DNA from: Streptosporangiales bacterium
Lineage (GTDB): Bacteria > Actinomycetota > Actinomycetes > Streptosporangiales > WHST01
Reading direction: 5' to 3'
Length of the DNA: 61,316 nt
Assembly (NCBI GenBank): GCA_009379955.1
Contig: WHST01000025.1
Location: forward strand, 1 to 61,316
Below are positions 1 to 61,316 of this stretch, piece by piece (the first letter of the stretch is position 1; every line of letters starts with the position of its first letter). The position numbers and the translations under genes were made by a program. The notes below the pieces were generated by a model. It saw nothing but the letters and a program-made list of their open reading frames with translations. It made no database searches and was not told the origin of the DNA.

Positions 1-117
1 CCAGGCGACAACCGGGCCACCGCCCTACCCCCCACCCCGCAAACACCTCAACCACACCCCACAACACCCCACCACGGCCACACCACCACCCCACGTGAAC
101 AATCGAGGTTAACGTGA
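1..117 (+). other. C-rich leading segment, possibly the 3' end of a truncated gene
   Basis: The first 117 bases are strikingly C/A-rich on the plus strand. Frame 1 stays open to a TGA at 115-117 and would encode a Pro/Thr/His-rich tail; frame 2 is also open to a TAA at 110-112. This could be the low-complexity C-terminus of a gene that begins before the window, or simply non-coding DNA. A strong hairpin follows at 119-164, which fits a gene end. There is no recognisable domain. Confidence 0.2.
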
Positions 118-118
118 T

Positions 119-164
119 CAACGTGGACTTCACCTCGTGCAGGGACGAGGTGAAGTCCACGTTG
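119..164. terminator. 20-bp perfect hairpin (GTGGACTTCACCTCGT family, copy 1)
   Basis: The arms at 119-138 and 145-164 pair perfectly around a 6-base loop. The arm core is the same as in the hairpin at 24790-24831, so this is a repeated element. It lies 12 bases beyond the stop codon of the minus-strand gene ending at 176 and just after the possible plus-strand stop at 117, so it probably acts as a bidirectional terminator. No U-tract follows, as is usual in high-GC actinobacteria. Confidence 0.6.
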
Positions 165-175
165 GTGAGGTGGAG

Positions 176-1357
176 CTAGCTGTGATGTCCAGCCAGCTCG
201 CGTTCGAGCGGGGTGCGGAAGCGCGGCGTGGGGCGGACGTCGCCCATCCAGTCGGCGAGCCGCGCGGCCGCGGCCTCCACCGCGGTCCCGGCCTCGGTGC
301 CGACGTCCTCGAGGAGCCGGGTCGCGACCACGCCGTCGGCGCGGTGGGCCCACCCGCCGACGATCCTGCCGTCACACCAGATCGTGGGGCCGATGTTGCC
401 CGCTCTGTCGAAGAGCGCCGCGCGGTGCGGGCCGAGGAACCAGTCTCGCCGGGTCCATCCCATGCCGGTGGGGTCGAGTGCGGGGAGCAACGCGATCCAT
501 GGGTCCGGCGCATCGACGGGCTCGAGGTCGTCCGCGAGGAGGTGGCCCGTGCCGTCCGCGCTCTCGACCTCGACGGTGCCGGCGGCGGCGAGGGCCCGCT
601 TCGTCTCTGCCACGGTCCAGCCGGCCCACCACTTGAGGTCGTCGGCCGGCGCGGGACCGTAGGCGTGCAACCACTGGCGCGCGAGCTCGGCCTGCGCGGT
701 GTCGGTGGCGAGGTCGGGGATGCCGCCGGGGAGCCACGACTCCGCCGGCGCCCAGTGGTACTGGGTGCTCAGCCACGACCCCCGGGGCCGGCCGCGCACG
801 ATGCGGCCGTCGGCGGCGAGCAGGAAGAGCACCCGCGTCGACGCGTTGACCTCGCCCTGCCACCTGCCCTGGCCGACGACGATCCTGCGTGCGAGCTCCG
901 GGACGTCGGACGAGAGCGCGGCGGCCGTCGCCTCGCCCCTGGCGGCGAGCGCTTCCACGGTGGCGCGCTCGACGCCGGCGAGCCACCTCTCCGGGCGGGT
1001 GGTGAACCCCGACTGCGTCACGAACGTGAGCAGCTTGGTGCGCTCCCTGCGCGCCACCGTGCGCGTGCACGCCGCCTGGACCACGGGCACGAGCGGAGCG
1101 GGCACGACGAAGACCGTGCGCCGCATACCGAGCATCCGGACGACGGAGCGTTCGTCGTAGAGTGCGTGCTCGATCGACGCGACCGTGGCGCCGTCGAGCC
1201 GCGCCGCCGCCGACAGGTAGACCGACGCGGGATCCGTCGCGTGCAGGGCGAGCACCGCCGTGGCGGCGTCGGCCGCCGTCGTGCCCGCCCGTCCGGGAGC
1301 GAGCCGGTGCCGGAGCCCCAGCCTGGCCCTACGCTCGGACCGGTCGATCACCCGCAT
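176..1357 (-). CDS. winged-helix DNA-binding protein, AlkZ/YcaQ-like (HTH_42 family)
   Basis: The 393-aa product fits the HTH_42 (PF06224) family, which includes AlkZ and YcaQ DNA glycosylases that remove bulky or cross-linked alkylated bases. The family's tandem winged-helix layout and C-terminal domain are covered at normal length. The N-terminal region where AlkZ proteins carry a QxQ followed by DP reads H39-A-T41-D-P here, so the usual catalytic glutamines are missing. Glycosylase activity is therefore uncertain. The start overlaps the 3' end of the upstream transporter gene by 29 bases, which suggests a shared transcript with translational coupling. Family assignment is by recognition of sequence pattern; function is inferred. 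Confidence 0.75.
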   Translation of the reverse strand: MRVIDRSERRARLGLRHRLAPGRAGTTAADAATAVLALHATDPASVYLSAAARLDGATVASIEHALYDERSVVRMLGMRRTVFVVPAPLVPVVQAACTRTVARRERTKLLTFVTQSGFTTRPERWLAGVERATVEALAARGEATAAALSSDVPELARRIVVGQGRWQGEVNASTRVLFLLAADGRIVRGRPRGSWLSTQYHWAPAESWLPGGIPDLATDTAQAELARQWLHAYGPAPADDLKWWAGWTVAETKRALAAAGTVEVESADGTGHLLADDLEPVDAPDPWIALLPALDPTGMGWTRRDWFLGPHRAALFDRAGNIGPTIWCDGRIVGGWAHRADGVVATRLLEDVGTEAGTAVEAAAARLADWMGDVRPTPRFRTPLERELAGHHS

Positions 1358-2513
1358 CGGTCGCCCTTCGTCGTCGCAGGCGCGGTCGCTCCGGCATGTG
1401 GAAGTCGATGATCTTGGCCGTGATCATGTTGTTGACCACGGCGACGAGCGGCACCGCGATCACGGCCCCGAAGATGCCCGCGATGAGGCTGCCCGCGGTG
1501 ACCGACAGCAGGACGGCGAGCGGGTGGACGCGCACGGCGCGGCTCATCACGATCGGCTGGAGCACGTGTCCCTCGGCCTGGACGGCGAGGAGGATCACCC
1601 CCAGCACGATCACTGCAACGATCGGGCCCTGCGACACCAGTGTCAGCCCGACGGCGAGGGTTCCCGTGATCGCGAGACCGAGGAGCGGCACGAACGCACC
1701 GAGGAACACCAGCACGCCGACGGGGACGGCGAGAGGCACCCCGGCCACCAGGAGGGTGACGGTGACGGCGACGGCGTCGGTGAGCGCGATGACGATGGTG
1801 CCGCGCACATAGTGCCCGATGGTGCGCCATGCGACCTCGCCCGCCTCGTTCATCCGTGCGCGCGACGCGCTCGGGAGCCGCTTGGTGAACCAGCTCCACA
1901 TGCCGTTGCCGTCGAGCAGCAGGAAGAACGTGCAGAACGCGGCGAGCGCGATGCCACCGACGAGCTCGACGGTCGTGCCGAGGCCGGCGACCGCGCCGGT
2001 CGCGATGCGGTTGCGGTTCTCGTTGATCGCGTCGCCGAGCTGCGAGGTCAGCTGGTTCACCTGGTCGGCGTCGATTCGAAGGGGGCCCTCGGCGAGCCAG
2101 GTCTCGGTCTGCTCGACGACGTCCTTGACCTGCTGGGTGAGCGCGGCGGCGTTGCTGTTCACCTGGGTGCCGACGAAGACGCCGAGGCCGGCGAGCACCG
2201 CGAGGCCGAGCACGAAGACGATCGTCGTCGACAGCAGGCGCGGGACGCCGTGGCGGTTGAGCGCGGCGACGAACGGGTACAGCAGCGCCGTGACGAGCAG
2301 TCCGATGACGAACGCGATCGCGACGACCTTGACGTGGTAAAGAAGCCACATCACGACACCGACGAACGCGATGACGACGATCAGCCGCCAGGCCCAGTCG
2401 CTCATCACACGCAGTGCCCAGGGCGCTCGTGCCGGCGGCTCGGGCGGCTCGGGCGGCGGTGCGGGTGCCGCTGGTGGAGGAAGACGCCTCGCGCGCCGTC
2501 CGAACAGCCTCAT
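1329..2513 (-). CDS. AI-2E family transporter (PerM-like membrane protein)
   Basis: This 394-aa integral membrane protein has a Pro-rich N-terminus and paired helices near residues 40-90. A soluble segment follows, rich in Q/N/T (about 105-165), and then five or more helices to the C-terminus. This is the standard AI-2E/TqsA/PerM architecture, whose members export autoinducer-2, sodium or unknown small molecules; substrate cannot be told from sequence. I chose the ATG at 2513 because the much longer upstream reading frame is only the antisense shadow of the neighbouring peptidase. The gene runs divergently from that peptidase and overlaps the 5' end of the downstream HTH_42 gene. Confidence 0.85.
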   Translation of the reverse strand: MRLFGRRARRLPPPAAPAPPPEPPEPPARAPWALRVMSDWAWRLIVVIAFVGVVMWLLYHVKVVAIAFVIGLLVTALLYPFVAALNRHGVPRLLSTTIVFVLGLAVLAGLGVFVGTQVNSNAAALTQQVKDVVEQTETWLAEGPLRIDADQVNQLTSQLGDAINENRNRIATGAVAGLGTTVELVGGIALAAFCTFFLLLDGNGMWSWFTKRLPSASRARMNEAGEVAWRTIGHYVRGTIVIALTDAVAVTVTLLVAGVPLAVPVGVLVFLGAFVPLLGLAITGTLAVGLTLVSQGPIVAVIVLGVILLAVQAEGHVLQPIVMSRAVRVHPLAVLLSVTAGSLIAGIFGAVIAVPLVAVVNNMITAKIIDFHMPERPRLRRRRATDAGDRPVRA

Positions 2514-2660
2514 GGGTCCCCCTCGGGTGCGGGTGCCGACCGATTCGACTAGAAGGTAGCCGTTCGCGCAGGGCGGGGACCGGCACCTCGCGACGTGTTG
2601 CGACAATCCTCCGGACGGCGCGGGGGGACCGCGTGTCGGCACGCGGACGGGAGACGTCGA

Positions 2661-4244
2661 GTGAGCCGGATCAGAGTGGGTGCGGCAGGCGCGCTGCTGG
2701 TGGCGGCGGTCGTCGTGCCGGCGGTCCCGGCGCACGGAGTGCACGCCCAGGCGGCACCGGAGATCGACTGGACCGGCCCGTGCGACTACGCGGACACGCT
2801 GGAGTGCGGCACCCTCCAGGTGCCCCTCGACCACGCCAGGCCGGCGGGCGACAGGATCACCCTCGCGGTCGAGCGGCATCTGGCGACCGGTTCGGGCGCG
2901 AAGCTCGGCAGCATCCTCGTCAACGCCGGTGGACCGGGCGCCGCCGGACTCACGTTCTCCGCCGACGTCGCCAGGCGGCTCGGTCCGCGGGTGGCCGAGC
3001 GGTACGACATCGTCTCGTTCGCGCCGCGCGGGGTCGGCCCGAGCAACCCGATCCAGTGCTTCGCCGACGACGCGGCGTACGAGTCGGCCTGGGGCGGGGT
3101 GCAGGACGTCCCGCTGTCGAAGGAGGAGCAGGACCGTTCGCTCGACGCCGCGGTCGAGGAGGCCACCACGTGCCGCGACAACCAGCTCGAGCTGCTGCAG
3201 CAGATGAGCACCCTCGACGTCGCCCGTGACCTCGACCTGCTGCGCCAGGCGGTCGGCGACGAGAAGCTCAACTACGCCGGCTACTCGTACGGCACCATGC
3301 TCGGTGCGGTCTACGCGAACGTCTTCTCGCAGCGGGTGGGGCGGTTCATCCTCGACGGCCCGGTCGACCCGGCCGCACGTGTCAGCCAGCGGGTGGAGAA
3401 CAAGCGGGCGCGGGCCGAGGGCTTCGAGATCGCGCTCGACGGGTTCCTCGCAGCGTGCGCCGAGCTGGGTGCACCGACGTGCGCGTTCGCCGCGGGCGAC
3501 CTCACCCCCGCGCAGAAGTTCGCCCGGCTGCGCGACGAGCTGCGCAAGGGCCCGGTCCAGGCGGGCTCGGGCGAGTGGATCACGATCTCGACCATGACGA
3601 ACGCCGTCGGCGGCGTCCTCTACAGCCGGGCCGACCTGGCCGAGGCAGCGGCCGGGCTCGAGGAGATGTACGGCATCGTCTTCGGCGCGCAGGCGCGGGC
3701 GGAGAGCACGCGCACTCTGCGGCTGCCGTCGATCACGGACGTCGACCCGAGGCTCGACCAGGTTCCGGGCACGCGCACGACGCCGGGCGACGCGTACGGC
3801 TACAACGGCAGCGACAGCTTCTTCGCCGTCAACTGCGCCGACACTCGGATGCCCCGCAACCGCGCGGAGTACCCGCGCATCGCCACGTCGTACGAGCTGA
3901 CAGCGCCGACGTTCGGCACGGGGGAGGCCTTCAGCGAGGCCACGTGCGGCTTCTGGCCTGACGTCCGCGACCGCTACACCGGCCCCTGGAACACCACGAC
4001 GGCCACCCCGATCCTCATCGTCGGCCAGACGCACGACCCCGCGACTCCGTACAGCATGGCGCAGCGGATGGAGCGGCAGCTCGGCAACGCGCGGCTGCTG
4101 ACCGTCGACGGGTTCGGGCACTGCTCGCAGGACAGCAGGTGCGCGCAGGCGGCCCAGGCCGAGTACCTGCTGACCGGCGCGCTCCCCGCGCCCGGCGCCC
4201 GCTGCGACCAGGACCTCGGTCCGCTCGACGGCCCCGCGACCTGA
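2661..4244 (+). CDS. secreted alpha/beta-hydrolase, SlpD/tripeptidyl aminopeptidase type
   Basis: The 527-aa exported hydrolase resembles Streptomyces SlpD/SlpE and tripeptidyl aminopeptidases, which cleave short peptides from N-termini outside the cell. An N-terminal signal peptide (SRIRVGAAGALLVAAVVV) is followed by an Ala-rich cleavage region. The nucleophile elbow is GYSYG; the acid lies in GQTHDPATP and the catalytic His in GFGHCSQ, the last within the TAP-like C-terminal domain. Several Cys pairs fit an extracellular disulfide-bonded enzyme. I chose GTG 2661, preceded by GGAG at good spacing, over an open extension from 2595. The exact substrate is unknown. Confidence 0.85.
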   Translation: MSRIRVGAAGALLVAAVVVPAVPAHGVHAQAAPEIDWTGPCDYADTLECGTLQVPLDHARPAGDRITLAVERHLATGSGAKLGSILVNAGGPGAAGLTFSADVARRLGPRVAERYDIVSFAPRGVGPSNPIQCFADDAAYESAWGGVQDVPLSKEEQDRSLDAAVEEATTCRDNQLELLQQMSTLDVARDLDLLRQAVGDEKLNYAGYSYGTMLGAVYANVFSQRVGRFILDGPVDPAARVSQRVENKRARAEGFEIALDGFLAACAELGAPTCAFAAGDLTPAQKFARLRDELRKGPVQAGSGEWITISTMTNAVGGVLYSRADLAEAAAGLEEMYGIVFGAQARAESTRTLRLPSITDVDPRLDQVPGTRTTPGDAYGYNGSDSFFAVNCADTRMPRNRAEYPRIATSYELTAPTFGTGEAFSEATCGFWPDVRDRYTGPWNTTTATPILIVGQTHDPATPYSMAQRMERQLGNARLLTVDGFGHCSQDSRCAQAAQAEYLLTGALPAPGARCDQDLGPLDGPAT

Positions 4245-4323
4245 GCACGCCACAGCCGGACCCGTGAGGCCACCAGGCCGGAGTAGGCCCCGCGCGCTCC
4301 CGGTCGTCGTCTACTGTCGGGGT

Positions 4324-5235
4324 GTGCAACGGTCTCGGCGGGTGTTCACCCTCCTGTTCGCGGCGGTCGTGCAGGCGACCGCGCTCGTCGCGCTGCACTG
4401 GGTCTTCGTCACCAGGGTCCGAGGCCAGTACGCCGACGCGATGTCGCTCGCCGGTGCGAGCATCGGCTTCCGGCACATCGACGACCTCGTCTACGGCGTG
4501 CTCGACGTCGTCTCGGTCGCCACAGTGATCGCCGGCATCGTGCTGATCGGCGTCGTCGCGCTGGTGCGCCGGCGGTTCGTGCTGGCGGCCGCGACCGCGA
4601 TCCTGGTCGTCGGCGCCAACGTCACGACCCAGGTGCTCAAACGGTTCGTGCTCGACCGTCCCGATCTGGTCGACCTGTACCCCGGTGACGTGGTCGGCAG
4701 CGCCAGCAACACGATGCCGAGCGGGCACACGACGGTCGCGATGTCCGTCGCCGTCGCCTTCGTCCTCGTCGTGCCGTCCAGGGTCCGTGGCCTCGTGGCC
4801 GTGCTGGCGACCGGGTACGCCGCCGTCACCGGTGTCGGCACGCTCGCCGCGCGCTGGCACCGGCCGAGCGACGTCGTGGCCGCCTGCTGCGTCGTGGGAC
4901 TGTGGGCGGCGCTCGTCGGGGCGTTCGCCGTCGCGAAGAAGGTGCCGCGCCGCACCGCACGCGACTCCGCCGGTCGCGTCGTCCCGCTCCTCGCCGTGGT
5001 CGGGGTGCTGCTGCTCGCCGCCGGCGCCGGCTGTCTCGCCCTGACCTGGCTGACCGGTCCCGGCGACCTCGGCCGTACCGAGCACTTCGTCGCGTACGCC
5101 GGCGGCGCCGCGGGGATCGCCGGGGCGTGCGCCGTGGTGATGGCCGGGGTGCTCGCGTTCGCGCCCTGGCTGGCGCCGGAACCTGCCCGCCCAGCGGCGA
5201 AGACCCAGGCGCGCCGCGACCGGGTCGCCGGCTGA
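4324..5235 (+). CDS. PAP2 family membrane phosphatase
   Basis: The roughly 303-aa membrane protein has about six predicted helices and the three PAP2 motifs in order: KRFVLDRP, PSGHTT and ARWHRPSD. The catalytic His lies in the third motif and the second holds the PSGH loop. PAP2 enzymes dephosphorylate lipid or isoprenoid phosphates such as phosphatidic acid or undecaprenyl pyrophosphate at the membrane. A C-terminal extension adds two further helices. The GTG at 4324 gives a start directly before the first membrane segment; an upstream in-frame extension to 4264 has no good ribosome site. The substrate is not predictable. Confidence 0.8.
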   Translation: MQRSRRVFTLLFAAVVQATALVALHWVFVTRVRGQYADAMSLAGASIGFRHIDDLVYGVLDVVSVATVIAGIVLIGVVALVRRRFVLAAATAILVVGANVTTQVLKRFVLDRPDLVDLYPGDVVGSASNTMPSGHTTVAMSVAVAFVLVVPSRVRGLVAVLATGYAAVTGVGTLAARWHRPSDVVAACCVVGLWAALVGAFAVAKKVPRRTARDSAGRVVPLLAVVGVLLLAAGAGCLALTWLTGPGDLGRTEHFVAYAGGAAGIAGACAVVMAGVLAFAPWLAPEPARPAAKTQARRDRVAG

Positions 5236-5312
5236 CGGGCGCCCACGCTTCGCCGTGTCGGCAGTCATTTCCTCCAACGACTTCGCTGGCCTGTTGTGAC
5301 CAGTTCCAATGA

Positions 5313-7106
<1,794 letters not shown>

Positions 7107-7135
7107 CGGCGCCCCGTTCCTCACCCGAACACGTT

Positions 7136-7173
7136 GCTGGGTGGTTGCCGGAGAGGACCGGCAACCACCCAGC
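7136..7173. terminator. perfect 16-bp hairpin between convergent kinase and regulator genes
   Basis: Arms 7136-7151 and 7158-7173 are perfectly complementary with a 6-base loop. The hairpin sits 29 bases past the kinase stop and about 100 bases past the regulator stop, so it can serve as a bidirectional terminator. Its sequence is unrelated to the GTGAGGG palindromes seen elsewhere in the window. Confidence 0.75.
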
Positions 7174-7274
7174 ACCCCCGTGTCCCCGCTACTACAGGCC
7201 GCTTGACGCCCCCAAGACGATCGGCCTTGCGTCAATTGGACGTCACCCGGACCGGCGACGCAGAGAGCACTAGG

Positions 7275-7958
7275 TCATTTCTCGGGGGGACCTTGGTCCC
7301 CGGCTCCGGGGCCCCGGTCGATCCGCAGCCGCGTCGCCAAGATCGCGGCCTGGGTCCTGCGCTGGAGCCCGAGCTTGGTGAAGATGCTCGAGATGTAGTT
7401 CTTCACGGTCTTCTCGGCGAGGAAGAGCCGGTGTCCGATGGCGCGGTTGGTGAGTCCCTCGCCGATCAGCTCGAGCACCTGGCGCTCCTGCTTGGTGAGC
7501 CGCTCGAGCGGGTCACGGTGCGCGGCGTCGGCTCGCAGCCGGTCGAGCAGCCGTGCCGTAGCGGTGGGGTCGAGGAGCGACCGCCCGCCGGCGACCGTGC
7601 GGACGGCGTCGACGATGCCGGTGCCCCGCACCTCCTTCAGCAGGTAGCCGGCTGCGCCGGCGAGCACCGCCTGGAGCAGCGCCTCGTCGTCGGCGAACGA
7701 GGTGAGCATGAGGCACACGAGGCTCGGCGCCTGGTTGCGGAGCTCGCGGCAGACGGTCACGCCGTCGCCGTCGGGCAGCCGCACGTCGAGGATCGCGACG
7801 TGCGGGCGGGTGGCCACCGCGCCGGCGATCGCCTCCGCCGCCGTGCCGGCTTCGCCGACCACCTCGATGTCGGGCTGGTCGGAGAGCATGGCGCGGATGC
7901 CCTGCCGCACGACCTCGTGGTCGTCGAGCAGGTAGACGCGGATGGGGGCTTCCTGCAC
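7275..7958 (-). CDS. NarL/LuxR-family response regulator, DevR/DosR-like
   Basis: The 227-aa regulator has an N-terminal receiver domain with the acidic pair D12/D13, phosphoacceptor D58 in AILDVRLPDGDG and a Lys in LLKEV. A C-terminal LuxR-type helix-turn-helix follows (LTKQERQVLELIGEGLTNR, then LAEKTVKNYISSIFTKLG). This layout matches DevR/DosR, the dormancy or hypoxia regulator. It is convergent with the DevS-like kinase. Two GGGAC-N4-GYCYC boxes lie in its own upstream region, which suggests autoregulation and control of the divergent flavoprotein gene. The C-terminal tail is Gly/Pro-rich and slightly longer than usual. Confidence 0.87.
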   Translation of the reverse strand: MQEAPIRVYLLDDHEVVRQGIRAMLSDQPDIEVVGEAGTAAEAIAGAVATRPHVAILDVRLPDGDGVTVCRELRNQAPSLVCLMLTSFADDEALLQAVLAGAAGYLLKEVRGTGIVDAVRTVAGGRSLLDPTATARLLDRLRADAAHRDPLERLTKQERQVLELIGEGLTNRAIGHRLFLAEKTVKNYISSIFTKLGLQRRTQAAILATRLRIDRGPGAGDQGPPEK

Positions 7959-7993
7959 ACCGCAACCGTACCGGCGGGCGTCCGACCGGGCCA

Positions 7994-8007
7994 GGGACCA
8001 ACGTCTC
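7994..8007. promoter_or_regulatory. DevR-like box 1
   Basis: The sequence GGGACCAACGTCTC is an imperfect inverted repeat with the GGGAC-N4-GTCYC layout of DosR/DevR boxes. It lies 36 bases upstream of the response regulator start. Confidence 0.45.
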
Positions 8008-8060
8008 GTGCGCCTGACACCGATCGCCGGGCGACTGCTTGGCAGACGACACGCTGAGCG

Positions 8061-8074
8061 GGGACCTTCGCCCC
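8061..8074. promoter_or_regulatory. DevR-like box 2
   Basis: The sequence GGGACCTTCGCCCC closely fits the actinobacterial DosR/DevR consensus core (GGGAC, four bases, then GTCCC with one change). It lies 59 bases upstream of the flavoprotein start at 8133 and its centre is 67 bases from box 1, so both divergent genes could respond to the DevR-like regulator. Confidence 0.5.
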
Positions 8075-8132
8075 TGGGCAGGTGCGATCCAGCACGCCAG
8101 CGTGGTCGGCAACGGTCACCAAGGGGGCAGAT

Positions 8133-8594
8133 ATGCAGGATTCGCCCGGGCTCCTGTGCCTTGAGCCCGCGGAATGCTTGCGTCTGCTCGACACTGTCAG
8201 GATCGGTCGCATCGTCTACACCGATCGTGCCCTGCCCGCGGTGCTGCCCGTGACGTTCGTCGTGCGCGGTGGCGACCTGATGATCCGCACCGGTCCCGAA
8301 CGCAGGCTCGCCGCGGCCACCGACACCGTGGTCGCGTTCGAGGCCGACGAGTTCGACGACGCCGGCCGGCGCGGCTGGAGCGTCACCGCCGTGGGACGCG
8401 CGATCGCGGTGACCGACCCGGCGGAACGCGCGGAGATATCAGCCCTGCCGCTGCCCGCCTGGGCTCCCGCGGCGCAGAGCACGTACCTCAGGATCGAGAT
8501 CGAGCTGCTGAACGGTCACCGCATCGAGAGCATCGAGGCACCGGAGACCGCGCCGTGCACCGACGGCACCGGCCCCGCGGCGGAGCCCTCCTGA
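8133..8594 (+). CDS. pyridoxamine 5'-phosphate oxidase-like flavin-binding protein
   Basis: The 153-aa split-barrel protein belongs to the PNPOx-like superfamily, common in DosR-type regulons, where members bind FMN or F420. Recognisable elements are the N-terminal helix ECLRLLDTVRIGRIVY, the barrel segment LPVTFVVRGGDLMIRTG, and GWSVTAVGRA, a hallmark of the actinobacterial subgroup. The ATG at 8133 follows AAGGGGG. A DevR-like box sits in its promoter region, so induction by low oxygen or redox stress together with the neighbouring two-component system is a reasonable inference. The substrate is unknown. Confidence 0.8.
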   Translation: MQDSPGLLCLEPAECLRLLDTVRIGRIVYTDRALPAVLPVTFVVRGGDLMIRTGPERRLAAATDTVVAFEADEFDDAGRRGWSVTAVGRAIAVTDPAERAEISALPLPAWAPAAQSTYLRIEIELLNGHRIESIEAPETAPCTDGTGPAAEPS

Positions 8595-8609
8595 CCCGGG
8601 CCTGCTCCC

Positions 8610-9581
8610 TCAGTGGGGGCGGGGGACGGCGACCACGTCGTACGGGGTCGTCGGTTCCGGTGGGGTGGTGAAGCGCGCGTTGGGCAGGTAGAGGCGGCCG
8701 CCGAACGAGGCCACCGTCGTCGGGACGTCGAAGCGCGGGTCGGTGACGCGGCGGTCGACCCGAGCAGTGGTGCCGTGGTGGTCCAGGCGAAGCACGGCGA
8801 TCTGGTTGGCGCGGTTCTGCACCGCGTACAGGGTGTGTCCGTGGCGGAGGAGCCCGTCGCCCATGAGCAGCGACTCGCCGCCGAGGTCCACCGCCCTCGT
8901 CCGGCCGGTCCTCGGGTCGACCCGGAACAGCAGGCCGGTGTTGGACTGGACGATCAGCAGCCCGCGTCCGTCCGGGGTGGTGACGATGCCGTTGGCGTTG
9001 ACCACGTCGGGCGCGTACGCGATGTCACCGGACAGCGGGAGGCGGTCGACCTCGGCGGGACGCGGCAGCCGACCGTGGCGGCCGAGAGGGAGCCGGTACA
9101 GGACCGGGTTGGTCGAGTCGGTGAACCACGCGGCGTCACGGGTGAGCACCACGTCGTTGACGAAGCTCGCTCCGGTCGCGAGCCGGTAGCTCGCCAGCAG
9201 CCGCCCGCTGCGGCCGTCGATCACCCGGGCGTCACCGCCGGAGCCGCCGGCCACGAAGAGGCGGCCGCGGGGGTCGGTCTTCATGCCGAGCGACGGCGTG
9301 CCGGGACCGTCGGCGATCACCGTGCCGCGGCCGGTGACGAGGCTGGCGCGGTAGACGGAGCCGTCGGCGCGGGAGCCGAAGTAGGCGACGGGGCCCGGGC
9401 CGATCGCGATGCCCTCGGGCTGGAAGCCGTCGGGGAGCGGGAACGTGGCGGGGAACGTCCGCCCGTGCGCGGTCCGTTCACGATCCCCGTCGTCGAGGGT
9501 CGACGCCCCCACCGACCCGACAGGTACGGTCGCCAGCGCGAGGCCGGCGACGACGGCGCTGAACAGTCTCTTCGTCCGCAT
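8610..9581 (-). CDS. secreted SMP-30/NHL-type beta-propeller protein
   Basis: The 323-aa product starts with a signal peptide (MRTKRLFSAVVAGLALATVP) ending near GASTLDD. Repeated beta-propeller blades follow, similar to SMP-30/gluconolactonase or NHL proteins (for example GIAIGPGPVAYFGSRADG, GMKTDPRGRLFVAGG, NANGIVTTPDGRGLLIVQ). Members are calcium-dependent lactonases or extracellular scaffolds; the metal ligands cannot be assigned with confidence. The ATG at 9581 has a GGAG ribosome site, whereas the frame's upstream extension does not. It is convergent with the flavoprotein gene, with only 15 bases between stops. Confidence 0.7.
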   Translation of the reverse strand: MRTKRLFSAVVAGLALATVPVGSVGASTLDDGDRERTAHGRTFPATFPLPDGFQPEGIAIGPGPVAYFGSRADGSVYRASLVTGRGTVIADGPGTPSLGMKTDPRGRLFVAGGSGGDARVIDGRSGRLLASYRLATGASFVNDVVLTRDAAWFTDSTNPVLYRLPLGRHGRLPRPAEVDRLPLSGDIAYAPDVVNANGIVTTPDGRGLLIVQSNTGLLFRVDPRTGRTRAVDLGGESLLMGDGLLRHGHTLYAVQNRANQIAVLRLDHHGTTARVDRRVTDPRFDVPTTVASFGGRLYLPNARFTTPPEPTTPYDVVAVPRPH

Positions 9582-9663
9582 GAGTGTCTCCTCGAAGAGC
9601 GGGTTCACCTCAAGGTACGGAGAACGGCGCCTGCCGGTTCAGCCGAGGCGGGAGGTGACGCGC

Positions 9664-10434
9664 TCAGTGGGCGATCCAGCCGCCGTCGACACGCAGTGTC
9701 GTGCCCGTGACGTAGCGGGACGCGTCGCTCGCCAGGTAGACCACCGCGCCGCCGAGCTCCGCGGGGGTGCCGATCCTGCCCTGCGGGATCTCGCCCAGGA
9801 TCCGCTCGCCCCACCTGCTCGCCACGAGGCCGGACGACAGGTCGGTGTCGAAGTAGCCGGGCGCGAGCGCGTTGACGCGGACGCCGCGGTCGGCCCACTC
9901 GACGGCCAGCACGCGGGTGAGGGCCTCGAGCGCGCCCTTGCTCGCGGCGTACGCGGCGATCCTGGGGAACCCCGCTGTGCCGTGCACCGAGGTGATGTTG
10001 ACGATGCTGCCGCCGCCGGTGGGGAGCATCAGCCGCCCGGCGGCGCGGCAGCAGTAGAAGGCGCCGTCGAGGTTGACGTCGAGCACGTCGGACCACTCGT
10101 CGTCGGTGACCTGTTCGGTGCGCGTGAACGTCGGGCTGATGCCCGCGCAGTTGACGAGGACGTCGAGACGGCCGTACGCCTCGACCACGCGGTCGGCGGC
10201 GCCGTCGACGGTGGCCGCGTCGGCGACCGAGCCGGGGAGCGTGAGCACCTCGTGGTCGTCCGCGGCGAGCTCCTTCGCGAGCGACTCGAGGTCGGCGACC
10301 GTACGCGAGGTGACGGCGATCGTCGCACCGGCCGTGGCCAGGGCGGTCGCCATCGCACGGCCGAGACCCTTGCCGGCCCCGGTGACCCACGCGACCTTGC
10401 CGGTCAGGTCGAAGTCGCTCGGGATGCTCGTCAC
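9664..10434 (-). CDS. SDR-family oxidoreductase (a)
   Basis: This classical short-chain dehydrogenase of 256 aa uses NAD(P)H for alcohol/ketone interconversion. It shows TGAGKGLG for cofactor binding, NCAG, the catalytic Ser in NITSVHG, the YAASK active-site motif and the C-terminal VTGTTLRVDGG found in FabG-like enzymes. I chose GTG 10434 with an AGGAGG site. The frame stays open upstream through the 109-bp repeat, but that repeat evolves without coding constraint and should not be counted as protein. This is the last gene of the minus-strand catabolic operon; the repeat separates it from the acyl-CoA synthetase gene. Confidence 0.85.
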   Translation of the reverse strand: MTSIPSDFDLTGKVAWVTGAGKGLGRAMATALATAGATIAVTSRTVADLESLAKELAADDHEVLTLPGSVADAATVDGAADRVVEAYGRLDVLVNCAGISPTFTRTEQVTDDEWSDVLDVNLDGAFYCCRAAGRLMLPTGGGSIVNITSVHGTAGFPRIAAYAASKGALEALTRVLAVEWADRGVRVNALAPGYFDTDLSSGLVASRWGERILGEIPQGRIGTPAELGGAVVYLASDASRYVTGTTLRVDGGWIAH

Positions 10435-10481
10435 GGCTGGCCGACCTCCTCGGCGTCGGCGTCCACCGTACGGTACGCCCG

Positions 10482-10590
10482 CGCGCCCGCTTCGTCGCTC
10501 GCCTCCGGCAGGTGCCGCGGGGACCGGCGCCGTGCTGCTCTCGGCGTCGCGGCCCCTACCTGCGGCTCGTTCCTCAGCTCCTGCGCTCAC
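10482..10590 (-). repeat. 109-bp intergenic repeat element, copy 1
   Basis: The 109 bases at 10482-10590 match 18419-18527 at 106 positions, in the same orientation. The element overlaps the last 17 bases of the acyl-CoA synthetase gene, including its stop codon, and ends 47 bases before the next minus-strand start. A large imperfect stem-loop spans 10508-10563, with GCAGGT/ACCTGC at its base and GGGG/CCCC above. A minus-strand frame is open through both copies, but all three base differences change the amino acid, so a nucleic-acid function or a mobile-repeat origin is more likely than a peptide. Confidence 0.85.
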
Positions 10591-12103
10591 GTGTCCGCAG
10601 CTCCCGCTTGAGCACCTTGCCGGTCGGCGTGCGCGGAAGCTTCTCCACGAACGTGAACGCGGCCGGCGCCTTGAACCTCGCCAGCCGCGCCGTGCAGAAC
10701 TCGCGGAGCACGGCGGCGTCGGCGAGCGCTCCGTCGCGCAGTACCACGAACGCCTGCGGCACCTCGCCCCACCGCGCGTGCGGCATGCCGACGACGGCGG
10801 CCTCGACGACGTCGTCGTGCTCGTAAAGCACGCGCTCGACCTCGGGGGTGGCGATGTTCTCGCCGCCGGAGACGATCATGTCCTTCTTGCGGTCCTCGAC
10901 GTAGAGGTAGCCGTCGTCGTCAAGCCGACCGACGTCGCCGGTGTGGAACCAGCCGCCGCGCAACGCCGCGGCCGTGGCGGCCTCGTCGCGCCAGTAGCCG
11001 GAGAACACCTTCGGCCCGCGCAGCGTGATCTCGCCGAGCTGTCCCGGCGGCAGCTCGTGGCCGTCGTCGTCGACCACGCGCACCTCCAGGTGGATGACGG
11101 GACGGCCCACCGATCCCACCTTCGAGAGCACGTGCTCCGGATCGTTGAACGTGTCACCGGAGACGGTCTCGGTGAGGCCGTACGCGTCGGAGAACCAGGC
11201 GTTCGGGAAGGCGCGGATGATCCGTTCGACGAGGGGCTCAGGCATCTTCTCGCCGCCGCCGATGACGAACCTGATCGACGAGGTGTCGAAGTCCGCGAGG
11301 TCGGGCACGTGCAGGATCGCGTTCATCATCGCCGGCGCCAGCCAGACGTTCGTGGGACGTTCCGCCGTGATCAGCTCCAGCGCACCGCGCGCCTCGAACT
11401 TGCGCTGGATCACGAGCGTGCCGCCGGCCTGCAGGGTGGCGATGCCCGGCAGGTCGAGCCCGCCGACGTGGTACAGCGGGCCGCAGACGAGGGTGACGTC
11501 GGTGGAGGTGATGCCGAACTCCACGAGGTGGCCGAAGTTCTTCCACAGCACGTTGCCGTGGCTGACGCAGACACCCTTGGGACGCGATGTCGTGCCCGAG
11601 GTGTACATCAGCCGCTGCAGGTCGTGCTCGCCGACCGGCTCGGCGGGGACGAACGCGTCGGGGTGCGCGGCGACGACGCCCTCGTACGCCGTCCAGCCGG
11701 ACGGCGCGTCCTCGCCCAGCAGGATCCTGTGCCGCAGCGCGGGAAGTGCGGGCGTGACGAGGTCGATGTCGGACCGGAATGCGTCCTCGGTGACGATCGC
11801 GACCGCCCGGCCGTGGTCGAGGATGTACTGCCACTCCGGCGGCGCGAGCCGGTAGTTGAGCGGGAGGAACGCGGCGCCGAGCCGGTTCACCGCGAACACC
11901 GTCTCGAGGAACTCGATGTGGTTGTACGCCAAGATCGCGACGACGTCCCCGCGTCCGACACCTCTCTCGCGCAGGGCTGCGGCGAGTGAGCAGACCCGCG
12001 CGTGCAGCTCGCGGTTGGTGACGAGCCGGCCGTCCTGGCGCAGCGCGATCGCGTCCGGGTAGCGGCCGAGGTTGTGGTCGAGCATCGTCGCGAGGTTGTA
12101 CAC
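10574..12103 (-). CDS. AMP-dependent acyl-CoA synthetase/ligase
   Basis: The 509-aa ANL-superfamily enzyme activates a carboxylic acid with ATP and joins it to CoA. Motifs are all present: the P-loop-like YTSGTTSRPKG, the A5 motif DAYGLTET, GWFHTGDVG and DRKKDMIVSGGENI, and the catalytic Lys in PRTPTGKVLKRELR. Length is typical of fatty or aromatic acid CoA ligases; substrate is not predictable. I chose GTG 12103, preceded by GGGGGA, 13 bases after the upstream stop; an ATG at 12145 would overlap the upstream gene by 29 bases. The final codons lie in the 109-bp repeat. It is part of the HyuAB-SDR operon. Confidence 0.85.
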   Translation of the reverse strand: MYNLATMLDHNLGRYPDAIALRQDGRLVTNRELHARVCSLAAALRERGVGRGDVVAILAYNHIEFLETVFAVNRLGAAFLPLNYRLAPPEWQYILDHGRAVAIVTEDAFRSDIDLVTPALPALRHRILLGEDAPSGWTAYEGVVAAHPDAFVPAEPVGEHDLQRLMYTSGTTSRPKGVCVSHGNVLWKNFGHLVEFGITSTDVTLVCGPLYHVGGLDLPGIATLQAGGTLVIQRKFEARGALELITAERPTNVWLAPAMMNAILHVPDLADFDTSSIRFVIGGGEKMPEPLVERIIRAFPNAWFSDAYGLTETVSGDTFNDPEHVLSKVGSVGRPVIHLEVRVVDDDGHELPPGQLGEITLRGPKVFSGYWRDEAATAAALRGGWFHTGDVGRLDDDGYLYVEDRKKDMIVSGGENIATPEVERVLYEHDDVVEAAVVGMPHARWGEVPQAFVVLRDGALADAAVLREFCTARLARFKAPAAFTFVEKLPRTPTGKVLKRELRTRERRS

Positions 12104-12116
12104 GGCGTCCCCCGGA

Positions 12117-12938
12117 TCAGTGCGTGCCGTCGGATGTCCTGGCATGGAAGCTGTGCAGCGCGTCCCCGCCGCGACCGAGGTGGATGGCGCTCGTCATGCC
12201 GCCGTCGACGACCAGGTCGGTGCCCGTCACGTAGTCGGCCGCCGGACTCGCGAGGTAGGCGACGGCGGCGGCGATGTCGTCGGGCTCGCCGATCCGGCCC
12301 CACGGGGTCGCGGCGACGGTGGCCGACCTGATCTCCTCGGTGGCAAGGGTGTCGCGGTTGAGTCCGGTGTGGACGACGCCCGGGCTGACCGAGTTGATCC
12401 TGATGCGCTGCGGCGCGAGTTCGGCGGCGAGCTGCCTGGTGATCGCCAGGACACCGCCCTTGGCCGCGGTGTACGAGGGGAAGCCGTACCCGACGTGACC
12501 GGCGATCGACGCCACCTGCACGATCGCGCCGCCGCCGGCAGCCGCCATGGCGGGGACGACCCGCTTCAGCAGGACGAAGTAGCCGGTGAGGTTGACGTCG
12601 ACGACCCGGCGCCACTCGTCGAGTGTCGTCTCGAGCAACGCCTTGCGGACGACGATGCCCGCGGCGTTGACCAGCACCCGGGGCGGTCCGATCCGGTCGG
12701 TCGCCTCGGCCACCGCCCGTGTCACCTGGGCCTCGTCGGTGACGTCGGCGGTCAGATCGAGGGCCGTGCCGCCGGCCTCCTCGATCGCGCCGCGGGTCTT
12801 CGCCGCGGACGCGCCGTCAGCGTCGAGCAGCGTCACCGCCGCTCCGGCGCCGGCCAGACGCAGCGCGCACGCGCGCCCGATGCCGGAACCTGCTCCCGTC
12901 ACCACCGCACAGCGTCCGGTGAACTCGTTCGAAGGCAT
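12117..12938 (-). CDS. SDR-family oxidoreductase (b)
   Basis: The 273-aa short-chain dehydrogenase has TGAGSGIG, NAAG, catalytic Ser in QVASIAG, YTAAK (Tyr and Lys of the active site) and VTGTDLVVDGG. A C-terminal tail rich in His/Gly/Arg extends beyond the usual end by roughly 20 residues. The ATG at 12938 follows a GGGGTG-type site; a GTG at 12947 overlapping the previous stop as GTGA is an alternative. It lies five bases after the preceding SDR gene. Having three different SDRs in one operon suggests successive oxidations of hydroxyl groups on one substrate or its stereoisomers. Confidence 0.84.
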   Translation of the reverse strand: MPSNEFTGRCAVVTGAGSGIGRACALRLAGAGAAVTLLDADGASAAKTRGAIEEAGGTALDLTADVTDEAQVTRAVAEATDRIGPPRVLVNAAGIVVRKALLETTLDEWRRVVDVNLTGYFVLLKRVVPAMAAAGGGAIVQVASIAGHVGYGFPSYTAAKGGVLAITRQLAAELAPQRIRINSVSPGVVHTGLNRDTLATEEIRSATVAATPWGRIGEPDDIAAAVAYLASPAADYVTGTDLVVDGGMTSAIHLGRGGDALHSFHARTSDGTH

Positions 12939-12943
12939 CGTTG

Positions 12944-13705
12944 TCACCCCATGAAGTAGCCGCCGTTGACGTCGATCACTGTTCCTGTCATGTAGCTCGC
13001 CGCGGGCGAGGCGAGGAACGCCGCCACCCCGGCGATCTCCTGCGGCGTGGCCAGCCGGCCGAGCGGGCAGTAGTCGGGCTCGTAGCCGCGGCCGGTGATC
13101 ATGTCGGTGTCGACGGCGCCAGGCGCGATCCCGTTGGCGGTGACGCCGGCCGCGGCCTGCGTCCTGGCCAGCCACCTGACGACGGCGTGGACACCGCCCT
13201 TGCTCGCCGCGTAGTGCGGGCCGGCCAGCACGCCGCCGATCTTGCCGGCGACCGAGCCGATGCACACCACCCGGCCGCCGTCGCCGGCGCGCAGCAGCGG
13301 CAGCGCCGCCTGCACGCACCACAGCGTGCCGGCGAGGTTGACCGAGAGCACCGTGTCCAGCTCTGCCTCGGTGAGCTCGTCGAGCGTCGGCGAGTCGCCG
13401 TAGACGCCGGCGGCCGTGACGAGGATGTCGAGGTCCGCGTCGTCTCCGCCCGCTCCGGCGACGGCTGCCGTGACGGCGGCGCGGTCGGTGACGTCGACCC
13501 GCCCGCCGGTCGCCGACCCGCCCTCGGCCGTGACCAGCTCGACCGTGTCCGTGGTGTCGAGCACGTCGAGGACCGTCACGGTCGCACCGGCGCGCGCGAG
13601 CTCGACCGCGACGTGGCGGCCGATGCCACGTGCGCTGCCGGTGACGACCGCGCGGTCGCCGCGCAGCGAGCCGGGTCCCTCGGGGTGCAGGACTCCAGGC
13701 GTCAC
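12944..13705 (-). CDS. SDR-family oxidoreductase (c)
   Basis: The 253-aa short-chain dehydrogenase has TGSARGIG, the catalytic Ser in CIGSVAG, YAASK with Tyr and Lys, and MTGTVIDVNGG. The GTG start at 13705 overlaps the stop of the carboxymuconolactone decarboxylase-like gene as GTGA, a sign of translational coupling. The cofactor-binding segment is less conserved after TGSARGIG (TVLDVLDTTDTV), suggesting NAD rather than NADP preference by the acidic residue after the second strand. The substrate is unknown. Confidence 0.84.
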   Translation of the reverse strand: MTPGVLHPEGPGSLRGDRAVVTGSARGIGRHVAVELARAGATVTVLDVLDTTDTVELVTAEGGSATGGRVDVTDRAAVTAAVAGAGGDDADLDILVTAAGVYGDSPTLDELTEAELDTVLSVNLAGTLWCVQAALPLLRAGDGGRVVCIGSVAGKIGGVLAGPHYAASKGGVHAVVRWLARTQAAAGVTANGIAPGAVDTDMITGRGYEPDYCPLGRLATPQEIAGVAAFLASPAASYMTGTVIDVNGGYFMG

Positions 13706-14100
13706 GACGTCTCGTCCGCCTTCTCGCGGGCGGCGAGCTCCTCCATGAGGACAGGGACGCCGAGGGTGCAGCTGTGGATGCCGAGCACGCTGGTCAGCTC
13801 GAGCACCTCCATGACCTCCTCCTTCGTCGCCCCGTACTTCAGCGCGTTGCGGATGTGCACCCGCAACCCCGGCTCGTACAGATGCGTCGTGGAAGCGTCG
13901 ATGGCGGTGTAGATCAGTTCCTTGACCTTCGGCTCGAGCACGCCCGTGCGCCACGGCACCGCCGAGAAGTTCAGGTACGACTCGAAGAAGTCGGGGTCGA
14001 GCTGCAGCAGGCCGTCCCAGATGTGGCTCCAGTAACCACGTTCCTCGATGAACTTCTCTCTCAGCTCGCGCTGCCTGTCGGTGAGCTGCGCTTCGGCCAT
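13702..14100 (-). CDS. carboxymuconolactone decarboxylase family protein
   Basis: The 132-aa all-helical protein resembles the CMD/AhpD family. The typical segment is present (ALKYGATKEEVMEVLELTSVLG), followed by HSCTLG with a single Cys. AhpD-type proteins need a CxxC pair, which is absent, so a peroxidase role is unlikely. True 4-carboxymuconolactone decarboxylases act in the beta-ketoadipate pathway, but no other pathway enzyme is nearby. It sits between the HyuB-like gene and the SDRs, so it may act on a lactone or keto intermediate of the same route. The ATG at 14100 follows GGAGG. Confidence 0.75.
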   Translation of the reverse strand: MAEAQLTDRQRELREKFIEERGYWSHIWDGLLQLDPDFFESYLNFSAVPWRTGVLEPKVKELIYTAIDASTTHLYEPGLRVHIRNALKYGATKEEVMEVLELTSVLGIHSCTLGVPVLMEELAAREKADETS

Positions 14101-14117
14101 GACGGTCCTCCGTTCGC

Positions 14118-16070
14118 TCAGGCGCCCGTACGGTCGGCTCGGCGGGCGGCAGTCGCCTCATGGTCGACGACGAGGCCCTCGGGGTCCGTCGCCGGATCGC
14201 CCTGGATCACCACGCCGTACTGACGGTACGCGCCCTCGATGCTGACGTACTCGTCCCTGACGTCGTCGCGTACGCGCTCCGGGTCGCGGGTGAACGGGTC
14301 GCCCCAGCCGCCGCCACCGTTGGTGACGTAGCGGAACACCGCGCCCGGCCTGGTCTGCCAGACCGACGTGGAGGCGAAGTAGAAGTACTCGCCGTTCTCC
14401 GGGTCGACCGCGTTGGTCTGCGGGTCGAGGACGCCGGCGATGGGGACGGCCGATCGGTAGACATCGCGGTCGAGTCCGATCAGGTCCCGCCGCTCGGTGA
14501 CGTCGAACGCGTCCTTCTCGAAGAACCACACCGCGCCGTTCGCGCCGTCCCCGCCGCCGTACACGCCGACCCCGCTGCTGCGCTTGGTGTGCAGGGGGCT
14601 CGACCAGTGCTCGGCGTCGCGCAGGTACATGGTGTCCTTCAGGACGGCGGCCCCGCCGCGGTTGGCGCCCGCACCGGCGGTGTCGATGGCGTACTCCTTC
14701 CGCAGCACCACGCCGGGCACGTCGGACTCGACCGCCTCCGTCGCGGGGTCGAGGTTGTTCGCCAGCGAGATCGCCGTGTAGCTGTCGCCGTCCGCGAGAC
14801 GTGTCGCGCCCCACGGCCCGTGCTCGCCGCCGCACTGCGCCGTGGTCACCCACGGTGTGCCGTCCTCCATGACGCCGTGGGCGTTGTGGATGCTGAGCGA
14901 GCCGTAGTCGCCGCCGATCGCGTTCGCGCCCAGCGCCTTCTCCAGCGCGCGGAAGATCGCGAGCAGGACGGGCATCGAGCTCTCCCAGTACAGGAAGACC
15001 GCGCCGTCGGGTGGTGTCGCGCTGATGAACGTGCCCGGCGGGATGACGACGTCGATCGGCCGGTACGAGCCCGACGTGAACCGCGTCTTCGGATCGATGA
15101 GGAACTTCAGCGCGACGCCGACGGCGGTCTTGGTGTCGAGGATCCCGCAGTTGATGCTCGTCCGCGCCTGCGGCGAGGTGCCGCTGAAGTCGACCTCGAT
15201 GTTGCCGCCGGCCTTGCGCAGCGACAGTTTCAACCGGTACTCGACGCTGTCGTCGATGCCGTCACAGTCGATGCCCTCCTCGGCCTCGTAGACGCCGTCG
15301 GGGAGCTGCTCGATGGCGTCCTGCATCGACTCGGCCGAGACGTCGCAGCTGTACCTGATCGCGCCGAGGAACGCGTCGATGCCGTACCTCTCGATGCTCT
15401 CCTTGATCAGCCGCTCACCGAGCAGGAGGTTCTGGTAGATCGTCTTGATGTCGGGCAGCAGCAGCGCCGCCATCCGCGCGTTGTCGAAGATGAGGTTGAA
15501 CGACGACTGGATGGGCTTGTCGTCGCGGTAGAGCAGCATCGGCGCGATGACGAGACCGTTCTCGTACACGTTGCGCTTGGTGGCACTGAAGCCCGCGGGC
15601 ACGATGCCGCCCATGTCGAGCTGGTGCGCGCGCAGCGTCACGTAGGTCACCGGGCGGCCCTCGTGGAAGACCGGGCGGATGAAGCAGATGTCGTTGACGT
15701 GGTTGCCGGTGCGATACGGGTCGTTGGCGATGATCACGTCGCCCTCGCGTACCTCGTCGGGCCCGTACTCCTCGACGGTGTTGCGCACGGCTTCGGCCAT
15801 CGTGCCGAGGAACAGCACGAGGCTGTTGCTGACCGCGCCCATCGGGTAGTTGTGCTCCCGCGGTCCCGTGATCGTGGCGGCGAAGTCGTACCAGTCGCGC
15901 AGGATCATGGAGAACGCGTTGTTGAGCAGGTCGGTGCACATGTGCTGGACGATGTAGCGCATCCGGCTCGACAGCACCGAGGCGGTGAAGCGGTCGGCGC
16001 CGTACGCGTCGGTGAACTGGTCGTCGGTCATCTCCTTGAGCTGGAGGCGCCCGTCGTCGGTGTTAGTCAT
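14118..16070 (-). CDS. hydantoinase B/acetone carboxylase alpha-like subunit
   Basis: This 650-aa HyuB-family protein pairs with HyuA proteins in 5-oxoprolinase, N-methylhydantoinase, acetone carboxylase and acetophenone carboxylase. Characteristic segments are AFSMILRDWYDF, NDPYRTGNHVNDI (family signature), GGIVPAGFSAT, the glycine-rich GGEHGPWG and a late GGGGWGDP. Its length is nearer HyuB and acetophenone carboxylase than the 770-aa acetone carboxylase alpha subunit. The ATG at 16070 is the first plausible start; longer frames are antisense. It lies 29 bases after the HyuA-like stop. Which reaction is catalysed (C-N bond hydrolysis or ketone carboxylation) cannot be settled from sequence. 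Confidence 0.8.
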   Translation of the reverse strand: MTNTDDGRLQLKEMTDDQFTDAYGADRFTASVLSSRMRYIVQHMCTDLLNNAFSMILRDWYDFAATITGPREHNYPMGAVSNSLVLFLGTMAEAVRNTVEEYGPDEVREGDVIIANDPYRTGNHVNDICFIRPVFHEGRPVTYVTLRAHQLDMGGIVPAGFSATKRNVYENGLVIAPMLLYRDDKPIQSSFNLIFDNARMAALLLPDIKTIYQNLLLGERLIKESIERYGIDAFLGAIRYSCDVSAESMQDAIEQLPDGVYEAEEGIDCDGIDDSVEYRLKLSLRKAGGNIEVDFSGTSPQARTSINCGILDTKTAVGVALKFLIDPKTRFTSGSYRPIDVVIPPGTFISATPPDGAVFLYWESSMPVLLAIFRALEKALGANAIGGDYGSLSIHNAHGVMEDGTPWVTTAQCGGEHGPWGATRLADGDSYTAISLANNLDPATEAVESDVPGVVLRKEYAIDTAGAGANRGGAAVLKDTMYLRDAEHWSSPLHTKRSSGVGVYGGGDGANGAVWFFEKDAFDVTERRDLIGLDRDVYRSAVPIAGVLDPQTNAVDPENGEYFYFASTSVWQTRPGAVFRYVTNGGGGWGDPFTRDPERVRDDVRDEYVSIEGAYRQYGVVIQGDPATDPEGLVVDHEATAARRADRTGA

Positions 16071-16099
16071 CGTCGTCGATGCCCTTCGTCCTCGGGTCG

Positions 16100-18124
16100 T
16101 CAGATCCTGGTGATGCGCAGCTCGCCGTACGTGCCCACGCGTGCGCGCTGACCCGCCAGCAGGAAGGTGGTCGACAGGGGTTCCCTGATGATCGCGGGCC
16201 CCTCGATCTCGTCGCCACGGCGAAGGTCGTCGCGCTGGTACTCCCGGGCCTCGATCGTTCCGTCGCCGAGGTGGCGGAGCTGGAGGGTGCGGGTAGGCGT
16301 CGGCGCACCGCCGTCGCGCTCGGGCACCGTCGGGTACTCGACCTTGTCGGCCGTCACGACCGCGTCGACCCGGTAGGTGACGCCCTGGACCGGCAGCATC
16401 TCGAACCTGTTGCCCGAGCGCTTCTCGTACGCGTCGTGGAAGTTGGCGGTCATCGTGCTCACCGCGTCGGCGTCGATCTCGCCGTCGGGCACGCCGATGA
16501 ACGGCGTCTCCCAGGTCTGGCCGGCGAGGCGTCCATCGAAGCTGCGGACGAAGGTGACCTCCTCGTCGCCGCCGGCGAGGCGCTGGCGCAACTGCTCCTC
16601 CATCTGCCGGTAGACCTTGTCGATCGACGTCGCCGCCTCGGGCGTGAGCATCGTGTACGCGCTCCTGCTGTCGGCGTACACGAGGTCGGAGCTGACCAGG
16701 CCGAGCGCGGAGAACAGGCCGGGGTGCGGCGGGACGATGACCTCCTTGGCATGCACGAGGTCGAGCGCCGCGGGCAGCAGCATCGGCCCGGCGGCGCCGT
16801 AGGCGACGAGGCTGTAGTCGCGGGGGTCGATGCCGTGCATGATCGCGATGTTGACGACGCCCTCGGCGATGTTGTTCAGGCCGATCCTGAAGGCGTAGCT
16901 CACCCGTTCCTCGTACGTGAGCGGGCTGTCGAGGCCCTCGAACGCGGTGCGGGAGAGCTCGGCGTCGAGCTTCATCCGGCCGCCCGCGAACCCGTCCGCG
17001 TCGATGACGCCCATCAGCAGGCAGGCGTCGGTGAGCGTCGGCTCGGTGCCGCCGAGCCCGTAGCACGCGGGTCCCGGGTCGGCGCCCGCGCTGCCGGGAC
17101 CGACCTGGAGCTCGCCGGTCGGGGTGATCGTCACGAGACTGCCGCCGCCGGCGCCGATGCTGTCGACCTCGTTGGACAGCGCGTTGACGACGAGGTCGTG
17201 CTCGAGCTCGAACGTCGTGTTCACGAACGGCTCACCACCGGTCACCAGGCTCATGTCGCACGACGTGCCGCCGACGTCGGCGCACAGCAGGTTGCCGACG
17301 CCGAGCAGGCTGCCGAAGTGCGCGCTCGCCACCGTGCCCGCCGCGGGACCGGCGAACACGACCTTGAACGGGTACTGCATCGCGACGTCGGCCCGCACCA
17401 GATGGGCCGCGCAGTCGGCGAAGTTGAGGTCGCCGTCGAAGCCGAGCCCACGCAGCCCCTCGTCGAGCCGCGTGGTGTAGTCGTCGTAGATCAGCTTCAT
17501 GAACACGTCGACCACGGTCGTCGACGCGCGGGCGTACTCCTTGGCGAGCGGGGAGACCTCGCTGGAGATGGAGACCGGGACGTCGCCGAGCTCCTCGCGG
17601 ACGAGCTGGCGCAGCCGCTCCTCGTGGTGCCGGTTGAGATACGCGTTGATCAGGCAGATCGCGACGCCCTCGACATCGCACCGGCGCAGCACCGCGAGCT
17701 GCTCGCGGGCCTGGTCCTCGTCCAGCGGGATCAGCACCCCGCCGTCGGCGGTGAGGCGCTCCCTGATGCCACGGCGCAGGTAGCGGCGGACGAGCGGCCG
17801 GGCAGCGTCGCCGAACGGGCGTCGCCAGTTCGGGTCGGTCAGTGCCTCGAGTGGGCGCCAGGTGCGCCCGATGTCGAGGATGTCGCGGTGGCCGAGCGTG
17901 GTGAGGAAGGCGACCTTCGGCAGTCGCCTGGTGATGATCGCGTTGAGGCCGTGGGTGCTCGCGTGGTTGAAGACCGCGGAGTCGGCGACGCCGATCTCCT
18001 CGGCCCCGCGCAGCACGCCGCGCTCGGTCTCGCGGACGTCCGTGGCGACCTTCACCGTCGTGATCTTCCCGCCGGAGACCGAGACCACGTCAGTGAACGT
18101 CCCGCCTACGTCTACTCCGATCAT
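16100..18124 (-). CDS. hydantoinase A/acetone carboxylase beta-like ATPase subunit
   Basis: This 674-aa HyuA-family protein is the ATP-using partner of the HyuB-like subunit. It begins with the actin-like nucleotide-binding signature MIGVDVGGTFTDVV, and a second phosphate-binding loop follows (CADVGGTSCDMSL) with GAGGGS further on. In relatives, ATP phosphorylates the carbonyl substrate or bicarbonate. The ATG at 18124 follows AAAGGAC; the open upstream extension lacks similarity. It lies 20 bases downstream of an 88-aa orphan gene placed where carboxylase complexes often encode a small subunit. The ketone-rich context (SDRs, acyl-CoA ligase) favours a ketone carboxylase, but this is inference. 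Confidence 0.82.
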   Translation of the reverse strand: MIGVDVGGTFTDVVSVSGGKITTVKVATDVRETERGVLRGAEEIGVADSAVFNHASTHGLNAIITRRLPKVAFLTTLGHRDILDIGRTWRPLEALTDPNWRRPFGDAARPLVRRYLRRGIRERLTADGGVLIPLDEDQAREQLAVLRRCDVEGVAICLINAYLNRHHEERLRQLVREELGDVPVSISSEVSPLAKEYARASTTVVDVFMKLIYDDYTTRLDEGLRGLGFDGDLNFADCAAHLVRADVAMQYPFKVVFAGPAAGTVASAHFGSLLGVGNLLCADVGGTSCDMSLVTGGEPFVNTTFELEHDLVVNALSNEVDSIGAGGGSLVTITPTGELQVGPGSAGADPGPACYGLGGTEPTLTDACLLMGVIDADGFAGGRMKLDAELSRTAFEGLDSPLTYEERVSYAFRIGLNNIAEGVVNIAIMHGIDPRDYSLVAYGAAGPMLLPAALDLVHAKEVIVPPHPGLFSALGLVSSDLVYADSRSAYTMLTPEAATSIDKVYRQMEEQLRQRLAGGDEEVTFVRSFDGRLAGQTWETPFIGVPDGEIDADAVSTMTANFHDAYEKRSGNRFEMLPVQGVTYRVDAVVTADKVEYPTVPERDGGAPTPTRTLQLRHLGDGTIEAREYQRDDLRRGDEIEGPAIIREPLSTTFLLAGQRARVGTYGELRITRI

Positions 18125-18144
18125 GGACCTGTCCTTTCTGGGAG

Positions 18145-18411
18145 TCAGTCGACGGAGAGTCCGTCGGAGAGGAGGGTGATGGGACCGAGGAGGTGCCATG
18201 GCTCGCGACTGACCGAGCGCAGCGTCTGCTGGTGCTTGACGACCATGAACCAGCCGCCCTCGGTCAGCACCGGGTAGCGACGGAAGTCCGCCGCCGTGGA
18301 TCCGGGAAAGTCGCGGCTCAGGTCGACGCCGAGCTCCCGCAACTCCGCTTCCGTCACTTCTTCGCGCTCGACCGAGGGGCCTCGCACCACGGTTCCCGTG
18401 TCGTCGCTCAT
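18145..18411 (-). CDS. 88-aa uncharacterised protein, first gene of the HyuAB operon
   Basis: I do not recognise this small acidic protein. It has no signal peptide or membrane helix. The N-terminal third is Glu/Asp-rich; the second half is more ordered (RRYPVLTEGGWFMVVKHQQT, then SVSREPWHLLG). It lacks the four Cys of the zinc-binding acetone carboxylase gamma subunit. Position directly ahead of hyuA suggests a small accessory subunit, as in acetophenone carboxylase. The second copy of the 109-bp repeat ends only 7 bases before the ATG, so this gene's leader has been remodelled and no strong ribosome site is visible. Confidence 0.65.
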   Translation of the reverse strand: MSDDTGTVVRGPSVEREEVTEAELRELGVDLSRDFPGSTAADFRRYPVLTEGGWFMVVKHQQTLRSVSREPWHLLGPITLLSDGLSVD

Positions 18412-18418
18412 CGGCCCA

Positions 18419-18527
18419 CGCGCCCGCTTCGTCGCTCGCCTCCGGCAGGTGCCGCGGGGACCGTCGCCGCGCTGCTCTCGGCGTCGCGGCCCCTACCTGC
18501 GGCTCGTTTCTCAGCTCCTGCGCTCAC
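18419..18527 (-). repeat. 109-bp intergenic repeat element, copy 2
   Basis: This is the second copy of the element at 10482-10590, with three substitutions in 109 bases. It lies immediately upstream of the 88-aa orphan gene in the same orientation as copy 1 relative to the downstream gene. The stem-loop spans 18445-18500. It separates the operon from the divergent promoter region that holds the TetR-type operator. Confidence 0.85.
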
Positions 18528-18560
18528 CAAGACCTCCCGACGTCGTTGTCTCGCGGAGAC

Positions 18561-18588
18561 GTTTCGTGTACCAATCGGTCTATGAAAC
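18561..18588. promoter_or_regulatory. 28-bp imperfect palindrome, likely TetR operator (site 1)
   Basis: The outer arms GTTTC/GAAAC and a core close to ACCRATCGGT form a palindrome with 10 of 14 base pairs matching. It is 22/28 identical to 22329-22356. It lies between the hyu operon and the enoyl-CoA hydratase-tetR pair, 62 bases before the hydratase start, so it could control both directions. The TetR protein at 19516-20178 is the natural candidate. Confidence 0.65.
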
Positions 18589-18650
18589 TCTGATGGCAGC
18601 ACTGTAGGACTCCGACAGCGGTGTGACAAGACCGTGAGGGAAGGTGCGAG

Positions 18651-19448
18651 ATGGGCACTCGGGTGCAACTCGTGGTGAACGGCGGCGTGCGTACCGTCCG
18701 GCTCGACCATCCGCCGCTCAACACGTTCGACACCGCCATGCGGCGGGAGCTGGCCGCTACGGCGGTCTCGCTCGCCGACGACGCGGACGTCCGCGCAGTG
18801 GTGCTCTACGGCGGCGAGCGGACGTTCGCCGCCGGCGCGGACATCCGTGAGCTCGCCGCGATGGGCTACGAGGAGATGTACGGCTGGAACCGCGCGATCC
18901 AGCGCGCCATCGGTGCGTTCGCCGACCTGCCGGTGCCCGTCGTCGCGGCCGTCACGGGCCACGCTCTCGGCGGCGGGATGGAGCTCGCGCTCACCGCCGA
19001 TTACCGCGTGGCGGCGGACGACGCGGTGCTCGGGCAGCCCGAGGTGCGGCTCGGCATCATGCCAGGATCCGGTGGCACGCAACGGCTGACCAGGCTCGTG
19101 GGTCCCGCGCGGGCCAAGCAGATCCTGATGACCGGTCGCCGCATCCCGGCCGCCGAGGCACTGCGGCTCGGCCTGGTCGACGAGGTGGTGCCGTCCGCCG
19201 AGGTGTACGCGGCCGCCCTCGCGTACGCCTCGCGGCTCGCGGTGGGCCCGCGGTTCGCGCTGCAGGCGATCAAGGAGGCCGTCGACCGTGGCGGTGACGG
19301 CCCGCTGGAGACGGGGCTGGCGCTCGAGCGCGCGTCGATCGCCGGTCTCTTCGCCACCGCGGACATGCGCACGGGCGTGGCGTCGTTCCTCTCGGACGGT
19401 CCCGGACGTGCCCGCTTCGGCGCACCGAAGGATCGGGGTTCCATGTAA
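18651..19448 (+). CDS. enoyl-CoA hydratase/isomerase family protein
   Basis: The 265-aa crotonase-fold enzyme likely hydrates a 2-enoyl-CoA or isomerises an acyl-CoA in a beta-oxidation-type route. It shows the oxyanion-hole segments FAAGADIREL and GHALGGGMELAL, and the region containing the usual catalytic Glu residues (GQPEVRLGIMPGSGGTQRL), which keeps both E positions typical of true hydratases. The ATG at 18651 follows GGAAGG. It is first in a two-gene transcript with the TetR regulator and is preceded by TetR-like operator site 1. Acyl-CoA synthetase and acyl-CoA dehydrogenase genes nearby complete the set for side-chain beta-oxidation. Confidence 0.86.
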   Translation: MGTRVQLVVNGGVRTVRLDHPPLNTFDTAMRRELAATAVSLADDADVRAVVLYGGERTFAAGADIRELAAMGYEEMYGWNRAIQRAIGAFADLPVPVVAAVTGHALGGGMELALTADYRVAADDAVLGQPEVRLGIMPGSGGTQRLTRLVGPARAKQILMTGRRIPAAEALRLGLVDEVVPSAEVYAAALAYASRLAVGPRFALQAIKEAVDRGGDGPLETGLALERASIAGLFATADMRTGVASFLSDGPGRARFGAPKDRGSM

Positions 19449-19515
19449 CCGCTGACCGTGCAGGAATACGGTGTGGTCCACCGGGCGCGTCGACGTCCTG
19501 ACCGCGAGGAGCTCC

Positions 19516-20178
19516 ATGCCACGACCGCCAGGACACGGCCCCGGCTACGAGGTGAAGCGACAGGAGATCATCGACGTCGCCGCGGTTCTCTTCGCCAGGA
19601 AGGGTTACGCCGCTACCGGCATCGCCGAGATCGGTACGGCCGCCGGCCTCGCGAAGGGCGCGCTCTACTACTACATCGGCTCCAAGGAGAACCTCCTCGT
19701 CGAGATCCAGTCACGGGTGCTGACGCCGCTGTTGCAAGCCGCGCGCCCGCTCGCCACGCTCGACGAGGACCCGGTGCTGCGGCTGCGGCTGGTGTCGGAG
19801 GTGCTGCTCGACAACATCTTCCGCCGCCTCGACCACATCTGGGTCTACGAGCACGACTACCGCCAGGTGACCGGCGACAGCCGCGGTCGCCTGCTCCGCC
19901 AGCGTCGCCAGTTCGAGCAGCTCGTCACGGGCCTGCTCGTCGAGGCGATGGACGCCGGCGCGTTCCGCCGGATGGACCCGCGGCTCACGGTGCTGCAGTT
20001 CCTCAACATGCACAACCACACCTACCAGTGGTTGCGCCCGAACGGCCCGTGGGACGCCGCCTTCCTGTCGCGCCAGTACTGCGCCACCCTCTTCGCCGGC
20101 TTCCGTACCGACGACTACGACCTCGCCGACCTGGAGGACCGCGTCGACCGCTTCCGCGCCGCTGTACCCAACCCGTGA
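19516..20178 (+). CDS. TetR-family transcriptional regulator of catabolic block 1
   Basis: The 220-aa repressor has an N-terminal TetR helix-turn-helix (about residues 15-60: FARKGYAATGIAEIGTAAGL then GALYYYIGSKENLL) and a C-terminal ligand domain of TetR_C type. Family members in such settings usually respond to acyl-CoA thioesters. The ATG at 19516 has GAGGAG at ideal spacing. It is downstream of the enoyl-CoA hydratase. Two nearly identical palindromes at 18561 and 22329 mark its probable operators. Its TGA stop lies inside the left arm of a GTGAGGGG hairpin. Confidence 0.86.
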   Translation: MPRPPGHGPGYEVKRQEIIDVAAVLFARKGYAATGIAEIGTAAGLAKGALYYYIGSKENLLVEIQSRVLTPLLQAARPLATLDEDPVLRLRLVSEVLLDNIFRRLDHIWVYEHDYRQVTGDSRGRLLRQRRQFEQLVTGLLVEAMDAGAFRRMDPRLTVLQFLNMHNHTYQWLRPNGPWDAAFLSRQYCATLFAGFRTDDYDLADLEDRVDRFRAAVPNP

Positions 20179-20225
20179 GGGGCACCCCCACCGTGCCATG
20201 ACGCGGTGGGGGTGCCCCTCACGGG
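20172..20225. terminator. 22-bp perfect hairpin, GTGAGGGGCACC family
   Basis: Arms 20172-20193 and 20204-20225 pair perfectly around a 10-base loop. The element contains the stop codon of the tetR gene and lies 30 bases from the stop of the convergent E1 dehydrogenase gene, so it probably terminates both. Its arms are nearly the same as those of the hairpin at 33382-33435. Confidence 0.75.
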
Positions 20226-20255
20226 CTCAGCGCCGGCGCCCCGCCGTCTCACCGC

Positions 20256-22262
20256 TCAGGTCGCCGCGACCTCGCGGACGGCTGTGGTGATCGTGTGCCG
20301 GTCCGGGAGCCAGGCGCGTTCGAGGCTCGGGGCGTAGGGGGCGGGGGTGGCAGCGGCGCCGACCCGGCGGACGGGGGCGTCGAGGGTCCAGAAGCCGTCG
20401 TACGCCGCGACGGCGGCCAGCTCGGCCCCGACGCCGAAGTCGGTGACGGCCTCGTGGGCGATGACCAGGCGGTTGGTCTTCGCCAGCGAGCGGAGCACCG
20501 TCTCCCGGTCCAGCGGGACGATGGTGCGCAGGTCGATCACCTCGACGCTGACGCCCTCGGCCGCCAGCGTCTCCGCGCTCGCCAGGCATTCGTGGACGAG
20601 CCTGGAGTACGACACCAGCGTCACGTCGGTGCCCTCGCGGCGCACCTTCGCCTTCCCCAGCGGCACCAGGTGGTCGGCGGGCGGTGCGGGACCCTGGTGG
20701 CCGTAGAGCAGGCGGTTCTCGACGAAGACCACCGGGTTCGGGTCGCGGATGGCGGCGCGCAGCAGGCCGTAGGTGTCCGCCGGCGTCGACGGCATGACGA
20801 CGGTGAGGCCGGGGATGTGCGCGAGGACCGCTTCCAGGCTCTGCGAGTGCTGGCTGCCCGAGGAGCGTCCCGCGCCGAACTGGGTGCGGACGACGAGCGG
20901 CAGGCTCGCGCCGCCGCCGGTCATGAAGCGCAGCTTCGCCGCCTGGTTGAGCAGCTGGTCGAAGCAGACGCCGATGAAGTCGAAGTACATCAGCTCGACG
21001 ACGGGACGCATGCCCGCGAGTGCGGCGCCGACGGCGGTGCCGATGATCGCGTTCTCGGAGATCGGGGTGTCGCGGACGCGGCCGGGGAAGCGTTCGGCCA
21101 ACCCTCTGGTCAGCCCGAACACGTTGCCACCCTCACCCACGTCGATGCCCGCGAGGAACACCGAGTCGTCCGCCGCGAGCTCGTGCTCGAGCGCGGTGCG
21201 GACCGCGGCCGTCGTCTTGAACGTCTCGCCCGTCGCGTCCGGTGGCTCCGGCACGGGCTCGCGCGGCGTGATCACGTGGTGGTGCAGGGTCTCCGCCGCG
21301 GGCTCGGGTGCGCGCCGCGCGGCCTCGATGTCGTCGTCGACGAGCCCGGTCACCTCGGCGTCGATCGCGGCCACGTCCGCCGGCGTGGCCCCGTACGCGC
21401 GCATCCGGCCGGCCAGCATCGTGAGGGGGTCGCGTTCCTGCCACGACGCCAGCTCGTCGGACTCGCGGTAGCGCTGGGGGTCGCCCTCGTAGTGGCCGTG
21501 CCACCGGTAGGTCTCCGCCTCCAGCATGATCGGCCCCGCGCCGTCGCGCAGCCGGCCGACGAGCCCGCCCACGAGGTCGGCGACGGCGACGACGTCGTTG
21601 CCGTCGACCCGGTGGAACTCCACGCCGTAGCCGAGGGCACGGTCGGCGAGTGGAGCGCGGTGCTGGGCGCTGCTCGGTGAGAACTCCGCGTACCCGTTGT
21701 TCTCGCAGCAGAAGAGCACCGGCAGTCGCCACACGGCGGCGAGGTTGACGGCCTCGTGGAACATGCCCTGCGCCACCGCTCCGTCGCCGAAGAACGCGAC
21801 CACGACGCCGCCCTCGCCGCGCAGCTGCGCCGCGGTTCCGGCGCCGGTTGCGATCGGCAGCCCGGCCGCGACGATCCCGTTCGCGCCGAAGACGCCGGAC
21901 CGGGGGTCGGCGATGTGCATCGAGCCGCCGCGACCCGCGCAGGTGCCCGTCTGCCTGCCCATCAGCTCCGCGAACATCCCGGCCGGGTCGAGCCCCTTGG
22001 CGAGGCAGTGGCCGTGTCCACGGTGCGTCGACGTGACGACGTCGCGCGCGTCGAGCGGCCAGCACGCGCCGACCGCCGACGCCTCCTGCCCGATGGACAG
22101 GTGGAGGAAGCCGGGGATCTCGCTGTCGCGGTACGCCACCGAGGCGCGTTCCTCGAACGTGCGGATCAGGCGCATCCTGCGGTACATCTCGCGCAGCGCA
22201 CCGAGGTCGTCGCCGACGCTCGTCGTGCGTGCCGGCAGGTCGACGTCGTGGGTCGACGTCAT
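20256..22262 (-). CDS. fused ThDP-dependent dehydrogenase E1 (alpha-beta)
   Basis: This 668-aa fusion joins an E1 alpha domain (about residues 20-330) and an E1 beta domain (about 345-668) of branched-chain 2-oxoacid, pyruvate or acetoin dehydrogenases. The ThDP site shows GDGAVAQGMFHEA followed by CENNGYAEF, and GGSMH; the beta part has FLAGIDVGEGGNVFG and RDTPISENAIIG. These enzymes decarboxylate a 2-oxoacid or cleave acetoin and pass the acyl group to a lipoyl E2. No E2 or E3 gene is in the window. It is divergent from a zinc alcohol dehydrogenase and shares operator site 2. Acetoin or 2-oxoacid breakdown is possible. Confidence 0.85.
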   Translation of the reverse strand: MTSTHDVDLPARTTSVGDDLGALREMYRRMRLIRTFEERASVAYRDSEIPGFLHLSIGQEASAVGACWPLDARDVVTSTHRGHGHCLAKGLDPAGMFAELMGRQTGTCAGRGGSMHIADPRSGVFGANGIVAAGLPIATGAGTAAQLRGEGGVVVAFFGDGAVAQGMFHEAVNLAAVWRLPVLFCCENNGYAEFSPSSAQHRAPLADRALGYGVEFHRVDGNDVVAVADLVGGLVGRLRDGAGPIMLEAETYRWHGHYEGDPQRYRESDELASWQERDPLTMLAGRMRAYGATPADVAAIDAEVTGLVDDDIEAARRAPEPAAETLHHHVITPREPVPEPPDATGETFKTTAAVRTALEHELAADDSVFLAGIDVGEGGNVFGLTRGLAERFPGRVRDTPISENAIIGTAVGAALAGMRPVVELMYFDFIGVCFDQLLNQAAKLRFMTGGGASLPLVVRTQFGAGRSSGSQHSQSLEAVLAHIPGLTVVMPSTPADTYGLLRAAIRDPNPVVFVENRLLYGHQGPAPPADHLVPLGKAKVRREGTDVTLVSYSRLVHECLASAETLAAEGVSVEVIDLRTIVPLDRETVLRSLAKTNRLVIAHEAVTDFGVGAELAAVAAYDGFWTLDAPVRRVGAAATPAPYAPSLERAWLPDRHTITTAVREVAAT

Positions 22263-22328
22263 GCGCGTTCACCGTCCCGTCGCGAGGTCGTTCCGGTCAC
22301 AGACTCTTGACAACCGAGCCGTAACGAC

Positions 22329-22356
22329 GATTCTTGTACCGATCGTTCTAGAAAAC
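22329..22356. promoter_or_regulatory. 28-bp imperfect palindrome, likely TetR operator (site 2)
   Basis: This site is 22/28 identical to the one at 18561-18588, with the shared core TGTACC-R-ATCG-K-TCTA. It lies in the 130-base divergent region between the E1 fusion gene and the alcohol dehydrogenase gene. A TTGACA at 22307-22312 lies just upstream on the plus strand, so a repressor here would cover the minus-10 region of the alcohol dehydrogenase promoter. Confidence 0.65.
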
Positions 22357-22392
22357 AATAAGCTGGTGCCGGGAACGGTTTGGAGGTGGGAC

Positions 22393-23451
22393 GTGCAGGC
22401 GCTGCGCTGGCACGCCAGAGGTGACCTCCGTCTCGACGACGTGCCCGAGCCCGCGGATCCCGGCCCCGGCGAGGCCGTGGTCGAGGTGGCGTACTGCGGG
22501 GTCTGCGGCACCGACGTGCACGAGTACGCCGCGGGCCCGAACATGATCAGGACCGACCCGCACCCGTTGACCGGTGCTGTTCCGCCGTTCGCGCTCGGGC
22601 ACGAGCTGAGCGGCACCGTCGTCGCGCTCGGCCGGCCGGTGCCCGGTGTCGAGATCGGCACCCGCGTCGCCGTCGACCCGTGCCTGCGCTGCGGTTCGTG
22701 CTTCTGGTGCCTGCGCGGTGACTACCACATCTGTGCGAAGGGCGGCTCCGTCGGCCTCGCCTCACCCGGCGCGTTCGCCGAACGCGTCACCGTGCCCGCG
22801 TACGGACTCGTGCCGATACCCGACGCGGTCTCCGACGAGCACGCTGCGGCGGCCGAGCCCCTCGCCGTGGGTGTGCACGCCGTGCGGCGCGCGCAGATCG
22901 GTCCAGGCGACCAGGTGCTCGTGCTCGGTGCAGGACCGATCGGCGTCGCGGTCCTGCTTGCCGCACGGCTCGCGGGCGCCGCCGGCCTCTTCGTCAGCGA
23001 GCCGTTGGCGTCGCGTGCGGAGTGTGCACGCGAGCTCGGCGCGACAGAGGTGTTCGACCCGACCGTCACCGACGTGCGTCGCGAGGTCTTCCTGCGTACC
23101 GGCCGCGTCGGTCCCGACGTCGTCGTCGAGGCGACCGGACGCGCCGACGCCGCCGCGTCGGCGATCACGTCGGTACGCCGCGGCGGTCGCGCAGTGCTCG
23201 CCGGCGTCAGCGCGCAGGAGGTCACGGTCCCGCTCGGCGCGATCGTCATGTACGAGCGGACCGTCGTCGGATCGCTCGGCTACAACTACGACATCCCGCG
23301 CGTCCTGGCCCTGATGGCGGCCGGCCGACTCGACGCCGCCCCGTTCGTCACCGCCGTCTTCCCGCTCGCGGCCGGACCAGGCGTGTTCGCGGAGCTCGCC
23401 GCCGACCCAGGCCGGCACCTGAAGGTGCTGTTGACCCCGAAAGGCGACTGA
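22393..23451 (+). CDS. zinc-dependent alcohol/2,3-butanediol dehydrogenase-like (MDR)
   Basis: The 352-aa medium-chain dehydrogenase oxidises an alcohol or diol with NAD(P). Catalytic zinc ligands are Cys38 in GVCGTD and His70-Glu71 in GHE; the structural zinc site is complete (C100, C103, C106, C114). The Rossmann motif is VLGAGPIG. Overall pattern resembles 2,3-butanediol or sorbitol dehydrogenases. The GTG at 22393 follows GGAGG at 7 bases; an apparent extension upstream is antisense to the E1 gene. It is followed two bases after its stop by the acyl-CoA dehydrogenase gene, so the two are co-transcribed. Confidence 0.86.
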   Translation: MQALRWHARGDLRLDDVPEPADPGPGEAVVEVAYCGVCGTDVHEYAAGPNMIRTDPHPLTGAVPPFALGHELSGTVVALGRPVPGVEIGTRVAVDPCLRCGSCFWCLRGDYHICAKGGSVGLASPGAFAERVTVPAYGLVPIPDAVSDEHAAAAEPLAVGVHAVRRAQIGPGDQVLVLGAGPIGVAVLLAARLAGAAGLFVSEPLASRAECARELGATEVFDPTVTDVRREVFLRTGRVGPDVVVEATGRADAAASAITSVRRGGRAVLAGVSAQEVTVPLGAIVMYERTVVGSLGYNYDIPRVLALMAAGRLDAAPFVTAVFPLAAGPGVFAELAADPGRHLKVLLTPKGD

Positions 23452-23453
23452 CC

Positions 23454-24602
23454 ATGGACTTCGACCTGCCGGAGGAGACGCGGGCGCTGCAGCGGATGTG
23501 TCGCGACTTCGCCGAGAAGGAGATCGCCCCGCACGCCGCGGACTGGTCGGAGCGTTCGTACTTCCCGTGCGAGGTCTTCGCGAAGATGGGCGAGGTCGGG
23601 CTGATGGGCATGCTCGTCGACGAGGAGTACGGCGGTAGCAACGCCGGCCTCGTCGCGTACGTCGCGGCGATGGAGGAGATCGGCACCGCCGACCAGTCGG
23701 TGGCATCGGCGTGGAACGCGCACTCGACCATCGCGACGCTGCCGCTGGCGACGTACGGCACGGCGGCGCAGAAGGAGCAGTGGCTCGTGCCGCTGGCGAC
23801 CGGGCGCAACATCGGTGCGTTCGGGTTGACCGAGCCGACGGCGGGGTCCGACGCGGCCGGCATCCGTACGCAGGCGCGCAGGGTGGACGGCGGCTGGGTG
23901 CTCGACGGCACGAAGATGTTCATCAGCAACGCGGGCACGCCGATGAGCCTCGGCGTCACCGTGCTCGCGGTGACCGGCACGACCGGCGAGGGGGCGAAGC
24001 AGTTCGGCGCGTTCTTCGTGCCGGAGGGCACGCCCGGGTACTCGAAGGGGCAGCCGCTGCGCAAGATCGGCTGGCACGCGCTCGACACCCGCGAGCTCGT
24101 CTTCCGCGACTGCTGGGTGGCGGACTCGCATCTGGTCGGCGACGAGGGCAGGGGCCTGCAGCAGTTCCTGCAGGTGCTCGACCCGGGCCGGATCAGCGTC
24201 GCCGCGCTGTCGCTGTCACTCGCCCGCGCGTCGCTGGAGCTGGCGCTGCGCTACTCCCAGCAGCGCGAGCAGTTCGGCCGCCCGCTGAGCCGCTTCCAGG
24301 CGATCGCGCACAAGCTCGCCGACATGGCCACCGAACTGGAGGCCGCGCGCTGGCTGGTCTACCGCGCCGCCTGGCTCGCCGACCGCGGTCGCCCGTACAG
24401 CAAGGAGGCCGCGATGGCCAAGCTGTACGCGTCGGAACTCGCCAACCGCGCGGCGAGCGCGAGCGTGCAGATCCATGGCGGCTACGGCTACGTCAGGGAG
24501 TCGGAGATCTCCCGCTTCTACGCCGACGCCAAGATCCTCGAGATCGGCGAAGGCACCAACGAGGTCCAGCGCAACGTCATCGCCCGCCTCCTCACCACCT
24601 GA
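23454..24602 (+). CDS. acyl-CoA dehydrogenase
   Basis: The 382-aa FAD enzyme introduces a 2,3-double bond into an acyl-CoA. Segments typical of the family are GAFGLTEPTAGSDAAG (FAD and substrate loop), IGWHALDTRELVFRDCWV, QIHGGYGYVRE and EIGEGTNEVQRNVIAR near the C-terminus, where the usual catalytic Glu region lies. The length is standard for short- or branched-chain enzymes. It is co-transcribed with the zinc dehydrogenase and would precede the enoyl-CoA hydratase at 18651 in a beta-oxidation sequence. Confidence 0.88.
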   Translation: MDFDLPEETRALQRMCRDFAEKEIAPHAADWSERSYFPCEVFAKMGEVGLMGMLVDEEYGGSNAGLVAYVAAMEEIGTADQSVASAWNAHSTIATLPLATYGTAAQKEQWLVPLATGRNIGAFGLTEPTAGSDAAGIRTQARRVDGGWVLDGTKMFISNAGTPMSLGVTVLAVTGTTGEGAKQFGAFFVPEGTPGYSKGQPLRKIGWHALDTRELVFRDCWVADSHLVGDEGRGLQQFLQVLDPGRISVAALSLSLARASLELALRYSQQREQFGRPLSRFQAIAHKLADMATELEAARWLVYRAAWLADRGRPYSKEAAMAKLYASELANRAASASVQIHGGYGYVRESEISRFYADAKILEIGEGTNEVQRNVIARLLTT

Positions 24603-24697
24603 CCGAGTTGTCAGTCATCCATCGCCGCTGGTGCGGCGGCACCGGGCGGGTGACAAGGGTGGACTCGGTCGTGGTGTCGGTCGCTTCGCGGCCGCAA

Positions 24698-24751
24698 CCC
24701 GTGAACGGCACCCTCACCATGCCCCGGCACGGTGAGGGTGCCGTTCACGGG
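24698..24751. terminator. 21-bp perfect hairpin, GTGAACGGCACC family
   Basis: Arms 24698-24718 and 24731-24751 pair perfectly around a 12-base GC-rich loop. It lies about 95 bases after the acyl-CoA dehydrogenase stop and is the first of three palindromes in the gene-free stretch 24603-24899, which otherwise holds nothing recognisable. Confidence 0.7.
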
Positions 24752-24789
24752 TGCACGCCGAGGGTCGTCGGTGGAGCTTCACCTCACCG

Positions 24790-24831
24790 ACGTGGACTTC
24801 ACCTCGTCCCGGCACGAGGTGAAGTCCACGT
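24790..24831. repeat. 18-bp hairpin, GTGGACTTCACCTCGT family, copy 2
   Basis: Arms 24790-24807 and 24814-24831 are the same sequence as the stem at 121-162 near the window start, with a different 6-base loop (CCCGGC versus GCAGGG). Conserved arms with a varying loop indicate a repeated palindromic element in intergenic positions. Confidence 0.7.
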
Positions 24832-24851
24832 TGATCACGTGCACGTGATCA
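24832..24851. repeat. perfect 20-bp palindrome
   Basis: TGATCACGTGCACGTGATCA is a perfect palindrome abutting the preceding hairpin. A related ACGTGATCAACGTGG string flanks the first copy at about 112-125, so the palindrome may be part of the same element. It could also be a protein-binding site for the Xre gene downstream. It lies 48 bases past that gene's stop. Confidence 0.5.
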
Positions 24852-24899
24852 AACGGTGCGGGCGGCGAGCCTATTGACGATTCAGTGGCAGGCGTCGCT

Positions 24900-25166
24900 C
24901 TAGCCGCGCCTGGTACTGACAACTCGCGGCGATGTGCGGTCGAGGAGCTCGTCGACCGGCAGGGCGAGGGCGTTCGCGAGCGCGACCACGGTGAAGAATG
25001 CCGGGGTCGCGATGCGACCGGTCTCGATCTTGCGCAGGGTCTCCGTCGACACTCCGGACACGGCGGCGACGTCGGCCATGCTTCGGTCGCCGCGGGCCGT
25101 GCGGAGTGCGGCGCCGAGGCGGCGACCGCGCTCGCGCTCGCCGGGCGTCAGTGGTGGTCGGACCAT
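24900..25166 (-). CDS. Xre-family helix-turn-helix regulator
   Basis: This 88-aa protein consists of a single HTH_3 domain: RLGAALRTARGDRSMADVAA, then SGVSTETLRKIETGR and a dimer region ending in VDELLDR. Such small proteins act as repressors or toxin-antitoxin-like regulators. It is divergent from a methionine aminopeptidase gene with only 53 bases between starts, and an AT-rich imperfect palindrome sits in that gap, so it likely controls itself and the peptidase gene. Confidence 0.8.
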   Translation of the reverse strand: MVRPPLTPGERERGRRLGAALRTARGDRSMADVAAVSGVSTETLRKIETGRIATPAFFTVVALANALALPVDELLDRTSPRVVSTRRG

Positions 25167-25171
25167 GGTGT

Positions 25172-25195
25172 GATACTAATACCGGGATTGTTATC
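25172..25195. promoter_or_regulatory. AT-rich imperfect palindrome between xre and map-like genes
   Basis: The 24 bases have GATA/TATC outer arms and a CCGG centre, with 9 of 12 pairs matching. The tract is markedly more AT-rich than its surroundings and starts 6 bases before the Xre gene. It probably contains both promoters and the Xre operator. Confidence 0.4.
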
Positions 25196-25219
25196 CCACC
25201 AGCACCGGGAGGTCCGGCC

Positions 25220-26005
25220 ATGGTCGAGCTGAAGACGCCGAGGGAGATCGACGCGATCGCGGCCGCCGGCGAGGTCGTCGCGGCGGCGCTCCTCGCGGTG
25301 CGGACGCAGGCGGCCGTGGGCGTACGCCTCGACCAGCTCAACGAGGTCGCGGCCTCGGTCATCCGCGGCGCCGGGGCGACTCCGGCGTTCCTCGGGTATA
25401 CGCCGGGCTTCGCGTCGACGCCGTTCCCCGGCGTCATCTGCGCCTCGGTCAACGACGCCGCGCTGCACGGCATCCCCGGCCCGTACCGGCTGGCCGACGG
25501 AGACCTGCTCGGCGTCGACTGCGGCGCCGTCCTCGACGGCTGGGTCGCCGACGCCGCCGTGACGTTCTCCGTGGGCGAGCCACGCGCCGACGACGCCAGG
25601 CTCGTCGACTGCGCGTGGCAGGCCCTATGGGCGGGTGTCGACGCGGCGGTCGCCGGAGCGCGGCTCAGTGACGTCTCGGCCGCGATCGGTGCCGTGGGAC
25701 GCGCGGGCGGCTACGGCATCTCCGTCGACTTCGGCGGGCACGGCGTCGGACGGGCGATGCACGAGTCGCCGTCCGTGCCGAACGAGGGGTCACCGGGTCG
25801 CGGCATGCGGCTGGCACCCGGGCTCGTCATCGCCGTCGAGCCGTGGTTCCTCGCCGGCGGCGACGACGGGTACGCGATCGACGACGACGGCTGGACGCTG
25901 CGCACTCGCGACGGCAGCCGCGCCGCCCACGTCGAGCACACCATCGCGGTGACCGAGGACGGCCCTCGCGTCCTCACGGCAGGGCCGGCCCGCGTCCCGG
26001 CCTGA
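25220..26005 (+). CDS. map: type I methionine aminopeptidase
   Basis: The 261-aa metallopeptidase removes N-terminal methionine from nascent proteins. All five metal ligands are present: D100 and D111 (GVDCG...ADAAVTF), H174 (GGHGVG), E207 (AVEPWF) and E239 (HVEHTIAV); His83 (LHGIP) matches the substrate-binding His. It lacks the N-terminal zinc-finger or linker extension. The gene stands alone next to an Xre regulator rather than in the ribosomal-protein region, so this is probably an additional map paralogue. The ATG at 25220 follows GGAGG. Confidence 0.88.
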   Translation: MVELKTPREIDAIAAAGEVVAAALLAVRTQAAVGVRLDQLNEVAASVIRGAGATPAFLGYTPGFASTPFPGVICASVNDAALHGIPGPYRLADGDLLGVDCGAVLDGWVADAAVTFSVGEPRADDARLVDCAWQALWAGVDAAVAGARLSDVSAAIGAVGRAGGYGISVDFGGHGVGRAMHESPSVPNEGSPGRGMRLAPGLVIAVEPWFLAGGDDGYAIDDDGWTLRTRDGSRAAHVEHTIAVTEDGPRVLTAGPARVPA

Positions 26006-26052
26006 CCACCAACCCCCTGTTGGGGTCCCCGGTCGTGGTGCTGACCCCTGCC

Positions 26053-26080
26053 GGGGTCCCCAGCGGTGATGCGGGGACCC
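26053..26080. terminator. hairpin between convergent map-like and esterase genes
   Basis: GGGTCCCC at 26054-26061 pairs with GGGGACCC at 26073-26080. The 108-base gap holds three GGGGTCCC-like strings and little else. This is probably a bidirectional terminator. Confidence 0.5.
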
Positions 26081-26113
26081 TGAGCACGGCGGCGTCCCGG
26101 CGGGGTCGCAGGC

Positions 26114-27178
26114 TCAGCCGGAGTGCAGGTCCAGGGTCGCTCGGAGCGTGCCGGCGATCTCGACGGTCGCGTCGCGGGCGGCGCGGCTGCCGCCGGCCAT
26201 GCAGAGGAAGCCGTGCACCAGCGTCGGGAACCTGCGCAGCGTGGTCGGCGTGCCCGCGGCGCGCAGGGCGTGGGCGTACGCCTCGCCCTCGTCGCGCAGC
26301 GGGTCGAAACCGGCCGTCACGACGACGGCGGGTGGGAGGCCGGTGAGGTTGTCGGCGAGCAGCGGGGAGATGCGCGGGTCGTCGAGCGGGTGGCCCGTGG
26401 TGCCGACGTACTGCGTGAGATACCAGTCGATGTCGGCATCCGTGAGGTAGCAGCCCTGGGCGAACGACGTCGCAGACGGGTACGTGCCGACGCGGTCGGT
26501 GGTCGGGTACACGAGCAGCTGAGCGGCGGGCGCGCGCTCGCCCGCGCGGGCGAGCAGTTGGCAGGCGACGGTCGCGAGGTTGCCGCCGGCGCTGTCGCCG
26601 CCGACGGCGATCCGGTCGGCGTCGGCACCGAGTGTGGCCGCGTGGGCGTACGCCCAGCGGACCGCGGCGACCGTGTCGTCGACCGCGGCGGGGAACGGGT
26701 GCTCGGGTGCGCGCCGGTAGTCGACGGAGACGACGTGCACGCCCGCGTGCAGGCACAGCGACCGGCACGGCACGTCGTGGGTGTCGATGTCGCCGGAGAC
26801 GTGCCCACCGCCGTGCAGGTAGACGAGCAGCGGCCGTGGGCCGGGCTCGCCGGGCGGCGGCCGGTAGTGCCGTGCGCGCAGCGGGCCGGTCGCGCCGTCG
26901 ACCGTGAGCTCGTGCGTCGCGACCGGCGGCCCTGGCCCGGCCACGGTGGTGGCGTCCCGGCGCAGCAGGTCGCGCGCCTCCGCCGGCGTCAGCGCGTCGA
27001 GCGGTGGTGCGCCCATGCGCTCGCGCAGCGCGAGGATCAGCTGCGCCTGCGAGTCCATCGTCGCGCCGTCGACGTGGAAGGGACGGCCGGCGAGGCCGCG
27101 GCGCACCGGCTCGGGCAGCCCGGCGATCGCGCGGGCGGCGACGCTCTCGGCCCGCGCGAGACCCAGGAACGGTCTCAC
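26114..27178 (-). CDS. alpha/beta-hydrolase fold-3 esterase (HSL family)
   Basis: The 354-aa esterase of the hormone-sensitive lipase group cleaves carboxylic esters. It has the HGGGH oxyanion-hole motif (YLHGGGHVSGD), the nucleophile in GDSAGG, the acid in DPLRDEG and the His in LVHGFL. The GTG at 27178 overlaps the stop of the upstream Baeyer-Villiger-type gene as GTGA and follows AGGAGG. A ketone-oxidising monooxygenase feeding an esterase is a classic pairing: ketone to ester, then ester to alcohol plus acid. The upstream frameshift could lower expression of this coupled gene. Confidence 0.86.
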   Translation of the reverse strand: MRPFLGLARAESVAARAIAGLPEPVRRGLAGRPFHVDGATMDSQAQLILALRERMGAPPLDALTPAEARDLLRRDATTVAGPGPPVATHELTVDGATGPLRARHYRPPPGEPGPRPLLVYLHGGGHVSGDIDTHDVPCRSLCLHAGVHVVSVDYRRAPEHPFPAAVDDTVAAVRWAYAHAATLGADADRIAVGGDSAGGNLATVACQLLARAGERAPAAQLLVYPTTDRVGTYPSATSFAQGCYLTDADIDWYLTQYVGTTGHPLDDPRISPLLADNLTGLPPAVVVTAGFDPLRDEGEAYAHALRAAGTPTTLRRFPTLVHGFLCMAGGSRAARDATVEIAGTLRATLDLHSG

Positions 27179-28655
27179 CGCGCCTCCTGCGCCTGCCGTG
27201 GCCGCGCGTCGACGCGGTAGGCGTACCTGTCGAACCGCGCCGTACGGCGGCGGAAGCCCGACACGAACGACGGCCACAGCGTGGTGTTGCGCCCGTGCTC
27301 GTCGAGGTACCAACTCCGGCACCCGCCGCGCACCCAGACCGTGCGACGCATGCGGTGCTGCACCGTCGCGTGGTACCGCTCCATCACCTCGTGCCGCACG
27401 TCGACGGCCTGCGCGCCGTGCCGCCGCAGGAACCCGACGGCGTCGCGGACGTACGCGAGTTGCGCCTCAGACATCAGCACGACGGACGTATGGCCGCCGC
27501 CGGTGTTGGGACCGAGCAGCATGAACAGGTTGGGGAACCCCGCCACCGTCGTGCCCTTGTACGCGCGCATGCCGTCGCGCCAGGTCTCGGCGAGTGTGCG
27601 GCCGTCGCTGCCGCGGATGCGTTCGGCGATCGGCGGGTTCGTGACCCGGAACCCGTGCCGCAGACGATGGTGTCGACCTCGCGTACGCCCCCGTCGTCGG
27701 TGACGACCGCGTGCGGCTCGATGCGCGCGATGCGCTCGGTCACCACGTCGACGTTGGGCTGCGTGAGCGCGGGGTACCAGGTGCTGGAGAGCACGACACG
27801 CTTGCAGCCCATCGTGTACGAGGGGGTCAACTTCGCGCGGAGCCGTTCGTCGGGCACCTGGCGCTCCAGCTGGCGTTCGGCGATCCGCTGGAACCCCTGC
27901 AGCGGCCGCTGGTCGACGGTGAAGCCGAACGCGTACATCTCGCGGCCGAGGAAGATGCCGGCGCGCACCAGCCGCTGCATCGGCGGGAGCGCGCGGTAGA
28001 GCCGGTGCTCGAACGCCGAGAGCGCCCGGTCGTGCCGCGGCATCACCCACGGCGGCGTGCGCTGGAAGACGTGCAGGCGTTCGACGACCGGTTGGATCTC
28101 GGGCACGAACTGCGCGGCCGAGGCGCCGCTGCCGATGACCGCGACCCGCTCGCCGGCGAGGTCGTGGTCGTGGTCCCACGCTGCCGAGTGGAAGAGGGTG
28201 CCGGCGAACGTGTCGAGGCCGGGGATCGCGGGCAGCGCGGGCTCGGACAGCGGTCCCGACGCGTCGACGAGCACCTGCGCGCGCAGCGTGCCGCGGCTCG
28301 TCGTGACGACCCAGCGCGCGGCGCCCTCGTCCCAGTCGGCGGCGAGCACCTCGTGTCCGAGGCGGAGGTGGGGCAGCACGCCGTGCGAGTCGGCGACGTC
28401 GCGGAGGTAGTCCCAGATCTCCTGCTGCGGCGAGAAGCTGCGGCTCCACGCCGGGTTGGGCGCGAACGCGAACGAGTACAGCTGCGAAGGGACGTCGCAC
28501 GCCGCCCCCGGGTAGGTGTTGTCGCGCCAGGTGCCGCCGAGGTCGTCCGCGCGTTCGAGGACGACGAGGTCGTCGACGCCGTCCTCCTTCAGTCCGATCG
28601 CGGCCCCGAGACCGGAGAACCCGCTGCCGATGATCGCGACCGTCACGTCGTCCAT
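27175..28655 (-). pseudogene. Baeyer-Villiger-type flavin monooxygenase with internal frameshift
   Basis: The gene should encode about 493 aa. The N-terminal part carries the FAD motif GSGFSG, the Baeyer-Villiger fingerprint FxGxxxHxxxW (F150, G152, H156, W160) and a second Rossmann motif GSGASA. After CGTG, near position 27651-27655, the reading frame shifts by one base: the matching C-terminal part (FRVTNPPIAERIRG to QEAR) continues in another frame to the stop at 27175. One missing base restores a full-length enzyme. It is either a recent mutation or a sequencing error. It was the upstream partner of the esterase gene. Confidence 0.8.
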
Positions 28656-28744
28656 CTACCGGAGAGTAACTTGTCCGGCTGCCACACCGGTGGTGAAGGC
28701 TTGGTGAACCGTCCGCCACGAGGCTGATCGAGCGGCCGGGTCCG

Positions 28745-29713
28745 GTGTCTACTCGGGTGGTGCTGTCGGTCGTGGTCCCCGTGTACGACGAGGCGGATGT
28801 CCTGCCGCTGCTCGTCGAGCGGCTGCGCCCCGTGCTCGACCGCCTCGACCGGCCGTACGAGGTGGTCGCGGTCGACGACGGCAGCACCGACACCAGCGCC
28901 GCGCTGCTCGAGGGCTTCCGGCGGGTCTGGCCGCAGCTGCGGGTCATCGGGCTGCGCGCCAACTCCGGCCACCAGGCGGCACTGTCGGCGGGCCTGGTGC
29001 GTGCCAGGGGCGAATGGGTCGTGACCATGGACGCCGACCTGCAGGACCCGCCGGAGCTGGTCGGCGAGATGCTCCGCACCGCCGAGGCGTCGGACGTCGA
29101 CGTGGTCTACGCCGTCCGCGCGGACCGCAGCACCGACACGTTCTTCAAGCGCCGGACGGCGGCGATGTTCTACGCGCTGATGCGGAGGCTCGCGGGCAGT
29201 CAGGTGCCGGCGAACGCCGGCGACTTCAGGCTGATGAGCCGCGCGACCGTCGACGCCGTCAACCGGCTGCCGGAGCAGAACCGCGTGCTCAGGCTCGCGG
29301 TGCCGGCGCTCGGGTTCCCCAGTACCACCGTGGCGTACGAGCGTGCGGCGCGCGCGGCCGGCGGCACGAAGTACACGCTCGCCCGGATGCTGCGGCTGTC
29401 GCTCGACAGCGTGACCGGCTTCTCCGTCGCGCCGCTGCGCGCGGCGACGTGGTGCGGGTTCCTCGGGATGTTCTGCGCCCTCGCACTGATCGCGTACGCG
29501 CTCGTCTCGTGGGCGCTCGGCCACACGACGCCCGGCTGGACGTCGACGTTCGCGACCGTGGTCGGCGTCGGCGCCGTCCAGCTCTTCTGCCTGGGCCTGC
29601 TCGGCGAGTACGTCGGACGCATGTACCTCGCCGCCCAGGGGCGACCGTCGTACTTCGTCGCCTACGACTCGCTGGTCAGCGAATCTCGTACACGCGTACC
29701 CGACCTGAGGTGA
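28745..29713 (+). CDS. family 2 glycosyltransferase with C-terminal membrane helices
   Basis: The 322-aa enzyme resembles dolichyl-phosphate mannose synthase or GtrB/ArnC-type transferases, which make polyprenyl-phosphate sugars. The GT-A domain shows VVVPVYDEADVLP, the nucleotide-binding VAVDDGSTD and the metal-binding TMDADLQDPPE. Two membrane helices near residues 235-260 and 270-300 anchor it. The adjacent convergent gene encodes a large multi-spanning protein of the GT-C type, a plausible user of the polyprenyl-linked sugar, although the two are not co-transcribed. The GTG start has only a weak ribosome site. Confidence 0.84.
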   Translation: MSTRVVLSVVVPVYDEADVLPLLVERLRPVLDRLDRPYEVVAVDDGSTDTSAALLEGFRRVWPQLRVIGLRANSGHQAALSAGLVRARGEWVVTMDADLQDPPELVGEMLRTAEASDVDVVYAVRADRSTDTFFKRRTAAMFYALMRRLAGSQVPANAGDFRLMSRATVDAVNRLPEQNRVLRLAVPALGFPSTTVAYERAARAAGGTKYTLARMLRLSLDSVTGFSVAPLRAATWCGFLGMFCALALIAYALVSWALGHTTPGWTSTFATVVGVGAVQLFCLGLLGEYVGRMYLAAQGRPSYFVAYDSLVSESRTRVPDLR

Positions 29714-31712
29714 AGCGCAGGTCGGCGATCCGGTCGAGCGTGCGCCGGTCCGCGGCGTCGAGCCCGGTGGCGAAGAGCCAGCGCGCGCCGTAGCGGGCGT
29801 GCAGCGCCCGCAGGGTCGTCGCGCTCGGGCGGTCGAAGGCGGCGTCGTTGGCGCGTAGCCGCTCCTGGTCAGGGAACGGCGTGCCCTGGCCCTCGCTGAG
29901 CCCGTGCTCATCGGCATACGCGCGGGACGCGGTCGTGTATGCCCAGCCCTCCACCAGCACCCGGCGTTCCGCCGTTCCGGTGAGCCAGAACGCGCGCCCG
30001 TCGCAGCCTGGCCGGACACCACGGAAGCGGCGGCGGCAGTGGCGGTCGGTGGCGACGAGGTCGTCCGTGCCCGAGTGGGCGCGCAGCCAGCGCGCCGCAT
30101 GCAGCTCGTCGAGGGTCGTCTCGGTGTACGAGCGCAGCGGCGCCGCGCGGAGCGTGACGAGTGAGTGCTTCAGGAGTGCGGGTGCGGCCACGGCGCGTTC
30201 GGCGACGGAGCCGACGGCGAGCACGGCGAGGAGCGCCGTCGCGACCGCGGGGCGGCTCGGCCATGGACGCGATCCCGCCGCGCGGGCCAGGGCCCCGGCG
30301 ACGACCGCCGCGCCCGTCAGAGCGGCGGTGCGGACGAAGTACCCCTCGCTCGACGAGACGTGGCCGAACAGCAGCGCGGCTGCCGCGCCGCCGTAGGTGA
30401 ACGACGCGGCGAGGACAGCGCCGGGCTCGAAGGACGCACGGCGGACGAGCAGCGCCGCCCCGGCGAGCGGTGCTCCCCACGTCAGCAGCGTCACGCCGAG
30501 CGTCATGACCAGGGCCGGCGCACTGGTGCCGATCACGGGTGTGAGCGGGGTGCGGTGGAGCATGTGCAGCGGCGAGACGGCGAGCCCGAGGCGCTCCCCG
30601 CCGAAGACGACGACCATCCCGAGCAGCCAGATCGCGAACGACGAGCCGAGCGCTACCACGGCGGGGCGCAGGCCCTTTCGCGCGACGACGCGGCCCACGA
30701 CGACGACGCCGAGGCTGCCGACGACCAGCGGGAGCACGGTGCCCTTGCTCGCGACGCTCGCGACGAGCAGGAGCACCACGAGGATCCACGACCGCGGCGG
30801 CGCCCGGTCGCGCAGCAGGTCGACGAGGAGCACGGCGAGACCGCCGAGGAGGACCGTGGCGTACGCCTGGGTCGGGCTGGCGAAGGCGAGGTCGGCGATG
30901 TTCCAGTTCGCCCTCACGACCGAGGTCGACGCCACCACGAGCACGGCCGCGATCCCGCCCACCCAGCTGGAGTCGGCCAGCCGGTGCGCGAGTGCCACCG
31001 TGAGCAGGACGCCCACGACGAGGAGAGGCACGGCGCCGAGCCGGAACACCACGAGCGGCAGGTCGACGCCGCTGGTCCAGCTCGCCGCCGCCAGGTGCTC
31101 GTGGACGAAGTACTGGTAGTGCAACGGCAACCCGGCGACGTGCGGGGTGGTCAGCGGGAAGTGGTGCTTCGCCTCCGCCGCGAGTGCCAGCTGGTACGGC
31201 AGGTCGGTGTACGCGGCGAGCGCGTAGCCCTCGGTGAGCGGGTGCCGGCCGAACCCCCGCGCAGCGACGACCGACACTGCCACGGTCACGGCGCCCGCGA
31301 TCACCCAGGCGGGGCCGGGCGCGAGGGTGTCGCCTGACCTGACCAGCCAGCGACGCCGCAGCGCGGGCAGTGCCGAACCGGCGATCACGATGACGGCCGG
31401 GACGACGACGTGTGCGCGCGGCTGCCCGAGTGCCGTGCTCACCGCGTAGACCGGCAGCTCGACCGCCAGGCCCACGGCCGAGCCGACGGCGAGGTCGTCG
31501 ACCAGGCGTCCGGCACGGCCTCGTACGCACCGCCACACGACGAGGCCCGGCCAGGTCACGAATCCGGCCCAGTAGAACGCGTAGCCGGCCACGTCGACCA
31601 CCGGCGTGCCCGCCCGGACGAGCATCGTCACGACGAGCGCGGCCGCGACCACGGCAGGCGTGACGGAGGACCGTACGACGAGGGGAAGGGCGCGGGAAAG
31701 GTGCGCGGGCAC
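29676..31712 (-). CDS. large multi-spanning membrane protein, GT-C glycosyltransferase-like
   Basis: The 678-aa protein has about 12 or 13 predicted helices across the first 520 residues and a soluble C-terminal domain with a conserved-looking region (AARWLRAHSGTDDLVATDRHC). This organisation resembles actinobacterial GT-C type mannosyl- or arabinosyltransferases and related unassigned membrane proteins. I see no unambiguous catalytic DD/DE motif, so the function is open. Its 3' end overlaps the convergent glycosyltransferase gene by 38 bases. The start at GTG 31712 has no strong ribosome site. Confidence 0.6.
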   Translation of the reverse strand: MPAHLSRALPLVVRSSVTPAVVAAALVVTMLVRAGTPVVDVAGYAFYWAGFVTWPGLVVWRCVRGRAGRLVDDLAVGSAVGLAVELPVYAVSTALGQPRAHVVVPAVIVIAGSALPALRRRWLVRSGDTLAPGPAWVIAGAVTVAVSVVAARGFGRHPLTEGYALAAYTDLPYQLALAAEAKHHFPLTTPHVAGLPLHYQYFVHEHLAAASWTSGVDLPLVVFRLGAVPLLVVGVLLTVALAHRLADSSWVGGIAAVLVVASTSVVRANWNIADLAFASPTQAYATVLLGGLAVLLVDLLRDRAPPRSWILVVLLLVASVASKGTVLPLVVGSLGVVVVGRVVARKGLRPAVVALGSSFAIWLLGMVVVFGGERLGLAVSPLHMLHRTPLTPVIGTSAPALVMTLGVTLLTWGAPLAGAALLVRRASFEPGAVLAASFTYGGAAAALLFGHVSSSEGYFVRTAALTGAAVVAGALARAAGSRPWPSRPAVATALLAVLAVGSVAERAVAAPALLKHSLVTLRAAPLRSYTETTLDELHAARWLRAHSGTDDLVATDRHCRRRFRGVRPGCDGRAFWLTGTAERRVLVEGWAYTTASRAYADEHGLSEGQGTPFPDQERLRANDAAFDRPSATTLRALHARYGARWLFATGLDAADRRTLDRIADLRFTSGRVRVYEIR

Positions 31713-31746
31713 GCGCCGAGGCTATGGCACGGGGTGCTCCGTACGT

Positions 31747-31794
31747 GTGAAGGGCACCTTCACCACACCATGGTGTGGTGAAGGTGCCCTTCAC
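31747..31794. repeat. perfect 48-bp palindrome without loop
   Basis: All 24 base pairs match, with ACCATGGT at the centre and GTGAAGGGCACC at the ends. It is the longest perfect palindrome I found and belongs to the GTGARGG family. It lies 18 bases past the stop of the small gene at 31813 and 34 bases upstream of the membrane-protein start, where it could act as a terminator. Confidence 0.75.
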
Positions 31795-31812
31795 CCAGTG
31801 CTGTCTGCGACG

Positions 31813-31995
31813 TCAGGACGCCTTTGTCGCGTCTGCGGCGGTCTCGGCTTCGGTGGCGGCCTCGGCCGGGGTGTCCGCCGCGGCGTCCGGGGTCTCCGAG
31901 GCGGGGGCCTCGGCCTCGGCCGGCGCGGTGGCGTCGGTGTCGACTGCCTTGTCTTCCTGCTTGCTCTTCCTTCTGAGCAGGCTCAGGATTCCCAC
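31813..31995 (-). CDS. 60-aa Ala/Glu-rich small protein
   Basis: The protein starts with a short basic, hydrophobic segment (MGILSLLRRKSKQ) and continues as a low-complexity Ala/Glu/Asp/Thr tail. Small proteins with this build are widespread in actinobacteria and lack a proven function; in streptomycetes they are sometimes labelled gliding motility protein without evidence. The GTG at 31995 follows GGAGG at correct spacing, which supports real translation. Confidence 0.6.
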   Translation of the reverse strand: MGILSLLRRKSKQEDKAVDTDATAPAEAEAPASETPDAAADTPAEAATEAETAADATKAS

Positions 31996-32214
31996 AGGGT
32001 CCTCCGGTGGTGCGTATCGGTCGAGTCCCCGCTCGACCAGGTGATGGTTACGGGCAGTGGAGGGAAGTGCCGATCATAGACGTCCGCCTCACGGGCCGAA
32101 CCCCGGTGTGACCGTACGCGAACGCGTTGCCGTAGCTGTTCCGTGTTCTCGGTGTGACAGCGGTCGACCGGTCGTTCGATCTCCCCTAACCGGAGGATCA
32201 GCGGAGGTCTCGAC

Positions 32215-33360
32215 ATGCGTAGACGCGCACCCCTCGTCCTGGCGGCCGCGCTGGCCGCCGCGCTCTCGCTCGTGCTGTCGGGCAGTGCGTCCGCGGCGCC
32301 GGCGGAGCCCGTCGTCGTGGCGAGTGGCCTCGACAACCCGCGCCAGCTCGCGTGGGGGTCGAACGGCGCTCTGCTCGTCGCCGAGGCGGGTCGCGGCAAG
32401 GTGAACCCGGGGCCCAACGGGTGCTTCACCGGCCCGGAGGGCGAGACGTGTCTCGGCGTCACCGGCAGCATCTCGCGGATCGCCGACCCCGCGCGGACGG
32501 TCGACGGCGACGCACGGCGCGTCGTGACCGGGCTCATCTCCGGTGCCTCCCGCGAGGGCGGCTCGGCGGTGGGGTCGAACGGCGTCTCGTTCCAGAACGG
32601 CAAGATCCTCGTCGCGATGACGTGGGCTCCGCCGGACGTCCTGCCCAGGACCGGGGTGCCGAAGTGGCAGCTCGGCAAGCTGATCCGGGCGACGCCGTGG
32701 CCGAGCCACGCAAAGAAGTCGATCGCCGACCTCGCGGCCATCGAGGTCACCCAGAACCCGGACGGCACCGACGTCAACGCCAACCCGTACGCGGTGCTCG
32801 CCCTCGATGACCACAGGTCGGTCGTCGCCGACGCGGGCGGCAACCATCTCGTCCTCGTCGACCGTGGCAAGGCGAGGGTGCTCACGGTCATGCCGGCGCA
32901 CGGCTGCGGTGGAGTCGTGACGCCCGAGTGCGACATGCACTCGGTGCCGACGTCGCTGGCCAAGGGACCAGGCCACGCGCTGTACGTCGGCGAGCTCGCG
33001 CACTTCGAGCCCGGTGGGGCGCGGGTCGTCAAGGTCTCGCCGACCACGGGCAAGGTCCTCGGCTTCTACGGCAAGGGTGGCACGCTCTGCGCCAAGGACA
33101 CCGCGGGCTTCAGTGGCATCAGCGGGATCGCGTTCGGTCCGGACGGGAGCCTCTACGTGAGCGAGCTGTTCGGCGGTGCGACCGGCGGCCAGGTCGTCAG
33201 GATCTCGCCGACGTGCCAGCGCACCGCGGTGCCCGTGCCGATGCCGGCCGGGCTGTTGACGGACAGCAAGGGCAGCGTGTTCGTCTCGGCGTTCAGCATC
33301 TCCGACCGCGACGGCGCCGACGGCGCCCCGCCGGGACAGATCTGGAAGCTGCGCTTCTAG
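32215..33360 (+). CDS. secreted ScyD/ScyE-family protein
   Basis: The 381-aa exported protein has a signal peptide (RRRAPLVLAAALAAALSLVL, cleavage after SASAA) and then a beta-propeller-like body. The pattern VVVASGLDNPRQLAWGSNG, then SISRIAD and an ending in PGQIWKLRF is typical of the ScyD/ScyE family, first noted in cyanobacterial scytonemin clusters and common in actinobacteria with unknown role. Six cysteines may form extracellular disulfides. Two GGAGG-like sites precede the ATG. Confidence 0.75.
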   Translation: MRRRAPLVLAAALAAALSLVLSGSASAAPAEPVVVASGLDNPRQLAWGSNGALLVAEAGRGKVNPGPNGCFTGPEGETCLGVTGSISRIADPARTVDGDARRVVTGLISGASREGGSAVGSNGVSFQNGKILVAMTWAPPDVLPRTGVPKWQLGKLIRATPWPSHAKKSIADLAAIEVTQNPDGTDVNANPYAVLALDDHRSVVADAGGNHLVLVDRGKARVLTVMPAHGCGGVVTPECDMHSVPTSLAKGPGHALYVGELAHFEPGGARVVKVSPTTGKVLGFYGKGGTLCAKDTAGFSGISGIAFGPDGSLYVSELFGGATGGQVVRISPTCQRTAVPVPMPAGLLTDSKGSVFVSAFSISDRDGADGAPPGQIWKLRF

Positions 33361-33381
33361 CGGTCCAGCGGTCTAGCGGGA

Positions 33382-33435
33382 CCCGTGAGGGGCACCCCCA
33401 CCGGGTGGGAGCACGGTGGGGGTGCCCCTCACGGG
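33382..33435. terminator. 22-bp perfect hairpin, GTGAGGGGCACC family
   Basis: Arms 33382-33403 and 33414-33435 pair perfectly around a 10-base loop and match those of the hairpin at 20172-20225. It sits between the convergent ScyD-like and DHFR-like genes, 22 and 14 bases from their stops, and likely terminates both. Confidence 0.78.
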
Positions 33436-33448
33436 GTCGACCGTGGGA

Positions 33449-34009
33449 TCAGTCCGCGGCGGGGCGGTAGACGAGGTGGAGGACGCCGCTGCCGAACGTC
33501 GTGGAGGAGGCGAGCGTCAGCGGCAGGCGCGGGGTGCCCGCCTCGAACAGGTGCGCGCCGGAGCCGACCACGATCGGGTGCACCAGGAGGTCCAGCTCAT
33601 CGAGGAGACCCTCGCTCAGCAGCCAGCGCACCAGGGTGGCACTGCCCGACAGGGCGATGTTCTTCCCTTGCCCGGCCTTGAGCTCGCGGAGACGGTCGCC
33701 CGCCTCCGCGCGGCGGAGGAGGGTTGTGTTGGCCCAGTCGGCGCTCTCGAGGGTGTCGGACACCACGTACTTGGTGGCGCCGTTCATCGTGGCGGCGATC
33801 TCGTCGTCGCTGTTGGGCCAGTACTCGGCCCATTCGCGATAGTTGGTGGCGCCCATGAGCATGGCATCGCTGCGCGCGAAGCCTTCACCCACGGCCGCGC
33901 CCATCTCGTCGTCGAAGTAGGGGAAGTGCCACTTGTCCGGTGCCTCGACGACCCCGTCGAGGCTGATGAAGAAGTTGGCGACGATACGGCGGGACGGCGG
34001 TGTGGTCAT
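33449..34009 (-). CDS. dihydrofolate reductase-fold (RibD C-terminal-like) reductase
   Basis: The 186-aa protein matches the DHFR-like RibD_C family (COG0262), which uses NADPH on unknown pteridine- or riboflavin-like substrates. Features are the N-terminal FFISLDGVVEAPDKW, MLMGATNYREW, NIALSGSATLVRWLLSEGLLDEL and HPIVVGSGAHLFE. It is not a housekeeping folA. The ATG at 34009 follows GAGGAG. A second family member lies at 49269. Confidence 0.82.
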   Translation of the reverse strand: MTTPPSRRIVANFFISLDGVVEAPDKWHFPYFDDEMGAAVGEGFARSDAMLMGATNYREWAEYWPNSDDEIAATMNGATKYVVSDTLESADWANTTLLRRAEAGDRLRELKAGQGKNIALSGSATLVRWLLSEGLLDELDLLVHPIVVGSGAHLFEAGTPRLPLTLASSTTFGSGVLHLVYRPAAD

Positions 34010-34171
34010 GGCGGCTCCTCTGGGGGCGATGTGGACGTTCTGCACATTGGACACCGCGCCGGTCCGGAAGTCATCGCCTGCCGCGGTCCGATTCCTTCGG
34101 GGACGATGGGGTGGTCGTCGGGACCCGGCGCCGGTGGGCCGTGCCGTAGGCTTGGCGGCCGGAGGGCACAC

Positions 34172-34384
34172 ATGGGCGATGACCAGTCGAAGCCCGCGGA
34201 CGAACAGCCGGCAGAGGCACAGTCCGCGGACGAGCAGGATGAGACGCACCGCAGGTTCCGCGAGGCGCTGGAGCGCAAGAAGCAGGCGGAGCACGCCTCG
34301 AACGAGCGCGCCCGCGCCGACGACAAGGGCGTGGGTCCCTCGCAGGCCAAGGTGAAGCGCCAGTTCCGCCGCAAGTCCGGCTGA
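34172..34384 (+). CDS. DUF5302-like small actinobacterial protein
   Basis: The 70-aa, highly charged protein has a Glu/Asp/Ala-rich N-terminus, the helix THRRFREALERKKQAEH and the C-terminal VKRQFRRKSG, which match the DUF5302 pattern seen only in actinobacteria. Function is unknown. GGAGGG precedes the ATG. It is divergent from the DHFR-fold gene. Confidence 0.7.
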   Translation: MGDDQSKPADEQPAEAQSADEQDETHRRFREALERKKQAEHASNERARADDKGVGPSQAKVKRQFRRKSG

Positions 34385-34411
34385 CCGGGGTCACCGCGGG
34401 TCGTCGGAGCG

Positions 34412-35848
34412 TCAGGCCCGGGGCGGTCCCGGCAGCGTGTCCGTCGTCGTGATGTGTGCGATGGTCTGCAGCTCGCTGCATTCCTCCACCGCCTCCCACC
34501 CGTGCCGCCGGCCGAGGCCGCTCTGCTTCATCCCACCGAACGGCATGGTGAGGTCGGACACGCCGATGCGGTGCGCGTTGACGAACACCGAGCCGGCGTC
34601 GATCCGCCGCGCGACCGCGTCGGCGTGGTCGGGGTCGGCCGACCAGACCGACGCCGCGAGCCCGTACTCGGTCTCGTTGGCCAGCGAGACGGCGGTCTCG
34701 TCGGAGTCGACGGCCAGGATCGGGACGACGGGGCCGAACTGCTCCTCCTGGACGAGTCGCGCACCGGGCGCGATGTCCGTCACGACCGTGGGCATCGCGA
34801 AGAGCCCGTTGTCGCGGTCGAGGCCGGTGCCCTCCGTGCCCAGCTCCACGACTCGGGCGGCACCCGCGCGCGCGTCGTCGACGAGCTCGCGTACCCGCGC
34901 GAGCTGAGCGGGCGTCGTGAGCGGCCCGATGTGGGTGCCTGGCGCGAGTCCGTCGCCGACCACGATGTCGCGCACCGCGGACGTGAACGCCTCGACGAGC
35001 TCCGCGTGCCTGCTCCGGTGGACGTAGATGCGCTTGACGTTGTAACAGATCTGCCCCGACGACGTGTACACGCCGCGCAGCAGCTCGTCGACCATCGCGT
35101 CGTCGACGACGGCCGAGTCGAGGACGATCGCCGGGTCGTTGCCGCCGAGCTCGAGGCCGAGCCGCTTGATGGTCCCCGCCGAGTTGGCGATGATGGCACG
35201 TCCGGTCGCGGTGCTGCCGGTGAAGAGCACCGCACGTACGCCGGGGTGCCCGGTCAGCTGCGCCCCGACCGTCGCGCCGGTGCCCTGCACGACGTTGACC
35301 ACGCCCGGCGGCAGCGCCGCGGCGAGCCCGTCGAGCACACCGGTCAGCGTCAGCGGCACGACCTCAGAAGGCTTGACGACGACGGGGTTGCCGGCGAGCA
35401 GCGCGGGCACCAGCATCAGGCACGCCAGGTAGACGGGGTAGTTCCAGGGCACGATGACCGCGGTCACGCCGACCGGTCGCCGCCGGATCCGTGCGAGGCC
35501 GAAGCCGTTCACGTGGTCGGTCTCGGCGTCGAGTCGCTCGCCGAACGCTGCGTAGTAGCGCAGGATCGTCGCCGCGCCCGCCACGTCGAGGCGTGACTCC
35601 CACAGCACCTTGCCGTGCTCGGACGTGAGCAGCCGGGCGCGTTCGTCGAGGTCGTCCGCCTCCAGCGCGTCGGCAGCCGCGAGCAGGTGCGCGGCACGGT
35701 CGGCTCCGGTGAGCCGGCCCCACGCGGTGCCCGCCTTCGTGGCGCGGTCGACCGCCGCGTCGACGTCGTCCGGCCCGGCGAGCGCGACGCGGCCGACCAC
35801 CTCGTCGCGGCGTGCGGGGTTGCGGACGACGACCTCCGGCGTGGTCAC
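34412..35848 (-). CDS. aldehyde dehydrogenase (NAD(P)-dependent), block 2
   Basis: The 478-aa ALDH oxidises an aldehyde to the acid. The catalytic Cys is in SGQICYN, the general-base Glu in GLELGGNDP; cofactor segments are VPWNYPVYL and FTGSTATGR. The C-terminal segment PFGGMKQSGLG is intact. Its promoter has TTGACA (35925-35930), an 18-base spacer, CACGAT (35901-35906) and, two bases on, a perfect CGGAACA-AG-TGTTCCG palindrome. The same arrangement stands before the ThDP decarboxylase at 39167, suggesting that the two act in sequence: decarboxylase makes the aldehyde, this enzyme oxidises it. Confidence 0.87.
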   Translation of the reverse strand: MTTPEVVVRNPARRDEVVGRVALAGPDDVDAAVDRATKAGTAWGRLTGADRAAHLLAAADALEADDLDERARLLTSEHGKVLWESRLDVAGAATILRYYAAFGERLDAETDHVNGFGLARIRRRPVGVTAVIVPWNYPVYLACLMLVPALLAGNPVVVKPSEVVPLTLTGVLDGLAAALPPGVVNVVQGTGATVGAQLTGHPGVRAVLFTGSTATGRAIIANSAGTIKRLGLELGGNDPAIVLDSAVVDDAMVDELLRGVYTSSGQICYNVKRIYVHRSRHAELVEAFTSAVRDIVVGDGLAPGTHIGPLTTPAQLARVRELVDDARAGAARVVELGTEGTGLDRDNGLFAMPTVVTDIAPGARLVQEEQFGPVVPILAVDSDETAVSLANETEYGLAASVWSADPDHADAVARRIDAGSVFVNAHRIGVSDLTMPFGGMKQSGLGRRHGWEAVEECSELQTIAHITTTDTLPGPPRA

Positions 35849-35882
35849 CGCATCACTCCTGTCGGGACGGTCAATGCATCAG

Positions 35883-35898
35883 CGGAACAAGTGTTCCG
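35883..35898. promoter_or_regulatory. IclR-type operator A (aldehyde dehydrogenase promoter)
   Basis: CGGAACA-AG-TGTTCCG is a perfect inverted repeat with 7-base arms. Read on the minus strand it lies two bases downstream of the minus-10 hexamer at 35901-35906, whose minus-35 TTGACA is at 35925-35930. It differs at one position from operator B at 40820-40835. Binding here would block the promoter. Confidence 0.7.
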
Positions 35899-36003
35899 AC
35901 ATCGTGGGTGGACCCCTCGAGACCTGTCAAGAGCCGACGGCGCCGGTTGTGCCGGAAATACTGCGCCGGTATGCCGGAAACACGGGGAAGGCGTCGCGAT
36001 CTG

Positions 36004-36033
36004 TTGACAGCGGCCGGGGAACCTCGCAAGAAT
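36004..36033 (+). promoter_or_regulatory. promoter of the binding protein-Rieske-amidohydrolase operon
   Basis: TTGACA at 36004-36009 and AAGAAT at 36028-36033 are separated by 18 bases. The predicted start of transcription is about 36040, so operator C at 36053 would lie in the early transcribed region. Confidence 0.5.
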
Positions 36034-36052
36034 CCTTCGGGACGGGGAGTCC

Positions 36053-36077
36053 GTTCAACGGAACAGTCGTCTGTGCC
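36053..36077. promoter_or_regulatory. IclR-type operator C
   Basis: GTTCAACGGAACA (36053-36065) is 12/13 identical to 40932-40944 in the iclR promoter. Overlapping it, GGAACAG and CTGTGCC (36060-36077) form a second near-palindrome. Both contain the CGGAACA half-site also present in operators A and B. Confidence 0.55.
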
Positions 36078-36107
36078 AGTCGATCAAGGTCGATCAAGGG
36101 AGTCGCG

Positions 36108-37151
36108 ATGAAGGGACTCGTCGGACGTACGTTCGCCGTCGGGATCACGGTGTTCGCCATGATGCTCGCCGGTACGGCGTGCGCGAAGAACGAGCCGCAG
36201 ACCGAGGACGGCCAGCGCGTCGTCAGGTTCGCCTCCGTCGGCGGCCTCACCGACGCCGGCCTGTACATCGCGGAGGCCAAGGGCTACTTCAAGGACGCCG
36301 GCCTCAAGGTCGAGCGCAACCGGATGGGCTCGGGCTCCGAGATCACCACCGCCGTGGCCGCCGGCAACCTCGACGTCGCGGGCATGGCCGTCACCGCAGG
36401 CATGTTCAACTCGGTGACGCAGGGCCTGGGAGTGCAGATCGTCGGCGACAAGCAGAGCGTGAGCTCGAAGGCGTCGGCGACGCGCCTGCTCGCCAGAGAG
36501 TCGTTCGTCGGCAAGGACGTCGAGACGTCGCTGCGGAACCTCAAGGGCAAGAAGGTCGCGGTGACGGACTCCAAGAACGCCACCCTGGTCATGTTCGACA
36601 CCCTGATGAAGAAGTACGGCATGTCGTCCGACGACGTCACGATCGAGACCATGCCGTACGCGGAGATGAGTGCCGCGCTCATCAAGGGGTCCGTCGACGC
36701 GGGCGTCATCATCGAGCCGTTCCTGACCGCGGCGCTGAAGTCGGGCAAGGTCAAGGAGGTCTCCGACCTCGCCGCGACCGTTCCCGAGGGCGGCGCGAGC
36801 ATCGTGCCGCTCATCTACAGCCAGGACTTCGTCGAGGACCGCGAGGTCGCGCAGAAGTTCATGACCGCCTACATGAAGGGCGTGCGCCTCTACAACGACG
36901 CGTTCTTCAAGGGCAAGAACAAGGACGAGATCGCGAAGATCATCTCCGAGGCGTCCGAGCAGCCGCTGGCGACGGTCCTCGCGACGAAGCCGTTCGGGCT
37001 CAACCCCGACCAGACGGTGACGCGTGAGTTCCTCGAGGACCAGCAGACCTGGTTCGCGTCCAAGAAGCTGATCAAGAAGAAGGTGAACATCGACGACCTC
37101 GTCGACGACTCCTTCGCGAAGCAGGCGGTCAAGGAGCTCGGCGCGTACTGA
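36108..37151 (+). CDS. ABC transporter substrate-binding lipoprotein (NMT1/SsuA type)
   Basis: The 347-aa exported lipoprotein has a signal peptide ending in the lipobox LAGTAC, and an NMT1/SsuA-like fold (VRFASVGGLTDAGLYIAEAK, GYFKDAGL, GSEITTAVAAGNLDVAG). Proteins of this type capture sulfonates, nitrate-like ions, pyrimidines or aromatic acids such as phthalate. The matching ATPase and permease are 4.7 kb downstream in the iclR operon (41821-43570), so importer parts are split over two transcripts under the same operator type. The ATG at 36108 follows AAGGGAG. Confidence 0.87.
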   Translation: MKGLVGRTFAVGITVFAMMLAGTACAKNEPQTEDGQRVVRFASVGGLTDAGLYIAEAKGYFKDAGLKVERNRMGSGSEITTAVAAGNLDVAGMAVTAGMFNSVTQGLGVQIVGDKQSVSSKASATRLLARESFVGKDVETSLRNLKGKKVAVTDSKNATLVMFDTLMKKYGMSSDDVTIETMPYAEMSAALIKGSVDAGVIIEPFLTAALKSGKVKEVSDLAATVPEGGASIVPLIYSQDFVEDREVAQKFMTAYMKGVRLYNDAFFKGKNKDEIAKIISEASEQPLATVLATKPFGLNPDQTVTREFLEDQQTWFASKKLIKKKVNIDDLVDDSFAKQAVKELGAY

Positions 37152-37174
37152 CCGCTCGGACGAGGAGGCTGGGG

Positions 37175-37567
37175 ATGGCTGACCAGAACGGGAACGCCGA
37201 CGGGAACGCGGTACGCGTCGGTGCCGCGGCGGACTTCAGGGACGGTGACAGGCGCATCATCGACGTCGGTGAGCGGCAGATCGGCGTGTTCCGTGTCGAC
37301 GGCGAGTTCGTCGCGTACGAGAACCGCTGCGTGCACCAGGGCGGGCCGGTCTGCGAGGGCCAGTACTACCCGCAGATGGAGGCCGTCTTCGACGACAACG
37401 GCCGCAGTCTCGGCGAGCGCGCGAACTACGACGTCCCGCACCTGGTCTGTCCGTGGCACAGCTGGGAGTACGACCTGCGCACCGGAGAGATGGTGGGGCT
37501 CCGCAAACTCAAGCTGCGCGCGTTCCCGACCGTCGAGAGGGAGGGAGACGTCTATGTCATCGTCTGA
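37175..37567 (+). CDS. Rieske [2Fe-2S] protein with enlarged inter-motif loop
   Basis: The 130-aa single-domain Rieske protein has cluster ligands C52-x-H54 and C92-x2-H95 (NRCVHQGG and VCPWHSWEYD). The usual gap between the pairs is about 15-20 residues; here 37 residues separate them, with an insertion rich in acidic and Tyr residues (about 60-88). It could be a ferredoxin delivering electrons or a subunit of an enzyme with the next two genes. No oxygenase alpha subunit or reductase gene is nearby. It is in an operon with the binding protein; AGGAGG precedes its ATG. Confidence 0.82.
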   Translation: MADQNGNADGNAVRVGAAADFRDGDRRIIDVGERQIGVFRVDGEFVAYENRCVHQGGPVCEGQYYPQMEAVFDDNGRSLGERANYDVPHLVCPWHSWEYDLRTGEMVGLRKLKLRAFPTVEREGDVYVIV

Positions 37568-37889
37568 CCTGCGCGAGGCGTCCGCGACGTCCGGCGTCGA
37601 CGTCGATGTCGACGACCTGTGCGAACGGTTGGAGTCACTGGCCTCGGCCGGCGGATCGTCGGTCGACGACCGGCAGAACCGGCGCCTGTTCACCGCGGCG
37701 TTCCGGTTGCTGGCCGCTCGCGCCATCGCGGGCGAGACGAGCGAGCCGTTCGTCGACGACGCCGGGGTCAACGCGACCGACGTCGTGGTCGTGACGAGCA
37801 TGCTGCTCGAGCAGCAGAACCTCGAGGTGTTCGAGCTGGCGTTGTGGCAGAGCCTCGGCGGGCGGCCGTGGATCGGGAGGGTCGAATGA
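37554..37889 (+). CDS. 111-aa uncharacterised protein between Rieske and amidohydrolase genes
   Basis: I do not recognise this acidic, mostly helical protein. It starts inside the Rieske gene (14-base overlap, with GGGAG upstream) and its stop overlaps the amidohydrolase ATG as ATGA, so three-gene translational coupling is certain in layout. Segments VDVDDLCERLESLASAGG and TSMLLEQQNLEVFELALWQS look helical, with a single Cys. Its position suggests an obligate small subunit or assembly factor of a Rieske-amidohydrolase complex. Confidence 0.7.
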   Translation: MSSSDLREASATSGVDVDVDDLCERLESLASAGGSSVDDRQNRRLFTAAFRLLAARAIAGETSEPFVDDAGVNATDVVVVTSMLLEQQNLEVFELALWQSLGGRPWIGRVE

Positions 37890-39163
37890 CTGCGAAGCAA
37901 CAGCGTCCGGAGTTCTACGACCGGTCGACGGTGCCGACCGGCAACCTGCTGGCCAACGCGCGCAAGCAGGCGCTCACGCGCGGCCTCTACGACTTCCCGA
38001 TCGTCGACGTCGACGCGCACCACCGCGAGGACACCGCATCGTGGTCGGGACTCATCCCGCACATCGAGGACGACGCGATCCGCATGTTCGCGGAGGACGT
38101 CACGAGGCGCGAGAGCGCCGCGGGCATGATGGGTCTGGAGATCCGCTGGCACTCCAACTCCGGCCGCATCGTCCGGCCGGGGGTCAACGGTTTCGCCGAC
38201 ACGCTGTCGGACGACGGTCGCGACCCGCTGGTGCGCAGGACCATCTGGGCGATGGACGAGATGGCCATCGACTACACGATCCTGTTCCCGACGGCGATGC
38301 TGTTCCTCGGGCTCCACCCGCAGCCGCAGGTCGAGGCGGGACTCGCCCGTGCGTACTCGCACTGGCTGACCAAGGAGATCCTGCCGCAGGACGAGCGCAT
38401 CAAGACGATGCTGTACCTGCCGTTCAACGACCCCGAGGCCGCGCTGCGGATGGTCGAGGACTTCTCCGACGACCCCGCGGTCGTGGGCTTCATGGTGACG
38501 AGCGTGCGCTACAAGCCGGTGCACTCCAACGAGTTCGCGCCGATCTACTCCGCGCTGCAGGAGCGCAACATGCCGCTGGCGTTCCACGCGGCGTACAACT
38601 GGAACGACCAGTCGATGTCGTTGCTGAACAAGTTCATCTCTGTGCACGCGCTCGGCTTCACGACGTCGAACATGGTGCACATGACGAACATGCTCATGAA
38701 CGGCATCCCCGAACGCTTCCCCGGGCTGAGGCTGCTGTGGGTCGAGTCGGGGCTTGCGTGGGTCCCGTTCCTGATGCAGCGTCTCGACAACGAGTACCTG
38801 ATGCGGACGGCCGAGGCGCCGGCGCTGACGAAGCTGCCGAGCGACTACATGCGCGACATGTGGTACTCGAGCCAGCCGATGGAGCGCAGCGCCAAGACGT
38901 CGATCATCGAGTCGACGTTCGACATCATGGAGGCCGAGCGCACGCTGCTGTACTCGTCCGACTACCCGCACTGGGACTTCGACGCGCCGTCGACGATCTA
39001 CGACCTGCCGTTCCTCACCGAGGACGCCAAGCGCAGGATCCTCGGTGGCAACGCGCTCGACCTGTTCGGCTTCAAGGCGGAGAAGCGAGCGACCCCGCCG
39101 ACGGAGACGACGACGGTCGAGGCCGACCAGGGTGCGCCGGTCGCCCCGCCGCTCGGCCCGTAA
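37886..39163 (+). CDS. amidohydrolase-family (ACMSD-like) metal-dependent hydrolase/decarboxylase
   Basis: The 425-aa TIM-barrel protein belongs to amidohydrolase_2 (PF04909), which includes ACMSD, gamma-resorcylate and 5-carboxyvanillate decarboxylases as well as hydrolases. Metal-site elements are the N-terminal VDVDAHHRE, the strand-end His in AFHAAYNW and the late Asp in SSDYPHWD. The C-terminus has a Thr/Glu/Pro tail of about 25 residues. It is the last gene of the operon with the Rieske and orphan proteins. Decarboxylation or ring-cleavage of an aromatic intermediate is a reasonable guess, not shown. Confidence 0.8.
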   Translation: MTAKQQRPEFYDRSTVPTGNLLANARKQALTRGLYDFPIVDVDAHHREDTASWSGLIPHIEDDAIRMFAEDVTRRESAAGMMGLEIRWHSNSGRIVRPGVNGFADTLSDDGRDPLVRRTIWAMDEMAIDYTILFPTAMLFLGLHPQPQVEAGLARAYSHWLTKEILPQDERIKTMLYLPFNDPEAALRMVEDFSDDPAVVGFMVTSVRYKPVHSNEFAPIYSALQERNMPLAFHAAYNWNDQSMSLLNKFISVHALGFTTSNMVHMTNMLMNGIPERFPGLRLLWVESGLAWVPFLMQRLDNEYLMRTAEAPALTKLPSDYMRDMWYSSQPMERSAKTSIIESTFDIMEAERTLLYSSDYPHWDFDAPSTIYDLPFLTEDAKRRILGGNALDLFGFKAEKRATPPTETTTVEADQGAPVAPPLGP

Positions 39164-39166
39164 GTG

Positions 39167-40795
39167 CTACGGGCCCAGGTCGGCCGGATCGGTCATCGCC
39201 TCGATGACGCGCGGGGCGTCGCCGGCAAGGGCGTCACCGAGGGCCTTGTCGAGCTCCTCGGCCGTCCCGACCCGGACGGCGTCGACGCCGTAGCCCATGG
39301 CGATCGCGGCGAGGTCGGGGCCGGCGATGTCCTTGCCGGGGTAGTGGTCGGCCTCGACCGCCCGGTTCCCGTACCGGCGCAGGGCGGCGGCGACGGCGGC
39401 GTACGACTCGTTGTTGACGGCGACGAACGTGACCGGCAGCCGGCGACGCGCGGCGACCCACAGCGCGTGCACGCCGAACTGGAACGCCCCGTCGCCGACC
39501 ACGCAGACGACGCGGTCGTCGGGGCGCGCGATCGCGACGCCGAGTGCGGCGCCCATGCCCCAGCCGAGCGCGCCGCACGAGGTCGTGACGACCTGGCTCG
39601 GCACGCGCTGCGGGATCCGCTCGAACAGCGCGGCGCCGGACGTCACCGCGTCGGCGACGACACGCGTGCGATCGTCGACGTGCGCGGCGAGCGTGTCCAT
39701 GACCCGGTCGACGGTCAGCCGGTCCGAGGCGAACGAGCGTGGCGCCGGCCGTTCGCGCTCGTCCTCCTGCCAGTCGCCCGCGGGGGCCCGGCCGTCGAGC
39801 GCGGCGAGCAGGTCGGTCAGCACCGCACGGTGATGGCCGGTCAGCGTGATGTCGGCGCCGTACGTCCGGCCGATCTCCGCGGGGTCGCTGTTGCTGTGGA
39901 TCACCGTCGCGTGGTCCGGCGGCGGCGCGACGCTGCCCGCCTCGAACTCGTGGAAGAACCGCCCGCCGAGGAACGCGACCACGTCGGCGCGCTGCACCGC
40001 CGGGTGGCCCAGGGCGTAGAAGCCGGCGTACGCCGGGTGGTCGGTGGGGAAGGCGGAGCGTTCGAACGAACGCCGGTCCTCGTGCAGCACGACGGCACCG
40101 AGATCGTCGGCGAGGCGGACGAGCAGGTCGCACGCGTCGTGGCGCGCGACGTCGGCGCCGGCGACGAGCACCGGCCTGCGGGCCGCCGCGAGCGCGTCGG
40201 CCGCCGACGCCACGGCGTCGCCGTCGGGGCGGCCGGCGGACACCGCGCGGCTCCGCCCGGCCGGCGGCGTGACCGCGTCCGCGGGAGCGGTGAGCAGGTC
40301 CTCGGGGAGGCCGAGCCATACCGGTCCGCACGGCTCCGTCGTCGCGACCTGGAGTGCACGGGACAGGTCGGCCGCGACCTCCTCGGTGCGCAGGCTCTGC
40401 CAGCGCCAGCCGACGTGCGGTGCGGCAAGCTGGCCGACGTCGGGTACGGCGGTGAACCCGCGTCGCGACTGGATCACGCTCGCCTTGAGGCCGTTGAGCA
40501 CGACGACGGGAGAGCGCGCGATCTGTGCCGCGTACACGGCGCCGAGCCCGTTGACGAGGCCGACGTTGGTGTGCAGGTACGCCACGCCCGGCACGCCGCC
40601 GGAGAACCGCGCGTACCCGTCGGCCATCGCGACCGCGGTGAGCTCGTGGGTCGTCAGCCAGACGTCGATGTCGGGCCGGTCGATCGACGCGTCGAGGAAC
40701 GGCGCCTCGGTGCTGCCGGGACAGGTGAACACGTGCCTGACGCCCCACGAGGCGAGCACGTCGACGACCGCGTGCGCGGCGCGCGGACCTACCAC
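39167..40795 (-). CDS. ThDP-dependent decarboxylase, benzoylformate decarboxylase-like
   Basis: The 542-aa enzyme has the ThDP motif GDGAFQFGVH...VAVNN and the catalytic Glu51 in HELTAVAMADGYAR. Residues aligning with benzoylformate decarboxylase active-site Ser26, His70 and His281 are present as S28 (CPGSTE), H75 (LHTNVG) and H282 (RFFHEFE). This supports non-oxidative decarboxylation of an aryl-2-oxoacid to an aldehyde, although other ThDP enzymes are possible. The GTG at 40795 has GGAGG at seven bases; longer frames would run through the promoter and operator B. It is convergent with the amidohydrolase gene, three bases between stops. Confidence 0.83.
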   Translation of the reverse strand: MVGPRAAHAVVDVLASWGVRHVFTCPGSTEAPFLDASIDRPDIDVWLTTHELTAVAMADGYARFSGGVPGVAYLHTNVGLVNGLGAVYAAQIARSPVVVLNGLKASVIQSRRGFTAVPDVGQLAAPHVGWRWQSLRTEEVAADLSRALQVATTEPCGPVWLGLPEDLLTAPADAVTPPAGRSRAVSAGRPDGDAVASAADALAAARRPVLVAGADVARHDACDLLVRLADDLGAVVLHEDRRSFERSAFPTDHPAYAGFYALGHPAVQRADVVAFLGGRFFHEFEAGSVAPPPDHATVIHSNSDPAEIGRTYGADITLTGHHRAVLTDLLAALDGRAPAGDWQEDERERPAPRSFASDRLTVDRVMDTLAAHVDDRTRVVADAVTSGAALFERIPQRVPSQVVTTSCGALGWGMGAALGVAIARPDDRVVCVVGDGAFQFGVHALWVAARRRLPVTFVAVNNESYAAVAAALRRYGNRAVEADHYPGKDIAGPDLAAIAMGYGVDAVRVGTAEELDKALGDALAGDAPRVIEAMTDPADLGP

Positions 40796-40819
40796 TCCGC
40801 CACCTCCGAGCTTCAAGAG

Positions 40820-40835
40820 CCGAACACTTGTTCCG
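40820..40835. promoter_or_regulatory. IclR-type operator B (ThDP decarboxylase promoter)
   Basis: On the minus strand the site reads CGGAACAAGTGTTCGG, 15/16 identical to operator A. It is two bases downstream of minus-10 CACAGT (40838-40843), 18 bases from minus-35 TTGACA (40862-40867), the same spacing as at the aldehyde dehydrogenase promoter. Confidence 0.7.
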
Positions 40836-40882
40836 CTACTGTGGCGAGCATCGGTGAGCGCTGTCAAGGCACGGCGGATCCC

Positions 40883-40912
40883 TTGACACTCTCCCCGCGC
40901 GGACGGAATAGT
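40883..40912 (+). promoter_or_regulatory. iclR operon promoter
   Basis: TTGACA at 40883-40888 and AATAGT at 40907-40912 are separated by 18 bases. It diverges from the ThDP decarboxylase promoter, with only 15 bases between the two TTGACA hexamers, so the two promoters are back to back. Confidence 0.55.
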
Positions 40913-40918
40913 TCTACG

Positions 40919-40944
40919 AAACAGTCATCCTGTTTAACGGAACA
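40919..40944. promoter_or_regulatory. IclR-type operator D (iclR promoter)
   Basis: AAACAG-TCATC-CTGTTT (40919-40935) is a perfect inverted repeat with 6-base arms, followed by GTTTAACGGAACA (40932-40944), which matches operator C at 12 of 13 positions. It lies directly after the minus-10 hexamer and 33 bases before the GTG start, which fits autorepression. Confidence 0.55.
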
Positions 40945-40977
40945 TCGATGGTGTCTCAGCAGACGCGGGGGTACGAG

Positions 40978-41787
40978 GTGTCGGACACGACTCGTGAGCC
41001 GGTGACCAAGGCGTTCGACCTGCTCGCGGCGATGATCGACCACGGCGGCGTGCCGATGGGAGTGCGGGAGTTGGCCACGCGCCTGGAGATGGCACCGAGC
41101 ACCGTGCACCGGCTGCTCGCGGTCCTCGAACGGCGGTCGCTCGTCCAGCGCGACGCGACCGGCCACTACGCGCTCGGCCTCGAGCTCTTCCGCTGGGGAC
41201 AGCAGATCTCGTCGGTGTTCTCGCTCAGGGAGACCGCACTGCCGCGGGTACGCGAGCTCGCGCAGAAGACCAACGAGACCGCGGTGCTCGGCGTCTACAA
41301 CCCCACGACGCAGATGATGATGTACACCGCGAGCGTCGAGTCGTCGCACCCGTTGCGTTACGTGCTCGAGCTCGAGAAGTGGCGTCCGGTCTACGCCGGC
41401 GCGAGCGGCCTCGCGATCATGGCGTTCCTCACCGAGCCCGACCAGGAGTCCGTCATCGAACGGACCCAGCTCGCGCCGCTGACCGAGCGCACGATCACCG
41501 ACCCCGACGTGCTGCGTCGCGAACTGGCCAAGATCCGGCGTCGCGGCTACGCGTTGAGCAGCGGGCAGAACATCCCCGGCGCGGTCGGTCTCGCGGCGCC
41601 GATCCTCGGCGTGCACGACCAGGTCGTCGGCGACGTGTGCCTGACGATTCCCGACCAGCGGTTCGACCCGGCCGAGCAGGACGACCTGATCGGTTGCCTG
41701 GTCGAGTGCGTCCGCGACATCTCCAAGCGGCTGGGCGCCGGCGTCGAGCCTGGTGCGTGGCCACCGGGCTCCTCGAGCGCGCGCTGA
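40978..41787 (+). CDS. IclR-family transcriptional regulator of block 2
   Basis: The 269-aa regulator has an N-terminal winged helix (KAFDLLAAM to MAPSTVHRLLAVLERRSLV) and the C-terminal IclR effector domain (about residues 85-255, including NETAVLGVYN and GYALSSGQNIPGAVGLAAPI). IclR proteins bind aromatic acids, glyoxylate or similar ligands. I chose GTG 40978, with GGGGG seven bases upstream, over ATG 40948, which has no ribosome site and would put the operator next to the start codon. It is the first gene of the transporter and catabolic operon to 48258. Four similar operators suggest it controls the whole block. Confidence 0.85.
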   Translation: MSDTTREPVTKAFDLLAAMIDHGGVPMGVRELATRLEMAPSTVHRLLAVLERRSLVQRDATGHYALGLELFRWGQQISSVFSLRETALPRVRELAQKTNETAVLGVYNPTTQMMMYTASVESSHPLRYVLELEKWRPVYAGASGLAIMAFLTEPDQESVIERTQLAPLTERTITDPDVLRRELAKIRRRGYALSSGQNIPGAVGLAAPILGVHDQVVGDVCLTIPDQRFDPAEQDDLIGCLVECVRDISKRLGAGVEPGAWPPGSSSAR

Positions 41788-41820
41788 CGCGCCCGTACGG
41801 GAGCCCACCGACCAAGGACG

Positions 41821-42714
41821 GTGAACAGGTTGAGCAGTACCGAATCGACGGCGATGGACGGTGCGGCGGAGACCGGAACAGTGGACGCGCCCGCGGCGGC
41901 CCCGCGTGCCGACCCGGTCGTCTGCGAACTCGACGACCTCAGCAGGGTCTACTTCGGCAAGTCGGGACAGCCCGTCCTGGCGTTGAACGGCATCTCCACG
42001 AGCGTCAGGCAGGGTGAGGTGCTTGCGGTCATCGGGCCGAGCGGCTGCGGCAAGAGCACCCTGCTGCGCGTGCTCGCCGGTCTCGACAGGGACTACGAGG
42101 GCGCGGTCCGCTGGCACGACCGCGGCGTGGCGGGACGGGAGAGTCGCCGGCTGGCGAGCGCGACCGTGTTCCAGGCCGACAGCCTCTTCCCGTGGCGAAC
42201 CGTCGGCGGCAACGTCGAGCTGCCGCTGAAGCCGCTTGGCTGTGACGCCGCGGAGCGCCGCGAGCGCTCGGACAAGTACCTGACGATGACGGGCCTGCAC
42301 GACTTCAGGGACGCGTACCCGCACGAGCTCTCCGGCGGCATGAAGCAGCGCGCCGCCCTCGCCCGCGCATTGGCCGCGGAACCGTTGCTGCTCCTGCTCG
42401 ACGAGCCGTTCGCCGCACTCGACGCGCAGAGCCGGCTCATCATGCAGCAGGAGCTCCTCACGCTGTTCGCGCAGACCTCGACGACCGTGCTGTACGTGAC
42501 GCACGACATCGAGGAGGCGGTGACGCTCGCCGACCGCGTGCTGGTGATGACCGCGCGGCCGGGCCGGATCAGGCACGTCCAGGACATCGACATCCCGCGC
42601 GACGCACCGGTGATGTCGATCAGGGCGACGGCGGAGTTCCGGCGGCTGACCGAGGACCTGTGGAGCATCCTCGCCGCCGAGGTCGGCGAGACCCTGACCG
42701 GGCAGACGAGATGA
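41821..42714 (+). CDS. ABC transporter ATP-binding protein (SsuB/TauB type)
   Basis: The 297-aa ATPase energises import with the adjacent permease and the binding protein at 36108. It has Walker A GPSGCGKST, Q-loop FQADSLFPW, signature LSGGMKQR, Walker B LLLLLDEPFAALD and the switch His in YVTHDIEEA. It belongs to the nitrate/sulfonate/taurine class. The GTG at 41821 has AAGGA close by; a TTG nine bases later is an alternative. The N-terminal 30 residues are a variable Ala/Thr-rich leader. Confidence 0.87.
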   Translation: MNRLSSTESTAMDGAAETGTVDAPAAAPRADPVVCELDDLSRVYFGKSGQPVLALNGISTSVRQGEVLAVIGPSGCGKSTLLRVLAGLDRDYEGAVRWHDRGVAGRESRRLASATVFQADSLFPWRTVGGNVELPLKPLGCDAAERRERSDKYLTMTGLHDFRDAYPHELSGGMKQRAALARALAAEPLLLLLDEPFAALDAQSRLIMQQELLTLFAQTSTTVLYVTHDIEEAVTLADRVLVMTARPGRIRHVQDIDIPRDAPVMSIRATAEFRRLTEDLWSILAAEVGETLTGQTR

Positions 42715-42724
42715 GGCCGCTCTG

Positions 42725-43570
42725 ATGGCGACAGACGTCGCGCCCCGGGCGCACACCGACATCAACGTCAAGGCGGAGCGGAGCTACCGCCGCAGGCGCC
42801 GCAACGACCGTGCCCTGCGCATCGGCCTCGGCGCGGGCGTTCCCCTCGCGCTCCTCCTGCTGTGGCAGGTGAGTGCGACGGTCGGCATCATCGACGAGCG
42901 CTTCTTCCCTGCGCCGAGCGTGATCGTGTCCCGGGCGATCGAGGACGCCGTCGCCGGCACGCTGCTCGGTGACCTCGGTACCCAGCTGAAGGCGACGCTC
43001 GTCCGGATCCTCGCCGGCATCGCGATCGGTGTGACGTCGGGGATCCTCGTCGGCACGCTGATGGGAAGCGTCCGGGCGGTCAGGTACGCGATCGCTCCCC
43101 TGGTGTACGCGCTGTACCCGATGCCGAAGCTCGCGATCCTGCCGCTGCTTCTCATCGTCTTCGGCATCGGCGACGTCAGCAAGATCGCGCTCGTCTCGCT
43201 CGGTGTCTTCTTCGTCGTCGGCCTCTCGGCCTTCAGTGGCACGCTGTACACCAGCCAGGTCTACGAGGACGTCTCGCACGCCTTCGCGTTCCCGCGCCTG
43301 ATGCGGTACGGGCGTGTGGTGCTGCCCGCCGCGCTCCCGTCCATCATGAGCGGGGTCAAGCTCGGCATCGGGCAGGCGCTGATCCTCGTCGTCTCCGTCG
43401 AGTTCGTGAACTCCAACAACGGGATCGGCTACTTCATCTGGCAGTCCTGGCAGACGCTCGACATCCCGCGGATGTTCATCGGCCTGCTCTGCGTGGCGAT
43501 CGGCGGTGCCGCCGCCGTGTTCCTCGGCGACCTGTGCGAACGGCTGCTGGTGCCATGGGCGAAGCATTGA
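42725..43570 (+). CDS. ABC transporter permease (SsuC/TauC type)
   Basis: The 281-aa inner-membrane permease has about six helices and the cytoplasmic coupling loop (FAFPRLMRYGRVVLPAALPS with the EAA-like pattern). It pairs with the ATPase upstream, separated by 10 bases, and the NMT1-type binding protein. Substrates of close relatives include taurine, alkanesulfonates and aromatic acids. Its 3' end overlaps the next gene by 16 bases. Confidence 0.86.
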   Translation: MATDVAPRAHTDINVKAERSYRRRRRNDRALRIGLGAGVPLALLLLWQVSATVGIIDERFFPAPSVIVSRAIEDAVAGTLLGDLGTQLKATLVRILAGIAIGVTSGILVGTLMGSVRAVRYAIAPLVYALYPMPKLAILPLLLIVFGIGDVSKIALVSLGVFFVVGLSAFSGTLYTSQVYEDVSHAFAFPRLMRYGRVVLPAALPSIMSGVKLGIGQALILVVSVEFVNSNNGIGYFIWQSWQTLDIPRMFIGLLCVAIGGAAAVFLGDLCERLLVPWAKH

Positions 43571-44328
43571 GCGGGCGCGCGACCCTGGTGCTGCTGCACG
43601 CGGCCGGGCTCGACCACCGGATGTGGGACGAGACGGCGGCCGCGTGGCAGGAGCGGGGGCACGACACGCTCGCCCTCGACCTGGCTGGCCACGGCACTGC
43701 TCCGGCGCCGCGGGCGGGCTGCACGCTCGACGACCTCGCCGACGACGTACTCGAACGGCTGCCGGCGCGCGACGGTCCCGTCGTGCTCGTCGGCGTCTCG
43801 CTCGGCGGCATGGTGGGCCAGCTGTGTGCGCTGCGCGGCACGGCCGCCGTCGACGGGCTGGTGCTCGCGAACACCATGGCGCACCCGACACCGCCGATGC
43901 GCGACGCGTTGCGCGGCCGCGCGAGCCGTACCGAGGAACGCGGCGTGGTCGGCATGGTCGACGAGACGATCGACCGTTGGTTCTCCGCGGAGACACGCGA
44001 GCGCGCACCCGAGTCGGTCGCTCGGGTACGGCAGTGGCTCACCGAGGCGGACACCGCGGTGAACGCCGGAACGTGGCGCGCGATCGCCGACCTCGCCACG
44101 CTGGAACGCCTGCCGAAGCTCGACCTGCCGGTGCTCGTCGTGAGCGGCTCGGTCGACGCGTCGGTGCCTGCAGCCGTCACGGCGGAGATGTGCGCGGCGC
44201 TGTCGGACGTCCGCCACGTCGAGCTGGCCGGCGTGGGGCACCTCGCGCCGGTCGAGGCGGCCGCGCGCTTCGTCACGGAGGTCGACACCTTCGTCCGCGA
44301 GAGCCTGACCCGCAGGGAGATCTCATGA
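43555..44328 (+). CDS. alpha/beta-hydrolase, PcaD-like (enol-lactonase or esterase)
   Basis: The 257-aa hydrolase resembles 3-oxoadipate enol-lactonase and MenH-like enzymes. The nucleophile is in GVSLGG, the acid in SGSVDASVP and the His in GVGHLAPVE; the oxyanion segment is LLHAAGLDHRMW. The gene overlaps the permease by 16 bases and the monooxygenase by four (ATGA), so it is tightly coupled with both. It may open a lactone or cleave a ring-fission product. The full set of beta-ketoadipate genes is absent, so pcaD itself is not claimed. Confidence 0.8.
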   Translation: MGEALSGRATLVLLHAAGLDHRMWDETAAAWQERGHDTLALDLAGHGTAPAPRAGCTLDDLADDVLERLPARDGPVVLVGVSLGGMVGQLCALRGTAAVDGLVLANTMAHPTPPMRDALRGRASRTEERGVVGMVDETIDRWFSAETRERAPESVARVRQWLTEADTAVNAGTWRAIADLATLERLPKLDLPVLVVSGSVDASVPAAVTAEMCAALSDVRHVELAGVGHLAPVEAAARFVTEVDTFVRESLTRREIS

Positions 44329-45461
44329 TTCGCGAGCGTCCCCGTATCGCCGTCGTCGGCGCAGGCCCGGGTGGCCTCGCCGCGGCTATGCTGCTCAGCC
44401 GGCTCGACTGCGATGTCGCGGTGTACGAGCAGGCGCCGGCGTTCGGGCGCGTCGGTGCGGGCATCAACGTCAGCCCGAACGCGACGCGTGCGGTCGCCGG
44501 CATGGGCCTGCTCGACGAGATGCGCAAGACCGCCTGCCGCCCCGCCGGGTGGACGAGTCGCACCTTCGACTCGGGCGACCTGCTCGCCTACCTGCCGCTC
44601 GGGGAGGAGGTCGAGTCGTCGTACGCGGGGCCGTTCCTGCAGATGCACCGCGCCGACTTCCACCACGTGCTCGCGGAGGCGACGTCGGCGACCGGTCGGG
44701 TCCCGATCCACCACGGCATGCAGCTCGCCGGGCTGCACCGCGGCGCGAGCGGCGTGCGGCTCGACTTCTCCGACGGCACGAGTGCCGACGCCGACTTCCT
44801 CGTCGGCGCCGACGGCATCCACTCGCGGGTGCGGGAGTCGCTGTTCGGTGTGGACGAGCTGCACTTCACCGGACGCGTCGCGTACCGCGGTGTCGTGCCC
44901 GCCGACCGTTCGGCCCGCCTGGTCGACGACGACTTCACCAAGTGGTGGGGCACCGACCGGCACATCGTCATCTACTACGTCAGCGAGGGCAAGGAGATCT
45001 ACTACACCACCAGCATCCCCGAGACGGAGTGGCGCGAGGAGTCGTGGTCGACCCGCGGCGACGTCGGCGAGCTCCGCACGGCGATGGACGGTGCGCACCC
45101 GGATGTCCACGTGGTCATCGGCGTCGACCACGACACGTACAAGTGGGCGCTCTACGACAGGGAGCCGATGCCGAGCTGGCACGAGGGTCCGGTGGTGCTG
45201 ATCGGCGACGCGTGCCACCCGATGGTGCCGTACATGGCGCAGGGCGCGGCGATGGCGATGGAGGACGCGGTGGTGCTGTTCCGCCTCGCCGAGGAGCAGG
45301 GCGTCGGCGCGCTCGACCGGGTGTTCGCGCGCTTCGAGCGCAACCGGGTCGCTCGCGCGTCGCGGGTGCAGAGCGAGTCGGCGGAGAACACCTTCATGCG
45401 GTCCGGTGGATCGCCGGAATGGCTGTACGGCTACGACGCGTGGTCCGTACCCCTCAGCTGA
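44325..45461 (+). CDS. FAD-dependent aromatic monooxygenase, NicC/salicylate hydroxylase-like
   Basis: This 378-aa single-component flavoprotein has GAGPGGLAAAM for FAD, a DG segment (VGADGIHSRVRE) and GDACHPMVPYMAQGAAMAMED. The pattern matches 6-hydroxynicotinate 3-monooxygenase (NicC) closely in several places: GRVGAGINVSPNATRA, KWWGTDRHIVIYY and SPEWLYGYDAW. NicC and salicylate hydroxylase remove a carboxyl group while adding a hydroxyl. A decarboxylating hydroxylation of a hydroxylated pyridine or benzene acid is the best guess. It is coupled to the hydrolase gene upstream by an ATGA overlap. Confidence 0.84.
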   Translation: MIRERPRIAVVGAGPGGLAAAMLLSRLDCDVAVYEQAPAFGRVGAGINVSPNATRAVAGMGLLDEMRKTACRPAGWTSRTFDSGDLLAYLPLGEEVESSYAGPFLQMHRADFHHVLAEATSATGRVPIHHGMQLAGLHRGASGVRLDFSDGTSADADFLVGADGIHSRVRESLFGVDELHFTGRVAYRGVVPADRSARLVDDDFTKWWGTDRHIVIYYVSEGKEIYYTTSIPETEWREESWSTRGDVGELRTAMDGAHPDVHVVIGVDHDTYKWALYDREPMPSWHEGPVVLIGDACHPMVPYMAQGAAMAMEDAVVLFRLAEEQGVGALDRVFARFERNRVARASRVQSESAENTFMRSGGSPEWLYGYDAWSVPLS

Positions 45462-45483
45462 GCAACACAGGAATCGGGTGAAC

Positions 45484-45885
45484 ATGACGACTGAGCCGCT
45501 ACCACTGGACGACCTCACCGACCCCGTCGTGCTGTGGCGGGCGAGCGACGGCGAGCCGGCGCGGCTGCTCGGCAGCCGGTGCCGCACCTGCGACGCGCGG
45601 GCGTTCCCGTCCCGCTCGCTGTGCTTCGGCTGCCTCGGCACCGACCTCGAGCCGTTGGCGCTCGGGCCTGCGGGCGTCCTGTACTCGTACTCGACGGTGC
45701 GGGTCTCTGCCTCACGCGCGGTGCCGTACACGCTCGGGTACGTCGACCTCCCCGAGGGACCGCGGGTGCTCGCCGAGTTGGGCGGCGACCCCGACCGCTA
45801 CCGGCCCGACCAGCCCGTGCACCTCGCCGTCGCGGCCGACGGCTCCTGGTCTTTCGTACCCGCAGAGGAGGCGCCCCATGAGTGA
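45484..45885 (+). CDS. DUF35 OB-fold/zinc-ribbon protein
   Basis: The 133-aa protein has an N-terminal rubredoxin-like zinc ribbon (CRTCDAR...CFGC) and an OB-fold domain (GVLYSYSTVRVSASRAVPYT). DUF35 proteins partner with thiolase-like proteins; in steroid side-chain degradation such a domain (ChsH2) pairs with the aldolase Ltp2. The thiolase gene overlaps this one by eight bases, which supports a binary complex. A CoA-ester substrate is implied. Confidence 0.85.
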   Translation: MTTEPLPLDDLTDPVVLWRASDGEPARLLGSRCRTCDARAFPSRSLCFGCLGTDLEPLALGPAGVLYSYSTVRVSASRAVPYTLGYVDLPEGPRVLAELGGDPDRYRPDQPVHLAVAADGSWSFVPAEEAPHE

Positions 45886-47026
45886 CGTGCACGTGATCAG
45901 CGGCGCCATGATTCCCATGCGGCGCTACCACGAGTCCTCCTACGTCGGCCTCGGCGTCCCGCCGGTCGCGGCGGCGTTGCGGGAGAGCGGACTCGACGTC
46001 AGTGCCGTCGAGTCGGTCTACTGCGGCCACGCGTTCGGCGGCATGCTGACCGGTCAGCGCATCGTCAAGGACGTCGGCCTCGCCGGCATCCCGGTGCTCA
46101 ACGTCGACAACGCCTGCTCCGGTGGCGCGACCGCGGTGCACGCGGCGTACCGGGCGATCGCGCGCGGCGAGTACGCGACCGCGCTCGTCGTCGGCGTCGA
46201 CAAGCTCACCCAGTTCGGCGGCGGCACGCTTCCTCTGGTCGCCGAGGACTGGGAGGTGCGGCAGGGCATGGTGATGCCCGCGATGTACGCGATGCGCGCA
46301 CGCCGCTACCTGCACGAGCGCGACGCGACGATCGAGGACCTCGCCGGCGTGAGCGTCAAGGCACGCGCGCACGGCAGCCGCAACCCGTACGCCCAGTACC
46401 GCAAGCCGGTGACCGCCGAGGAGGTGCTGGAGTCCAAGCCGATCGCCGACCCGCTCACCCTCCTGCAGTGCTGCCCGACCGGCGACGGTGCCGCGGCGCT
46501 CGTCCTGGTGAACGACGAGGTGTGGCAGCGCTCGGGCCGCCCGCCGTCGATCAGGGTGCGGGCGTCGGTGCTGCACTCCGGCGACTTCGCGGCGGGCTAC
46601 CGCGACATGCTCAGGCCCGAGATCACGTACGGCTCGGCGCGGGAGGCGTACGAGGAGGCGTCGGTCGGACCCGATGAGCTCGACGTGATCGAGCTGCACG
46701 ACGCGTTCAGCATCGCCGAGCTCGTCTACTACGAGGCGCTCGGACTGTGCGAGCCCGGTGACTCCGCCGCGCTGCTGCGGTCGGGTGCGACGACGTACGG
46801 CGGCCGCACGGTGGTCAACCCCAGCGGCGGCCTGCTGGCAAAGGGGCACCCGGTCGGCGCGAGCGGCGCCGCGCAGGTGGTCGAGGCGTTCTGGCAGCTG
46901 ACCGGCCGGGCAGGTGACAGGCAGGTGCCGGACGCGCGCCTCGCGCTGACCCACGTGACGGGCGGCGGCATCGCCGGCCTCGACCACGGGGCCTGCACGA
47001 TCCACGTGTTCGAGAGGACTACATGA
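45878..47026 (+). CDS. thiolase-like protein (SCP2/lipid-transfer type)
   Basis: The 382-aa thiolase-superfamily protein has the nucleophile Cys in VDNACSGGATAV, HDAFSIAELV with His, and GGLLAKGHPVGASG. The C-terminal Cys of classical thiolases is replaced by the VTGGGIAGLDHG region, as in SCP2/Ltp-type proteins that can act as retro-aldolases or acyl-CoA thiolases. It is coupled to the DUF35 gene and overlaps the next gene as ATGA. It probably performs C-C cleavage of a CoA-activated intermediate. Confidence 0.83.
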   Translation: MSDVHVISGAMIPMRRYHESSYVGLGVPPVAAALRESGLDVSAVESVYCGHAFGGMLTGQRIVKDVGLAGIPVLNVDNACSGGATAVHAAYRAIARGEYATALVVGVDKLTQFGGGTLPLVAEDWEVRQGMVMPAMYAMRARRYLHERDATIEDLAGVSVKARAHGSRNPYAQYRKPVTAEEVLESKPIADPLTLLQCCPTGDGAAALVLVNDEVWQRSGRPPSIRVRASVLHSGDFAAGYRDMLRPEITYGSAREAYEEASVGPDELDVIELHDAFSIAELVYYEALGLCEPGDSAALLRSGATTYGGRTVVNPSGGLLAKGHPVGASGAAQVVEAFWQLTGRAGDRQVPDARLALTHVTGGGIAGLDHGACTIHVFERTT

Positions 47027-48258
47027 CGGTCACCGCACCGGCTCGGGGGCGGCCGCTGGTGGGCGTCCGCGTCCTCGACCTGACGACGTTCCTGTCGGGC
47101 CCGTTCGCGACGCAGATCCTCGCCGACCTCGGCGCCGAGGTCATCAAGCTCGAGTCGCTCGACGGCGACTCGAGCCGGTCGATCCCGCCGCACTTCGTCG
47201 GCGACGACAGCGCGTACTTCCTGGCCAACAACCGCGGTAAGCGCAGCATTGCGGTCGACCTGAAGTCGCCGGCGGGACTCGAGGTCGCGCTCGGCCTCAT
47301 CGACCGCTGCGACGTGGTGATCGAGAACTTCCGGCCGGGCGTCTGTGCGCGCCTCGGCCTCGACGCCGAACGCATCCGCGCGGACCGTCCCGACCTCGTC
47401 TGGGCGTCGATCAGCGGCTTCGGGCAGAGCGGCCCGATGCGCGACAAGCCCGCGTACGACATGGTCGTGCAGGCGCTCGGTGGTGTCATGAGCCTCACCG
47501 GCGAGGTCGGGCGGCCGGCGGTGCGGCTCGGTATCCCCGCGGGCGACCTCGTCGCCGGCATGTACGCGACGATCGGCATCGTCTCGGCGCTGCTCGACCA
47601 GCAGCGCACCGGCGTCGGGCGCGTGATCGACGTGTCGATGCTCGACTGCCAGCTCTCGATGCTCTCGTACCAGGGCGTGTACTCGCTCGTCGCGGGCGTG
47701 ACCCCGGGACCGCAGGACCGCGGGCACGACTCGATCCCCACGTACCGCTCGTTCCAGGGCGCGGACGGCAGGGAGTTCGTGGTGACCGCCAACACCGAGC
47801 GCATGTGGCGCGCGCTGTGCGAGGTGATCGGCCGCCCCGAGCTCGTCGACGACGACCGCTTCTCGAACGCGCGCGTGCGGCTGGTGAACCGGCTGCCGCT
47901 GTGGAGCGTGCTGGAGGCCGAGTTCGAGCGCGAGCCGGCCGAGACCTGGGTCACCGCCCTGTCGGAGCGGTCGGTGCCCGCGGCGCTCATCAAGACCGTC
48001 CCCGAGGCCCTGACCGACGCCGAGTCGGCGGGCCGCGACATGGTCGTCGCGCTCGACGCGCCGGACGGCGAGAACGTCCGTGTCCTCGGCAACCCCATCA
48101 AGTTCGACACGACCGACCCCGACGAGTTCGCCTACCCCCCGACCCTCGGCGAGCACACCGAGCAGATCCTGGGTGACCTGCTGAACCTGGGCGCCGACGA
48201 GGTCGCCGCCCTCCTGGAGAACGGCGTCGTCCGCGGCACCAAACCCCGCGAGAGCTGA
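47023..48258 (+). CDS. CaiB/BaiF family (class III) CoA-transferase
   Basis: The 411-aa transferase moves CoA from one acyl-CoA to a free acid without ATP. The catalytic Asp is in IPAGDLVAGMYA; N-terminal landmarks are DLTTFLSGPFATQILADLGA and ENFRPG. It overlaps the thiolase gene by four bases and closes the long iclR operon. It would supply the CoA ester needed by the thiolase/DUF35 pair, replacing an ATP-dependent ligase. Its substrate is unknown. Confidence 0.86.
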   Translation: MTVTAPARGRPLVGVRVLDLTTFLSGPFATQILADLGAEVIKLESLDGDSSRSIPPHFVGDDSAYFLANNRGKRSIAVDLKSPAGLEVALGLIDRCDVVIENFRPGVCARLGLDAERIRADRPDLVWASISGFGQSGPMRDKPAYDMVVQALGGVMSLTGEVGRPAVRLGIPAGDLVAGMYATIGIVSALLDQQRTGVGRVIDVSMLDCQLSMLSYQGVYSLVAGVTPGPQDRGHDSIPTYRSFQGADGREFVVTANTERMWRALCEVIGRPELVDDDRFSNARVRLVNRLPLWSVLEAEFEREPAETWVTALSERSVPAALIKTVPEALTDAESAGRDMVVALDAPDGENVRVLGNPIKFDTTDPDEFAYPPTLGEHTEQILGDLLNLGADEVAALLENGVVRGTKPRES

Positions 48259-48287
48259 CCTCGCCCCACCTTGCGTCCACTGACTTC

Positions 48288-49151
48288 CTACTGGGCGGAG
48301 TCTTGGATGGCTTGGATCAGCGCCTTGGTGGCGGGTGGGTCGGGTGGTTCGCCGTAGGTGACGGTGTAGATCTGGCGGGCGAAGTCGGGTATCTCGGTGG
48401 TGTGGACGTCGGGTAGGCGGTGGGCGCGGAGCGCGAGTCCTGGCAGGGTGGTGACACCGGTGCCGGCGGCGACGAGGGCCTGCACGACGACCATGTCGTC
48501 GCAGACGGACTCGATGCGTGGGGTGAAGCCATGGTGCCCGCAGACGGCCGTCAGCTCGCCCTGGCACCGTTCGCAACCGCCGATCCAGGCGGAGTGGCGA
48601 TGGTTCGCGATGCTGTCGTCGGGGCGCTGGCTCACCAGGTAGATCGGGTCGTCGGCGACGTGGACCACGCGGAATCCTTCGTCCTCCAGCGGAGCGTGCG
48701 CGTACCGGAAGACGAGGGCGACGTCGATCTCGCCGTGTCGCAGCAGCTGGAGCGCTTCGACCGGATGACGGTCGATCACGCTCAGCTCGAGGCCCGGGTG
48801 TGCCTCGGTCAGCATGGCGGCTGCCTTCGGCACGATCGTGCTCAGTACGGACGCGTTGGCGGCGAGGCGAACCCGCCCCGTCCGCAGACCGACCTGCGCG
48901 GCCAGCTCGTTGGTTGCCGCGTCGACCCGTCCCACGATCTCGGTGGCCCGGTTGGCCAGCAGCTCGCCCTCAGGGGTCAGTCGGATCCCACGACCCACCC
49001 GCTGGACGAGCTTGACACCGGTGGCCGCTTCCAGGCGGGACAGGTGATGACTCACCGACGGCTGCGAGTAGTGCAGCTCCCTCGCTGCTTCGGTCACGGA
49101 CGCGTGTCGCGCCACCGCGGCCAGCACCTTGAGCTGGACCAGGTTCAGCAT
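48288..49151 (-). CDS. LysR-family transcriptional regulator
   Basis: The 287-aa regulator has an N-terminal winged helix (LVQLKVLAAVARHASVTEAA, then YSQPSVSHHLSRLEAAT) and a periplasmic-binding-like effector domain. It carries four cysteines, two in GGCERCQG, which could sense redox state or thiol-reactive compounds; this is inference. It diverges from a three-gene reductase/cupin operon across an unusually AT-rich 117-base gap, typical of LysR targets. It is convergent with the CaiB gene of block 2. Confidence 0.84.
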   Translation of the reverse strand: MLNLVQLKVLAAVARHASVTEAARELHYSQPSVSHHLSRLEAATGVKLVQRVGRGIRLTPEGELLANRATEIVGRVDAATNELAAQVGLRTGRVRLAANASVLSTIVPKAAAMLTEAHPGLELSVIDRHPVEALQLLRHGEIDVALVFRYAHAPLEDEGFRVVHVADDPIYLVSQRPDDSIANHRHSAWIGGCERCQGELTAVCGHHGFTPRIESVCDDMVVVQALVAAGTGVTTLPGLALRAHRLPDVHTTEIPDFARQIYTVTYGEPPDPPATKALIQAIQDSAQ

Positions 49152-49268
49152 AGATCAAGGATATCAATGTGAATGACGAAGAATTGGCATTAGACGTCAT
49201 CTATAGATCCGTCCATGCTCTCTGGTGAGGGCGCCGGACAGCGGCGCCGAGCCGACCGAGGAGCCACG
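49152..49268. promoter_or_regulatory. AT-rich divergent promoter region between lysR and reductase operon
   Basis: This 117-base gap is the most AT-rich tract nearby. It contains the perfect palindrome ATCTATAGAT at 49199-49208 and GATATC about 30 bases before it. LysR proteins bind T-N11-A sites in such gaps and often repress themselves while activating the divergent operon. Confidence 0.45.
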
Positions 49269-49928
49269 ATGAGCAAGCTCAGGTGTCACATCTCGATCTC
49301 GCTGGACGGTTTCGTCGCGGGCCAGAACCAGAGCGAGGAGAACCCGCTCGGCGAGGGTGGCGAGCGGCTCCACGACTGGGTGGTTCCGCTGGCCGTCTGG
49401 CGCCGATCCCACGGCGAGCAGGGGGGCGAGGTGAACGAGAGCGCACGGATAGTCGAGGAAGCGAAGGAGAACATCGGCGCTGCGGTGATGGGCCGGAACA
49501 TGTTCGGCCCTGTCGGCGGTGGTGCCTGGGGTGACGAGCAGTGGACGGGCTGGTGGGGTGACGACCCGCCCTACCACTACCCCGTGTTCATCGTCACCCA
49601 TCACTCGCGTGATCCGGTGGAGATGGAGGGAGGGACCACGTTCCACTTCGTCACCGACGGAATCGAGTCCGCGCTCGAACAGGCGAAGAAGGCCGCCGGC
49701 GGCAAGGACGTCATGCTGTGGGGCGGCGGCCACGTCGCTTCGCAGTACCTGGCAGCGGGACTGCTGGACGAGCTCGAGCTGCACGTCGTTCCGGTGTTGC
49801 TCGGTGACGGTTCTCGCCTCCTCGACAACCTCGGGGACGCGGATGTGCGACTCGAGCAGGTCCGGGCCGTCGAGGCGCCCGGCGTCACCCACCTCAAGTA
49901 CCGGATCTTGCCGGGTGCTCCCTCATGA
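49269..49928 (+). CDS. dihydrofolate reductase-fold (RibD C-terminal-like) protein
   Basis: The 219-aa DHFR-fold protein has CHISISLDGFVAGQNQS, MGRNMFGPV, DVMLWGGGHVASQYLAAGLLDELELHV-type segments and PVLLGDGSRL. Like the protein at 33449 it belongs to COG0262 and not to true folate enzymes. It overlaps the following FMN reductase gene as ATGA. GAGGAG precedes its ATG. Together the operon looks like a redox detoxification unit controlled by the divergent LysR. Confidence 0.82.
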   Translation: MSKLRCHISISLDGFVAGQNQSEENPLGEGGERLHDWVVPLAVWRRSHGEQGGEVNESARIVEEAKENIGAAVMGRNMFGPVGGGAWGDEQWTGWWGDDPPYHYPVFIVTHHSRDPVEMEGGTTFHFVTDGIESALEQAKKAAGGKDVMLWGGGHVASQYLAAGLLDELELHVVPVLLGDGSRLLDNLGDADVRLEQVRAVEAPGVTHLKYRILPGAPS

Positions 49929-50500
49929 TGGACGTAGCGATCATCATTGGCAGCACCCGACCCGGACGCAAGGGTGAGGCGGTCGCCGGCTGGGTCCATG
50001 ACCTTGCGGTCAAGCGCGGCGACGCCAGGTTCGAGGTGGTGGACCTGACCGACTTCGCGCTTCCACCCCTGGACGAGCCGATGCCGGCGATCACGGGCCA
50101 GTACACCCAGCCGCACACCCACACGTGGGCAGCGAAGATCGCCTCGTTCGACGCCTACGTGTTCGTGACACCCGAGTACAACCACTCGGCACCTGGCCCG
50201 CTGAAGAACGCGATCGACTTTCTCTACGCGGAGTGGACCAACAAGGCGGTCGGGTTCGTCGGCTACGGAAGCGCCGGCGGCGCCCGCGCCATCGAGCACC
50301 TGCGGCTGGTCATGAGCTGTCTCCAGGTCGCCCACGTCAGCGCACAGGTGGAGCTGTCGCTGTTCACCGATTTCGAGGACTTCACGGCCTTCCACCCGGC
50401 GGGACGCCACGAGGACACCCTCACCACCCTGCTGGACCAGGTCATCGCCTGGGACACCCCGCTGAAGGTACTGCGCAGAGGAGAGCACCATGGAGCCTGA
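49925..50500 (+). CDS. NADPH-dependent FMN reductase family protein
   Basis: The 191-aa flavodoxin-like protein starts with IIIGSTRPGRKGEAV for FMN phosphate binding and carries TPEYNHSAPGPLKNAIDF, the family's active-site loop. It belongs to the chromate/azo/quinone reductase group (ArsH/YieF-like). It is coupled to the DHFR-fold gene by four bases and overlaps the cupin gene by 11. It may reduce quinones or supply FMNH2. Confidence 0.85.
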   Translation: MMDVAIIIGSTRPGRKGEAVAGWVHDLAVKRGDARFEVVDLTDFALPPLDEPMPAITGQYTQPHTHTWAAKIASFDAYVFVTPEYNHSAPGPLKNAIDFLYAEWTNKAVGFVGYGSAGGARAIEHLRLVMSCLQVAHVSAQVELSLFTDFEDFTAFHPAGRHEDTLTTLLDQVIAWDTPLKVLRRGEHHGA

Positions 50501-51074
50501 TCGCCTGCAGACCTTCATCGACGACGTGGGACTCGTGGTGAGCAGCACCGACGACGAGCACGAGATCACGGCGCGGGTCGCCGAGCGGCTGTCCGCTCTA
50601 CTGGCCGGCGGCTACCGGCTTCCGCCGGAGGCCACGCGATCATCGTCCGTGCGTCACGTGACGTATCCGCTCTACCTCGCTCCCGATGACAGCTGGTCGA
50701 TGGCGTCCGTGGTCTGGGACGTGGGTCAGCAGACCAACGTGCATTCGCACGAGACGTGGGGCGTCGTCGGCATCTACGCGGGAGTCGAACACGAGACCCG
50801 GTACCTCAAGCCGACGGCGTCCACCGTGAGCGCGCCACTGACGCCGGCCGGCGACACGCGGTGGGCGCCGGGGCAGGTGACCGTCTGCTGTACCACCGAC
50901 GACGATGTCCATGCCGTCGCAGCCGTCGGCAGCGAACCCACCGTCGGGATCCACGTCTACGGCGGCAATATCGGCACGATCAGACGGTGGTCGTACGACC
51001 CCGCCACCGGCGAAGCCCGCTCGTTCGTCTCCGGCTGGGACAGCCCTGAGGACGTGCCCGACCCACCTCGCTGA
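50490..51074 (+). CDS. cysteine dioxygenase-like cupin protein
   Basis: The 194-aa protein resembles the double-stranded beta-helix enzymes of the cysteine dioxygenase group (COG5553). Metal ligands are likely in NVHSHETWG and a later His in GIHVYGG. Such proteins are thiol dioxygenases or unassigned iron enzymes. It is the last gene of the LysR-linked operon and ends 16 bases from the convergent isomerase-like gene. Confidence 0.75.
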   Translation: MEPDRLQTFIDDVGLVVSSTDDEHEITARVAERLSALLAGGYRLPPEATRSSSVRHVTYPLYLAPDDSWSMASVVWDVGQQTNVHSHETWGVVGIYAGVEHETRYLKPTASTVSAPLTPAGDTRWAPGQVTVCCTTDDDVHAVAAVGSEPTVGIHVYGGNIGTIRRWSYDPATGEARSFVSGWDSPEDVPDPPR

Positions 51075-51090
51075 CGGAACGGCCTTGGGG

Positions 51091-51825
51091 CTAGTCCGTG
51101 GAGCTGAGGCCGCGGAACTCCTGGACGCGCTCGGGCTGGTCGGTGGGGAGGTCGACGCGGCCGTAGAGCCAGAGCATCAGGCCCGCCGCCGTGCCGGTGA
51201 CCGTGGGCGGGCCGTCCGCGCGCGGCGCCCACAGCAGCGCGGCGCCGGGGTCGGCCTGGGAGACCGTCCACGAGGATCCGGTGTCGGTCGCGGTGAGGAC
51301 GAGCGGGCCGGACAGGGAGCGGCCGAGCCGCTGCACGTCGTCGGCGTCGGCCAGGGAACAGGTGAGGAACTCCTCGACCGCGTCGGCCGCCGCGTCGGGC
51401 CGCACCGTCCAGGCCGCACCCGCGGCGTCGGCGGCATCCCAGTGGTGCACCGCGGTCTCCTGCACCTGGTGCCTGGTGATGAAGCCGACGTCCTGACGGT
51501 CGGGGAACCAGGTCCACACGGGCGTGTCCTGGTCCGCGGCGCGGAGCACGTCGACGAGGTCGACGGCGCCCCGCTCGAACGCGGCGACGAGATCGCCCCT
51601 CTCCGGACGCTGCGGTCGATCGGCCTCGTCGGGCGGCGCGGCCAGCCGCTCGGCGGCGATCGTCCGCCAGAACCAGTGCACCTCGGTCAGGTGCCAGACC
51701 AGGTCGGCGACGTCCCAGTCGGGACAGTGCGTGACGGGGGCGTCCAGGTTGCCGCGGACGGCGTCGGCGAAGCCGCCGGAGTGGTGGGCGATCGCGGTGA
51801 CACACGCGTCAGTGGAGAGGGTCAT
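51091..51825 (-). CDS. mycothiol-dependent maleylpyruvate isomerase-like (DinB-fold) protein
   Basis: The 244-aa protein has the MDMPI N-terminal DinB-like domain, with the motifs CPDWDVADLVWHLTEVHWFW and QVQETAVHHWDAADAAG carrying the three probable metal His residues, and a C-terminal domain ending in MLWLYGR. Relatives use mycothiol, the actinobacterial thiol, on maleylpyruvate or other electrophiles. Substrate is not predictable. The start is the ATG at 51825. It diverges from an MFS transporter gene. Confidence 0.82.
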   Translation of the reverse strand: MTLSTDACVTAIAHHSGGFADAVRGNLDAPVTHCPDWDVADLVWHLTEVHWFWRTIAAERLAAPPDEADRPQRPERGDLVAAFERGAVDLVDVLRAADQDTPVWTWFPDRQDVGFITRHQVQETAVHHWDAADAAGAAWTVRPDAAADAVEEFLTCSLADADDVQRLGRSLSGPLVLTATDTGSSWTVSQADPGAALLWAPRADGPPTVTGTAAGLMLWLYGRVDLPTDQPERVQEFRGLSSTD

Positions 51826-51929
51826 GGCGCTCACCCTAGGGACGGGCGCGGACGTCGGCACCCGGATTCCCTCCGGGCCGCCACCTTCCGGCGGCGCCGA
51901 GATCATGCACCATGTAGCGTCGGACCCTG

Positions 51930-53111
51930 GTGAGGACGACACGAGCGGTACAGGTGGCGCTGATCGTCTCGTGCCAGAGCCTGCAGGGCCTCACGTTCGG
52001 CGCGGTCGCGCTGTTCCTGCCGCTCATCAGGCACGACGTCGGCCTCACGTTCTCCGAGGCCGGCACGCTCGCGGTGGCGTCGCAGATCGTGTACGCGGCG
52101 ATGCAGGTGCCGTCGGGCTACCTCGCGGACAGGTACGGGCCTAAGCGGCTGTTCGTCGTCGGGCTGCTCGGGGTCAACACGCTGTCGCTGGTGTTCGCGT
52201 CGCTCGACTCGTACGTCCTGCTGCTCGCGAACCTCACCCTGTACGGCTTCTTCAGGTCGCTGGTGTTCGCGCCCGGCCTGCTGCTCATCAGCGAGCAGTT
52301 CCCGCCGAACAGGCGCGCCACGGGCATGGGGCTGTACGTCGCGGGCGGGTTCACGTCCAACATCGTGCTCAGCTCCCTCGGCCCGATCCTCGTCGGTCCG
52401 CTGGGCTGGCGGCTGCTCTTCGTCCTCTTCTCCGTCGGCGGCCTGCTCGTCGTCGCGGTGTTCGTGAAGCTCGGCAGCGGCACGCGCAAGGACGGCTCCG
52501 CTGCGCCGGTGAGCATCAGGGAGCTGCCGCGGCTGCTGCGCCACCCGGTCATGTGGTTCGCCGGCGTCGTGCAGTTCGTCCGGCTCGCCGTCGTCACCGC
52601 GATGAACTTCTGGCTGCCGACGTACCTCGTCGTCGACAAGGGCTTCTCGCTGCAGAGCGCGGGCCTCGTCGTGGCGCTCGGCGCGCTGGTGACGGCGCCG
52701 GCCAACTCGCTCGGCGGGTACCTCTCGGACCGGCTGGGCAGGCCGGTGCTCGTCGTCGCGACCTCGGTGACGGCGATCGCCGTCACCCTCGTGCTGCTGG
52801 CCAACGTGCACGCGCCGCCGCTGGTGGTGACGGTCGTGGCCGTCCAGGCGATCTTCGTCCAGTTCTACTTCGGCCCGCTCTTCAGCATCCCGATCCGCGT
52901 CCTCGGCACCCGCACGGCCGGCCTCGCGAGCGGGTTCTCGAACGGCTGCGCCAACCTCGGCGGGCTGACGTTCGCGTACACGTTCGGCGTGGTGAAGGAC
53001 ACGACGGGCTCGTTCGCCGCCGGCCTGTACGCGCTCGCGGGCTGCTGCGTGGTCTCCCTGGCGGCCACCGCCGTCCTGGCCCGCCTCATCCGCCCGCGGC
53101 CGGGGGCGTGA
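51930..53111 (+). CDS. major facilitator superfamily transporter
   Basis: The 393-aa protein has 12 predicted helices and the MFS loop 2-3 motif (GYLADRYGPKRL), repeated weakly after helix 8 (GYLSDRLGRPVL). Family-level pattern fits sugar-acid, aromatic acid or drug transporters. It stands alone, divergent from the mycothiol-type isomerase. The GTG at 51930 has little ribosome-site support, so the true start could be slightly different. Confidence 0.82.
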   Translation: MRTTRAVQVALIVSCQSLQGLTFGAVALFLPLIRHDVGLTFSEAGTLAVASQIVYAAMQVPSGYLADRYGPKRLFVVGLLGVNTLSLVFASLDSYVLLLANLTLYGFFRSLVFAPGLLLISEQFPPNRRATGMGLYVAGGFTSNIVLSSLGPILVGPLGWRLLFVLFSVGGLLVVAVFVKLGSGTRKDGSAAPVSIRELPRLLRHPVMWFAGVVQFVRLAVVTAMNFWLPTYLVVDKGFSLQSAGLVVALGALVTAPANSLGGYLSDRLGRPVLVVATSVTAIAVTLVLLANVHAPPLVVTVVAVQAIFVQFYFGPLFSIPIRVLGTRTAGLASGFSNGCANLGGLTFAYTFGVVKDTTGSFAAGLYALAGCCVVSLAATAVLARLIRPRPGA

Positions 53112-53124
53112 CCCGGTGCCCCCT

Positions 53125-53178
53125 CCCCACGTGGACGCTTCGTATGGGCCATAGCCAAGACAAGGCGCCCACGTGGGG
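53125..53178. terminator. hairpin between convergent MFS and LacI genes
   Basis: CCCCACGTGG at 53125-53134 pairs with CCACGTGGGG at 53169-53178, extended inward by GC pairs with one bulge. It lies 13 bases after the MFS stop and 26 bases after the LacI-type stop. Confidence 0.6.
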
Positions 53179-53204
53179 TCGGGTCGCTGGGGCGGGGCGC
53201 TGGG

Positions 53205-54221
53205 TCAGGCCGGCCCCGGCGGCGCAGTGGAGGCGCGGATCACCAGGTGGACGGGGAGGGTGATCGTCTTCGGCGGACCCGGTGTGCCGTCGAGCTGCTG
53301 GAGCAGCAGCCGGGCGGCCTCGGCGCCGAGCTCGTGGTGCGGCACGTGGATGCTCGTCAGCGGTGGGTCGACCTCGTCGAGGAACGGCATGTCGTTGTAG
53401 CCCACCACCGAGACGTCGGCGGGGCACCGCAGGCCGTGGGCGCGGACGGCCCGCAGCGCGCCGAGGGCGATCAGGTCGTTGCCGGCGACGACTCCGGTCG
53501 GGGCGGCGCCATGCTCCAGGGCACCGCGCATCGCGTCCTCGCCCGCGCGGATGGAGTACGACGAGCACGCCACCACGGTTCCGTCGACCTGGCGGGCGGT
53601 GACCGCCTGGCGGAACGCACGCGCACGGCTCGCGCCGGTCGACAGCGCGGCGGGACCGGCCAGGTGCAGGAGGCGCCGGTGACCGAGGTCGGCGAGATGG
53701 TCGACCGCGGCGGCGATCCCCGCGGCGTCGTCGCCGGTCACGACGGGATAGAGCGGACGCTCCGTGCCCCGGTTGACCAGGACTGCGCGCACACCGCGCT
53801 CGTGCGCCGCCTGCAGGAGCGGGTGCTCGCGCCGTCCCGTCGCGAGGATGAGGCCGTCGACGTGCCGGCCGAGCAGGGCCTCGAACCGTGACGTCTCCTG
53901 CGCGTCGTCGTTGTCGGTGTTCGCGATGAGTGCTGTGTAGTCACGTGCCGACAGGGCGGTCTCGATCCCGCGGACGATCGGCGGGAAGAGCGGGTTGGTG
54001 AGGTCGGGGATGAGCACGCCCACCGTGTGCGACCTGCTGGTGCGCAGTCCCCGCGCCATCGTGTTGGGCGTGTAGCCGAGCTCCCTGGCCGCGAGCAGCA
54101 CCCGGCGCGCGGTCGCCGCGTTGACGAGCCCGCTGGTGTCCGGGTTGAGGGCGCGCGACGCCGTCGCCTTGTGCACGCCCGCCGCCCTGGCGACGTCCGA
54201 CATGGTCGGCCGACTGCTCAT
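53205..54221 (-). CDS. LacI-family transcriptional regulator
   Basis: The 338-aa repressor has the LacI helix-turn-helix (TMSDVARAAGVHKATASRAL) with a hinge helix, and a periplasmic-binding-like effector domain ending in HELGAEAARLLLQQLDG. Such repressors respond to sugars or sugar acids. The ATG at 54221 is the true start; the upstream extension is spurious. Two operator-like sites, at 54257 and 54324, lie in the intergenic region and probably serve this gene and the divergent dehydrogenase-M24-E1 operon. Confidence 0.85.
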   Translation of the reverse strand: MSSRPTMSDVARAAGVHKATASRALNPDTSGLVNAATARRVLLAARELGYTPNTMARGLRTSRSHTVGVLIPDLTNPLFPPIVRGIETALSARDYTALIANTDNDDAQETSRFEALLGRHVDGLILATGRREHPLLQAAHERGVRAVLVNRGTERPLYPVVTGDDAAGIAAAVDHLADLGHRRLLHLAGPAALSTGASRARAFRQAVTARQVDGTVVACSSYSIRAGEDAMRGALEHGAAPTGVVAGNDLIALGALRAVRAHGLRCPADVSVVGYNDMPFLDEVDPPLTSIHVPHHELGAEAARLLLQQLDGTPGPPKTITLPVHLVIRASTAPPGPA

Positions 54222-54256
54222 GGGGCCAGCGTAGGGACCGGTGATGCGGCGGACAA

Positions 54257-54267
54257 CAACCGATCGC
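54257..54267. promoter_or_regulatory. LacI-type operator 1
   Basis: CAACCGATCGC, read on the other strand, matches the site at 54324-54334 at 10 of 11 bases. It lies 35 bases upstream of the LacI-type start and fits autorepression. Confidence 0.5.
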
Positions 54268-54323
54268 AGCGCTCTTTTGCCCGTGCGGATTGACAATCGC
54301 GGCGCCTAGCGGTCAGGATCATA

Positions 54324-54335
54324 GCAATCGGTTGC
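54324..54335. promoter_or_regulatory. LacI-type operator 2
   Basis: GCAATCGGTTGC is a near-palindrome of the kind bound by LacI-family repressors (centre C-G flanked by inverted GCAA/TTGC). It lies 28 bases before the 54364 start. Confidence 0.55.
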
Positions 54336-54363
54336 AGTAGTCCGCGGACTCGAGGAGATGGTG

Positions 54364-55311
54364 ATGGCGAACGTCCCCGGCGAGTCACCCCGGATCGGCT
54401 GGATCGGCACCGGCCGGATGGGCTATGCGATGGTCGAGCGACTGCTCGCCGCCGGTCACGACGTGGCCGTCTACAACCGCACCAGGTCCAAGGCCGAGCC
54501 GCTCGTGGGCAGCGGCGCGCGGCTCGTCGACCACCCCGTCGAGCTGGCCGACCGCGACGTCGTGTTCGCCATGGTCTCGGCGTCCGCCGACCTCGAGGCG
54601 GTCACGACGGGTGATGGCGGCGTGCTGACCGACCCCGACGCGAACCCCGGTGTGCTCGTCGACTGCTCCACGGTCTCCGCCGAGGTGTCGGCGGCGGTAC
54701 GCGCCGAGGCGGCCAAGGGCAGGACCGACTTCCTCGCCGCGCCGGTCAGCGGCAACCCCAACGCCGTCGCCGCCGGGCGGCTGACCCTCGCGGTGTCCGG
54801 CCCCCGGCCGGTGTACGACCAGGTCGAACCGCTGCTGCAGATCCTCGGTCGCGGGGTCACCTACGTCGGCGAGGGCGAGGTGGCACGGCTGGTGAAGATC
54901 TGCCACAACGTCGTCCTCGGTGTCATGACCCAGGCACTGGCCGAGGTCACCCTGCTCGCCGAGCAGGGCGGCACCACCCGCGCCGCGTTCCTGGCGTTCC
55001 TCAACGACTCGGTGCTCGGCTCGACGTTCAGCAGGTACAAGACGCCCGCGTTCGTCAACCTCGACTTCACGCCGACCTTCACGGCGCCGCTGCTGCGCAA
55101 GGACCTCGAGCTCGGCCTCGCCGCCGCGCGCGAGGCCGGCATGCCGATGCCGCTGGCGGCGGCGACCGCGCAGCTCGTCACGGCGGTCATCGGCGCGGGC
55201 CACACCGACGAGGACTTCGCCACCCTGCTGCTCGAACAGGCCCGTTCGTCCGGCATGACGCTGGAGCCCGAGGGCGTCGACGTCGACGACGGGCTGGGAA
55301 GCACGCCATGA
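54364..55311 (+). CDS. NAD(P)-dependent 3-hydroxyisobutyrate/2-hydroxy-3-oxopropionate dehydrogenase-like
   Basis: The 315-aa beta-hydroxyacid dehydrogenase has the Rossmann motif GWIGTGRMGYAM, DCSTVSAEV, the substrate loop FLAAPVSGNPNA, and the catalytic Lys in VKICHNVVLG. Family members oxidise 3-hydroxyisobutyrate or reduce tartronate semialdehyde. The ATG at 54364 has GAGGAG at six bases, better than the ATG at 54358. It is the first gene of an apparent LacI-regulated operon with the M24 and E1 genes. Confidence 0.86.
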   Translation: MANVPGESPRIGWIGTGRMGYAMVERLLAAGHDVAVYNRTRSKAEPLVGSGARLVDHPVELADRDVVFAMVSASADLEAVTTGDGGVLTDPDANPGVLVDCSTVSAEVSAAVRAEAAKGRTDFLAAPVSGNPNAVAAGRLTLAVSGPRPVYDQVEPLLQILGRGVTYVGEGEVARLVKICHNVVLGVMTQALAEVTLLAEQGGTTRAAFLAFLNDSVLGSTFSRYKTPAFVNLDFTPTFTAPLLRKDLELGLAAAREAGMPMPLAAATAQLVTAVIGAGHTDEDFATLLLEQARSSGMTLEPEGVDVDDGLGSTP

Positions 55312-55417
55312 CTGTGTTCCCCGCCGACCTCCGCCGCTCCGCTCCTCGCTCAGGCGCGCATAGCGTCGAGGGTGCAGGTTCCGTCATCGCTGCGATGCTC
55401 ACTACGGAGGACGGCTC

Positions 55418-56668
55418 TTGACGCTTGCCGAAGGTCGCCCGATACCGGCGCCGGGTCACGGCGGCGTCGACTACGAGCAGCGCGTCGACTTCGACCGGCT
55501 GCGGGCGTACCGGCTGGCACGCGCGCGGGAGTCGCTGGCGGGCAGCGACTGCGGCGCGTTCCTCCTCTTCGACTTCTACAACATCCGCTACGTCACGCAG
55601 ACCTGGATCGGCGGCGCGCTCGGCGACAAGATGACGCGCTACGCGCTGCTCGTCCGTGACGAGGAGCCGGTGCTCTGGGACTTCGGGTCGGCGGCGCGCC
55701 ACCACCAGCTGTACTCGCCGTGGCTCGAGCCGGAGAACTGCCGCGCGGGCATGCTCGGCCTGCGCGGCGCGATCGCGCCGGACGCCGGGCTGATGGAGTC
55801 GGCGGTCACCCAGATCAAGGCGATGCTCACCGAAGCCGGCGTGGCCGACGCGCCCGTCGGCGTCGACATCGTCGAGCCGCCGTTCCTCTTCGAGATGCAG
55901 CGGCAGGGGCTCACCGTCCTCGACGCGCAGCAGCTCATGCTCGACGCCAGGCAGATCAAGTCCGGCGACGAGATCATGCTGCTCTCCCAGGCCTGCGCGA
56001 TGGTCGACGGCGTCTACCAGGACATCGTCGAGGCGCTGAAGCCGGGCGTGCGCGAGAACGAGATCGTCGCGCTCGCGAACAAGCGGCTGTACGAGATGGG
56101 CTCCGACCAGGTCGAGGCGATCAACGCGGTGTCGGGCGAGCGCTGCAACCCGCACCCGCACAACTTCTCCGACCGCATCATCCGGCCCGGCGACCAGGCG
56201 TTCTTCGACATCATCCAGTCGTACAACGGCTACCGCACCTGCTACTACCGCACGTTCAGCGTCGGCAGCGCGACCGACCCGCAGCGCGACGCCTACGTCC
56301 GCGCGCGCGAGTGGATGGACGCCGCGATCGAGGCCGTCAAGCCGGGCGTCGGCACCGACGAGATCGCGCGGCTCTGGCCGGCGGCGACGGAGTTCGGGTT
56401 CGCCGACGAGATGGCCGCGTTCGGCCTGCAGTTCGGGCACGGCGTCGGCCTCGGGCTGCACGAGCGGCCGATCATCTCGCGGCTCAACAGCCTCGCGAAC
56501 CCGATCGAGATCCGCAGCGGCATGGTGTTCGCGCTCGAGACGTACTGCCCGGCGTCCGACGGCTTCTCCGCCGCGAGGATCGAGGAGGAGGTCGTGGTGA
56601 CCGACACGGGCACGCACGTGATCACGAGGTTCCCCGCGCAGGACCTCTTCGTGGCGAATCCGTACTGA
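55418..56668 (+). CDS. M24-family (creatinase/Xaa-Pro-like) protein with altered metal site
   Basis: The 416-aa protein has the creatinase N-terminal domain and the pita-bread catalytic domain. Of the five metal ligands of M24 peptidases, the first Asp is D264 (AFFDI), but the second, 11 residues later, is Cys275 (YRTCYYRTF). The His (FGHGVGLG) and two Glu positions (ALETYC, RIEEEVVV) remain. Creatinase, DddP and related C-N or C-S cleaving enzymes also depart from the peptidase ligand set, so a hydrolase or lyase acting on a small metabolite is more likely than a peptidase. The TTG start follows GGAGG. Confidence 0.78.
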   Translation: MTLAEGRPIPAPGHGGVDYEQRVDFDRLRAYRLARARESLAGSDCGAFLLFDFYNIRYVTQTWIGGALGDKMTRYALLVRDEEPVLWDFGSAARHHQLYSPWLEPENCRAGMLGLRGAIAPDAGLMESAVTQIKAMLTEAGVADAPVGVDIVEPPFLFEMQRQGLTVLDAQQLMLDARQIKSGDEIMLLSQACAMVDGVYQDIVEALKPGVRENEIVALANKRLYEMGSDQVEAINAVSGERCNPHPHNFSDRIIRPGDQAFFDIIQSYNGYRTCYYRTFSVGSATDPQRDAYVRAREWMDAAIEAVKPGVGTDEIARLWPAATEFGFADEMAAFGLQFGHGVGLGLHERPIISRLNSLANPIEIRSGMVFALETYCPASDGFSAARIEEEVVVTDTGTHVITRFPAQDLFVANPY

Positions 56669-56684
56669 ACATCGGGGAGTGAGA

Positions 56685-57698
56685 ATGACGACGACGAGCC
56701 GGGCGGACGGGGCGGCAACGCTCACCACCGAGGAGCGGCTGGCGATGTACCGGCTGCTCGTCGAGCTGCGCCACTTCGAGAAGCGTGCCTACGACCTGTT
56801 CCTGCAGAACCTCGTGAAGGGCACGAGCCACCTGTCGATCGGCCAGGAGGCCATCGCGGCGGCGTTCGGCGTCGCCATGCGCGCAGACGACTACACGTTC
56901 GCGACGTACCGCGGGCACGCGCACACCCTCGCGCGCGGCGTGCCGATGACACCTGTGCTGGCCGAGCTGCTCGGCAGGGACAACGGCCTGATGGCCGGCA
57001 AGGGCGGCTCGATGCACCTGACGAGCGTCGAGCACGGGATGATGGGCTCGTACGCGATCATCGGCGCGCACCTGCCGATCGCGTGCGGCGCGGCATGGAG
57101 TGCCCAGTACCGCGACAGCGGGCAGGTCGCGGTCTGCTTCTTCGGCGACGGCACGACCAACATCGGCGCGTTCCACGAGGCGCTGAACTTCGCCGCGGTC
57201 TGGAAGCTGCCCGTCGTGTTCGTCTGCGAGAACAACCTCTACATGGAGTACACGCCGATCGGCGACGTCACGGCGGTGCCGCGGCCCGCGGCCGACCGCG
57301 CGTCGTCGTACGGCCTCGAACCGATCGTGGTCGACGGCAACGACCCCGACGCCGTCCACGCGGTCGCCGCCACCGCGCTCGCCCGCGCGCGAGCCGGCGA
57401 GGGGCCGTCGCTCGTCGAGGCGCTGACGTACCGGCACGGCGGCCACTCCCGCGCGGATCCGGGCAAGTACCGGCCGGACGAGGAGGTCGCCGCCTGGCTC
57501 GCGCGCGACCCGGTCCCGATGTACCGGCAGCGGCTGGTCACCGACGGGGTCGAGGAGCACGTGCTCGACGACATCGACGACGCCGTGCACGCCGCCGTCG
57601 ACCTGGCGACCGAGGAGGCCAAGGCGGGCGGCACACCGGGCGAGGGCCTGCTGATGACGGACGTGTGGGCGGATGGAGGCTCGTCATGGCGCAACTGA
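56685..57698 (+). CDS. ThDP-dependent dehydrogenase E1 alpha subunit
   Basis: The 337-aa protein is an E1 alpha of the pyruvate/acetoin/branched-chain 2-oxoacid dehydrogenase type. ThDP and Mg binding: FGDGTTNIGAFHEALNFA, then CENNLYMEY; the phosphorylation-loop region HGGHSRADPGKYRP is also present. The ATG at 56685 follows GGGGAG; a GTG six bases earlier is less good. E1 beta follows after 61 bases. It resembles the alpha half of the fused E1 at 20256. No E2/E3 genes accompany it. Confidence 0.87.
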   Translation: MTTTSRADGAATLTTEERLAMYRLLVELRHFEKRAYDLFLQNLVKGTSHLSIGQEAIAAAFGVAMRADDYTFATYRGHAHTLARGVPMTPVLAELLGRDNGLMAGKGGSMHLTSVEHGMMGSYAIIGAHLPIACGAAWSAQYRDSGQVAVCFFGDGTTNIGAFHEALNFAAVWKLPVVFVCENNLYMEYTPIGDVTAVPRPAADRASSYGLEPIVVDGNDPDAVHAVAATALARARAGEGPSLVEALTYRHGGHSRADPGKYRPDEEVAAWLARDPVPMYRQRLVTDGVEEHVLDDIDDAVHAAVDLATEEAKAGGTPGEGLLMTDVWADGGSSWRN

Positions 57699-57759
57699 CG
57701 CGTCCGGTAGGCGACATCGTCTGGGTGTACGCCCGAGCGAGCCGAAGGGGTGGGCGTTC

Positions 57760-58734
57760 ATGACACTCACCTACAGAGAGGCCATCGCGCGGGGCATCGC
57801 GCAGGAGATGCGGCGCGACGAGAACGTCGTGTTCCTCGGCGAGGACGTCGCGGCCGCCGGCGGCGTGTTCAAGGGCACGGTCGGGCTGCTCGAGGAGTTC
57901 GGCCCGCGGCGCGTGCGCGACACCCCGATCAGCGAACAGGCGATCCTCGGTGCCGCGATGGGTGCCGCGATGACCGGCCTGCGGCCGATCGCCGAGATCA
58001 TGTTCAGCGACTTCTTCGCGGTCTGCTGGGACATCGTGGCCAACGAGATCGCCAAGACCAGGTACATGACGAACGGGCAGATCTCGCTTCCCCTGGTCAT
58101 CAGGTCAGGCAACGGCGGCGGCCTGCGCTTCGGCGCGCAGCACTCGCAGAGCGTCGAGAACTGGGCGATGGCCGTGCCCGGCATCAAGGTCGTCGTCCCG
58201 TCGAACCCGCGCGACGTCGTGGGCCTGATGTCCGCCGCCGTACGCGACCCCGACCCGGTCGTGCTGCTGGAGGAGAAGGGCCTCTACGCGACGAAGCAGG
58301 ACGTGCCCGACGGCGAGATCGTCGACGAGCTGGGCAAGGCGACCGTCCTGCGCGAGGGCGACGACGCGACGCTCGTCGCGCTCGGCAGCATGGTGCCCAA
58401 GACCGTCGCGGCGGCCGAGGAGCTCGCCGCCGTCGGCCTCGAGTGCACCGTCGTCGACGTCCGAAGTCTCGTCCCGCTCGACACCGCGACCCTGCTCCGC
58501 GAGATCAGCCGCACGGGTCGCCTGTTCACCGTCGAGGCCAACCCGCGGCTGTGCGGATGGGGTGCGGAGCTCGTCTCCGTCGTCGCCGACGAGATCTTCA
58601 CCGACCTCGACGGCCCGCTCGTCCGCATCACGACACCCCACATCCCGCTGCCGGCCGCCGACGCCTTGGAGGACCTGGCGCTCCCGTCGGTCGAACGCAT
58701 CGTCGACACCGTCCACAAGTCCATGACCACCTGA
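57760..58734 (+). CDS. ThDP-dependent dehydrogenase E1 beta subunit
   Basis: The 324-aa E1 beta has the transketolase pyrimidine domain (VFLGEDVAAAGGVFKGT, RVRDTPISEQAILGAA) and the C-terminal domain with GLECTVVDVRSLVPLDTATL. It forms a heterotetramer with E1 alpha. The ATG at 57760 follows AAGGGG; the frame's earlier start has no support. Downstream there is no gene for over 300 bases, only a palindromic array. As no E2 is encoded, the complex must borrow one or react with another acceptor. Confidence 0.87.
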   Translation: MTLTYREAIARGIAQEMRRDENVVFLGEDVAAAGGVFKGTVGLLEEFGPRRVRDTPISEQAILGAAMGAAMTGLRPIAEIMFSDFFAVCWDIVANEIAKTRYMTNGQISLPLVIRSGNGGGLRFGAQHSQSVENWAMAVPGIKVVVPSNPRDVVGLMSAAVRDPDPVVLLEEKGLYATKQDVPDGEIVDELGKATVLREGDDATLVALGSMVPKTVAAAEELAAVGLECTVVDVRSLVPLDTATLLREISRTGRLFTVEANPRLCGWGAELVSVVADEIFTDLDGPLVRITTPHIPLPAADALEDLALPSVERIVDTVHKSMTT

Positions 58735-58839
58735 GCGCCCGCTCGCGTTATACCCGCCCCTGCCCGGCGGCGTCGGTGCATCCCCCCGCACCGGCGCCGC
58801 CGCCATGTCGTGGGTGCATCGCGGGGGCGGGCGGAACCC

Positions 58840-59044
58840 GTGAGGGTGCCCCTCACCGCACCCTGACACGGTGAGGGTGCCCTTCACGGGTGCGCTGACG
58901 CGGTGAGGGTGCCCTTCACGGTGGGCTGACGCGGTGAGGGTGCCCCTCACGGTGGGCTGACGCGGTGAGGGTGCCCCTCACGGTGGGCTGACGCGGTGAG
59001 GGTGCCCCTCACGGGTGGGAGGACACGGTGAGGGTGCCCCTCAC
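58840..59044. repeat. tandem array of seven palindromic 17-bp units with 31-32 bp period
   Basis: Units GTGAGGG-TGC-CCYTCAC begin at 58840, 58871, 58903, 58934, 58965, 58996 and 59028. Each is a near-perfect palindrome, separated by 14-15 bases that are largely GGGCTGACGCG- or GGGAGGACACG-like. The last unit contains the stop codon of the minus-strand monooxygenase gene. It fills the gap between the convergent E1 beta and monooxygenase genes, in which nothing else is visible. It probably terminates transcription and arose by unit duplication. Confidence 0.85.
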
Positions 59045-60519
59045 GGGTGGGAGGACACGGGTGCGACGTCTCCGGCAGCCGGGCCGCACCAGGTGTCGAG
59101 TGCCGAACGGAGGGCCGTCGGATCCGCGTCGTCGCTCGCCCAGGCGTAGTAACCGTCGGGACGGACGAGCGCGTGGCGCGCGGGCGCGGCGGTCGACGTG
59201 ACGACCCGCACCCGGTCGTGGTGTCCGGCCAGCACGGCGTCGGACCGCTCGTCGCCACCGGAGCCGACGAGGACGAACCGGCCACCGCGCAGCGTCTCGT
59301 ACAGCCGCCCGCCGCCCGCCACCGGAAGGTCGGGCGCACGCCGGCCCACGAGCTCGTGGGCGCCGGGCGGACGCGGGTAGGTGATGCCGATGCCGGAGAG
59401 GCTCAGCACGGCCGCCTCGGGTGCGCGCATGACGCGACCCACCACCTGCCCGAGCAGGAACGAGGCGGCGCGGGTCCGCCGGTTCCGGCCGAGGACCATC
59501 CGCAGCAGGGCGCCGCTGCCGCGCAGCACCTCCCTGCCGACCGGGTGGCGTTCCCGTTCGTAGCCGTCGAGCAGGGCGGCCCGGCCGCGGACGGCGGACA
59601 CGAGCCGCCAGCCCAGGTCGGCGGCGTCCTGCAGCCCGGCGTTCATGCCCAGCCCGCCCGCGGGGGAGTGGACGTGCGCGGCATCGCCGGCGAGGAACAC
59701 CCGGCCGACCCGGTAGTGCGGGGCCTGTCGCTCGTCGCTGTGGAACCGGGAGAGCCAGCGCGCCTCGGTGATGCCGAACGACGTGCCGTGCACGCGTGCG
59801 GTGACGTCGCGGACCTCGTCGAGTGTCACCGGGGCGTCGTCGGGCAGCTGCCGGTGCCGGTCCCAGGCGATGACGCGGTACCAGCCGTCGCCGAACGGCA
59901 CGATGAACGCGAACCCGTCGCGGCCGTTGGCGAGCGTGAGCACCTCCGAAGGCGGCTCGGACATGCGGACGTCCGCGATCATCACCGACTGCACGGCGGT
60001 GTGACCGGGGAACGGCAGGTCGAGCGCCCTCCGCACCGCGCTGCCCACGCCGTCAGTGCCGACGGCGTACGACGCGCGCACCGTCGACGTCGCGCCGGCC
60101 CTGCGCAGGTCGGCGACGACGCCGTCGCCGTCCTGTCGCAGGCCGACGAGCTCGGTGCCGCGCCGGAGCTCGACGCCGACCTTCGCCGCGCGCTCCTCGA
60201 GCACGCGCTCGGTCTCGTACTGCGGCGTGATCAGCAGGTAGGCGAACCGGCTCGGCAGCCGGCCGAGGTCGATCACGAGTTGGCCGATCGGGCGGATGGT
60301 CGCACGGCGCACGCCCGTGCTCACCAGGTCGTCGGCCACGCCTCGCATGTCGAGCAGTTCGAGGGTGCGCGCATGGACGGCGAACGCGCGGGTGAGGTTG
60401 GACTCGTCCTCCCTGCGCTCGACCAGCGTGCACGAGATCCCTTGCTCCGCAAGGTCTCCGGCCAGGAGCAGGCCGGTCGGTCCCGCGCCCACCACGAGGA
60501 CGTCCGTGGTCGTCGTCAT
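59041..60519 (-). CDS. FAD-dependent aromatic hydroxylase (PheA/TetX-like)
   Basis: The 492-aa flavoprotein monooxygenase of the p-hydroxybenzoate hydroxylase class has GAGPTGLLLAGDLA for FAD, the middle DG-type segment VGTDGVGSAVRRALDL, and GDAAHVHSPAGGLGMNAGLQDAADLGW. The C-terminal thioredoxin-like domain is present. It is similar to antibiotic- or phenol-hydroxylating enzymes. It is divergent from a TetR gene across a short gap with operator-like repeats. The ATG at 60519 follows GGAGG; the stop lies in the last repeat unit of the array, giving a SSHP tail. Confidence 0.86.
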   Translation of the reverse strand: MTTTTDVLVVGAGPTGLLLAGDLAEQGISCTLVERREDESNLTRAFAVHARTLELLDMRGVADDLVSTGVRRATIRPIGQLVIDLGRLPSRFAYLLITPQYETERVLEERAAKVGVELRRGTELVGLRQDGDGVVADLRRAGATSTVRASYAVGTDGVGSAVRRALDLPFPGHTAVQSVMIADVRMSEPPSEVLTLANGRDGFAFIVPFGDGWYRVIAWDRHRQLPDDAPVTLDEVRDVTARVHGTSFGITEARWLSRFHSDERQAPHYRVGRVFLAGDAAHVHSPAGGLGMNAGLQDAADLGWRLVSAVRGRAALLDGYERERHPVGREVLRGSGALLRMVLGRNRRTRAASFLLGQVVGRVMRAPEAAVLSLSGIGITYPRPPGAHELVGRRAPDLPVAGGGRLYETLRGGRFVLVGSGGDERSDAVLAGHHDRVRVVTSTAAPARHALVRPDGYYAWASDDADPTALRSALDTWCGPAAGDVAPVSSHP

Positions 60520-60578
60520 CGGGGTACCTCCCGTCGACATTCGCTCTGCGATTCGAGCATGACTCGCCGGACGGGGCG

Positions 60579-60612
60579 ATGTCAACACTTGTTGGCCTAC
60601 TAGCGTTGACAT
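60579..60612. promoter_or_regulatory. likely TetR operator between monooxygenase and tetR genes
   Basis: ATGTCAAC at 60579-60586 and GTTGACAT at 60605-60612 are perfect inverted arms. Inside, CAACA-CT-TGTTG at 60583-60594 is a second perfect palindrome. The tract lies 60 bases before the monooxygenase and 13 bases before tetR, so one repressor could control both. Confidence 0.6.
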
Positions 60613-60624
60613 ACGCTGGCGAGC

Positions 60625-61182
60625 GTGACGACGACACCACGGCGGTCCGACGCGACGAAGGCGACGATCCTCGACGCGGCACGCGAGCGGTTCGCGAGCG
60701 ACGGCTACGAGCGTGCGACGATCCGGGCCATCGCGGCGGACGCGAACATCGATCCGGCGATGGTGATGCGCTACTTCGGCAACAAGGAAGGACTGTTCGC
60801 CGCGGCCGCCGAGCTCGAGCTCGACCTCCCGGACCTCCGTGCGGTGTCGAGGGAGGAGGCGGGTGCCGTCCTTGCTCGGCGGTTCCTGGAGATCTGGGAG
60901 GACAACGAGACGATGACGGCGCTGCTGCGCGCGCTGGCGACCAACGGCGCGGCGGCGAAGCGCGGCCGCATGATCTTCGGTCGCCAGCTGCGTCCCGTGG
61001 TCGCCGCCGTGTGCCCCCACCCGGACGAGGCGGCGGTACGCGCGGGGCTCGTGGCGTCGCAGGTGCTCGGCATGGCCCTGTGCCGTTACGTCCTGCGGCT
61101 GCCGCCGGTCGTGTCGATGTCGCGCGCCGAGGTCGTCCGTTGGCTGGGACCTACCCTCCAGCGCTACCTCACGGCCGACTAG
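60625..61182 (+). CDS. TetR-family transcriptional regulator
   Basis: The 185-aa repressor has an N-terminal helix-turn-helix (ATILDAARERFASDGYERAT, then AIAADANIDPAMVMRYFGNK) and a C-terminal TetR_C-type ligand domain. Divergent arrangement with the FAD monooxygenase is typical of repressors induced by the aromatic substrate or drug. The GTG at 60625 leaves a leader of only a few bases after the operator. Confidence 0.86.
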   Translation: MTTTPRRSDATKATILDAARERFASDGYERATIRAIAADANIDPAMVMRYFGNKEGLFAAAAELELDLPDLRAVSREEAGAVLARRFLEIWEDNETMTALLRALATNGAAAKRGRMIFGRQLRPVVAAVCPHPDEAAVRAGLVASQVLGMALCRYVLRLPPVVSMSRAEVVRWLGPTLQRYLTAD

Positions 61183-61227
61183 TGTCGCCCGCCGGAAATT
61201 CGTAGGTTAAGTCGGTATGGTGGTGGC

Positions 61228-61316
61228 ATGCCGAGAACTGGGCGTCCGAAGGCGGAGTTGGTGTTGACCGGTGCCGAGCGGGAGCAACTGATCGGCTGGT
61301 CTCGGCGGGCGAAGTC
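61228..61316 (+). mobile_element. N-terminus of an IS630-type transposase, cut by window end
   Basis: The last 89 bases encode MPRTGRPKAELVLTGAER then EQLIGWSRRAKS, which strongly resembles the N-terminal helix-turn-helix of IS630-family transposases common in actinobacteria. Only about 29 codons are visible. The left end of the element is probably in the 45 bases after the tetR stop (61183-61227), which are less GC-rich; I cannot define its terminal repeat without the right end. Confidence 0.65.

Follow-up and report, generated by a model that had tools for sequence, protein, structure and literature searches.

A candidate MIRU-like mobile element with a covarying hairpin at stop/start overlaps in Streptosporangiales operons

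Two copies of a 109-bp element in the window

The window analysed here is a stretch of 61,316 nucleotides from a Streptosporangiales bacterium. It contains two copies of a 109-bp element, whose sense strand is in both cases the minus strand of the window (Table 1). The copies have the same orientation and are identical at 106 of 109 positions (97%), in agreement with the preliminary description of this DNA. Copy 1 lies between an acyl-CoA synthetase gene, which ends within the element as had been reported, and a gene for a short-chain dehydrogenase (SDR). Its mini-ORF continues in frame into the SDR gene, leaving no free mini-ORF, and the native start of the SDR is likely to be the GTG at 10434; the suspicion that proteins would be artificially extended through the element was therefore well founded. 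There is no clear target duplication at copy 1.

Copy 2 is located at the head of an operon and not between two genes. The order here is GGGAGG, 5 nt, GTGA, 39 codons and a stop within the ATGA of a gene for an 88-residue protein, which has no match in Pfam. The TGA of the mini-ORF overlaps the ATG of this gene (ATGA, 18411–18408), and the distance from DTGA to DTGA (where D is A, G or T) is 116. Because copy 2 heads its operon, ribosomes presumably enter the mini-ORF from the old ribosome site.

Each window copy is the nearest relative of the other, while no other copy exceeds 87% identity to copy 1; the pair therefore probably arose when one member of a larger family was recently copied. A weak covariance-model match at 33356–33458 (+) (18.7 bits, E 0.038) is perhaps a decayed copy or a chance match.

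Table 1. Features at and around the two copies of the element (positions in the window)
Feature	Position	Strand	Remarks
Element copy 1	10482..10590	-	109 bp; 5' end GTGA (10590-10587); covariance model R1 100.7 bits, E 6e-21
Central stem 5' arm, copy 1	10548..10560	-	GGTAGGGGCCGCG
Central stem 3' arm, copy 1	10507..10519	-	CGCGGCACCTGCC
AMP-binding acyl-CoA synthetase, upstream of copy 1	10574..12145	-	last codons and stop (10576-10574) inside element
SDR ORF, downstream of copy 1	9664..10590	-	52-codon extension through element
Element copy 2	18419..18527	-	109 bp; covariance model R1 100.1 bits, E 9e-21
Mini-ORF of copy 2	18408..18527	-	GTG (18527), 39 codons, TGA (18410-18408)
Central stem 5' arm, copy 2	18485..18497	-	covariation
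Central stem 3' arm, copy 2	18444..18456	-	covariation
88-aa protein gene, downstream of copy 2	18145..18411	-	starts ATGA; precedes hydantoinase A and B genes
ORF with Hydantoinase_A domains, next in copy 2 operon	16100..18199	-	
Enoyl-CoA hydratase/isomerase, divergent neighbour of copy 2	18651..19448	+	

Copy number, anatomy and hairpin of the family

The genome (G000) contains 41 copies as found by BLAST and at least 66 as found with a covariance model trained on 31 copies (27 from G000 and four from a second genome of the genus, G001). The family is thus far larger than the two copies that would have suggested a local duplication. The covariance model found 25 copies in G001 and one in G002, an incomplete genome of the same genus. 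With stricter filters for the large genome sets, no copy was found outside the genus in three partly overlapping sets, drawn from the class (295 other genomes), the order (342) and the phylum (395); the core pattern had no match in a collection of genomes from named species, and the element had none in phages or Rfam. As far as seen, the family appears to be restricted to the genus. A partial match on a Rhodococcus plasmid (64% of the query, E 6e-3) is weak and was taken as chance. Tandem copies at L081, L090, L122 and L119 have a period of 117–119, reminiscent of MIRU-VNTR arrays. At one orthologous junction (L067, L155 and L156), a copy is present in both G001 and G000 and absent in G002, arising from either a shared or a repeated insertion.

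On the sense strand, the 5' part of the element reads DTGA, GCGMAGGAGC...CGAGCC..GGTAGGGGYCGCG; this is followed by a variable centre, by the 3' part ..CGCGRCRCCTGCCGGAGG..GAGGARGCGGKCGCG, and then, after 1–11 nt, by the DTGA of the downstream gene. The 3' end, GAGGAGG, is positioned approximately 9–10 nt ahead of the start codon and may serve as its Shine-Dalgarno site.

The stem-loop described previously is present in both window copies. Here the decisive evidence is covariation and not the folding of a single sequence, which is no better than that of shuffled sequences (z -0.84) and is uninformative for DNA this rich in GC. In an alignment of 90 distinct matches, 97.8% of cells in the consensus stem are paired, and double changes occur in 14 of the 22 stem pairs, with 148 double-changed cells compared to 37 after shuffling and no more than 17 in slid controls. 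This alignment was fitted to the model; a free alignment of 31 copies gives equal covariation. The termini are inverted repeats, paired as GCGC/GCGC with covariation, and form an outer stem (A3 columns 5–8 with 130–133) in which 98% of cells are paired. Since the outer pairs also covary (CG 54/AU 31; CG 41/UA 36; CG 63/GC 19), it is the whole element, and not its centre alone, that is predicted to fold back on itself as an imperfect hairpin. We note that UGAC lies opposite GGAA in A2 columns 16–19 and 103–106, giving tandem G-A/A-G mismatches between covarying pairs, a possible sheared-GA motif of the outer stem.

Insertion sites, target duplications and reading frame

With gene direction called by three-base GC periodicity, the element is sense to the downstream gene in 83 of 86 copies, and in 58 of 86 there is an upstream gene on the same strand with its stop at -16 to +2 of the element start. 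The 5' DTGA is absent in 14 of the 86. The downstream genes have unrelated functions. The insertion sites are DTGA sequences, in which the stop TGA of the upstream gene overlaps the start DTG of the downstream gene. Orthologous junctions of the same genus that lack the element are themselves DTGA overlaps at about ten pairs, the stops being checked by reading frames (L063/L163, L065/L173, L123/L169, L075/L177, L112/L162, L071/L138, L091/L126, L091/L125, L107/L137, L021/L134 and L021/L139). Some orthologous junctions are not -4 overlaps, for example L066/L129 and L089/L147.

The target duplications that had been suggested as a check are present in the family. They begin at DTGA and vary in length from 7 to 14 bp. 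Where the element starts at least 7 nt past the DTGA, the bases following the 5' and 3' DTGA match at 64 of 88 positions, compared to 31 for shuffled partners (p<5e-5). Clear examples are L105, which has ATGAGCAAGG twice, L056 (GATGACCGGCCGC twice), L097 (CGTGAAGACG twice) and L309 (ATGAGCACAA twice). Copies that follow directly after the DTGA show a weak left-hand duplication (p 0.009).

The start of the mini-ORF lies in the 5' DTGA; its stop coincides with the TGA in the DTGA of the downstream gene in 44 of the 51 copies with both DTGA ends defined. The spacing between its stop and the gene start is thus -4 in 44 copies, -1 in two and -8 in two, which are the three overlap spacings enriched among bacterial gene pairs (PMC12548453). 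The DTGA-to-DTGA length is 2 mod 3 in 47 of 51 copies (binomial p 2e-18, which is overstated because the copies share ancestry), with lengths of 104, 107, 110, 113, 116, 119, 122 and 125, and only 115 and 120 outside this series. When each length is counted once, allowing for relatedness, all eight possible 2 mod 3 lengths are found, compared to two of the 14 others (Fisher p 1.4e-4). In another 12 copies the element is joined to the downstream gene in frame, so that the path of the ribosome is likewise kept. The element is used in two frames, both free of stops. For bodies in the commoner frame, the 5' DTGA is mostly offset by 2, 5, 8, 11 or 14, and for those in the other by 4, 7 or 10. In L056, the frame switches within the hypervariable centre and the total length stays 2 mod 3.

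The preliminary description had regarded the three differences between the window copies as evidence against a coding role, since all would change an amino acid in the shared frame. They are indeed non-synonymous; however, the peptide is free to vary while the frame from DTGA to DTGA is strongly maintained, and the element is therefore most likely translated as a mini-ORF. We considered and rejected a conserved peptide product, because the family uses two different frames (MSAGADERAAGRGRD... and ...RRSSTS.EVGAA...) and has a hypervariable centre. Selection thus seems to act on the route of the ribosome and not on its product.

Pattern searches also identified elements in which both ends are kept and the middle is lost, as well as lone 3' ends at DTGA. 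The short form L167 (G000:C7:40312) is flanked on both sides by TGACGAGCAC, and further short forms are L315, L303 and L309, the last of approximately 25 bases. Of ten short forms with a defined upstream stop, seven have the -4 spacing, with lengths of 29, 29, 32, 32, 38, 50 and 62. The very short relatives (L309, L315, L303, L167, L299, L302, L305 and L314) have the same ends, measure 29–62 bp between duplicated DTGA sites and are nearly all 2 mod 3. There are 48 matches to the 3' end in G000, of which about nine are expected by chance on the basis of a reversed control, making single 3'-end cases without a duplication uncertain. In the draft genomes G000 and G001, the sequence ahead of orphan 3' ends, examined over as much as 4 kb, contained no longer partner with matching ends, and no transposase partner or parent transposon was found around them. 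The DTGA-to-DTGA lengths thus range from 29 to 125 bp and are nearly all 2 mod 3, which suggests, from sequence evidence only, that coupling through the insert is under selection.

Proposed mode of insertion and comparison with known systems

We propose that this is, in all likelihood, a miniature mobile element which integrates where translation starts, chiefly at DTGA stop/start overlaps in operons, and preserves coupling by means of its mini-ORF. Insertion would duplicate the DTGA together with about 3–10 following bases, leaving intact the stop of the upstream gene as well as the start and N-terminus of the downstream gene. Ribosomes that had finished the upstream gene, or had loaded at the old Shine-Dalgarno site, would resume translation at the 5' DTGA and cross the element by way of a disposable mini-ORF of approximately 40 codons; they would terminate at the TGA within the 3' DTGA and start again on the downstream gene. 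In this way the insertion would be tolerated. We infer the translation of the mini-ORF, the re-initiation at the DTGAs and a role of the hairpin in mobilisation.

The most substantial alternative, which we nevertheless consider unlikely, is that the element is an ordinary MITE: a deletion derivative of an IS moved by a transposase acting on the terminal inverted repeats, with its location at gene starts a by-product of selection. This overlaps with our proposal as regards movement, and differs from it on whether DTGA is targeted. The covarying paired termini, the internal-deletion forms that keep both ends, and the target duplications all fit a MITE; DDE transposases, however, usually have a fixed stagger, while here the duplication is 7–14 nt with its left edge at DTGA, and orphan 3' ends show no longer partner within the 4 kb or less examined upstream. 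It is improbable that the element is a cis-regulatory RNA module (a riboregulator or attenuator) spread among operons and kept for control of the downstream gene. A covarying sense-strand hairpin conserved right before start codons would be expected of such a module, but the unrelated functions of the downstream genes, the lack of the element at orthologous junctions, the tandem and truncated copies and the absence of an Rfam match all argue against it, and it leaves the frame bias unexplained.

REPs are found outside genes, usually past stops and in either orientation. An element of the REP/BIME type, moved by a RAYT-like enzyme, would account for the many copies of a small palindromic repeat, but hardly for a repeat of about 110 bp that carries an ORF and lies in sense orientation at start codons, and we regard it as very improbable. 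A segmental duplication limited to the window has next to no probability: the window copies are the closest pair, but at least 64 further copies on other contigs refute it as an account of the element.

Returning to the proposed insertion at stop/start overlaps, a more speculative extension, which on balance we doubt, is that translation-transparent elements form a general class recognising the stop/start junction, possibly via an RNA copy, with the hairpin recognised by the mobilising machinery; mycobacterial interspersed repetitive units (MIRUs) would be one branch and the present element another. The RNA copy is suggested by a 3' edge fixed at DTGA, a variable duplication length and apparent 5' truncation of some copies, as in target-primed insertion. 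With dozens of natural operons carrying the insert, coupling by re-initiation becomes testable. We also note, as a warning, that elements of this kind will cause gene callers to predict proteins that are extended through them.

The earlier suggestion of a MITE/REP-like element or mobile regulatory cassette holds in that the element is dispersed, mobile and hairpin-bearing, although its behaviour is nearer to that of MIRUs than to REP/BIME or a classical MITE. It shares with REP/BIME its small size, palindromic nature and numerous copies, and differs in its position at start codons, fixed orientation and ORF. Its non-autonomous size, paired ends, target duplication and internal-deletion forms are those of a MITE; in contrast to the fixed-length duplication of MITEs, its duplication varies in length and is anchored at DTGA, it has a mini-ORF under apparent frame selection, and no parent IS was found in the draft genomes.

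According to PMC4473831, MIRUs show no dyad symmetry and carry small ORFs that overlap their neighbours; units of 53 and 77 bp are reported (PMC4213456), and a passage in PMC12548453, citing Supply et al. (1997), has them inserting at start codons with -4 coupling. A search of named genomes with a MIRU core known from the literature found 108 stretches, nearly all in Mycobacterium, including M. leprae, with a tandem spacing of mostly 53. The DTGAs bounding mycobacterial MIRUs are 53 apart in 45 of 72 cases, and 48 of the 72 distances are 2 mod 3. At the MIRU loci L190–L269, an outer stem of 4 bp that flanks the 53-bp unit shows compensatory changes (GCGC/GCGC, ACGC/GCGT, GCAC/GTGC, GTGC/GCAC and GCGG/CCGC), with 294 of 340 cells paired compared to a shuffled mean of 279.5 and maximum of 289, relatedness not being removed. 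MIRUs may therefore have a weak closing stem, and their description as lacking dyad symmetry may fail for MIRUs themselves.

There is no clear sequence kinship between the two: covariance model R1 did not match any of 18 MIRU loci, and alignment to MIRU is marginal at best (p 0.013 uncorrected for a short form, 0.2–0.3 at full length). The present element also differs in its 109-bp body with a long covarying hairpin, its longer target duplications, its internal-deletion forms and its host genus. Its 66 copies of about 109 bp are slightly longer than the 40–100 bp given for MIRUs as interspersed repeats. In other respects the likeness is close: it is interspersed on the strand of its neighbours, has a small ORF in the same direction that overlaps both of them with mostly -4 spacing, forms tandem pairs (L081, L090 and L122), has a length of 2 mod 3 as do the 53-bp units, and inserts at DTGA coupling sites, as seen from the empty orthologous junctions. 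Our best call is therefore a new MIRU-like, coupling-preserving mobile element with a covarying hairpin, which would mean that the MIRU way of life, with insertion at stop/start overlaps and the flow of ribosomes kept, exists beyond mycobacteria in a different body.
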